Assembly: GCA_023261505.1 (NCBI GenBank)
Contig: JAHFOV010000014.1
Location: forward strand, 1-41,378
Origin: Planctomycetota bacterium
GTDB taxonomy: Bacteria > Planctomycetota > Brocadiia > Brocadiales > Bathyanammoxibiaceae
DNA: 41,378 bases
Direction: 5' to 3'
Made by a program: the position numbers and the translations under genes. The first letter of the stretch is position 1. Every line of letters starts with the position of its first letter. This document shows positions 1 to 41,378 of the stretch, in pieces. The notes beneath the pieces are model-generated. The model did no database searches and was not told where the DNA came from. It saw nothing but the letters and a program-made list of their open reading frames with translations.

Positions 1-23
1 GTATCTAACCTAGCCGGACTGTC

Positions 24-404
24 CTATTTGGCCTTTCTTTTTTCCAGAACCTCTTTTATTGCCATCTTTAATTCAGTTAAATCAGAAGATTTTACCACGT
101 AAACATCGGCTGACCATGTCATAAAGTTGTCCCTGAAGCTGGCATAGGCTGTATTGATAATTATGGGAATCCTATTGTTCTCCCCAAGGATTTTCCCCAT
201 GGCCTCTATACCATTCATTCCAGGCATGTTAATATCCATGACTACAAGGTCAGGGGGATTGCTCTTTGCCATTGCCACAGCTTCCCTGCCGCTGCCTGCC
301 ACAAAAACATTATAACCTTCGTCTGTAAGTTGGCTCTTATACAAAAGGGCCTGATTTTTTTCATCTTCCACTACCAGTATGGTTGCCATAGCACTATCCT
401 CCAC
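24..404 (-). CDS. Receiver-only response regulator
   Basis: CheY-like: ILVVEDE acidic patch, DLVVMDINMPGMNG phospho-acceptor, VVKSS conserved Lys; no output domain. True start may be the internal MATILVVEDE. Confidence 0.93.
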   Translation of the reverse strand: MEDSAMATILVVEDEKNQALLYKSQLTDEGYNVFVAGSGREAVAMAKSNPPDLVVMDINMPGMNGIEAMGKILGENNRIPIIINTAYASFRDNFMTWSADVYVVKSSDLTELKMAIKEVLEKRKAK

Positions 405-409
405 TCTAG

Positions 410-2986
410 TTAAGGGTTCTCTGTAATGGGGAGCAGTACGGAAAATGTACTACCCCTCCCCTCAGCACTGCAGAAAAGGAGTTTCCCATCATGGTCATCT
501 ATAATCTTTTGACTAATTGCAAGCCCTACCCCTGTACCATAGGGCTTGGTGGTAAAGAAGGGGGAGCATATTTTTTCCATTATCTCGCGACTCATACCAT
601 GTCCTGTGTCTGATATATCCGTCCTTACATATTGTTCTTCCTGGGTAGTTTTGATGGTAAGTGTGCCGCCTCCTTCCATTGATTCTAAAGCATTCTTTAT
701 AATATTTAAAAAGACCTGCTTTATTTGTGCTGGATCCAGAAAGATTGGAGAAAGGTCAATAGAGAAGTTCTTTACCAAATTTACCCCCTTTTCTTTAAGA
801 TATCCTTCCATTAGGTAGCAGATGTCCTCCAGCAAAGTGTTTATATGCACACGTACCTTTCTGGGTTCCTGAGGTTTACTGAAATCCCTTATATTGGCCA
901 ATATCTTTTCCAACCTGCTAACTTCCTCTACGATAATCCTGGCAGCGGTGGCCACCTCCTCTTCCTTTGGTCTGGCCTTTTCTATACTGCGGGCAAAACC
1001 CCCAATAGTTACCAATGGGTTCCTAATCTCGTGGGCAATATAGGTTGACATCTCGCCTATGGCAACGAGTCGCTCAGAGCGCAGCAGCCTTTCCTGGGTC
1101 TTTCTGAGTTGCTCTATCTTCTCCTCAAGGTCTCCGCAGGTCTCAGCATTTTCTATTGCCAGGGCTGCCTGCCCGGCAAAGATATTTAGTATGTTGATGT
1201 GCTCTTCCGTAATGCGTTCCTTACTATAGAGATTGTCCGCTGCTATCGCACCAACAGCCCGCCCTTTTAATGCAAGGGGGACACAGACAAATTCTTTGGA
1301 ACCAAGGAACTCCCTGAACTCCCTTGTAACCCTGTGATCAGCAGCTGCATCTTTTACTACCTGAGTACGCATTTCTTTTACGCATCTCACCACTATTTCT
1401 TCTTCCCTGTTGAGAGGGTAAACCATCAGCTTTGTCCTTACACTGAGAGGCAAATCAAGTGGTTTCCTCTCTAGCACCTCTTTCAGGAGCTCTTCCAGTG
1501 TGGGGTAGGCTCTAGAGACGTCTCGCCATATCATGGCTGCCTCCTCTCCACTGGAAGGGCCTACGGCGGCCTTACCATAAACCGTCCCTTTTTCCTTATT
1601 CACCAGGAATAAGAAGGCCCGATTAAAGGCTAGTGCCTGTCCAGCGGTCACACAGGTGAGAATAAGATTGAGTAGTTTTTCTATATTAAGAGTCTGTTGA
1701 AGTGCTTGCCCCAATTCCCTGAGGAGTGATAACTGCCTTAGCCTTTTTTCCCTCTCTGTGACGTCTCTGGAAAGGAAGAGCACACGGCTCACCTCCCCCT
1801 TTTCATCCTTTAGAGGAATGGCAATATTTTCAATATACCTCCTTCTTCCTTCCCTAGACACCATCTTTATGTCTTTAAAACGGCCCTCCGCACTATCAAT
1901 GGCTTTTACTACTGGGCAGTAAGACTCCTTGCAGTGGAAAATGTCTGTACACTTGGTTCCCTTGGGTATTTCTGCTAAACCCCACACCTTCGGCAGGTTT
2001 GCATTGGCCCAGAGGATATTCGTATCCCTATCCATGAGGCAAAGGCCTACCCCAAGGACATCCACAACATAATCCAGCTTCTCCTTCTCCTGGCGTATCT
2101 GCTCTTCGGCAAGTCTCGTGTGTGTAATATCCCTTAAAACAGCCAGGAAGGCTACAAGTCTTCCTGACTCATCATGTCTGGGAGTTGCCTTAAGGCTCAC
2201 CTCTAAAGAATTGCCGCCCCTGGTTATCAATTTTAGTACTGCAAGCTCGCCTGCCTGGCTTTCACGGAAAAAGCTGTCAAAGATTTTTTGGTACTTCTTG
2301 GAGACAAGTTCATATATAGACTTCCCTATTATTTCCTCCTTAGGATAGCCCAGCGTCCTGGCGGTGGTCTCATTGCAGTCCAGTATGATGCCGTCCTTGT
2401 TATATGTGCAGTACATGTCTGGGGCATTATCATAGAGGTCTTTATACTTCTGCTCAGAGGATTTAAGTTTCTCGAGCAGTAGCGTGTTTTCCGTGACTAA
2501 AGCCAGGTGGGGACATATTTCCTCAAGTAAAGGAAATTGTGCCGAGGAAAAATGATATGGCTCCTTGCTACTGAAATTAATACTGCCTATGACCCTTCCC
2601 CTCACCTTAAGGGGATAGCCAAAGCGAGACCTCATCCCCTCCTTGTAAAATAGCGGGTCTGTACTGAGGACTCCTCCTTTGGTATCGTCTATAACTACAG
2701 ACTTCCCGGTAAGCAGGATTCGCTCAAGGAGACTTCCCTTTAAGGGATAGGGCTTACCCTCCTCAAGGACATTGTTGGTGTTAGTGCTTAAGGCAAAAGT
2801 AATGGCCCAATTTTCCCCCTCTTCAGGGACAGAGATGCTAACCCTGTCAAAGTCCATTACCTTTTTTAATTCGTTTACAACAGAGGCGTAGATGTCTCTT
2901 AAATTGAGACTGGAAGAAATTATCCTCTGTATATTGGTAATTACTTCTTTACTTGCTGGATGTAATTCTGTCAGTTCCATGGCCAA
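410..2986 (-). CDS. GAF/PAS multi-sensor histidine kinase
   Basis: N-terminal GAF-like, two PAS (DNAPDMYCTYNKDGIILDCN; DVLGVGLCLMDRDTNILWAN), second GAF, H-box IAHEIRNPLVTIGGF, G-boxes DTGHGMS and GTGVGLAIS; 5 nt upstream of the receiver gene. Confidence 0.93.
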   Translation of the reverse strand: MAMELTELHPASKEVITNIQRIISSSLNLRDIYASVVNELKKVMDFDRVSISVPEEGENWAITFALSTNTNNVLEEGKPYPLKGSLLERILLTGKSVVIDDTKGGVLSTDPLFYKEGMRSRFGYPLKVRGRVIGSINFSSKEPYHFSSAQFPLLEEICPHLALVTENTLLLEKLKSSEQKYKDLYDNAPDMYCTYNKDGIILDCNETTARTLGYPKEEIIGKSIYELVSKKYQKIFDSFFRESQAGELAVLKLITRGGNSLEVSLKATPRHDESGRLVAFLAVLRDITHTRLAEEQIRQEKEKLDYVVDVLGVGLCLMDRDTNILWANANLPKVWGLAEIPKGTKCTDIFHCKESYCPVVKAIDSAEGRFKDIKMVSREGRRRYIENIAIPLKDEKGEVSRVLFLSRDVTEREKRLRQLSLLRELGQALQQTLNIEKLLNLILTCVTAGQALAFNRAFLFLVNKEKGTVYGKAAVGPSSGEEAAMIWRDVSRAYPTLEELLKEVLERKPLDLPLSVRTKLMVYPLNREEEIVVRCVKEMRTQVVKDAAADHRVTREFREFLGSKEFVCVPLALKGRAVGAIAADNLYSKERITEEHINILNIFAGQAALAIENAETCGDLEEKIEQLRKTQERLLRSERLVAIGEMSTYIAHEIRNPLVTIGGFARSIEKARPKEEEVATAARIIVEEVSRLEKILANIRDFSKPQEPRKVRVHINTLLEDICYLMEGYLKEKGVNLVKNFSIDLSPIFLDPAQIKQVFLNIIKNALESMEGGGTLTIKTTQEEQYVRTDISDTGHGMSREIMEKICSPFFTTKPYGTGVGLAISQKIIDDHDGKLLFCSAEGRGSTFSVLLPITENP

Positions 2987-3119
2987 AACCTCTACATCAA
3001 GTATATTTTACTTTGGCCATTCCTTCAAGTATTTAACTCTTCGTCTGGTTACATTAAGGAAGGCTTTTTTTTCCTGCTTTGGCTCAGATAACTTATTCAG
3101 ATGCGAGGGGTTAGAAAAT

Positions 3120-5252
3120 TTAAATCTCCTCTAGGCTTGTTTTAATACGTAAATCCCACTGATCTCCTGGTTTCATAGAGAGGTGCCATAGTGGCAGGAC
3201 GGTAGAACCTTGATACACCTTTTCGAAACCTGCTTCACTCTGGGAGACAGTCAAAAGGGGCAATAACCATAGTTCGGCCGCCTTATCCCATTCCAGAGTT
3301 ACTTTCAACCCCAGATTCTCATCCACCAGAGAGGCATTTTTTCTTTGGGAGAAACTCCCTTTCATGGCCAGGTGGCCTGCTCTTTCCTCCTTGTCCATTA
3401 GCAATAAGTAGTACCTTCCCTCTGCCTCCCCTGCCGACATGGCAAAATTAAACTCTACACCAAAGGCACATATAATCTCTCTCTTAGAAGTATTTACCAG
3501 ATTATAATTTATATTAAGGGCGGCGGTCAGGCTATCTAAATCTACCTGTTTTTTTATCAATAAAGAATCACGCTCTCCCTGCAGGTTGCAGGAACGCTGG
3601 AGTTTCAGGCTCACTTTACCACGTCCTTCTTCAAGTTGACATTGGTAGGGGGCCGTTAATGAGTCACCTAATTGGGAAAGCCTCCCTCGGAGACAGTCTT
3701 CAATGCTGGCCTGGGGTGAAAGGAGATGGTCTATAAGTCCCTCCCTGAGGTAGCTATCGTATTGTAGCCTTGCTTTGAGCCCTTCCTCTATCTCGGGCAC
3801 TACTTCGTGGATGCTCTTAACGCCTTCGGGATTTGCCCCAGGTTGAGCCTGGAGAATCTTTTTATGATAGGCCTCCTCCCTTCTACTGAGGGTATTAAGG
3901 AGGTTCAGTCCTTTGGGTTTGTAGTCCAATTCATAAAGATGTCCACCCCTATCTGGCTTAAAATATGCACTGAGGCGGGGATTGGTGAGTTTGAACTCTT
4001 CGATAGTGTCTAGGTCAAAGTCTCCAACCTCCGCATGAACCCCACGGCGGGTGGCAGTGCCATTCCCAGCTGTGCACAACGTCTCTGCTTTCAGGAGATG
4101 CTGGTAAACGGCGGAGCGAAGGTGGGGGAGATACAGACCCCCAAAGATACCGTGCCAGTAAGAGTCATTGCACTGGGCCTGGTAAAGTTCCTTCTGGGCC
4201 TGCCTTGAGGCCTTGGACGATTTATTCATGGCTGCCACCCGCCGGCTTACTTCTAGCATCCTGGCATACATCTGATAGGCCTCTTGGTACTTAACCCTGA
4301 AGTTTCTCCACGAACCACCCTTCAGGAACCGCCTTGCCATAGGACCCCAGGGCTGATTGGCTATGGCCCTGGAGACCTCCTCATACTCCAAAAGAGTCCT
4401 TGTTGGCAACGCCCACTCCATCATCTCTCTGTAAGAAGCATCAGGGAGATAGACCTTGCCTCTCGGAGGCAACTTCTCCACTGCCTCCTTGAAGGTGATA
4501 ATCCTTATCCAATCCCTGTTCTTCCGCAAGGTCTGTAAAAATTGTTCCAGCCAGCCATCTTCGTAAACATGTTTATAGGTCTTGGGCCAGCTCCCAAATT
4601 TTTCCCCATCATCGGCATATACTACCAGGGCATTATCACGGCGATGGGCGACCTGGCGGAGGTATTCTATAGTCTTTTCCGGATGCTCAAACGGGATACA
4701 ATACCTGAGTCGCTCACTTCCAGGAAAGATTTTCAATATCTCTCCCTCGTCTTCGGTGAGGAAGTAGCCGTCAAGTTCTTCCTCGTCCAGTCCAGCGTGC
4801 CTGAAGTGGGAGTCATCTACCACAGTGTACTCCACCCCGGCCTCTCTGAGGGAGCTTACTAAAGGTTGCTCCCACACCCGCTCTGCCAGCCAGACCCCTC
4901 TGGCCTCCGCCCCCAGGTTGTCTTTGAGCCACTTGGTATATGACCTAATTTGTCCCAGCCTGTCCCTCTCTGGAAGCATTACCAGTATAGGTTCATAGAA
5001 CCCACCCCCTAGAAGTTCCACCTGGCCTGTCCGTACCATTGAATGAATCCGTTCAAAAACGTTGGGTTTGTTAGTCCTTATCCATTCAAGTAAACCGCCT
5101 GAATAATGGAGTACCAGTTTTATATCCGGGTATCTTTCCATAATTTTCAATAGGGGTTCGTAAGCCTTCAAACATACCTCTTCAAACACCCAGTCGAAGT
5201 TACCTACAGGCTGATGGTTGTGCAGGGTCAGGCTTAGATTTATAGGGCTCAT
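3120..5252 (-). CDS. GH57 alpha-amylase / 4-alpha-glucanotransferase
   Basis: LHNHQPVGNFDWV start, GVWLAERVWEQ nucleophile region, VVYADDGEKFGSWP; C-terminal beta-sandwich region. ATGA overlap with the preceding glgA stop. Confidence 0.9.
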   Translation of the reverse strand: MSPINLSLTLHNHQPVGNFDWVFEEVCLKAYEPLLKIMERYPDIKLVLHYSGGLLEWIRTNKPNVFERIHSMVRTGQVELLGGGFYEPILVMLPERDRLGQIRSYTKWLKDNLGAEARGVWLAERVWEQPLVSSLREAGVEYTVVDDSHFRHAGLDEEELDGYFLTEDEGEILKIFPGSERLRYCIPFEHPEKTIEYLRQVAHRRDNALVVYADDGEKFGSWPKTYKHVYEDGWLEQFLQTLRKNRDWIRIITFKEAVEKLPPRGKVYLPDASYREMMEWALPTRTLLEYEEVSRAIANQPWGPMARRFLKGGSWRNFRVKYQEAYQMYARMLEVSRRVAAMNKSSKASRQAQKELYQAQCNDSYWHGIFGGLYLPHLRSAVYQHLLKAETLCTAGNGTATRRGVHAEVGDFDLDTIEEFKLTNPRLSAYFKPDRGGHLYELDYKPKGLNLLNTLSRREEAYHKKILQAQPGANPEGVKSIHEVVPEIEEGLKARLQYDSYLREGLIDHLLSPQASIEDCLRGRLSQLGDSLTAPYQCQLEEGRGKVSLKLQRSCNLQGERDSLLIKKQVDLDSLTAALNINYNLVNTSKREIICAFGVEFNFAMSAGEAEGRYYLLLMDKEERAGHLAMKGSFSQRKNASLVDENLGLKVTLEWDKAAELWLLPLLTVSQSEAGFEKVYQGSTVLPLWHLSMKPGDQWDLRIKTSLEEI

Positions 5253-6712
5253 TGAGCGGCCTTCTTCTTAAGACCCCGCTGGTAGAGGTCAACGTATTCC
5301 TTGGCACTTTTATCCCAGGACCAGTCCTGGAGCATGCCCCGCCTCATGAGTTCAATCCACTGGGCAGGATTGGCGTAGGCTCCCAGGGCCTTTTTAATTG
5401 CAGCGATCATCTCCTCAACACTGTTGGACTTAAAGATAAACCCTACTTGTTCATCCACTGTATCTACAAGCCCCCCTGTATGCCTTACAATTGGTACTGT
5501 ACCGTATTTTAGGCTGTACAGTTGGTTAAGACCGCAAGGTTCAAACTTAGAGGGCATGAGGAACATGTCTGCTCCGGCCTCTATCTCGTGGGAGAGGCGA
5601 TTGTCAAAACCAATATTTACCGAGGCCTTTCCTGGATACTTGGAGGCCTTAGCCTTCAGGGCCTCCTCATATTGTAGGTCTCCCTTTCCCAGCAGGACAA
5701 ATTGCAGGTCCAATCCCATTAGCTCCTCCCACCCTTCTAGTAAGAGGTCAACCCCTTTTTGTTCAGTCAACCTGCCTATCCAGCCTATTATTGGTACGTC
5801 CTTATCCCGTAACCTTGTTGGGGCAGTCAGTCCGCACTTCCTTTGGAGGTGTCTCTTGCAGACCTTTTTCCCCGATAGGTTCTTGAGACTGTAGTTAGAG
5901 GGAATGAGTTTGTCCTTTTCAGGATTCCAGATATTATAGTCCACACCATTCACTGTTCCGAAAAGGTCTTTAGAGCGCTCTTGTAGTACCCCCTCAAGCC
6001 CACGGCCGAACTCCGGGGTCTGAATCTCCTGGGCGTAGCGCTTGCTTACAGTAGTAATAATATCTGAGAAGGCTAGCCCTGCCTTAAGTATGTTTATCTT
6101 TCCATAGTACTCTAATTGTTTCCAGTTAAAATAACTCCAGTCCAATCCAGTGGAAGGCATATCCTCTTTTGGAAACAACCCTTGATAGGCAAGATTGTGG
6201 ACGGTAAGGACTGTAAGGGCATTGAGAAAGAAGGGGTCTTCCCGATAAAGGGTCTTTAAGTAGGTCAGCGCAAGGGCAGATTGCCAGTCATGGGCATGGA
6301 GGACGTCCGGAGGCTGGCCCAGGGCCTTAAGGATCTCAAGTGCCGCCCTGGAAAAGAAGGCAAACCTCTCACAGTTATCCTTATAGTCCTGTCCTGTAGC
6401 AGGGTCTTTGTAAAACTCTGCCCTTTCAAAATACGCTGCGTTTTCAATAAAGTAAACTGGTATACGCGTCTCAGGCATGTAAGAGGAGTAAACAAGTCCA
6501 ATAGAGGTCTTGCCCTGCATGGGTATAGCAACGGTTATTTGGGTAGATAAGAGGGAGAATTCCTTGCGGCTCACCTGCTTGTAAAGGGGCATAATTAGGC
6601 AAACCGTGTGACCCAGCTTTGCTACGCTCTTGGGCAGTGCTCCCAGGACGTCTCCCAAACCGCCTGTCCTTGCAAAGGGTTCTATCTCAGGGGAGACATA
6701 GACAACGTTCAT
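5249..6712 (-). CDS. glgA: Glycogen/starch synthase (GT5)
   Basis: [30 protein letters not shown]-terminus, [54 protein letters not shown]. Confidence 0.96.
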
Positions 6713-7728
6713 TTTATAAGCTCCTTTTTAGTTGGTGTTAACTGTCTAAGGTATTCAGCCGCATTTTCTGGAGGCACAGGGTTTATATAGAATCCAGTAC
6801 CCCATTCAAAGCCCGCTATCCTGGTGAGTCTTGGAATTATCTCTATGTGCCAGTGATAATAATCTAGTTCTGGCTGGTCAAAGGGACTGGTATGAACAAT
6901 GAAATTATAAGGAGGTTGCTCCAGAGAGCCTTCCAGCTTTGCTAGGGTAGTCCATAGAGTCTCCGCCAGCTCTTCCACCTCAAACTTCTGGATGTTTTCA
7001 AAATGAGAAGAATGGTTCTTTGGCAGTATCCATAGTTCAAATGGGAACCTGGAGGCATAGGGAGTAAAGACGCAGAAGTAGGTACCATCTAGGACTATCC
7101 GCTTGCCTGTAGATATCTCCTGCCTCATCATATCACAGAAGAGACATCTCCCCCTGTACTTGTAGAAGGCAAGAGAGCCTTCCATCTCTGTGGCCACTAC
7201 GAGGGGAACGATAGGAGTGACAATAAGCTGGGTATGGGTGTGTTCAAGGCTGGCTCCAGCCGCAGCGCCCACGTTCTTAAAAAGCATGCCATATGCCATC
7301 CTCTTATCCTTCTTGAGGTCAACCAATCTGTCCCTGCATATCCAGATAACTTCCTGGATGTGCTTGGGGTGCAAGTCCGTAAGGGAGACTGTATGCTGGG
7401 GGCATTCGATTATAACCTCATGGGCGCCTATACCGTTCATAAGGTCGTAGATACCTTCCCCTCTTTTGCTAAGCTCTCCTTCTATTTTTAGGGCGGGGAA
7501 TTTGTTCGCCACCACCCTTACCCTCCACCCCCGGGAATTGGGGCTGGTTCCACGCTCCCTGTAGGCCACAATCTCTGGCGGGGTCTTATCCTCATTGCCC
7601 TCACAAAAAGGGCAGAAATTGCCTTTAATGGCCGTCGGTGTAGGAATAAAATCTGAGGGCCTGAGGGCCCTTTCTGTAGCGATGATTACCCACCGTCCAG
7701 ATACGGGTTCTTTTCTGAGTTCAGGCAT
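6709..7728 (-). CDS. galT: GalT-type nucleotidylyltransferase (galactose-1-phosphate uridylyltransferase family)
   Basis: [34 protein letters not shown] zinc ligands, [40 protein letters not shown] motif. Confidence 0.9.
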
Positions 7729-7746
7729 ACAATCTCCTTTTTAGCT

Positions 7747-7802
7747 AGGGGGCAGGGTCCAGAGATTAGTTTATTCACTAACCCCTAGCCCCTAATCCCT
7801 GG
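7747..7802. repeat. Palindromic intergenic repeat between galT and the downstream GH57 gene
   Basis: CCAGAGATTAG (7759-7769) pairs with CTAATCCCTGG (7792-7802) with one mismatch; inner TTAGT/ACTAA pair; 'cccctagcccctaatccctgg' character. Confidence 0.5.
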
Positions 7803-9977
7803 TTAGACCTGCCAGAGTATCCTCTCAAAGTCCTTAGTAGGGATAGTGAAGGCAAAGGGGAAGTGGTCTGGCAGCCTTTCCATTACCTGGCCATCCCTCT
7901 CTATCTCTACCAGAAATTCGGCATTTTCTTCAGGAGAAAAGCCGATTTCCCGAAAAGGACATCTAAGTTCCAGCACCTCCTTGGCTGCTGCCGATTCTGC
8001 TAATACCTTGGGGGCGGTTTCGTCCTTTTTGAGGACTTCTAGTGCTTGTATGGGCTGAAGCGGTCCGGCCACCTGAAGCCTGACTTCAGAAGGGTTGAGG
8101 AAAATCACAACCAGACGGTCGTGTGCTGAAAAACGCTCCAGGGCTCCTTCTTCAAAGTCCACCCTCAGAAGGAAGTTCTCTTCATCAAAACCATAATATA
8201 CCTCTCTGATGATACCCCCGGAGGCCCTGTGCATCACCGGGGTATCCCTTGAGGCCCTGTAATGACCCGCCGCTACCCACTCCAGGAAACTGCTAACGCG
8301 CCCGTCCAGTCTTACCCTGAGGAAACCTTTTGGTGTGGTGTAAGGCTTCTTACGGCCGAGCTGGGATATGGGAAGATCAAGAACCCTGGGACCAGGGGCG
8401 TTACTAAACTTATATACATTCTTGAGGTGCGTACGAAAGAGCCTATCAAAGACGTCATTATAAAAAGAGGAATGGTCATCCCCATACCACCAGTACCAAT
8501 CGCTACCTTCACTAATGTATATACATTCCCGTGCCAGTTCCATGAGATTCCCACCCAAATAAGACTGCTTCTTCAAAAAGTCCCTGGCCTCTGCCAGGTA
8601 CTCCCAGGCACGATTCTTTTCCGAATGGCCTATCCATGTGGCTAGATTGTGGTATATCCAGGAACCGGCATAAAGATCGTGGAGGGTATCACGAGGGGGA
8701 TACCTTTCAAGGTAGTCACTTATACGGATAGTCTCAATCCCTTTATGTTGAAGAATTCCTCTATAAAGTTCTCTTAGGAAATCCATGCCACTATTAGGAT
8801 AGTATTCCCACGGGTTCTCTCCGTCCAGGATTATGCTCACAAGCATCGGCTGTCCACCTGGGAGAGTACCCTTTATGGCCTCTATTTTTTTTACAAAATC
8901 TCTTCCTGCAGCAGTAGCACTGTACTTCTGGTACTCAAAGCCGATGAGGTCTGAGAGGCGATGGTCTCGGAAGATTATCTGAATCTGTGACCCCTGGTAT
9001 TCCAAACAGTAGGGTTTATATAAGACTTGAGGTTGGTTAATTACTCCTTGCTGGTCGCGGCTAAACGAGGTATGCAGTGTCCTGGCCAGGATGTCTTCAT
9101 CTGAGGCCATCCATTTAAGATTAGCCTCTTGCAGTATAGGTACGATATGTGGGCTGACAGCCCCCTCCGAGGGCCAGAAGCCCTTTGGTCTGCGATTAAA
9201 GAATCTTTCGTGAGTCTCGACCGCTTTATGTACCTGGATGGCCGCATCCTCCTTAGCCTCCATCCTCCTCTTGGGCAAGGGAAGGTTTGGAAGGGCCTGT
9301 TGGGCTGTCTTGGGTTCGCAAAGTAGGGGAAGGATTGCGTGATAGAAAGGGCTTGTAGTGGTCTCTATCTGCCCAGAGGCCTCTAGCTCTCTGTAAAGCT
9401 TTATTGTCTCTGCTATAACCTCAATCTGTTTGTTCAATACCATCCGCTTTTCTTCCTCAGTGAAGCTATGATCTTTAAGGAAGAGGGACTGAAGGTCTTT
9501 ATCTCTCTGGATTACTAAAGGATGGAACCAGGTGAGGTTGGCCCATACTTGAAGGTCTCTCAGGTCTCTTTGGTTGAACTCCCGTGCTGCACTATCAACA
9601 GTTTTTTTCCCAAACGACCTCTTTCTGAGGAGTTCCCTGTAGCGTGGATATGGTTCTATCATCCGCTCCCAGTTGGCAGAGAAGAAGTTATCCAGAAGAA
9701 AATGGATATCCTTTTCTAGTAATTCACTGGGATCCAATTCACTAACCTTCTGGAACTTGTCCCTGGCCTTTCCCTGGGCATACTCTTCCAGTTGGACAAG
9801 GAGGCATGGGACAAAATTAAAATTCTGTCTTATCTCTGGGAATTCTTTTGCTATAAGTCCCATACCTATGTAACCTTTAATAGCGTGAAGCCTTACCCAG
9901 GGCATAAGATATTCCCCGGTACTGAGGTCTTTATAAAATGGCTGGTGGAAGTGCCACAAAAAGGCAAGATTTATCAT
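7803..9977 (-). CDS. GH57 glycoside hydrolase (amylopullulanase/alpha-amylase-like)
   Basis: INLAFLWHFHQPFYKD start, GFWPSEGAVS nucleophile motif, IILDGENPWEYYPNSG acid motif, WIYHNLATWIGHSEKNRAWEYL. Confidence 0.92.
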   Translation of the reverse strand: MINLAFLWHFHQPFYKDLSTGEYLMPWVRLHAIKGYIGMGLIAKEFPEIRQNFNFVPCLLVQLEEYAQGKARDKFQKVSELDPSELLEKDIHFLLDNFFSANWERMIEPYPRYRELLRKRSFGKKTVDSAAREFNQRDLRDLQVWANLTWFHPLVIQRDKDLQSLFLKDHSFTEEEKRMVLNKQIEVIAETIKLYRELEASGQIETTTSPFYHAILPLLCEPKTAQQALPNLPLPKRRMEAKEDAAIQVHKAVETHERFFNRRPKGFWPSEGAVSPHIVPILQEANLKWMASDEDILARTLHTSFSRDQQGVINQPQVLYKPYCLEYQGSQIQIIFRDHRLSDLIGFEYQKYSATAAGRDFVKKIEAIKGTLPGGQPMLVSIILDGENPWEYYPNSGMDFLRELYRGILQHKGIETIRISDYLERYPPRDTLHDLYAGSWIYHNLATWIGHSEKNRAWEYLAEARDFLKKQSYLGGNLMELARECIYISEGSDWYWWYGDDHSSFYNDVFDRLFRTHLKNVYKFSNAPGPRVLDLPISQLGRKKPYTTPKGFLRVRLDGRVSSFLEWVAAGHYRASRDTPVMHRASGGIIREVYYGFDEENFLLRVDFEEGALERFSAHDRLVVIFLNPSEVRLQVAGPLQPIQALEVLKKDETAPKVLAESAAAKEVLELRCPFREIGFSPEENAEFLVEIERDGQVMERLPDHFPFAFTIPTKDFERILWQV

Positions 9978-10287
9978 AAGTATTTGTACATTGAAGCCTT
10001 ACGAAAAGTATTCATAAAGAGTATTGTAAAGGCGATTACAATTAAAATCAAGGGGAAAGACGCTAGGTGTGTATACAGGTGCTAGATATGTCAATTAAAA
10101 GGCAGCTTTGTAAATCATTTTGGATTAATTTTAAAGGAGTAAAAACTCCATTTAAGGGTTGAAAATGTAACTTATTTACTTAAATTTTAAGACCCCGATC
10201 AATCCGGCAACAAAAAAGCCAATAGTATCTGTCATCATATACAAAGAATACCCTACCATCGGCCTTTTTGTACACATTGCCGCAGTA

Positions 10288-10914
10288 TTACTTTACCGAG
10301 GCCTTTATCCTTTTCACTCCATCCTCCACCGCTGCCACTACTGCCTTGGTGGTGATAGTAGCTCCGGTGATGGCCTGAATCTTGTTAGGGTCTGCCTCTC
10401 TGACCACGGTTAGCTGGTTCAGGGCCTTGTCTTTAAACTGATTCTGGAACCATGGTGTTGATGGTTCGGCCGCAGCGGTCTCTCCACCTCCCATAATTAG
10501 TCTCCAAAGGGTACGGGTGGTAGCTATTTCCGTGACTCTGGTGCCAAGCCCAGGAGTCTCTGACTGGGCCAGAACCTTGATGGCCAAAACCTTTCCCATA
10601 TCTGAGGATAGTCCAACCATGGTCTTTATGGTACTGGAGTAGCCCTGTGCCTTACCAAGGGCGGCATAGCCGATAACTTTTTGGTCTTTGTCTAAACCCT
10701 TATATACCTTCTCCTCAGGGTCCACATTTGGAGGTGTAACCTCTTGTGGCTGTCCGTCAAGCCCTGGCAAAGCGGTCAATATGGCCTCCATCCGCCTGGC
10801 GTCTTCCCGCGCTCTTATCTTTTCCTTTGTAGTTACATAAGTGGCGCCTACTGCTACTGCTGTAATTACGGAGATAATTCCTAGTACCAGCATGTACCGT
10901 AGTTTCTTTCCCAT
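10288..10914 (-). CDS. rnfG: Electron transport complex subunit RnfG
   Basis: Single N-terminal TM, FMN-binding region with AITGATITT flavinylation motif; start chosen at MGKKLRYML (1 nt after the rnfD stop) rather than the longer ORF start at 10962. Confidence 0.9.
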   Translation of the reverse strand: MGKKLRYMLVLGIISVITAVAVGATYVTTKEKIRAREDARRMEAILTALPGLDGQPQEVTPPNVDPEEKVYKGLDKDQKVIGYAALGKAQGYSSTIKTMVGLSSDMGKVLAIKVLAQSETPGLGTRVTEIATTRTLWRLIMGGGETAAAEPSTPWFQNQFKDKALNQLTVVREADPNKIQAITGATITTKAVVAAVEDGVKRIKASVK

Positions 10915-10915
10915 T

Positions 10916-11905
10916 TTATTTTTTCCCCTGTCCAAGTAGTCTCGGTTGAGTGTACCTGTCAATAATGGGCGTAGCTGTGTTCATGAGGAGTATGGAGTAA
11001 CAGACCCCCTCAGGATAGGCCGCATAGAATCTTATTAAGGTGGTCAGCACCCCACAGCCTATACCGAAGACTAGTAGCCCCTTCTTGGTAAGAGGAGAGG
11101 TGACCATATCCGTGGCCATGAAGAAGGCCCCTAACATAAGCCCTCCCGCAAGCACATGGTAAATTGGGTCGTTGGCCCAGGGGGCCTCTATTTTGGCGGG
11201 TAAAAATTTTGCTAAGATGAAGACTGTTGCTATATATCCAGCAGGCACCCGCCAATCCACATACCCCCTGTAGATAAGGTATAACCCGCCCAATATCAGG
11301 GCAATGGCTGAAGTCTCTCCGATACAGCCTGGCACGTTTCCTGTCAATAGGTCGGTATAGTTATAGGTCTTGCCACCGAATTCCTTGAAGAGGGGACTAG
11401 CCTGGGTGATAGAGTCTACACCAGTAATGTTAGAAAAGATTCCGCCCTGTTTTAAGACCCGCCAGTCGGAGTTGATGGGGGCTGGATAGGCCACCTGGAG
11501 GAAGGCCCTGGCAGCCAGGGCAGGATTCCAGATATTGTTGCCCAGGCCACCAAAGGCATGTTTTACTATGGCAATAGCAAAGATAGCCCCTACTATCGGT
11601 ATGTACCAGGGCACTCCTGGAGGTAATATATAGGCCAGAAGTATTCCAGTAATTACAGCACTGCCATCCTTAACGGAGACCGGCTGGCCGAGGAGATATT
11701 TTTGTATAACCGCCTCTGTCAAAACAGCGGCCAGGACGCTCAGGATTACGATAAAAAGTGCATAATAACCGAAAAGATAAACCCCCACTAGGCCCGCAGG
11801 AGCCAGGGCCCCCACCACTGTCCACATCACCCTAGGTATATCCTCCGGGCCTCTAATATGCGGAGAGGTGGTGACAAGCAACACCTTCTCTTGGGCATTG
11901 GACAT
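10916..11905 (-). CDS. rnfD: Electron transport complex subunit RnfD
   Basis: Multi-TM, SPHIRGPEDIPRVMW N-terminus, ATDMVTSPLTKKG flavin attachment region, MNTATPIIDRYTQPR C-terminus. Confidence 0.92.
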   Translation of the reverse strand: MSNAQEKVLLVTTSPHIRGPEDIPRVMWTVVGALAPAGLVGVYLFGYYALFIVILSVLAAVLTEAVIQKYLLGQPVSVKDGSAVITGILLAYILPPGVPWYIPIVGAIFAIAIVKHAFGGLGNNIWNPALAARAFLQVAYPAPINSDWRVLKQGGIFSNITGVDSITQASPLFKEFGGKTYNYTDLLTGNVPGCIGETSAIALILGGLYLIYRGYVDWRVPAGYIATVFILAKFLPAKIEAPWANDPIYHVLAGGLMLGAFFMATDMVTSPLTKKGLLVFGIGCGVLTTLIRFYAAYPEGVCYSILLMNTATPIIDRYTQPRLLGQGKK

Positions 11906-11962
11906 AAAAATGTTCTCCTTTTTTAGAACTTAGGGTAAACTAACCTACTTGGACTTCTCCCG

Positions 11963-13372
11963 TTATTTGGGCGCAGTGGCAGTAACCGCTGGGGCTGCTT
12001 GGGCCTTTTGTGCCTCTTTAGCCTTCTGGGCCTCCTGGGCCCTGGCTTTCTGCCTGGCAAGTTCATACTTGGCAGTTTTTATAAGATGGACAATTGGCCT
12101 GCGGGAGGTGCAGACGTAAGTACAACACCCGCACTCTTTGCATTCCATGAGATTGAACTCCATGGCCTGCTGGAAGTGCTCCGACTCACAAAGAATGCTT
12201 AGCAAGCTGGGGTTTAAACCGTAAGGACAGGCATCCACGCATTTGCCACACCGGATACAGGCACGGGACTGCCATTCCCCTGCATTTCTCATGACCAGTA
12301 ACCCACCTGTACCTTTGACAGTAACTGCATCGGCAATGGAGGGTTGAGCAATGCCCATCAGTGGGCCACCATATATGACCTTATTGGCATCCTCTTTGAG
12401 GCGGGCGGCTTTAAGGAGTGGCTCAATGGGAGTGCCAATTCTCACGAGCAGGTTATTGGGGTTTTCCACACCGTCCCCAGTTATGGAAACCACCCTCTGG
12501 ATGAGTGGTCTCTTGTACTTTACTGCTTCATAGATGGCATAAGTGGTACTAACGTTATGCACCACTGCCCCAGCCTCTATGGGGAGCTGTGTGGGCTTAA
12601 ACTCCCTTCCCAGGATGGCCTTTATAAGTTGATGCTCAGCACCCTGCGGATACTTTACCTCCAGGAGTTCTACTTTTATATGGGGGTCTTCTCCCACAGC
12701 GGACCTTACCTTGTCATATGCATCGGGCTTGTTGGCCTCTATGCCCACATAGGCATTTTTGCAACCCAGGCACTTCATGATTATCTTCAGCCCCTCTATA
12801 ACCTCTTTTGTCTTTTCCATAAGAAGGCGATAATCACAGGTAAGATAGGGCTCACATTCTGCACCGTTAAGGATCACAGCATCTACTTTTTTGTCCTTTG
12901 GAGGGCTGAGTTTTACATGCGTTGGGAAAGCAGCACCACCAAGACCAACTGTCCCTGCCTCTCTAATTAAGTTCCTTATATCATCAGGGGACATGGCCTC
13001 CACGTCTTGAGGCTCATCAAGCCCTGGGGCCCATTCATCATCGCCCTCCCTCTGTATGACCACCACCTGTGTTCTGGCGCCGGTGACCGGGTGGGGCTTG
13101 AAGGTAATATCTGTAACCTTACCTGCTACGGTGGCATGAATATGGGCAGAGACCAGGGCAGGCGCCTCACCGATTTTTTGCCCTTTCTTTACCACGTCAC
13201 CTTTAGCTACTACTGGCTTGGCTGGTACCCCTATGTGCTGACTCATGTATAAGTAGGCCACCTCTGGTAAGGGAGCCTGGGTTATCTCTTTATTTTTAGA
13301 AAGGGATTTTCCATCAAAAGGCGGGTGAATCCCTCCATTGAAGCTCTTAAGTTCTTTCACTCCTGCAAGCAT
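11963..13372 (-). CDS. rnfC: Electron transport complex subunit RnfC
   Basis: FNGGIHPPFDGK start, GLGGAAFPTHVKL, NGAECEPYLTCDYRLL, two 4Fe-4S motifs CIRCGKCVDACPYGL and CKECGCCTYVC; Ala/Lys/Gln-rich tail. Confidence 0.96.
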   Translation of the reverse strand: MLAGVKELKSFNGGIHPPFDGKSLSKNKEITQAPLPEVAYLYMSQHIGVPAKPVVAKGDVVKKGQKIGEAPALVSAHIHATVAGKVTDITFKPHPVTGARTQVVVIQREGDDEWAPGLDEPQDVEAMSPDDIRNLIREAGTVGLGGAAFPTHVKLSPPKDKKVDAVILNGAECEPYLTCDYRLLMEKTKEVIEGLKIIMKCLGCKNAYVGIEANKPDAYDKVRSAVGEDPHIKVELLEVKYPQGAEHQLIKAILGREFKPTQLPIEAGAVVHNVSTTYAIYEAVKYKRPLIQRVVSITGDGVENPNNLLVRIGTPIEPLLKAARLKEDANKVIYGGPLMGIAQPSIADAVTVKGTGGLLVMRNAGEWQSRACIRCGKCVDACPYGLNPSLLSILCESEHFQQAMEFNLMECKECGCCTYVCTSRRPIVHLIKTAKYELARQKARAQEAQKAKEAQKAQAAPAVTATAPK

Positions 13373-13388
13373 AAATCCTTCTCCTATT

Positions 13389-14630
13389 CTATTTATTAAG
13401 CGCCTTATGAATCTGACGCACTGCCTGTTTTAGCCTCAATTCATTCTCTACCAGGGCGAATCTAAGAAATCCTTCTCCTTCTTTACCAAAAGCTACGCCT
13501 GGAGACACAGAAACCTTAGCTTCGTTTAAGAGTTTGAGGCTAAACTCCATAGAACCCATTGCGCGGTATTTTTCAGGAATGGGGGTCCATACGAACATAG
13601 TAGCCCTGGGTTTTTCTATCTGCCAGCCTGCTCGGCTCAGGCCCTCGCAGAGGATGTCTCGCCTCTGCTGGTAAACCCGTGCCTGTTCTACGGCATGAGC
13701 CTTACATTCTCGTAATGCTATTATGCTGGCAATCTGCACTGGCTGGAAGAGGCCATAATCGTAGTAGCCCTTTATCCTGGCCAAGGCCTCTATAATCTGG
13801 CGATTCCCTACACAGAAGCCAAGACGCCAGCCCGGCATATTAAACGTCTTGGACATTGTGTTAAACTCTACACCCACTTCCTTTGCCCCATTTACCTGAA
13901 GGAAGCTTGGGGGATGATAGCCCTCAAAGGCCGTACAGCAGTAGGCAAAGTCATGAATAACAATTACATTATACTTAAGGGCGATATTCACTATCTCTTC
14001 AAAGAAACCGAGTTCTACGGTCATGGCGGTAGGGTTGTGGGGAAAATTTAGTATAAGTACTTTTGGCCTCTCTAGCTCAATTGCCTTAACTATCTCCCTC
14101 AGGAGTTCTTCCTGTTCTTTTAAAGGAATGGTGGCTACCTTTGCTCCTGCCAGGGCAGGACTGTGCAGATGCACAGGGAAGGCAGGGCTGGGTACAAGGG
14201 CTGTGTCTCCTTGTTCCAGCAGGGCCAGAAAAAGGTGTGAAAGCCCTTCTTTAGAGCCAATTGTGCATACTACCTCTCTTGAGGGGTCTAGCTCCACCCC
14301 CCACTCCCTCTCATAAAATTGGGCTATTTCCCTGCGCAAATTAAAGATACCAATAGCATTTGCGCTATAACGGTGGTTTCTTGAGTCATGTACCGCCTCG
14401 CAGAGTTTTTCCACGATGGGCTGGGGCGTGGGGTCTATGGGATTACCCATCCCAAGGTCTATAATATCAATACCCTGGGTGCGTTTTTCATACTTTATCT
14501 GGTTCAGCCTGCCAAACAGGTATGGAGGGAGGCGTTTAACCCTTGAGGCTACTTCTATTACAAACTCGTGAGGCAAAACCTCGTCCCGTACGCCAAGGGT
14601 ATGGGACTCGCACTTTGTATCCTTCGTCAT
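13389..14630 (-). CDS. Class I/II PLP aminotransferase (AlaC-like)
   Basis: RLPPYLFGRLNQIKYEKRTQGIDIIDLGMGNPIDPTP, NFPHNPTAMTVE, MSKTFNMPGWRLGFCVGN Schiff-base Lys region. Confidence 0.93.
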   Translation of the reverse strand: MTKDTKCESHTLGVRDEVLPHEFVIEVASRVKRLPPYLFGRLNQIKYEKRTQGIDIIDLGMGNPIDPTPQPIVEKLCEAVHDSRNHRYSANAIGIFNLRREIAQFYEREWGVELDPSREVVCTIGSKEGLSHLFLALLEQGDTALVPSPAFPVHLHSPALAGAKVATIPLKEQEELLREIVKAIELERPKVLILNFPHNPTAMTVELGFFEEIVNIALKYNVIVIHDFAYCCTAFEGYHPPSFLQVNGAKEVGVEFNTMSKTFNMPGWRLGFCVGNRQIIEALARIKGYYDYGLFQPVQIASIIALRECKAHAVEQARVYQQRRDILCEGLSRAGWQIEKPRATMFVWTPIPEKYRAMGSMEFSLKLLNEAKVSVSPGVAFGKEGEGFLRFALVENELRLKQAVRQIHKALNK

Positions 14631-14639
14631 AGGGGATTA

Positions 14640-15596
14640 TTAATAAGTAATAAGATATTTCTTTATCTCTGACCTTTCCAGTAAGCTATCCAGCCAGGGT
14701 TCACGCCTCTTTCTTACTATCCTTTGTTTCACCAGTTTTTCAAGTGCTGGTTTAACGTCATTAAATTGTTCATTTCCCCTGGGCTTTTTATTAATGACCT
14801 TAAGGATGTGATAACCGTCGTCTGTCTTAATAATGTCACTTAGTTGGCCCTTTTCCAGCTTGGCAGTGGCTGGGCCAAAGACTCCCTCATTAGGGCCGAA
14901 AGGGCGCATCTTACCTCCATTGGCTGCGGAGAGCCTGTCTATAGACTCATTCCGGGCCAGGATATCAAAATCTGCCCCTGCTTTAAGTTTTTTCAGTATC
15001 TCTTCGGCGTCCTTCTTTGTGCTTACTACAATCTGAGCGGCCTCTATCTTTTCTCCATACTCATCCTCAAAGGCCTGACGCAGCTCCTCATCGGTTACGG
15101 TAACAGTCCTTTCCACCAGCTTTTCTAAAAGAATTTCCCCCTCCATCGCCTTCCTTATCCTGGCAGCAGTCCGTTCTTTTAAGGTGGGCAAGTCCATACC
15201 CTTCTTGCTCAGTTCCTCCGACAATTCCGCCTGGTCCTTCATCCCCCAGGTCTTCACCAGGCGCCCTATTTCTCCTTCCAGGAGGGCGTTGACCCTCTGG
15301 TTTACCTCTTGTGGGTCTGCAGTTATCCCTAGTTTTTGCGCCTGCTGATGGATTACTACCCTCCTGATAAGGACGTCAAGGGCCTCCTCCCCAAAGCTCT
15401 CAATGAGAAATTCAGAAAGTTCCTGGCGTGTAATCTTTTGCCCATTTACTTCTGCAACAATATCACCCCCTGGAACCGCCATCTCTTCCAGCTCTGGGGG
15501 TATCGTATCCTGAGCTGCCATAGAGGCGCTAGGAAAAAGATTAGGTAGGAAGATTAAAACACAAAATATATATAACATCCCAAAAAGATTGGGCAT
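14640..15596 (-). CDS. Exported parvulin-type peptidylprolyl isomerase (SurA/PrsA-like)
   Basis: Signal peptide; SurA-N-like helical region; parvulin domain AAQIVVSTKKDAEEILKKLKAGADFDILARNES...GGKMRPFGPNEGVFGPATAKLEKGQLSDIIKTDDGYHILKV. Confidence 0.9.
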   Translation of the reverse strand: MPNLFGMLYIFCVLIFLPNLFPSASMAAQDTIPPELEEMAVPGGDIVAEVNGQKITRQELSEFLIESFGEEALDVLIRRVVIHQQAQKLGITADPQEVNQRVNALLEGEIGRLVKTWGMKDQAELSEELSKKGMDLPTLKERTAARIRKAMEGEILLEKLVERTVTVTDEELRQAFEDEYGEKIEAAQIVVSTKKDAEEILKKLKAGADFDILARNESIDRLSAANGGKMRPFGPNEGVFGPATAKLEKGQLSDIIKTDDGYHILKVINKKPRGNEQFNDVKPALEKLVKQRIVRKRREPWLDSLLERSEIKKYLITY

Positions 15597-15817
15597 AAGA
15601 TAGCTACACGCTTTTTGTTATAAGGTTATATATCTTAAAAACTTATGGTATTATAGCAAAATCGTGGCTTCTGTCAACTTCTTTTTGTTTATGTGCCCTT
15701 CAACAAGTTTGAAATTTATAGCATTAAGCACGAACTTTTTTGTTGCATCTCAAGGAACCCGTGTTTTAATTCTTTGTATAAGCAATTGCTGCCAAAAAGC
15801 AAGGTAAGTGCTTTCAC

Positions 15818-15842
15818 TAGTTCAATCTTTTAGATCGAACTA
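15818..15842. promoter_or_regulatory. Operator-like palindrome upstream of the 15876 gene pair
   Basis: TAGTTCAATCT-TTT-AGATCGAACTA, 11-bp arms with one mismatch, 33 nt before ATG 15876. Confidence 0.35.
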
Positions 15843-15875
15843 AAAATTAAAATTTTATGTATAAGAAGTACTGCA

Positions 15876-16205
15876 ATGCTGGAAAAAATGATGCTGGAAG
15901 ATATCCAGAGTATGTTGGAAGAATTGGAATCTAATCCGTCAAAGGTGCGGGAAGGGGACCTGAAAAAGTTAGAGGTTTTCCAATCAAAGCTGAATGGAGA
16001 AAAATTCTACGGGGAAGATTTAAATGACCTTTACAACCGAGTTTCCGGCCTATGCAGAGAAGAGTCTTCACTCAACTTCGAGAAGGCCAAAGTACCCCTT
16101 GTAAAGGAGTCCGCAAGGAGTGAAAATTTTGCAGAAGAAATGATTAAAAACTGGAAATTTAACGAGATACTGAATAACATTATCGTAAAAGCTAAACAAA
16201 GATAA
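15876..16205 (+). CDS. Conserved-looking hypothetical small helical protein
   Basis: 109 aa charged, coiled-coil-like ORF; stop is 1 nt before the start of the next gene, suggesting translational coupling. Confidence 0.7.
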   Translation: MLEKMMLEDIQSMLEELESNPSKVREGDLKKLEVFQSKLNGEKFYGEDLNDLYNRVSGLCREESSLNFEKAKVPLVKESARSENFAEEMIKNWKFNEILNNIIVKAKQR

Positions 16206-16206
16206 A

Positions 16207-17616
16207 ATGTCCCTGTCAGAACCAGCCATCTTTAAGATATACTTTTTTACTGAAGAGGAGTGGGCCTCTTGTGGCCGGGCCGCTGAGGAGGTAAAAAAGG
16301 CGTTAAATCTTGAGCCAGGGGATAAGAACCCCGTCGACTCACTCCGGAACTTTTTGGATGAGCTGGCCAGACAGAACGTTCTAACCGGTGATGGCCTTCT
16401 GGATACCCCTTGTGAATTTGCCTCTAACACGCACCAGCTTAAAGTAAGATACTATCCAAGAGAGCAGGTAGGGGCAGGTTTTACACCTGCCCCCACAGAA
16501 GGGATATTCGTCCTTGCGGTGGGCATGAATTCTAAATCGGCTGATGTAATACCGGGGTGGCAGGAACTTGAAAGGAAATTTCCCGCAAATCTTCCCAATG
16601 GCCTCCTGGACCTTATCACGATTTATTATGCTATCTCTGATAAGGAGGTTATGGACCGTGAGGTTATAGAACTTGCCAAACCCATGTTCCCTGAGGTCTC
16701 TCGGGTGGATTTACAAAGGGCACTGAAAAGGGCACCACTTCATTGTGGAAACCTTTATCAGCTAGTCGGCCTAAGGCGGGTTGCGAGCTACTTCCTCTTT
16801 TCCTCTAAAGAAAAGGAGTTAGAGGCCAGCAGCTTTGCCACCCTTTCCCTGCCCCTGTTAAACATTTACCTGTATGGCGGTGACGTGAGAATCCAGGATA
16901 AAGAGGGCAGGCTACTGGCTGCAAGAAGAGACGTGAAAGAGGTCTCAGAAACGATAAAAAATAAACTGAATCACTATTCCAGCTTAGGATTCGGCGCAAT
17001 TACGAGTGAAGAAGAAAGGATGGACGTCTTTAAGCTTGCAAAGGATTTGTGGCTCCTCAACAACAACGCCCGCCAGATGCTTAATCTCCTTGAGACTGTA
17101 AACATCGCCCTTTACAACTTCAGGAATCTGAAGAATAGGTTGCTTGCTCCTGGCGCGGAAGAAATCTTTAGCCAGAAGGAGAGGCTGCTGGAATTACAGA
17201 AGGTTCGGCTACGGGCCGATGCTGCTTACCTGCACAATACCTTTGAGTCGGGCAGGGTGGTGCTGGACTCCATTGAAGACCACATGGAACTGGAATATGC
17301 CAAGGAATTGAAGGAGTCTAACAAGAAGTCTCTTAACCTACAATCAGCCGCTTTCCTTGTGGAATTTGCTATTGTCTTTTATTACTTCCTGGGGAGCTGG
17401 CATTACATCATGGGAGAAAACTTTTATAAATTCTCATCTTCTGCTCACCTGGCCTGTGCCTCCATTATAGCCTCCCTGCTTTGTGCAGGCACGCATCTAT
17501 TTGCCAAGTGGCGCTTTACTAAAGAGAAGTCCTATTTATACGCCCTCCTGGGTCTAATGTTTCTATTCCTTTTGACTATAGTTTATATAGTTGTAACAGC
17601 AATTTCTTTTACTTGA
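16207..17616 (+). CDS. Hypothetical protein with soluble N-terminal region and about three C-terminal TM helices
   Basis: 469 aa; hydrophobic segments AAFLVEFAIVFYYFLGSWHYI, LACASIIASLLCAGTHLFA, YALLGLMFLFLLTIVYIVVTAI after a predicted long helix; no family recognised. Confidence 0.85.
   Translation: MSLSEPAIFKIYFFTEEEWASCGRAAEEVKKALNLEPGDKNPVDSLRNFLDELARQNVLTGDGLLDTPCEFASNTHQLKVRYYPREQVGAGFTPAPTEGIFVLAVGMNSKSADVIPGWQELERKFPANLPNGLLDLITIYYAISDKEVMDREVIELAKPMFPEVSRVDLQRALKRAPLHCGNLYQLVGLRRVASYFLFSSKEKELEASSFATLSLPLLNIYLYGGDVRIQDKEGRLLAARRDVKEVSETIKNKLNHYSSLGFGAITSEEERMDVFKLAKDLWLLNNNARQMLNLLETVNIALYNFRNLKNRLLAPGAEEIFSQKERLLELQKVRLRADAAYLHNTFESGRVVLDSIEDHMELEYAKELKESNKKSLNLQSAAFLVEFAIVFYYFLGSWHYIMGENFYKFSSSAHLACASIIASLLCAGTHLFAKWRFTKEKSYLYALLGLMFLFLLTIVYIVVTAISFT
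16468..16496. repeat. Palindromic repeat embedded in the coding sequence of the 16207 gene
   Basis: GTAGGGGCAGGT-TTTAC-ACCTGCCCCCAC, 12-bp arms with one mismatch; encodes VGAGFTPAPT. Confidence 0.75.
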
Positions 17617-17676
17617 TTACATAAAGCCGGTTCAGTCTAAAAGATTGGACCGTCTGCCGAATCATCATCCTTGAGC

Positions 17677-20600
17677 CTACCCCGCTAAGGCGGCGCCAGG
17701 CCCGTGCAGGGCGGGCGGGGCAGGGACGTACCAGGGGGGCTTTCCCTCAACTTCTGGTTTTTTAGCAAACCACTGGTAAAGGGAGGGCAAAACCAGAAGG
17801 GTGAGAAATGTAGAGAAGATTAGTCCGCCTATAACCACGGTGGCCAGGGGTCTCTGTACCTCTGCCCCAACCCCCCAGGAGACGGCCATAGGTAAAAATC
17901 CAAAGATATCGCAGAAGGAGGTAATAAGCACGGGCCTGAGGCGTTCCTCTGCCCCCCTGAGAACGGCCTCCCTCATGGGGAGACCTGTTGCCACGAGGTC
18001 ATTGATACGACTAACCATTACTATCCCGAAGAGCACTGATAACCCAAAAAGGGCAATGAAACCCACCCCAGCGGAGATGCTTAGTGGCATTCCCCTTACG
18101 AAGAGGGCGAAGATTCCACCTGTAGCGGCGATGGGTACATTGATGTAGATTAGAAGGGCATTCCTAAGGGAGCCGAAGGTGCTAAAGAGCAAGAAGAAGA
18201 TGAGGAGGAGGGCTATCGGCACTACAATCAGAAGGCGCAGCCTGGCCCTCTGCATGTTCTCAAACTGCCCGCCCCACTCTATGTAATATCCGGAGGGTAG
18301 GCTCACATTTTTTGCCACCTGGCTTCTGGCCTCAGCGACAAAGCTCCCTACATCTCTACCCCTAACGTTACACTCCACCACCATAAGTCGCTCACTATTT
18401 TCCCGCCTTATTTCAACCTGACCTTCCACCAGCTTGATGTCTGCCAACTGGCTTAAAGGTACCAATCGCTTACCAGGGGCGCTTACAAGGATGTTCTTTA
18501 TACTTTCTATGTCTTGCCTGAACTCTTCTGGGAATCTCATCACCAGATCGAAACGTCTCTCCCCTTCCAGTACTTGGGTGGCGGCCTTGCCTCCTATCGC
18601 CGTTTCAACGATTTCCTGAACGTCCGCTACATTTATACCGTAACGGGCGATGGCCTCCCTATCTATCATTATTTGTAAAACAGGTAACCCGCTAACCTGT
18701 TCTACCCTCACATCCTCCGCCCCACGGATGTCTAAAACTATATGCTCTATACTATCAGCCTTTTCTTTAAGGATGGTATAGTCCTCGCCAAATATCTTTA
18801 TGGCGATATCAGAGCGTGTCCCTGCAATAAGCTCATTAAACCTCATCTCTATGGGCTGACTGAAGGCATAAGTCATTCCCGGGATAGTCTCCAGTTTTGC
18901 CTTCATTTTTTCAATAAGCTGCTCTTTAGTCCTGGCAGTTTTCCAGTATTTCCTGGGCTTTAACATCACATAGATATCACTAACCTCTGGCCCCATGGGG
19001 TCGGTAGCAATTTCAGGACGCCCTGACCTGCTCACCACCGTCTCCACCTCCGGAAATTTCAGGAGTACCTTTTCTATTTTGGTAGTGGCATTAATAGATT
19101 CGGTAAGGGAGACACTGGGGAGCCTTATGGCATGAAGGGCAATAGAACCTTCGTCGAGTTTAGGAATAAATTCTGAGCCCATAAATGGTAAAAGGGCAAT
19201 GCTCCCTGCGAATATCCCACCGGCGATAGAGATTGGAAGGTAGTTATGCCGCACCGCCCTCTGTAGTATCGGACGATAAAGATTTAAAAGGAGCTGGTGG
19301 AACACATTTCCCCTTTCTCTCCTGGCTAACCCCTTTCTAAATAAGAAACCGCATAGGGCAGGGGCAAAGGTAAGGGAGAGTATAAGAGCGCCTACCATTG
19401 CGAAGCACACCGTGAAGGCCATAGGTTTGAACATCTTCCCTTCTATGCCCTGGAGGGAAAAGATGGGAAAGTAAACTATGATGATTATAAAGATAGCGAA
19501 GACAACGGGACGGCCTACCTCTCTGCCGGCTTCGATGATGGTCTCAAGGACGCTCTTGTGGGGCTCTCTGTGGTGGAGTCTGCGGATGATGTTCTCTATC
19601 ATTACCACAGAACCATCAATAACAATACCGAAGTCCAGGGCACCAAGGCTCATCAGGCTGGCAGGAATACCTGTTTTATACATGCAGGCGAAGCTAAACA
19701 GGGCAGTAAGTGGTATTGTGAGGCTTACAATAAGGGCCCCAACCCAGTTGCCAAGGATTAGCATCACCACACCTATAACCAACAGGATGCCTATGCTCAA
19801 GTTTTCTATTACCGTACGGATGGTATGATTCACCAGTTCTGTACGGTCGTAGAAAGGAACTATTTTGACCCCAGCAGGAAGGGAGGGGATAATTTCCTTT
19901 ACCTTCTCTTTCACCCTATTTACCACAGTACGACTGTTTTCCCCCTTTAGCATCATTACAGTACCCGCTACTACTTCCCCCTTTCCGTCCTTGGTGGAGG
20001 CGCCATATCGGATCTCTGGCCCAATGGTAACCTCTGCCAGGTTTTTGACGTAAATAGGTGTACCCTGCGGGTCTACTTCAACTATAATATTTTTTATGTC
20101 CTCTATTGTCTGGACAAGGCCAATCCCTCTTATAATGTATTGTTCTGAGACATGTTCTATATAGGCACCGCCGGCATTGAGGTTATTGGCTGCCAGGGCC
20201 TCAAAGACCTGACTGAGGGGGATACGATAACTCACCAGCTTATTGGGGTCTACCAGTACCTGATATTGTTTCACAAATCCACCTTCACTGTTTACCTCAA
20301 CCACCCCCGGGACATTGAGGAGTTGAAACCGTATCTCCCAGTCCTGGACAGTCCTAAGTTCATAAAGGTCGTGTCCCTCCCCTTCGACTACGTACAGGTA
20401 TATTTCTCCAAGGCCTGTACTAATAGGTCCCATGATGGGGATACCGAAACCATGGGGTATCCTCCCCTGGGCTGTCTGGAGGCGTTCCAGAACTTGCTGG
20501 CGGGCCCAGTAGATGTCCACCCAGTCTTTGAAAACGACCGTCACCTGGGAAAGAGCAGATTTGGAGAGGGAGCGCACCTCTTCGATGTCCTTTATCCCCA

Positions 20601-20823
20601 TCATAGCCGTTTCTATTGGGTAGGTGATGAGCTTTTCTACTTCTACAGGGGCTAGCCCGGGGACCTCAGTGTTTATCTGTACCTGGACAGTAGTGACATC
20701 CGGCACGGCATCCATCGGAAGATGTATTACAGAATATACACCGAGGCCCACCAACAACCCTGAAAGGACAACGATGAGAATACGGTAGCGTACGGAGAAA
20801 CTTATAACCCTTCCAACAGGCAT
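17677..20823 (-). CDS. Heavy-metal efflux RND transporter (CusA/CzcA family)
   Basis: SVRYRILIVVLSGLLVGLGVYSVIHLPMDAVPDVT N-terminus, LDFGIVIDGSVVMIENIIRRL HME-RND signature, 12-TM layout, 1048 aa. Confidence 0.96.
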   Translation of the reverse strand: MPVGRVISFSVRYRILIVVLSGLLVGLGVYSVIHLPMDAVPDVTTVQVQINTEVPGLAPVEVEKLITYPIETAMMGIKDIEEVRSLSKSALSQVTVVFKDWVDIYWARQQVLERLQTAQGRIPHGFGIPIMGPISTGLGEIYLYVVEGEGHDLYELRTVQDWEIRFQLLNVPGVVEVNSEGGFVKQYQVLVDPNKLVSYRIPLSQVFEALAANNLNAGGAYIEHVSEQYIIRGIGLVQTIEDIKNIIVEVDPQGTPIYVKNLAEVTIGPEIRYGASTKDGKGEVVAGTVMMLKGENSRTVVNRVKEKVKEIIPSLPAGVKIVPFYDRTELVNHTIRTVIENLSIGILLVIGVVMLILGNWVGALIVSLTIPLTALFSFACMYKTGIPASLMSLGALDFGIVIDGSVVMIENIIRRLHHREPHKSVLETIIEAGREVGRPVVFAIFIIIIVYFPIFSLQGIEGKMFKPMAFTVCFAMVGALILSLTFAPALCGFLFRKGLARRERGNVFHQLLLNLYRPILQRAVRHNYLPISIAGGIFAGSIALLPFMGSEFIPKLDEGSIALHAIRLPSVSLTESINATTKIEKVLLKFPEVETVVSRSGRPEIATDPMGPEVSDIYVMLKPRKYWKTARTKEQLIEKMKAKLETIPGMTYAFSQPIEMRFNELIAGTRSDIAIKIFGEDYTILKEKADSIEHIVLDIRGAEDVRVEQVSGLPVLQIMIDREAIARYGINVADVQEIVETAIGGKAATQVLEGERRFDLVMRFPEEFRQDIESIKNILVSAPGKRLVPLSQLADIKLVEGQVEIRRENSERLMVVECNVRGRDVGSFVAEARSQVAKNVSLPSGYYIEWGGQFENMQRARLRLLIVVPIALLLIFFLLFSTFGSLRNALLIYINVPIAATGGIFALFVRGMPLSISAGVGFIALFGLSVLFGIVMVSRINDLVATGLPMREAVLRGAEERLRPVLITSFCDIFGFLPMAVSWGVGAEVQRPLATVVIGGLIFSTFLTLLVLPSLYQWFAKKPEVEGKPPWYVPAPPALHGPGAALAG

Positions 20824-20835
20824 GACAGCCTTCTC

Positions 20836-22038
20836 CTAATCGGCATGTTGATGTATAATGATATTTTTAAGAAGTTCAGACTTTAGATAAAAGGCCCCTT
20901 TATTTACCACTTCGTCACCTTCTTTTAGCCCTTCCACAATCTCTACATAGCCATCAAATTCCTCCCCCGCCTTTACCTCCGTCATCTTGAAGGCATAATT
21001 TCCCAGTGCCAAGAATACCACCTTTTTCCCCTCGTAGGACTCAATTGCTTCGTGGGGTACTACCAATCTTTCTACAGCCTCCGGGGCAGCGGTAGAAATC
21101 TTAGCTGTGGCAAACATCCCTGGCTTCAGTTTCTTCTCACGGTTATCTATATCCACCCTAACCTTCAGGGTTCTACTCTTTTCATCCACTACATCACTGA
21201 TATAGGCAATCTTTCCCCTAAATTCTTCTTCAGGATAAGACCTTACGGCCACGCCTACTTGCTGGCCCAGTTTTATCTTAGGGAGGTCTTTTTCATAGAT
21301 ATCAAGGATAATCCACAGGATGCTGAGATCCGCAATGGTAAAAAGCTTGGTGGCAGGCTCGGTCATCTCTCCCAGTGCGATGTGTTTTTCCACTACGGTA
21401 CCATTAAAAGGGGAAAGGATAGGGAAAATGGCAGTGGCATGGGTCTGAGGTTTCAATGTTTCTATATCTTCATCAGTTAGTCCCAGCAGGTGTAATTTGC
21501 CCTCGGCGGCCCCAAATTCTGCCTGAGCCTGCAAGCAGGCGGACTTACAATCCAACATCTCCTTTTCCGAAGTTATTTTCTTTTCCCACAGTCTCGTCTC
21601 TCTAGCAAAGTTGGTCTTGGAGACTTCCAGCTTTGTTTGGCTCGTAAGATATTCAGAGATAGCCTTACCAAGCTCTACACTGTCTAAAAGGGCCAGTTTC
21701 TGTCCCTTTTGCACCTCGTCTCCCAGGTCCGCAAATACCTCCACCACCCTACCAGGAACCCTGGGACCAATATGAAAAACCTTGTTGGCATTAAATTGTA
21801 TCTCTGCAGTGACCTTGAGCTGCTTTTCTATCTTTTTCTTCTCTGCAATGGCTGTTTGAAACGCAAGAAGTTCGTAACTCTCCTTGGTCAGCCTCACCAC
21901 TGCCTTATCTTGCTGACTTGGTTTCTCTACCTTTCTTATGGTTTTATTTCCAGAAGGAGGCGCCGCCGCCCCTTTTTCTTGGCATGAAAAGGATAATAAG
22001 AGTGAAACCGTAATCAAAATTAACCTAAATAACCACAT
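20836..22038 (-). CDS. RND efflux periplasmic adaptor (CusB/CzcB family)
   Basis: Lipoprotein-like N-terminus LLSFSCQEKG, biotinyl-lipoyl-like halves GRVVEVFADLGDEVQKGQKLALLDS and SPFNGTVVEKHIALGEMTEPATKLFTIADLS; adjacent to cusA. Confidence 0.93.
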   Translation of the reverse strand: MWLFRLILITVSLLLSFSCQEKGAAAPPSGNKTIRKVEKPSQQDKAVVRLTKESYELLAFQTAIAEKKKIEKQLKVTAEIQFNANKVFHIGPRVPGRVVEVFADLGDEVQKGQKLALLDSVELGKAISEYLTSQTKLEVSKTNFARETRLWEKKITSEKEMLDCKSACLQAQAEFGAAEGKLHLLGLTDEDIETLKPQTHATAIFPILSPFNGTVVEKHIALGEMTEPATKLFTIADLSILWIILDIYEKDLPKIKLGQQVGVAVRSYPEEEFRGKIAYISDVVDEKSRTLKVRVDIDNREKKLKPGMFATAKISTAAPEAVERLVVPHEAIESYEGKKVVFLALGNYAFKMTEVKAGEEFDGYVEIVEGLKEGDEVVNKGAFYLKSELLKNIIIHQHAD

Positions 22039-22046
22039 AACTACTC

Positions 22047-23297
22047 CTATTCTATGAGTTTTTTGGTAGCGGCCCTTTCCAGGTCTACTATGGCCTGATA
22101 GTAACCTAGTAGGGTCTCCAGGTAAGAGACTTTTGCCTCGATTATATTATTTTGCAGAAGCACAAATTCTATGAAACCAACCTTTCCTTCAGTATATGTA
22201 ATCTCATTGAGTTTAAGACTTTCTTCCATCTCTGGGACAACGCCTTCGTAGGCCTCGAGTCCATTTTGAGAGGCGATAAAGATTTCATAAGCGCTCTGCA
22301 CCTCCTTGCGCGTCTGAAGGTGTTTGTTCTCCAGAGTCAGCCTGGCAGCCTCCTTGGTGGCACGTGTCCTTTGAAGCTCTCCCTGTTTCCTATCTACAGC
22401 AGGTATAGGTATAGAAACAAAACCTCCCGCTATCCTCTGATTTCCTTCTTCTCTCCCAACGAAGCCAGAAATCAGGGGGTTTGACACTCTTAAAGACTTG
22501 ATAAAGTCTATCTCACGGTCTACCCTTTCTAATTCCCGCTCAGCAGCCCTTATATCTGGTCTAGTCTCTAGCGCCCATCTTAGCAGCCCAGGAAGGTCTG
22601 GTCTGAGGGGTCCATATTTAATTTCGCCTGTGGGTTCAATTGGATAGTCCTGTGGTAGGGCAAGGAGGAGTTTCAGCCCCAGTAGACTGCTTTTGTATCT
22701 GCCTGAAGCGGCCTGGTATTCTTTTCTGGCACGGCTGTACTGTATGTTAGCAGTGTTCAGCTCCAGAATGGTAGAAGCTCCTTCCTTGTACTTTAACCCC
22801 ATAGCGTCTCTCAATCTTTCATAGAGTTGCATAATGGCCTGCCTTGCTTCCATTATCTTTTTAAGGGCGAGGATCTCGTAAAAATTTTTCTTAACCCTGG
22901 CGGTAATATCCCACTCCAGCGTCTCAATCTCGGCGCTTACCTTTTCCATGTTCTTTTCCGCCACAGAAATCCTTTTACCCCTCTGACCGGCTATAAAAAA
23001 CTCTTGAGAAAGAGAGAACATGTAATCTGTGGTTATTCTGTTCTCTTTGGCGATGTTCCTTTGTGCCATCTTTGACTCTAAGCTTGGGTTTGAGGGCAAT
23101 AAATATCTGGCCTTCGTAAGGTCCCCTTTAGCCTCCTCAAATCGTTTCCGGAAGGCCTGTAGTTCTAGATTGTTCGCCAGGGCCTTTTGAACAGCCTCCT
23201 CGAGGCTTATCTCCTCAGCAAAGGTGTTCTTTCCTGCACAAGAGACAAATAAGATTGTAATTAGCAAACTAAGAAACCATGTGCCTCGTTTTGACAC
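22047..23297 (-). CDS. TolC/CusC/CzcC-type outer membrane efflux protein
   Basis: ISLEEAVQKALANNLELQAFRKRFEEAKGDL; long helical repeats; operonic with adaptor and pump. Confidence 0.93.
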   Translation of the reverse strand: MSKRGTWFLSLLITILFVSCAGKNTFAEEISLEEAVQKALANNLELQAFRKRFEEAKGDLTKARYLLPSNPSLESKMAQRNIAKENRITTDYMFSLSQEFFIAGQRGKRISVAEKNMEKVSAEIETLEWDITARVKKNFYEILALKKIMEARQAIMQLYERLRDAMGLKYKEGASTILELNTANIQYSRARKEYQAASGRYKSSLLGLKLLLALPQDYPIEPTGEIKYGPLRPDLPGLLRWALETRPDIRAAERELERVDREIDFIKSLRVSNPLISGFVGREEGNQRIAGGFVSIPIPAVDRKQGELQRTRATKEAARLTLENKHLQTRKEVQSAYEIFIASQNGLEAYEGVVPEMEESLKLNEITYTEGKVGFIEFVLLQNNIIEAKVSYLETLLGYYQAIVDLERAATKKLIE

Positions 23298-23464
23298 TTT
23301 TTCTCTCCTTGAAATCTGGGTTAAAAGGAGTTCGTGCGGGAGGCAGCTATAGTAGCATCCTTCTTAGATGGATACACTTCCTAATGCCTCCCTCCCTATC
23401 TTGCGTCTATGGCGGAACAGGTAAGCCTTGGCAAATCTACTTGAGGCGTACCAGGCTAGACCCT

Positions 23465-23479
23465 GTATCCGCCTTAGGC
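23465..23479. repeat. Short repeat GTATCCGCCTTAGGC
   Basis: Exact reverse complement of 27553-27567 (GCCTAAGGCGGATAC). Confidence 0.5.
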
Positions 23480-23806
23480 AGACTCAGGAGGGTGGAAGAT
23501 ACTTTCTGATAGAAAAGTAGGTAGGAAAAAATGTTCCTTTAATGGGGCCCGTCCAGAAAGGTTTGTAGGTGATAAAGGCCACCCATTGCTAGACTCAGAC
23601 ACAAAGTGGTGGGAAAAATTACAACATATTTGACAATGATGTACTGGCTGAGAAGTATCCATTGGACAATGATGGTCTTTACAACTGCTATTGTTGAAGC
23701 AAAGTTCGTCGTGAGAAATTGCCAAATCTGGCAATATTACAAATAAGATTACCAGCCCCATTAAGAGCCGCCAGACTGGGGATTGCCACAGCGGTTTTCT
23801 CCTCAA
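23474..23806 (-). CDS. Small exported Cys/His-rich protein, putative metal-binding partner of the efflux operon
   Basis: N-terminal hydrophobic export signal; CFNNSSCKDHHCPMD...HHCQICC cluster; directly upstream of the tolC-like gene on the same strand. Confidence 0.65.
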   Translation of the reverse strand: MRRKPLWQSPVWRLLMGLVILFVILPDLAISHDELCFNNSSCKDHHCPMDTSQPVHHCQICCNFSHHFVSESSNGWPLSPTNLSGRAPLKEHFFLPTFLSESIFHPPESA

Positions 23807-24077
23807 GACCGTCCCCCTTTGAACAGCAAGAGTTTTAAATTAAGCTGAGTGCATGTTGTCACGATTACTTTTACCCGCACAAGTGTTCACAGCCCACTTT
23901 TTAGGCTGCCACTTTTACCTGAACCTACATATATACTCTTCTATAGATATTGGCTGCCCTCTTGCTAAGCTTTTAATAGAATGTTCATAACATGCTACAT
24001 GATAAAGACATTTTACATTCATAACCGCAAGATTTCAAGGTTTATTATTCTCAAAGTTAGTGCAATAAATGAGGCTA

Positions 24078-24341
24078 CTTTAAACTCTTACAGTTTTGAT
24101 GCAATAGTGAGAGACACTTATCTTTTATCACACCTTTGCCAAGTCTTTGCTCAAGGGATAGCCTCTCACTTTCCATATGCGTAATAATTACCCTACTTTC
24201 CGCATTGAGCCTGACAGTTACACCGTATAATCTCTGGAATCCCTCGTAACCGAACTCTTGTCCGAAGTTCAGTGTAAATTCCTTGCTGAAGCCTTTGTCA
24301 CTTGCTATAATTTTGCCAAAATATTCCGTTCTGTGGATATA
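24078..24341 (-). pseudogene. Possible gene remnant (open frame without good start)
   Basis: 88-codon open minus frame ...RTEYFGKIIASDKGFSKEFTLNFGQEFGYEGFQRLYGVTVRLNAESRVIITHMESERLSLEQRLGKGVIKDKCLSLL; protein-like composition; stop before any upstream ATG. Confidence 0.3.
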
Positions 24342-24409
24342 CTAGCGTATTTTGTGTATTATTTATTTAGACTAGGTAAAAAAGGAATAATCTGTAATTA
24401 ATATCGGAG

Positions 24410-25102
24410 ATGATTGTGTTTAGGAGACGCACCTTACCAAGCGATGGTCATAGCCCCTGGACTAGGCGGTTTAAGCAAAAGATAGCGGCCTTTTACGACC
24501 TTCTGGGGGAATTAGTGTACAGGGTCATGTGGATAATGTCCTATCCGGTGGTACTGCTTTTCTTTAGACTAGAAGTTCAAAACCCAGAGCGGATTCCGGA
24601 GGGCCCTGTAATCATCGCGGCTAACCATCATAGTTACCTAGACCCCTGGGTGCTACAGATGGCCTTCCCCAGGAGGATAATTTACATGGTAGGGCATGTT
24701 TTCTATAGGGGGCTGGGCTGGTGGTTTTATCGCATGCACAAGGCCATACCTCTAAAACAAAAAGGGCTGAACCTAGAGTCATTTAAAAAGGGGCTGGAGG
24801 TGCTACAAGACTCAGGAGTTATTGCAATCTTTCCAGAGGGATGGGGAAACGGTAACCGGCAGGCATGGCAAGGAAATCCAGGGGTGGCGATGCTCGCTGC
24901 CAAAAGCCATGTCCCTGTCTTGCCAGCTAGAATATCCGGAGCGCAGGATATACTTCGCAAAGGGTCTTTCTTTCCTCACTTTGTAAAGTTAACTGTAACG
25001 TATGGCGAGCCTATTCATTTCAATGGCGAAGAAAAACCCGATAAAGAGGCATTGAGAAAGATGACAGACTTAATAATGGAGCGGATAAAAGAACTGGCAT
25101 GA
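24410..25102 (+). CDS. 1-acyl-sn-glycerol-3-phosphate acyltransferase family (PlsC-like)
   Basis: NHHSYLDPW (HX4D) and IFPEGWGNG (FPEG) motifs with N-terminal hydrophobic segment. Confidence 0.92.
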   Translation: MIVFRRRTLPSDGHSPWTRRFKQKIAAFYDLLGELVYRVMWIMSYPVVLLFFRLEVQNPERIPEGPVIIAANHHSYLDPWVLQMAFPRRIIYMVGHVFYRGLGWWFYRMHKAIPLKQKGLNLESFKKGLEVLQDSGVIAIFPEGWGNGNRQAWQGNPGVAMLAAKSHVPVLPARISGAQDILRKGSFFPHFVKLTVTYGEPIHFNGEEKPDKEALRKMTDLIMERIKELA

Positions 25103-26010
25103 CTAGCATGACCAACTTAATCGCTAATTACAAATTACAAATTTACAACTTGAAATCCGCAATTTCTAATCTGTTTGATTCCTCTTTAAAGGTTCTCCGA
25201 CCCCGCAAAGGACTTCCTTTAATTAAGGACATCTCTCTCTATAGGAGAGAGTTTAGATTGGGGAATGGCCCAAGGGCGTGCCTGTTAATCCACGGTCTTG
25301 GTTGTGGCCCTATTCAGATGAGAGAGCTGGCAGAGCGGCTCGCCCTTTCCGGCTTCACTGTAAGGGGTATACTCCTACCTGGTCATTGCGAGGACACAGA
25401 AGCCTTGGGAGCTGCTCACTGGCAAGACTGGTACAACAAGGTGGAAAAAGAGTACATGGCGCTGAGGCAAAACTTTGAGCATGTCTCTGTAGTGGGTTTT
25501 TCCATTGGGGGACTTCTGGCCTTGAAATTAAGCAGCCATCATCCAGTGGATAGGATGGTCAGCCTCGCAGCCCCAATGTTTATAATTAGTGAGCATTTTC
25601 CTTTTAATAAACTTCTCGGAGTAACGGAAAAATTTTTTACTAAGATAAAAACTATTCGAAGGAGGTGGCCCATCCATTCCAGAGAAATTAAGGGTCACCT
25701 TATCTTACCTACTGTCTCCCATTTTCCAATAGCCACAATAAAAACCCTGGGAGAACTTATCAGGGTAACCAATATGTCGCTCGAAGATGTCCGCTCTCCT
25801 CTTCTAGTAGTTCACTCAAGGAAGGACCTTGTGGCAGCCCCCTTCAGCGCTTTTTACATCTACCACTATGCAGGCTCCAGTGAGAAAAAGCTGGTATGGC
25901 TGCGCCACAGCAACCACCTGATGATGTTTGGTAGAGAAAAGGCCCTTCTCTTTAAGACAGTAAGAAGTTTCCTAAAAGCAGATTACAAATTAGAATTTTC
26001 TGATATATAA
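25099..26010 (+). CDS. Alpha/beta hydrolase (carboxylesterase/monoacylglycerol lipase-like)
   Basis: LLIHGLGCGPIQM oxyanion region, VVGFSIGG nucleophile elbow, VVHSRKDLVAAP acid, RHSNHLMM catalytic His; ATGA overlap with plsC-like gene. N-terminus appears repeat-derived. Confidence 0.9.
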   Translation: MTSMTNLIANYKLQIYNLKSAISNLFDSSLKVLRPRKGLPLIKDISLYRREFRLGNGPRACLLIHGLGCGPIQMRELAERLALSGFTVRGILLPGHCEDTEALGAAHWQDWYNKVEKEYMALRQNFEHVSVVGFSIGGLLALKLSSHHPVDRMVSLAAPMFIISEHFPFNKLLGVTEKFFTKIKTIRRRWPIHSREIKGHLILPTVSHFPIATIKTLGELIRVTNMSLEDVRSPLLVVHSRKDLVAAPFSAFYIYHYAGSSEKKLVWLRHSNHLMMFGREKALLFKTVRSFLKADYKLEFSDI

Positions 26011-26031
26011 TTTGTAATTTTGAATCTGTAA

Positions 26032-27207
26032 TTATTCTTTCCGGGGGCTACCTATTGCATAGACGTAGTGGTCGTTAGCCCCAAAGTATACGGTACCGTC
26101 AGGGTCTATTGCTGGAGAGGATTCTATCCAGTCCTCGGTCTTAAAACTCCACATTAGCTGGCCCTCTGGGCTTAAGGCATAAAGCCTACCTACCCGTTGC
26201 CCACCTTCATCCAGTTCTCCAGTACCAAAATAAACTGAACCATCTACACCCAGGGCCGGGGAGGACTCAATCCAGCCCCCTGTCTTGTAGGACCACTTTA
26301 AGCTCCCCTTTGAACCCACAGCATAAAAATTCTTGTCGTAAGAGCCGAAGTACAGCGAGCCGTCTGAGCCAAGAGCTATGGAACTCTGAATAGCCTTTCC
26401 TGTCTGAATCCTCAACCTAACTTCACCTTCAGGTGTAAAACCATATACCCTGCCATTCTCAGAACCTATATAAACCTGCCCTTTGGAATCCACGGAAGGT
26501 GATGAAAAAGAGGAATAAATATCCCTACCGTAACGCCTAGTCCATTTAAGGCCCCCGTTGGTGTCAAATGCGAAAAGGAGTCCTACATTTGTACCGATAA
26601 AGACTGTGCCGTCCAGCCCCAGGCATGGGCTGGAGGTGATGGGGCTGCGTGTATCGTATTTCCAGAGGCCCTTCCCTTCGGCGCTAAGGCAGTAAAGTTT
26701 ACCATCGCTTGAACCGATATAGATAGTTCCCTCGGGACCAATAACAGGAGAAGAGAGTACGCTGTTACCTGTTTTGTAACCCCACAGTAGTTTGCCATCC
26801 GGCCTTAAGGCGTAAAGGTTGCCGTCTCTTGAGCCGATGTAAATATTACCGGCCTGGTCAATGGCAGGAGAGGAAGTTATACCCTTTTGTGCAGAAAAAA
26901 CCCACTTCTTCTGACCGTCTGGTGTGAGGGCATAAAGCTGACCATCCTCAGAACCTATATAGATAGTGCCATCTGCACTAATGGCAGGAGATGAGGTAAC
27001 TTTATCTGTTGTAAGAAATCGCCATTTAAGAGTTCCATCTTTTGCGCCTTGATAAATACTCTGGCCAGAATGCGAGGGATTATGCCTGAACATCGGCCAG
27101 GGGGCATCAGCCAGCGCCTCTCTGCCAGCAGTGTTGACCTGCCAAATCATAAATACTATAAAACTGACCAAAAAATACCTCAGTATGATATGGGAAGATC
27201 GTGTCAT
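26032..27207 (-). CDS. Exported PQQ-like beta-propeller repeat protein
   Basis: Signal peptide; tandem SSPAI..DGTIYIGS.DG.LYAL.PDG..KW.. blades. Confidence 0.92.
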   Translation of the reverse strand: MTRSSHIILRYFLVSFIVFMIWQVNTAGREALADAPWPMFRHNPSHSGQSIYQGAKDGTLKWRFLTTDKVTSSPAISADGTIYIGSEDGQLYALTPDGQKKWVFSAQKGITSSPAIDQAGNIYIGSRDGNLYALRPDGKLLWGYKTGNSVLSSPVIGPEGTIYIGSSDGKLYCLSAEGKGLWKYDTRSPITSSPCLGLDGTVFIGTNVGLLFAFDTNGGLKWTRRYGRDIYSSFSSPSVDSKGQVYIGSENGRVYGFTPEGEVRLRIQTGKAIQSSIALGSDGSLYFGSYDKNFYAVGSKGSLKWSYKTGGWIESSPALGVDGSVYFGTGELDEGGQRVGRLYALSPEGQLMWSFKTEDWIESSPAIDPDGTVYFGANDHYVYAIGSPRKE

Positions 27208-27228
27208 CAGTTATTTCCTTTTCCTCTA

Positions 27229-28449
27229 TTATTCCAGGGCATATAGCCCGTCGCTAGAACCTATGTAAAGTACTCCTTCTGGAGAAATAGCTGGGGAGGA
27301 ATGGATAGGCCCAGCGGTTGAGAAACTCCACCTAAGCTCTCCCCACCTCCCTATAACATAAATTCTACCATCCCATGAGCCCACATAGACGTTGCCTTCT
27401 GGGTCTACCACAGGGGAAGAGGTAATGGCCCCTGCCGTCTGATATTTCCAAAGAAGGGGTCCATCCTTACTTAGAGCGTAAAGACCACCATCGTTACAGC
27501 CAAAGTAAATGATGCCGTCTGCCCCGAGGGCAGGAGAAGAGTCAATCCATCCGCCTAAGGCGGATACCCTTCCCCTCCACTTCTCTTTCCCCTGAGGAGT
27601 GAGGGCAAAGAAAAATCCGCTACTTGAGCCAACATATATAATGCTTTCATCATCTATAGCCGGGGAAGAAGTTACTGCACCACCTGTGTTAAATTTCCAT
27701 CTTAATGCCCCCAATGGGCTGAGGGCGTAAAGGTATCCGTCATCAGAACCAAAAAATATTGTACCCTCAAGGTCAATGGCGGGAGAAGATTCTATATATT
27801 TCCTCGTAGTAAAGATCCACTTCACTTTTCCTGTACTATCTATGGAGTACAAATTATAGTTATCAGTACCAACATACAATCCACCATCTTGGTCTAAGGC
27901 GGGAGAGGAGGATACCCTTCCAGGTATCTGGGTCAGCCACTTCTGGTGGCCCTGGCCGTCCAGAGCAAGGAGCTTGCCTCCCCAGGAACAGCAATAAATA
28001 TCTCCTTTGGGTGTTAAGACTGGCGTTGAATATATCTTGTCTTCTATTGAGAAGCTCCACAGGAGAACTCCTTGGGGGTTGACCGCATAAAGTTTACCGT
28101 CCAAACAGCCGAAATAAATCGTTCCATCCTGACCTATCACTGGGGAGGAGTCCACAGGTTTGGGCGTCTTAAAATGCCATTTCAAGACCCCTTTAGAAGG
28201 GCCTGGGAAAGGGCTAAGGCCTGTACGCCTCTCATCATGGTGAAAAAAGGGCCAAGGAGACTCTTTTTGAGATAAGGCGGTATCGCCACCAGAGAGGGAT
28301 CCCTGGCTTAAACAAAGCATGCCAAAGAGTGTAAACAGGGTCACCGTGAATAGAATACAGGTAACGGGGAAACGTTTTTTTACCTGTCTCCTGTTTCCTG
28401 TCACCCGTATCCTTTCTCCGGCTGCTAGCTTGACATATTGCTGAAGCAC
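27229..28449 (-). CDS. Exported PQQ-like beta-propeller repeat protein (paralogue)
   Basis: Same blade motif (SSPVIGQDGTIYFGCLDGKLYAVNPQGVLLWSF) repeated; adjacent to paralogue. Confidence 0.92.
   Translation of the reverse strand: MLQQYVKLAAGERIRVTGNRRQVKKRFPVTCILFTVTLFTLFGMLCLSQGSLSGGDTALSQKESPWPFFHHDERRTGLSPFPGPSKGVLKWHFKTPKPVDSSPVIGQDGTIYFGCLDGKLYAVNPQGVLLWSFSIEDKIYSTPVLTPKGDIYCCSWGGKLLALDGQGHQKWLTQIPGRVSSSPALDQDGGLYVGTDNYNLYSIDSTGKVKWIFTTRKYIESSPAIDLEGTIFFGSDDGYLYALSPLGALRWKFNTGGAVTSSPAIDDESIIYVGSSSGFFFALTPQGKEKWRGRVSALGGWIDSSPALGADGIIYFGCNDGGLYALSKDGPLLWKYQTAGAITSSPVVDPEGNVYVGSWDGRIYVIGRWGELRWSFSTAGPIHSSPAISPEGVLYIGSSDGLYALE
27549..27565. repeat. Palindrome ATCCGCCTAAGGCGGAT inside the propeller coding sequence
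   Basis: 8-bp perfect arms; encodes extra RVSALGG residues before the GWIDSSPALG blade strand. Confidence 0.6.
28358..28386. repeat. Hairpin within the 5' end of the 27229-28449 gene
   Basis: CAGGTAA...TTACCTG arms, flanked by CTGTCTCCTGTTTCCTGTCACCCGT direct near-repeats. Confidence 0.45.
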
Positions 28450-28492
28450 TGTAATATTTTATAGAGGTTTCTTTTAAGCGAATCTATTAGAC

Positions 28493-29524
28493 ATGAAAAA
28501 AGGCACATTTATTTCTAGGTATTATGTATATTATACAGTTCTTTTTTGCATAGGATACTACGGGACAGAGGGTTTATGCAACACCACTGCAGTCGGAGCT
28601 GACATAAATGGAGTCCCACGGCTGAGTGTCCCTGAGAGTTCCCATTCCTTTGGTCAGATATACCGTGGGGAGAAGGTCCAGCACCGCTTTTTACTGAAGA
28701 ACATCGGGGATGGAGAGCTAGAGATACGAAAGGTCAGGGCTTCCTGCGGGTGTACCGCGGCCGAACCCTCCCGAAAAATCGTTCCACCTGGAGGTGAGGC
28801 TTACATTGAGGCAACCTTTAATTCTCACAATTTTGTAGGTAAAGTAACCAAAACGGTGATGGTAGACACCAATGACCCGGCAGAACCTACCTACACCCTT
28901 ACCCTGGAGGCCTTAATCCTGGAGGAGGTGGTGGCCGATCCTTCCAGACTGATTCTTGGACAGATAAGGCAAGGAGAGGGAAAGAATATTAACGTAGTTG
29001 TAAAATCGCCCACGGGCTTGGACCTTAAGGTCCTTTCTGCCCAATCCTCTTCCAAGGCATTGCAGGTAGCCTCCACAGAGAAAGAGGCAGACGGCGTGTA
29101 TGCTGTAAAATTAGAGGTAAAAAAAGATTCTCCCATCGGCAGGTTCAGTGGAGACCTGGTAGTGCAGACTAACAGCCAGCGGCAACCCACTATTACTGTC
29201 CCTTTCTACGGAGAGGTTGTTAGCGACATAGCGGTCTTCCCCCTGCAGCTTTCTTTCGGTCTCGTCAAGAAAGGCACTGAAGCGGTAAGACTGGTTCTTG
29301 TTACCTTTTACAACCAGGAGGTCAAGCTGGCCAAGGTTGAGGTAGAATCTGAGGTTTTCAGCCTCCGCGAAAACTCGCAAAGTGAAGGGGGTTTTTGCCG
29401 TTTAGATATAGTCCTTAACAAAGAGGCCCCCGCAGGCAGGCTATCAGGGAACCTGAAGATTTATACGACAAGTAAGTCCCAACCGCTAATTACTATTCCC
29501 CTCTCTGCAACGGTAAAAGAATGA
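28493..29524 (+). CDS. DUF1573 Ig-like domain exported protein
   Basis: HSFGQIYRGEKVQHRFLLKNIGDGELEIRKVRASCGCTAAEPSRKIVPPGGEAYIEATFNS: canonical DUF1573 with CGCT; repeated sandwich domains. Confidence 0.9.
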   Translation: MKKGTFISRYYVYYTVLFCIGYYGTEGLCNTTAVGADINGVPRLSVPESSHSFGQIYRGEKVQHRFLLKNIGDGELEIRKVRASCGCTAAEPSRKIVPPGGEAYIEATFNSHNFVGKVTKTVMVDTNDPAEPTYTLTLEALILEEVVADPSRLILGQIRQGEGKNINVVVKSPTGLDLKVLSAQSSSKALQVASTEKEADGVYAVKLEVKKDSPIGRFSGDLVVQTNSQRQPTITVPFYGEVVSDIAVFPLQLSFGLVKKGTEAVRLVLVTFYNQEVKLAKVEVESEVFSLRENSQSEGGFCRLDIVLNKEAPAGRLSGNLKIYTTSKSQPLITIPLSATVKE

Positions 29525-31191
29525 TGTTCTGGGTGTTCCTGCTCCTTAGCTGCTTCGTTGGTTCACTGCAAGCTCAGGATATGCCCTTCCAGCATTCTGT
29601 TATCGACACATCGCAGGAATTACAGAGGCATAATCCCCCTCAGTCCCCCTTTATTAAAGGGGGAAATAGGGGGATTATTAATATCTGTATTATCTTCAGC
29701 GGCGAGGAAAGGGGTTATCTAGAACCCTGCGGCTGCGCGAAGCCTTCATTGGGAGGTATAGCCAAGAGGCATACCTTCTTGAAATCTCTCCCTGAGCCAC
29801 GGGTGGCTGTAAGCCTTGGTGACCTGGCAGGTCATGACGGTACCACCACTGGCATCTTGAGACAGAAAGAGTTACAGGCAGAAACCCTCGCCCAGGCCCT
29901 GAAGATTATGAATTATTCTATACATAATCTTGGCGAGAGAGATTTAGAAATGGGATTGGATGTCCTGGCTTACCTCTTTCCTCCTGGAGCAGTTCCCCTG
30001 CTCTATTCAAATATCAAGCTTGCAAGCCCTTTTATTGAAGTAGTCCCTTATAAAATCCTTGAGGTAAGGGCAACCCTCGCGGTTGCCCAAGATAATGAGG
30101 CAGGGGCAAACCTTATGGAAAAAAATCGGACAGGGGAGAGCCCTGCCCCTACGTTGAAAATTGGATTCCTGGGAATCCTCTCCCCCACCCTCCTTGGGCC
30201 ACCACCTACGGGGGTGGAAATAACTCCACCTGCTGAGGCCCTTCCACCACTAATAAAAGAATTAAAAGATAAAGTAGATGTCCTGATACTCCTCTCCCAT
30301 GCCAGTATGGAAGAGTCACTTAGGCTAGCAAGGGATTTTCCCGAGTTTCATATTGTCGCCTCAGGACACGGGATAGACCATCCTATAACCGTAAAGGAGG
30401 GCAATACCTGGGTTGTTAATCCAGGCAATAAGGGTAAGCACTTGGTGTTGTACCGCTATAATCCACCTTTATCCCCCTTTGATAAAAATACTTCACCAAT
30501 ATCCCCCTTTTATAAAGGGGGAGAAAGGGGGATTAATGGCACGGGAGTAGTAGAGACTGTAACCCTGGACGAACGCTTTAATGACTCAGATACAATGCTC
30601 AACCTGCTTGATAATTATCAGCAGAGGCTCAAGGATGAGAATCTCCTCTGGCAAGTCGAAAAACTCCCCCTCCCTGAACAAACCAGCTATGTCGGTAGCA
30701 GCGCTTGTAAAGCATGTCACCCCGCCGTGTTCCAGCACTGGGGCTCAACCCTCCATGCCATGGCCTACGAAACATTGCTTAAGGTGGGGCGGGCCTTTGA
30801 TCCCGAGTGTGTGGCCTGCCACGTCGTAGGTCTCAATTACAGTACCGGCTTTCAATCCAGGGAGAAAAGCCCTGACCTTATAGGTGTAGGCTGTGAGGCC
30901 TGTCACGGTCCCGGTAGCCTCCATATCGGCAGCATTCATATGGACAGACCTTCTGGTCTGTCCAGTACCCAAATTCCCTCTCCCTCGATGGGAGAGGGTA
31001 GGGAGAGGGTGAAAGAGACAGACAGGTCTAAAGATTTGTCCCTGCAAAAGGACGGCTACGGCAAGGTCTATCCTGAAGACTGCCACGGATGCCATGACCC
31101 AGAACATAGCCCCCCTTTCAAATTCGAATCCTGCTGGGAAAGGATAAAACATCCAGTGGAAACCCCGATATACCCAAACGCAATTAAGTAG
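29521..31191 (+). CDS. UshA-like metallophosphatase-type domain fused to multihaem cytochrome c (c554-like)
   Basis: GYLEPCGCAKPSLGGIAKR N-terminal motif; four CXXCH motifs (CKACH, CVACH, CEACH, CHGCH); signal peptide; ATGA overlap with DUF1573 gene. Confidence 0.85.
   Translation: MMFWVFLLLSCFVGSLQAQDMPFQHSVIDTSQELQRHNPPQSPFIKGGNRGIINICIIFSGEERGYLEPCGCAKPSLGGIAKRHTFLKSLPEPRVAVSLGDLAGHDGTTTGILRQKELQAETLAQALKIMNYSIHNLGERDLEMGLDVLAYLFPPGAVPLLYSNIKLASPFIEVVPYKILEVRATLAVAQDNEAGANLMEKNRTGESPAPTLKIGFLGILSPTLLGPPPTGVEITPPAEALPPLIKELKDKVDVLILLSHASMEESLRLARDFPEFHIVASGHGIDHPITVKEGNTWVVNPGNKGKHLVLYRYNPPLSPFDKNTSPISPFYKGGERGINGTGVVETVTLDERFNDSDTMLNLLDNYQQRLKDENLLWQVEKLPLPEQTSYVGSSACKACHPAVFQHWGSTLHAMAYETLLKVGRAFDPECVACHVVGLNYSTGFQSREKSPDLIGVGCEACHGPGSLHIGSIHMDRPSGLSSTQIPSPSMGEGRERVKETDRSKDLSLQKDGYGKVYPEDCHGCHDPEHSPPFKFESCWERIKHPVETPIYPNAIK
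29631..29677. repeat. In-frame palindromic repeat element (CCCCCTTTA/TAAAGGGGG type)
   Basis: TAATCCCCCTCAGTCCCCCTTTATTAAAGGGGGAAATAGGGGGATTA; encodes NPPQSPFIKGGNRGI. Confidence 0.9.
30064..30152. repeat. In-frame GTARGGGC...GCCCCTAC bounded repeat element
   Basis: Terminal inverted GTAAGGGC/GCCCCTAC, internal hairpins GGGCAACC-CTCGC-GGTTGCCC and CAGGG-GAGAG-CCCTG; same architecture as 32806-32869. Confidence 0.75.
30459..30535. repeat. In-frame palindromic repeat element (second copy, partially duplicated)
   Basis: TAATCCACCTTTATCCCCCTTTGATAAAAATACTTCACCAATATCCCCCTTTTATAAAGGGGGAGAAAGGGGGATTA; encodes NPPLSPFDKNTSPISPFYKGGERGI. Confidence 0.9.
30941..30964. repeat. In-frame inverted repeat TGGACAGACC-TTCT-GGTCTGTCCA
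   Basis: 10-bp perfect arms, 4-nt loop. Confidence 0.8.
30976..31013. repeat. In-frame CCCTCTCCC...GGGAGAGGG repeat
   Basis: CCCTCTCCC-TCGAT-GGGAGAGGG followed by TAGGGAGAGGGTGAA; encodes IPSPSMGEGRERVKE. Confidence 0.85.
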
Positions 31192-31226
31192 ACAGTCGAG
31201 AGAATATAGTAGATAGGAGAAAAATA

Positions 31227-31263
31227 TAATCCCCCTTAGTCCCCCTTTAGAAAAGAGGGATTA
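31227..31263. repeat. Intergenic copy of the CCCCCTTTA-type repeat
   Basis: TAATCCCCCTTAGTCCCCCTTTAGAAAAGAGGGATTA. Confidence 0.8.
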
Positions 31264-31308
31264 TAAAATTTGTGATTTATAAGCGCTTTGCCATTTCAGC
31301 AAAAAAAT

Positions 31309-31336
31309 TTGAAATCCATAAAAAACTTGTTATATT
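31309..31336 (+). promoter_or_regulatory. Putative sigma70 promoter for the glcD-like gene
   Basis: TTGAAA-N16-TATATT; supports the downstream start ATG 31394. Confidence 0.4.
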
Positions 31337-31342
31337 GAATTT

Positions 31343-32791
31343 ATGTTCAGAGGAATATTATCTAAGGGGGTACAACCTTCTAAAGAAAGTAAGATGAACG
31401 CAGACGCCCTGGATGCCCTTTATAAGGCTCTAGGGAAAGAGAAGGTTATCACCAATATAGAGGATAGGATTTGTTACTCCCACGATGCCACTTCTATGGG
31501 AGTGGCCCTGCCACCCAGGCAAAAGGCCATTGCAGATGTGGTAATAAAGGCCTCCAGCACCGAGGAGGTCTCTGCTGTAATAAAGGTAGCTGATAAATAT
31601 ACCATCCCTGTATACCCCTGCGGGGCGCGTTCCGGGCTTTCTGGGGGTTCAGTACCTTTATATGGAGGTATTGTTCTGGATACTACAAGGATGAACCGTA
31701 TCCTGGAGATAAATCCTCAGGACCTCATGGCCACCGTGGAGCCAGGGGTTGTCAATAAGCGATTCCAGGATGAGGTAGCTAAATATAAACTATACTATCC
31801 GCCATTCCCTGGCAGTGCCGAATTTTCTACGTTAGGGGGAAATGTAGCCGAGTGTTCAGGTGGGATGGCAGGACTTAAGTACGGAGTTACAAGGGATTAC
31901 GTCCTTTCCCTGGAGGTGGTTTTGCCTGACGGCAGTGTGATAAATACCGGGCGCAGGACCTTGAGGAGTGTGGCAGGTTATGACCTTACCAGGCTATTCG
32001 TAGGCTCAGAGGGTACGCTGGGCGTATTCACTAAGATTACAGTAAAACTCATTCCACTACCAGAAAAAGTGGAGACCCTTTTGGCCTACTTCAAGGACCC
32101 TGAGGAGGCCGCAGATGCGGCTGATGCGATAATATTAGGGCAGCGGGTAATACCCAAGACACTGGAGTTTGTGGACTCCATTTGTATAAATTCTATAAGG
32201 GGCTATGGGGGCGTAGAGATTCCTCAAAAGGCTAAGGCCTTTCTCTTAATAGATGTGGATGGAAAAGAATCTGAGGTAGGGAAGGACCTCGCAGCTGTGG
32301 AAAGGGCTTGCAAAGAGAACGGGGCCTTCGAGATTATTGTGGCTAAGACAGCAAAAGAAAGTGAAGCCTTATGGGCTGTCAGGAAGTCAATCTCTCCTGC
32401 CCTCTTTAAGGTAGCAGGTAGGAAGCTCAACGAAGATATTTGTGTCCCCAGAAGTAAGATAAAAGAAATACTGAGAGAACTCTACTCCATCGGTGAGAGA
32501 TACTCCCTGGCTACCGCCTGTTTTGGCCATATAGGGGATGGCAACGTCCATGTGAATTTTCTATATGGCTTTGAAGAGGAAGACGAAAAGAAGGTGGGGG
32601 AGATGGTGCGGCACATGTTAAAAAAGGTAGTTTCCGTCGGGGGTACAATAACCGGGGAACATGGCGTAGGCATTGCCAAGGCAGAATTTTTACCTTTAGA
32701 GGTCCCCCCTCAAGAGCTCCAGTTCATGAAGTCCCTTAAGAACTTCCTGGACCCCAAGGGCATAATGAACCCTGGAAAGATTTTTATCTGA
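31343..32791 (+). CDS. FAD-linked oxidase, glycolate/D-lactate dehydrogenase GlcD family
   Basis: YPCGARSGLSGGSVPLYGGIVLDTTRMNRI FAD-binding PP-loop, ATACFGHIGDGNVHVN, GTITGEHGVGIAKAEFL; start probably 31394 (MNADALDAL). Confidence 0.94.
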   Translation: MFRGILSKGVQPSKESKMNADALDALYKALGKEKVITNIEDRICYSHDATSMGVALPPRQKAIADVVIKASSTEEVSAVIKVADKYTIPVYPCGARSGLSGGSVPLYGGIVLDTTRMNRILEINPQDLMATVEPGVVNKRFQDEVAKYKLYYPPFPGSAEFSTLGGNVAECSGGMAGLKYGVTRDYVLSLEVVLPDGSVINTGRRTLRSVAGYDLTRLFVGSEGTLGVFTKITVKLIPLPEKVETLLAYFKDPEEAADAADAIILGQRVIPKTLEFVDSICINSIRGYGGVEIPQKAKAFLLIDVDGKESEVGKDLAAVERACKENGAFEIIVAKTAKESEALWAVRKSISPALFKVAGRKLNEDICVPRSKIKEILRELYSIGERYSLATACFGHIGDGNVHVNFLYGFEEEDEKKVGEMVRHMLKKVVSVGGTITGEHGVGIAKAEFLPLEVPPQELQFMKSLKNFLDPKGIMNPGKIFI

Positions 32792-32805
32792 ATGCCAGAA
32801 AAATT

Positions 32806-32869
32806 GTAGGGGCGAACCTATATGTTCGCCCTGGTAATTTATTGGGCAGACACGTGGGTCTGCCCCTAC
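32806..32869. repeat. Dispersed palindromic element with two hairpins and terminal inverted repeats
   Basis: GTAGGGGC...GCCCCTAC ends; hairpins GGCGAAC.../GTTCGCC and GGGCAGAC-ACGTGG-GTCTGCCC. Confidence 0.85.
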
Positions 32870-32920
32870 GCGGCACAGGCCGAGCGACCGCAATCTAAAA
32901 TTGGTGCGGCCACAAAGCCT

Positions 32921-33697
32921 CTAGTCTGCAGAAGCCTCAGAGGCTAATTCTATCCTGATAATATCTGGAGGGGGAATATACTGGAAAGTAAAAACCTCTT
33001 CGCCCAGGCCTGGATGGTTCTCGTCTCCCCTTATTGACTTTTCAAGGCGTCTTTCAACCTCTGACTTGCTTAATTTTTTCCACCAGGAAGACTTCGGCCA
33101 TTGATTTCTGTCTGCGCCCGCCTGAGGCTGTTTCCCCTTTAAGGCCTTTTTAAGCCCCTTTTTATCCTTTAGCAAAGGCGGAAGATTCTGAAACTTTGAG
33201 AGGTCGGTGCGCACATATACTACCACCCCCCGGGAGCTAAGGTGAAGGTCACATATCCCATTGCAGGAGTAACTCACCCGATTGATGGTTAACTCTGCCA
33301 GGTCTGAGTCCTCGCACATCCCTACTCTCTTTCTAAAGGTCTCGCAAAGCCACTGCAGGGCCTCCAGCCTCCTGGTCTTCTTCCTGGCGAGGTAAAGAGC
33401 CTGGTGGTAATTAAAGGTCAGCTTAAGTCCGTCTGAGGTGGATAACCTTTCCCCATGTTCCAGCAGGATTAGTTCAGCCTGTTCTACTATCTTTTGATCT
33501 CCTAGCTTTCTGGCGGAGGAAAGGACATGGTGGACTGTGGACATCAGGTTATCCTCCCCCTCCATCCCCGGAGCTAACCCTTTTTCCCCAATCTTGCGAA
33601 TGTGATTGGAGCTGGTGCCATAAAAGAGAATAGGCGGGGTGGGGTTCTCTTTCCAGGTCTTTAACCAACTGTAACTGGGGTCAAAGGTGTCAGGCAT
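32921..33697 (-). CDS. Hypothetical protein, putative ADP-ribosyltransferase-like (ART) fold
   Basis: LFYGTSSNHIRKIGEKGLAPG, LKLTFNYHQALYLARKKT, GVVVYVRTDL, EEVFTFQYIPPPDIIRIEL: order and spacing resemble ART/KptA-type folds. Family not confirmed. Confidence 0.45.
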   Translation of the reverse strand: MPDTFDPSYSWLKTWKENPTPPILFYGTSSNHIRKIGEKGLAPGMEGEDNLMSTVHHVLSSARKLGDQKIVEQAELILLEHGERLSTSDGLKLTFNYHQALYLARKKTRRLEALQWLCETFRKRVGMCEDSDLAELTINRVSYSCNGICDLHLSSRGVVVYVRTDLSKFQNLPPLLKDKKGLKKALKGKQPQAGADRNQWPKSSWWKKLSKSEVERRLEKSIRGDENHPGLGEEVFTFQYIPPPDIIRIELASEASAD

Positions 33698-33703
33698 GAG
33701 GGA

Positions 33704-34084
33704 CTATTTGCCTAGCTTTTCTTGTACTACCCTTAGAAGTGTTTCCTTTGAAAAGGGTTTCTCCAAAAAGACCAGCCTTGGGTCAATTTCACGAAGATTG
33801 GGGTAATCCTTGGCAGAAAAACTGCTGGTAATGATAATGGGGATGTCGGCATACTCCGGTACCCTTTGCAGGTGGAGAAAGAGGGCATCTCCCATCATTG
33901 CCTCTAGCAGTATATCCAGAATGATAAGGTCGGGTTTCTGTTCTTCTAGCTTTTTCAGGGCCTCGGTACCATCATAAGCCTTTATAATACGATACCCCGT
34001 ATCTTCTAGCATCATGGAGAAGAGTTCCTGGAACTCCTCATCGTCCTCTACTATCAATATGGTCTTATTATCAGATTGGTTCAT
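33704..34084 (-). CDS. Receiver-only response regulator
   Basis: TILIVEDDEEFQELF, DLIILDILLEAMMGD, IIITSS, FLEKPFSKETLL; overlaps HK stop by 14 nt. Confidence 0.94.
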   Translation of the reverse strand: MNQSDNKTILIVEDDEEFQELFSMMLEDTGYRIIKAYDGTEALKKLEEQKPDLIILDILLEAMMGDALFLHLQRVPEYADIPIIITSSFSAKDYPNLREIDPRLVFLEKPFSKETLLRVVQEKLGK

Positions 34085-36428
34085 CCTTTTGTCCTGTTAA
34101 TGGTATGGAGAAAGAAAAGATAGACCCTTTACCTGGCCCCTCACTTTCCACCCATATTCTTCCGCCGTGAGCCTCTACAATGGCCTTACAAATAGCAAGG
34201 CCCACCCCTACTCCGTCATAACGGGGCCTTTCCTGGTAAAACCTTTGGAAGAGCTTGTCACGTTGTTCCCTGGGTAGGCTAATGCCCAGCCCCGTGTCTT
34301 TCACATGGATCTCTACACTACCATCCCTTGCTTTCCCAGTGACCAGTATCTCTCCTTTGGGAGTGTACTTGATAGCATTATCTATCAAGTTAGAAACAAC
34401 CCTGGCGAGATGTTCCTTGTCCCCGTAGACTTCTGGAAGCCTGGATGGGAAGTTTGTCTTTAGAGAGACACCCTTTTGCTCCGCCGCTAATGTATAACCC
34501 ATTATAACCTTTTGAACCAACTCCTCTAACTGAAATTTCTCCTTTTTGTATTTTACCTGACCCGATTCTATGCTGGAGATGTCCAGTACTGCTGCAATAG
34601 TTTTTTGTAGCCTCAGGATATTATGATCTATTATATTGGTCAATCTTTCCTCTTTTAAGACATCCAGTTTCCCGGCCTTTTTTTCTTCAAACCACAAGTC
34701 GAAGGCCATTTTTACCTGGGCAACTGGACTCTTAAGTTCATGTGAGACATCTCTGATGATACGATCTTTTAGTTTGTCTAACGTTCTTAGTTCTAAGTTG
34801 GCCTTTTCCAGCTGTGTATTCTTTTCTTCAAGTTCCTTATTGATGAGCGTCAACGCCCCGGTCCTTTCTTCCACCGTCTTTTCCAGGTCAAGGGTGTACC
34901 TCTGGAGTTTTTGTTCCAGCTGCTTTTGTTGGGTTATATCCCTGGAAATCATTATAATAGCCTGTAGCTTACCCCTGGCGTCAAGGAGCGGATAGGATTC
35001 GGTGAAGAATATCTTCTCCTTACCGGGAACTTGATGCTCTGCAGAGGCAGGCTTTAGTTCCTCGGCTACCTTCAGGTTCACGCAAACATCGCATCTGCAG
35101 TTGCGTTCCATGAAGACCTCGTAACACTTTTTTCCTATGACGTCCTCTCCATACTCATCTATGGCAGCCTGATTTACCCTCAGGATAGTTCCCTCCTTAT
35201 CTACTGCAGTGATGCAATCCCTTATAGAGTCAAACATACTCTCAAGGTACTGCTTCGTGGATTCTAACTCCTCATTTCTCTTCTCTATGGTTTCCACCAT
35301 GGTGTTAAAGGATTCTGCCAGTAGCCCGATTTCATCCCTGGAGCTTATAGCTGCCCTCTGCCGGAGGTCTCCGCCGGACATCTTTCTGGTGACTTCTGTT
35401 AGGTGAAGGATGGGGGCCGTGAGTTTCCGCCCAAGAAAGACCGCAGCTCCAATTATTACCAAAGTAAAGGCAAAGCTAATGGACATAAGGGCCCTATCCA
35501 GCTCATACAGGTCTCTATAGGCCTCGTCCACATCAATTTCAGACATAAGCCCCCAGTGGTACTCAGGTATCCAGTGCCAAAAACCCAGCACCTTTACACC
35601 ACGATAGTCTGGATAACCTTCGGCATCATATCCGAGTTCCCCCTTCAAGCAGGCTTGCACCCCCCTGGTAAGTTGACCGGTAGTGGGGTCTACAAGTTTT
35701 AATTCCAGAGAAGTCCGCTTCTTTATCAAGCCCATCTCTCTGATGGTGGAGACAAAACGAGACTCGGTAATCATGTTACCGTTCTCATCCACAAGATAGG
35801 TCTCACCCGTCTCACCCAGTTTTACCCTGCGCATCTCCTTTGATAAGGCCAGGACGTCTACTCTAAGATTCAGCACCCCAATTATCCTGTGCTTGTCATC
35901 CCTTATAGGACCAGAAACACAGAGAGTAGGCACCCCCCTTTCCATCTCTCCAAATTCATTAAGAATGGGAAAGACCGAGGGATGGACACGAGTTACAAAA
36001 ACATTGCCCTTTAATGCCTCCCGGAAGTAATCAAACTCCGCTATACTTAAGCCCAGGAAGTCTTCTCTGGTAGATACCCTAATCTTACCCTGGTCGTCAG
36101 CTAGGGAAATCTCTTTGTAACCATAATTATCCCTTACAAATTGTAGATAGGAGGTAATATCCTGAAATTCTTTGTCGCCAGGCTTAAATTTTAAAAAGGA
36201 ACTGGTAAGATATTCCCTTGCCATAGCCGCAACATCGCCCTTACGCTCTTTCATCCATACACTGATGAGCTCGGCCTGCTTGTGACCCACGCTTTCCAGG
36301 TCCCTTATCCTCATCTCTTGAAAGGCCTTCCGGACATTTGAAAAGATTATGAGCCTAGAGGTCATTAAAGGGATAAAAGAAAAGAGAAATAGAAGAATTA
36401 TCGTTTTATTGCGTATGGAACTGAACAT
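34071..36428 (-). CDS. Membrane histidine kinase (Cache-HAMP-PAS-HisKA-HATPase)
   Basis: Two TM flanking Cache-like sensor, HAMP (PILHLTEVTRKMSGGDLRQRA), PAS, H-box DVSHELKSPVAQVKMAF, VKDTGLGIS, GVGVGLAICKAIVEAHGG. Confidence 0.95.
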   Translation of the reverse strand: MFSSIRNKTIILLFLFSFIPLMTSRLIIFSNVRKAFQEMRIRDLESVGHKQAELISVWMKERKGDVAAMAREYLTSSFLKFKPGDKEFQDITSYLQFVRDNYGYKEISLADDQGKIRVSTREDFLGLSIAEFDYFREALKGNVFVTRVHPSVFPILNEFGEMERGVPTLCVSGPIRDDKHRIIGVLNLRVDVLALSKEMRRVKLGETGETYLVDENGNMITESRFVSTIREMGLIKKRTSLELKLVDPTTGQLTRGVQACLKGELGYDAEGYPDYRGVKVLGFWHWIPEYHWGLMSEIDVDEAYRDLYELDRALMSISFAFTLVIIGAAVFLGRKLTAPILHLTEVTRKMSGGDLRQRAAISSRDEIGLLAESFNTMVETIEKRNEELESTKQYLESMFDSIRDCITAVDKEGTILRVNQAAIDEYGEDVIGKKCYEVFMERNCRCDVCVNLKVAEELKPASAEHQVPGKEKIFFTESYPLLDARGKLQAIIMISRDITQQKQLEQKLQRYTLDLEKTVEERTGALTLINKELEEKNTQLEKANLELRTLDKLKDRIIRDVSHELKSPVAQVKMAFDLWFEEKKAGKLDVLKEERLTNIIDHNILRLQKTIAAVLDISSIESGQVKYKKEKFQLEELVQKVIMGYTLAAEQKGVSLKTNFPSRLPEVYGDKEHLARVVSNLIDNAIKYTPKGEILVTGKARDGSVEIHVKDTGLGISLPREQRDKLFQRFYQERPRYDGVGVGLAICKAIVEAHGGRIWVESEGPGKGSIFSFSIPLTGQKDEPI

Positions 36429-36534
36429 TTTTAGTTTTTTTTTTTAATAACTCCTTATAATAACTCCGTCAACCATCAGTGACAAGGGTAAAGTCCCACT
36501 TCCTCTCGCAAAAAGAAAATTATGAAAATAAATA

Positions 36535-36563
36535 TTGACTTTGCCTACACTACTAGCTAGCAT
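36535..36563 (+). promoter_or_regulatory. Putative sigma70 promoter
   Basis: TTGACT-N17-TAGCAT upstream of 36597, with GAGGG SD-like site 7 nt before ATG. Confidence 0.35.
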
Positions 36564-36596
36564 TGGGAAGTTTTGCTAGGGTTTGAGGGTTAGTTC

Positions 36597-38708
36597 ATGA
36601 AGCTATGTCAAATGGAATCTTCGGGGGCAAAGTCAAAAAGATACCAATTTAGCGTTATTCTTATACATTGCGTCATTTTTTTCATTTGTCTAATCTATGT
36701 GCCTGCCTTGTCCTTCGCCGAGATTAAAACAGGCGGACTTACCGCTTATCCCTATGCTTCGGTTGGATTAGGGCCTAATCTGTTAACTAATCCCAGTTTT
36801 GAGGTGATAGACACCGGAACTGGCAAGCCCTCTGGTTGGGCTAGCCTCGGGTTTACCTTAGACTCCACCGTGGCTCATACGGGCTCAAAAAGCTATCGCG
36901 TTAAGGATGCAAACTTGACTTCTGGTTCCGAGTATGTACAGCAAACGGTGTCCTTAAAGAAAGGCACATATCGCATAAGCGCCTGGGTAAAGTTATATAA
37001 GGTGGATGGGGGTAGTGGTAAGGGCGTAAGGCTTGCCCTGCGCCCAAGTTACAACCAAGTGGGTGGCGCTGGCATTACACCGACTATAAATGGAACAAGT
37101 GACTGGCGGTATCTTGAAGCCAGGAATATTATTATTACTCAAGATACGACTGCAAAATTTAGAATCGAGACCTACCAAAATCCCACTGGTACTGCCTGGT
37201 TTGATGACGTAGTCCTTCAGGAAGAACTCCCATTACCAATGGAGGTCTTTTGCCTTTATCCTAACTATCGTGGAATGCTCTTTGGTGACCAATCTCAGAT
37301 TGCACGTTTTAATATCAAAACAAACCCACCCGCTGGGACTAGTGCATCAGATTATTACATTCGTATCATGGCGACAGATGAGACAACAAGTAGTGTGGTC
37401 ATACAGAGTACCTTATATCCATCCCAGAAACCCGAAGGCGATGAGGCAACACTCAATTGTACGTCTTTTATAAATGACCGTACTTATCTAGTAAAGTTTT
37501 TCCTTACCAAAAAGTCAGGCAATGCTACAGTCTATGAACACCCAGCCTACAGGATTTCAAAACTTGCCGGCACTAATCGTTCTTCAATGACTATGTCGTT
37601 TGATAAATATAACCGTTTTCTCGTACGTGGAAAACCGACGTTTATTCTCGGGGTTTACGATTCAGGCATGGCCTATACAGATGACGAAACTCTATGGGAA
37701 ACGCAACAATTTGGCACCTGGAGACGGCTCTTTGAGATTCCTATCAATTTATACCTGAATTACACGTATGCACTAGCACCAGTTTCAGCAATGACTTCTA
37801 TGATGAATGTGTTGCAAAGGCACGGGGTTCTCTATCTACAGTCTGGACAGGCTAACCAATGGAGACTTTCTAGTGCTCTCATTACCACCAGTGACAGCTA
37901 CGCAACGGCCCTGGCCTCTCACACTGGATTTGCAGGGGTTTACACCATGGACGAAGCTTATGCTCAACTGGCCCCCGCAGTATTTGAACAGTACGTGCGC
38001 CTTAAAAAACTTGACCCTGATGGGATAACCTTTGGTGCTTCAAACAGGCTCGAAGAACTCTTTTACTGGCGGGATACGATTGATGTTCTTTCAACAGACC
38101 CGTATCCGCTCTATGGAGCAGAGCCACCAGAAGGCTATCCACTCAATAAAGTTGCCGATTGGACAAGTGCTTTGCGTAATACAGTAAAATCCAGCCGCCC
38201 CTTCTGCGCTGTACTTCAATTTTTCCAATCTACAAGCAATTCACGCTGGCCTACCACAGGTGAGTTACGCAATATGAGCTATATGGCGATTGCGGAAGGT
38301 GCAAACGGATTATTTTACTGGAGCCTAGGGGACAGGGCATTGGCAAATATATGCAACCCAAGCACATCCTGGTGCCCTACAAAGGAGGAATATTTTGCGC
38401 GTCTTAAGCCCGTACTGAACGAGCTTAAGGGGCTTGAGCCTGCACTTACCAGCATCGACACCCCTAATTATCTTGTAGGCAACAATAACCCCTCTGCTGT
38501 TCGTACACGGGTCAAATATGCTAATGGCAAAGGGTATCTGATTGCCTATAATTACACTAATACTCCAACCGGTGCAACCTTCACCTGGAGGCGAGCCCCT
38601 TCAAATATTGAAGTTTATAATGAATCGCGCACGATTACGCCTTCTGGAAGCTCTTTTTCGGATACCTTTGGTAAGTATGAGGCACATGTATATGTAATTT
38701 CTGAGTAA
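36597..38708 (+). CDS. Secreted protein: CBM4/9-like domain + Ig-like domain + TIM-barrel glycosidase-like domain
   Basis: Signal peptide ending VPALSFA; LGPNLLTNPSFEVIDTGTGKPSGWASLG...WFDDVVLQEE jelly-roll; FLVRGKPTFILGVYDSG, GVYTMDEAY, STDPYPLYG, GANGLFYWSLGD barrel motifs; C-terminal beta domain. Confidence 0.75.
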   Translation: MKLCQMESSGAKSKRYQFSVILIHCVIFFICLIYVPALSFAEIKTGGLTAYPYASVGLGPNLLTNPSFEVIDTGTGKPSGWASLGFTLDSTVAHTGSKSYRVKDANLTSGSEYVQQTVSLKKGTYRISAWVKLYKVDGGSGKGVRLALRPSYNQVGGAGITPTINGTSDWRYLEARNIIITQDTTAKFRIETYQNPTGTAWFDDVVLQEELPLPMEVFCLYPNYRGMLFGDQSQIARFNIKTNPPAGTSASDYYIRIMATDETTSSVVIQSTLYPSQKPEGDEATLNCTSFINDRTYLVKFFLTKKSGNATVYEHPAYRISKLAGTNRSSMTMSFDKYNRFLVRGKPTFILGVYDSGMAYTDDETLWETQQFGTWRRLFEIPINLYLNYTYALAPVSAMTSMMNVLQRHGVLYLQSGQANQWRLSSALITTSDSYATALASHTGFAGVYTMDEAYAQLAPAVFEQYVRLKKLDPDGITFGASNRLEELFYWRDTIDVLSTDPYPLYGAEPPEGYPLNKVADWTSALRNTVKSSRPFCAVLQFFQSTSNSRWPTTGELRNMSYMAIAEGANGLFYWSLGDRALANICNPSTSWCPTKEEYFARLKPVLNELKGLEPALTSIDTPNYLVGNNNPSAVRTRVKYANGKGYLIAYNYTNTPTGATFTWRRAPSNIEVYNESRTITPSGSSFSDTFGKYEAHVYVISE

Positions 38709-38850
38709 AGGCATCCACTTAAGGCAAAACGTGGTTAAATTCTTAATCTATATTAGCACTTTGCCCGTGAAGGTTTAGCTAATGAAGCTAAACAGGTATG
38801 TCCCTCTCTATTAAATATGGTGGCAGACTGCTAGAGTTGGTGGTTAGCCA

Positions 38851-41378
38851 ATGAAGCAATATCAAGACCTAAAATCTTTGGTCATAAAATCAAAAAAATA
38901 CAATGTTGTAGTTGTTGTTGAGTATTCCATTCTATTTCTTCTCTTTGTTGGGCTTATCTGCGTGCCTGCCTTGGCCTCCGCCCAAGTTAATTTAGGACCC
39001 AATCTGTTAAATAATACCAGTTTTGAGTCGGTAGACATAGTAACAAATGCCCCCTATTCTTGGTACAGCATAGGGTTTGTCTCAGACTCTACCGTAGCCC
39101 ATACAGGGTCAAATAGTTATCGCGTTAAGGATGCGAACTTGACGACCACCACCTATGAGCTCGCGTCTCAAAGAGTGTCCTTAAAAAAAGGCACATATCG
39201 TATAAGCGCCTGGGTAAAATTACAGAATGTGGGCGGTGGAAACTCCGGTGTAAGGCTTGCCCTGCGCCCAGGTTACGCCCCAGTGGGCAGTGCTGGTGTT
39301 ACAGCGACTATAAATGGAACAAGTGATTGGCAGTATATCGAAGTCCAGAATATTAATATTACTCAAGATACTAAGGCAGACTTTAGACTTGAGACCTACT
39401 ACAATCCAACTGGAACTATCTGGCTTGATGATGTAGAACTTCACGAAGAACTGCAGTCTCCTCCCCCACCCTCCACCGCGAGTAAACCTGGCGGGCTTAC
39501 TGCCTATCCTTATGCTTCGGTTCAATTAGGCCCTAATCTGTCAACTAATACCAGCTTCGAGACGATAGATTCAAAAACAGGTACTCCCTCTGGCTGGAGC
39601 GGCCTCGGTTTTACCTTGGACTCTACCGTAGCTCATACGGGCTCAAATAGCTATCGTGTTAAGGATGCGAACTTGACGAGTACCTCTGAGCTCGCATCTC
39701 AAACAGTATCCTTAAAGACAGGCACATATCGCATAAGCGCCTGGATAAAGTTAAACAATGTGGGTTCAGGTAATAAAGGTGTGAGGCTTGCCCTTCGCCC
39801 AACTTACAACCAGGTAGGTGGTGCTGGTATTACAGCGACTATAAATGGAACAAGTGACTGGCGGTATCTTGAAGCCAGGAATATTATTATTACTCAAGAT
39901 ACTAAGGCCTACTTTAGACTTGAGACCTACGGAAATCCAACTGGAACTGTCTGGTTTGATGATGTAGAACTTCATGAAGAACTCCCACTACCAATAGAGG
40001 TCTTTTGCCTTTACCCTAACTATCGTGGGATGCTCTTTGACGACCAACCTCAGATTGCACGTTTTAACATAAAAATGAACCCACCCAATGGGACTAGTGT
40101 AGCCGATTATTCTATACATATTACGACAACAGATGAGACAAGCAATAGTGTAGAATTCCAACCGGATTTTAATCCCTCACAGGCCGAAAATGTTATAGAG
40201 GTCGATTGCTCAAGTTTCATAAATGATAACACTTATCTAGTAAGGTTTTATCTTGTCAGAAACTCTGACCAGGCTATAATCTACGAACACCCTGCCTACA
40301 GGATTGCAAAACTTGCTGGCACTAATCGCTCTTCAATGACCATGTCATTTGACGTAAATAACCGTTTTCTTGTCCGCGGAAGCCCGACGTTTATCCTTGG
40401 GGTTTATGATTCCGGCATGGCCTATACAGATAACGAAACTACATGGGAAACGCAGCAATTTGGTGCATGGAGGCGTCTCTTTGAGATTCCCATTAATTTC
40501 TACCTCAATTACATGTATGCACTAGCACCAGTTTCATCGATGACTTCTATGATGAATGTGTTGCAAAGGTACGGGGTTCTCTATCTACAGTCTGGACAGG
40601 CTAACCAATGGAGACTTTCTAGTGCCCTCATTACCACCGATGACAGCTACGCAACGGCCCTGGCCTCGCACACGGGATTCGCAGGGGTTTACACTATGGA
40701 CGAAGCTTATGCTCAACTGGCCCCAGCGGTATTTGAAAGTAACTTACGCCTTAAAAACCTTGACCCAGATGGAGTAACCTTCGCAGCCGCAAGCAGAATC
40801 CTTGAACTCCCCTATTGGCGAGAGGTGGTTGACATCCTTTCAACGGACCCATATCCACTTTATGGGGCAGAGCCAGCACAAGGCTATCCACTTAATAAAG
40901 TTGCCGATTGGACTAGAGAGTGCAACAATGTATTGAAATCCAGCCGTCCATTCTGCACGGTTATCCAATTTTTCCAATCTACAAGCAATTCACGCTGGCC
41001 TACCACGGGTGAGTTACGCAATATGAGCTATATGGCGATTGCGGAAGGTGCAAACGGATTATTCTACTGGAGTTTGGGGAACAGCGCATTGGCCGTTACA
41101 TGCAGCTCAAGCACGTCCTGGTGCCCTACAAAGGAGGACTATTTTGGGCGTCTTAAGAGCGTAATGAATGAGCTTAATGGGCTTAATCCCGCACTTACCA
41201 GCATCGACACCCCTAATTATCTTGTAGGCAACAATAACCCCTCTGCTGTTCGTACACGGGTCAAATATGCTAATGGCAAAGGGTATCTGATTGCCTACAA
41301 TTACACCAATACGCCAACCGGTGCAACCTTTACCTGGAGACAAGCCCCTACAAATATTGAAATTTATAATGAATCGCG
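38851..41378 (+). CDS. Secreted paralogue with two CBM-like domains, truncated by window end (not in ORF track)
   Basis: Manual translation from ATG 38851 (MKQYQDLKSLVIKSKKYNVVVVVEYSILFLLFVGLICVPALASAQVN...) stays open for 842 codons to the window end; same domains as the upstream gene with a duplicated N-terminal module. Confidence 0.9.
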   Translation, partial: MKQYQDLKSLVIKSKKYNVVVVVEYSILFLLFVGLICVPALASAQVNLGPNLLNNTSFESVDIVTNAPYSWYSIGFVSDSTVAHTGSNSYRVKDANLTTTTYELASQRVSLKKGTYRISAWVKLQNVGGGNSGVRLALRPGYAPVGSAGVTATINGTSDWQYIEVQNINITQDTKADFRLETYYNPTGTIWLDDVELHEELQSPPPPSTASKPGGLTAYPYASVQLGPNLSTNTSFETIDSKTGTPSGWSGLGFTLDSTVAHTGSNSYRVKDANLTSTSELASQTVSLKTGTYRISAWIKLNNVGSGNKGVRLALRPTYNQVGGAGITATINGTSDWRYLEARNIIITQDTKAYFRLETYGNPTGTVWFDDVELHEELPLPIEVFCLYPNYRGMLFDDQPQIARFNIKMNPPNGTSVADYSIHITTTDETSNSVEFQPDFNPSQAENVIEVDCSSFINDNTYLVRFYLVRNSDQAIIYEHPAYRIAKLAGTNRSSMTMSFDVNNRFLVRGSPTFILGVYDSGMAYTDNETTWETQQFGAWRRLFEIPINFYLNYMYALAPVSSMTSMMNVLQRYGVLYLQSGQANQWRLSSALITTDDSYATALASHTGFAGVYTMDEAYAQLAPAVFESNLRLKNLDPDGVTFAAASRILELPYWREVVDILSTDPYPLYGAEPAQGYPLNKVADWTRECNNVLKSSRPFCTVIQFFQSTSNSRWPTTGELRNMSYMAIAEGANGLFYWSLGNSALAVTCSSSTSWCPTKEDYFGRLKSVMNELNGLNPALTSIDTPNYLVGNNNPSAVRTRVKYANGKGYLIAYNYTNTPTGATFTWRQAPTNIEIYNES

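Follow-up and report, generated by a model that had tools for sequence, protein, structure and literature searches.

We identified a gene for an UshA-like protein with a tetrahaem cytochrome part whose predicted loops have, with high probability, taken up several short mobile palindromes without interruption of the reading frame; the product would still be a working, probably exported protein. The gene lies in a stretch of 41,378 nucleotides (referred to below as the window), which is one contig (C101) of a 2.51-Mb draft genome in 147 contigs. Its inserts comprise A-type palindromes, GTAG-tagged REP elements, and a palindrome of a further type, E (Table 1), and close relatives of the species carry different palindromes at several of the same sites.

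The host gene and its palindromic inserts

The host gene is an intact open reading frame of 556 codons with no internal stop. The best NCBIfam match of its product is NF041198 (UshA_like_PCGU), and the score of 214.5 bits is under the curated cut-off of 275; the protein counts as a relative and not as a certified member of that family. It shares with this UshA-like (seleno)protein family the PCG motif (PCGC in the host protein) and the 5'-nucleotidase fold (CD73/UshA) but has a Cys where PCGU has selenocysteine and is fused to a tetrahaem cytochrome part. The best PDB folds for the UshA-like part are CD73/UshA 5'-nucleotidases (E-values down to 2e-18), and PF13435 (tetrahaem cytochrome c554-like) matches the protein with 50.6 bits (gathering score, 20.8; E-value, 3.8e-13). 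Homologs were found in 80 of the 98 related genomes searched; an initial scan of contigs with a single protein as the query did not find the relatives, which an alignment-based scan recovered. The homolog in a genome of the same family (G001) matches record JASEHG010000091.1 ("Candidatus Brocadiaceae bacterium isolate Yes70-17") over its start and all of the sequence shown, and further homologs of the same order are Ca. Scalindua and Brocadiaceae records. Judged by these matches, the window genome probably belongs to the order Brocadiales (anammox planctomycetes). The Cys and His residues of the four CXXCH motifs are invariant across 30 homologs, and the PCGC residues are also kept. With the inserts removed, dN/dS is 0.13 to 0.15 relative to three relatives, which indicates that the gene is constrained by purifying selection; its synonymous sites are near saturation (dS of ~1.15 to 1.33).

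Table 1. Host gene, haem motifs, and palindromic elements in the window
Feature	Position	Strand	Reading or location
GTAG hairpin	16468..16493		In frame, read as VGAGFTPAP; in the gene for a 469-aa protein (16207-17616)
Host gene, UshA-like (5'-nucleotidase fold) and tetrahaem cytochrome c554-type	29521..31191	+	Intact ORF, 556 aa
A, A-type palindrome	29630..29678		Read as NPPQSPFIKGGNRGI; N-terminal stretch past the signal peptide
B, GTAG-tagged compound REP element (GTAAGGGC...GCCCCTAC)	30064..30152		Read as RATLAVAQDNEAGANLMEKNRTGESPAPT; predicted beta-strand-to-beta-strand loop
C, A-type palindrome with an extra partial left half	30459..30535		Read as NPPLSPFDKNTSPISPFYKGGERGI; predicted beta-strand-to-beta-strand loop
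Haem motif 1	30706..30720	+	CKACH, residue 396
Haem motif 2	30808..30822	+	CVACH, residue 430
Haem motif 3	30892..30906	+	CEACH, residue 458
D, left hairpin (GGACAGACC..GGTCTGTCC) of a GTAG-type pair	30942..30963		
E palindrome (CCCTCTCCC...GGGAGAGGG...GGGAGAGGGTGA)	30976..31012		Read as IPSPSMGEGRERVKE; nested between the halves of D
D, right half (GACAGGTCTAAAGATTTGTCCCTGC)	31021..31045		
Haem motif 4	31081..31095	+	CHGCH, residue 521; D/E sits between motifs 3 and 4
Degenerate A-type copy	31227..31262		Directly downstream of the host gene
GTAG-tagged REP pair	32806..32869		Intergenic

An alignment with homologs revealed four additional stretches in the window protein, corresponding to A, B, C, and D with E inside it. 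An earlier note, made from the letters of the window, had listed in-frame palindromic segments of several families in this gene and had proposed such an alignment as a test; the four stretches hold every repeat that it listed, and all inserted segments are missing from the homologs of the same family and the same order. A is a near-perfect double-stem palindrome of 49 nucleotides with a strong predicted RNA fold (-32.6 kcal/mol; z, -4.6). The left end of B reads GTAAGGGC and its right end CCCCTAC. D and E had been described as separate elements, and both are present, but E is nested in D, a two-hairpin element spanning 30942-31045 whose right half (hairpin arms GACAGGTCT..TTGTCCCTGC) had been missed. 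The left tag of D is lost (CATAT) and its right tag reads CCCTGC, whereas in sister copies at other places in the genome GTAG...CTAC is intact; intact pairs of the D kind exist at other loci. The predicted peptides spanning the inserts include NPPQSPF..., ATLAVAQDNEAGANL..., and NPPLSPFDK....

The placement of the inserts between haem motifs and domains, as the earlier note had it, agrees with both the alignment and an AlphaFold2 model (mean pLDDT of 81), in which every insert falls in a loop between secondary-structure elements of the predicted core. The stretches of A, C, and D/E mostly have pLDDT values of <50 and that of B has values of ~70 to 77; three of the four insert regions are predicted to be disordered.

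Related copies outside the gene, which had also been pointed out, are real (the degenerate A-type copy and the intergenic GTAG pair in Table 1). A further GTAG hairpin is read in frame in a gene whose 469-residue product has no Pfam match. No Rfam or known noncoding RNA family matched in 29000-33000. Neighboring A copies as ends of an insertion sequence were ruled out at another locus (L056), where the genes between them encode an FmdE-like and a TPR protein and no transposases. The window also contains repeats of other kinds. A 63-nucleotide unit, present in eight copies with a spacing of 120 nucleotides in places, encodes beta-propeller (PQQ_2-like) repeats in two adjoining genes (26693-28150), and two adjoining genes with carbohydrate-binding-like domains (36597-41376) have common segments with 64 to 88% DNA identity, suggesting tandem duplication.

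Copy number and reading frame of the palindromes

The core pattern of A matched 56 times per strand in the 2.51-Mb genome, and the reversed control pattern had no match. Repeats were counted in a 0.73-Mb sample of the genome, of which 0.48 Mb had been picked regardless of repeats. This sample holds 62 strict GTAG hairpins (0 to 2 in shuffles), the high copy number that characterizes GTAG-tagged REPs, together with 55 copies of TCCGCCTNAGGCGGA and 29 A cores (none of either in shuffles). E is the least secure family, since its exact-type pattern showed no excess over the reversed control (7 versus 10); about eight E relatives, each weak individually, are recognizable in the sample, and a profile search points to a GC-richer E family. 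The multicopy state on which the earlier note had made its interpretation depend is clear for the A and GTAG types and less certain for E.

Genes in the sample were called with an approximate, home-made procedure (635 genes; 85% coding). The unselected part contained 14 strict GTAG units between genes, 12 within genes, and 1 at a gene end. With 85% of the sequence coding, this comparison of intergenic and in-gene copies, which had also been proposed, makes the units ~6- to 7-fold rarer per kilobase in genes. The tag of in-gene GTAG elements was read in phase 0 in 39 cases, in phase 1 in 18, and in phase 2 in none; in phase 2, its TAG would stop translation. Full GTAG elements have a length of 1 mod 3 in 12 of 17 cases within genes and in 10 of 13 between genes, so that frame compatibility may be partly built into the elements. 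The counts of strict GTAG units are from a stricter detector, because a lax one took in ordinary protein motifs, such as the response-regulator motif VGADDYITKPF (site 52) and site 53.

With a laxer detector that gave a few false positives, at least one element was found in 52 of the 635 genes and, when the count is limited to the unselected part, in 24 of 414; in-frame repeats thus occur in roughly 6 to 8% of the sampled genes. The elements measure 26 to 110 bp and are mostly GTAG tagged or of A type, and a search for simple target-site duplications at single GTAG elements revealed no obvious one. The carriers include genes for a V/A-type ATP synthase alpha/beta-family subunit, chorismate synthase, PurH, a CobB/CobQ-type synthase, a menaquinone biosynthesis protein, and radical SAM proteins. 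Eleven genes carry two or more elements, compared to ~3 under a Poisson distribution. At a uniform rate, a gene of the length of the host gene should carry 0.12 to 0.18 elements, and five were observed (probability per gene of at least five, 2e-7 to 1.4e-6, for a gene that was chosen as extreme and with rates that vary among genes). Tolerance or attraction must therefore differ strongly among genes. The host gene lies at the extreme end of a pattern that extends across the genome and is not a unique case.

Palindromes at shared sites differ between relatives

Three sites of the host gene (A, B, and D) carry different palindromes in relatives, suggesting that some loops are repeated landing sites. 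At site A, the corresponding stretch of the relative G007 contains TCCGCCTTAGGCGGA. Site B is occupied by a GTAGGGGCAGGTC... compound in G001 and by another GTAG compound in G007 and is empty in G005, and site D holds one GGGACAGGTC-type hairpin in both G001 and G007 and a CCGAATT repeat in G005.

Same-site turnover of palindromes is general and extends beyond the host gene. The comparison covered sampled stretches of the genomes, and part of the same-site calls were made by eye. For 18 in-gene elements of the window genome, both flanks could be mapped in the G005 sample (0.78 Mb); the strict detector finds a GTAG hairpin at 5 of these sites, and inspection by eye finds one at 7, while any repeat of the tested kinds occurred at only 2 of 341 random coding positions. 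Mapping the in-gene elements of G005 in the reverse direction revealed a different palindrome at 7 of 14 sites and none at 6, a count that is not independent of the forward one since the two sets overlap. An identical inner palindrome was not found at any shared site in this two-way comparison. For example, CACGGCGCGCCGTG (or a one-base variant) corresponds to CACGTTGCAACGTG at the same site in two genes, and a TCCGCC palindrome corresponds to a B-type compound at a shared site. Several GTAG-GTAG pairs have a base-exact 3' junction, a 5' junction shifted by whole codons, and inner palindromes that differ on both arms; the arms are perfectly or near perfectly paired in both species despite synonymous sites near saturation. 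The inner palindromes are species typical: with each palindrome counted once, GTAGGGGCACGTTGCAACGTGCCCCTAC occurs ~16 times in the G005 sample and twice in the sample of the window genome, and A cores occur 2 and 29 times, respectively, the latter sample being enriched for A.

Several further loci show repeats of these or other kinds. In an FeS reductase-like gene (L050, 3842-5929, in the window species), the A palindrome of the window species is matched at roughly the same position by GTAG hairpins in G005 and G007, which differ from each other, and the gene has more GTAG elements at other positions. Other repeats found at the same sites in relatives (at three loci and in the G005 and G001 samples) are GTTCAAGGGTTCAAGG, GCAGTAGGCAGTAAGC-like sequences, CCGAATTCCG, and TCCTGAGCGTAGCGAAGGA, with few copies each. 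The N terminus of a homolog from another family of the order (G028) starts with MRKSYRSRGVLQYAPT, apparently the translation of a GTAG palindrome.

RAYT-like transposases

The genome encodes three RAYT-like transposases (C40:2339-2905, C118:8110-8664, and C14:3728-4297). The C40 protein matches NF047646 (REP_Tyr_transpos) in two stretches flanking its own insert (E-value, 6.7e-19; score of 68.2 versus a cut-off of 80). The C40 and C118 genes carry in-frame REPs shortly past the MPNHxHGIII motif and more REPs upstream; the C14 gene has no REP at that position. The left half of B closely resembles the REP inside the C40 gene, and REPs of the B class occur both upstream of and in frame within that gene, as in a cognate REP/RAYT pair. 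Judged by their sequences, B and D appear to be REP-type elements of the GTAG-tagged superfamily. The presence of resident RAYTs with their own REPs and the likeness of the C40 REP to B favor RAYT-driven spread as the most likely source of both elements.

Origin and turnover of the inserts

In the reading that we favor, the many short elements of this genome (A type, GTAG-tagged REPs, TCCGCC palindromes, and E type) would insert widely. Copies surviving in genes would be those that keep the frame, avoid a stop, and hit a tolerant loop, and since only such copies would be retained, tolerant loops of tolerant genes would accumulate elements. One element may land within another, as E would have done in D, and B and D would most likely have been spread by the resident RAYTs. 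The element of a loop may later be replaced, or its inner palindrome may be rewritten on both arms jointly; after either event, the palindrome found at a given site would differ from species to species. We infer this mode of turnover, and the neutrality of the inserted peptides, from the comparisons above.

The earlier note had suggested tolerated linkers or active domestication, of which the former fits the data. Under domestication, the inserted peptides would be retained because they are useful, for instance in linking domains or spacing haems, as might be suggested, in a conserved gene, by inserts that separate domains or stand between haems 3 and 4. This is improbable: the peptides are not conserved between species, the sites in close relatives are either empty (B in G005) or filled with other sequences (B and D in G001 and G007), no shared site has kept the same inner palindrome, and most of the insert regions are predicted to be disordered. 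Decay of the gene or an assembly artifact might be invoked for an unusual insert load in a draft genome of many contigs, but the intact frame, the low dN/dS, the kept haem and PCGC residues, and inserts at the same sites in independently assembled relatives make either scarcely credible. It also seems unlikely that the palindromes are kept as mRNA or DNA hairpins with the peptide as a by-product. The strong predicted fold of A and the well-paired arms in both species would suit such a function, with either selection or template switching from arm to arm maintaining the pairing, and passages in two studies (PMC8604942, PMC8794818) describe how template switching can homogenize the arms of inverted repeats. 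However, sites are empty in some relatives, the species-typical, multicopy inner sequences fit the spread of copies better than drift at each site, and no Rfam family matched.

A more serious alternative, to which we give somewhat less than an even chance, is that the same-site differences reflect only independent insertions into a few tolerant loops and that existing inserts are never exchanged or rewritten. A change of superfamily at a site (A versus GTAG hairpins in the FeS reductase-like gene; TCCGCC versus a B-type compound) requires new insertion or full replacement, and the excess of genes with two or more elements indicates that tolerance varies. The GTAG-GTAG pairs with base-exact 3' junctions and both arms changed argue against this as the sole process and fit a single old insert with later rewriting or exchange. 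Probably both processes occur, i.e., new insertion into a few tolerant loops and exchange or rewriting of inherited inserts. More tentatively, and with doubt prevailing, we propose that certain loops of proteins in this anammox-order lineage serve as long-lived sites of exchange, in which a landed palindrome is repeatedly overwritten in frame by the palindrome dominant in the species, through REP/RAYT-driven replacement or conversion. The loop sequences of housekeeping enzymes would then evolve in concert with the mobile-element population rather than with the gene.

If the favored reading of tolerated, mobile inserts is right, tiny mobile elements write short stretches of many proteins, including housekeeping enzymes, and rewrite them in each species at fixed sites. 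Such inserts would be natural tests of the tolerance of protein loops to insertion and marked sites at which the spread and change of REPs could be studied through strain comparison. Strings such as VGAGxKPAPT, NPPxSPFxKGG, and SASGG in protein databases could then be insertion scars and not conserved motifs.

Comparison with known systems

The earlier note had likened the inserts to Rickettsia palindromic elements (RPEs). The behavior is similar, in that palindromic repeats of multiple families are read in frame in many unrelated genes, but, set against RPEs of ~150 bp as summarized in PMC10969869, the elements here are shorter, mostly GTAG tagged or of A type, and found in Planctomycetota; B and D appear to fit the GTAG-tagged REP superfamily better than a place among RPE homologs. 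A search of openly licensed papers for the repeat-peptide strings yielded nothing relevant.

With GTAG-tagged REP/RAYT systems (PMC3733652; PMC3686654), the elements share stem-loops of 20 to 40 bp, occurrence as singles and inverted pairs, a high copy number, and RAYT genes in the genome with adjacent REPs; the GTAG tag is intact in sister copies of B and D and partly lost in the D element of the host gene. In-frame GTAG REPs inside genes, genes with two insertions, and two Xanthomonas species whose recB genes carry different REPs at roughly the same position have been reported (PMC3733652), as have orthologous RAYTs at which one REP class has taken the place of another ("orthoswitch") (PMC3686654). 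Unlike known GTAG REPs, the elements described here include several unrelated kinds in one gene and even at one site as well as one element nested in another within a coding insert, show general same-site turnover, and occur in frame within RAYT genes. Earlier reports may exist, but among openly licensed papers these features seem to be new.
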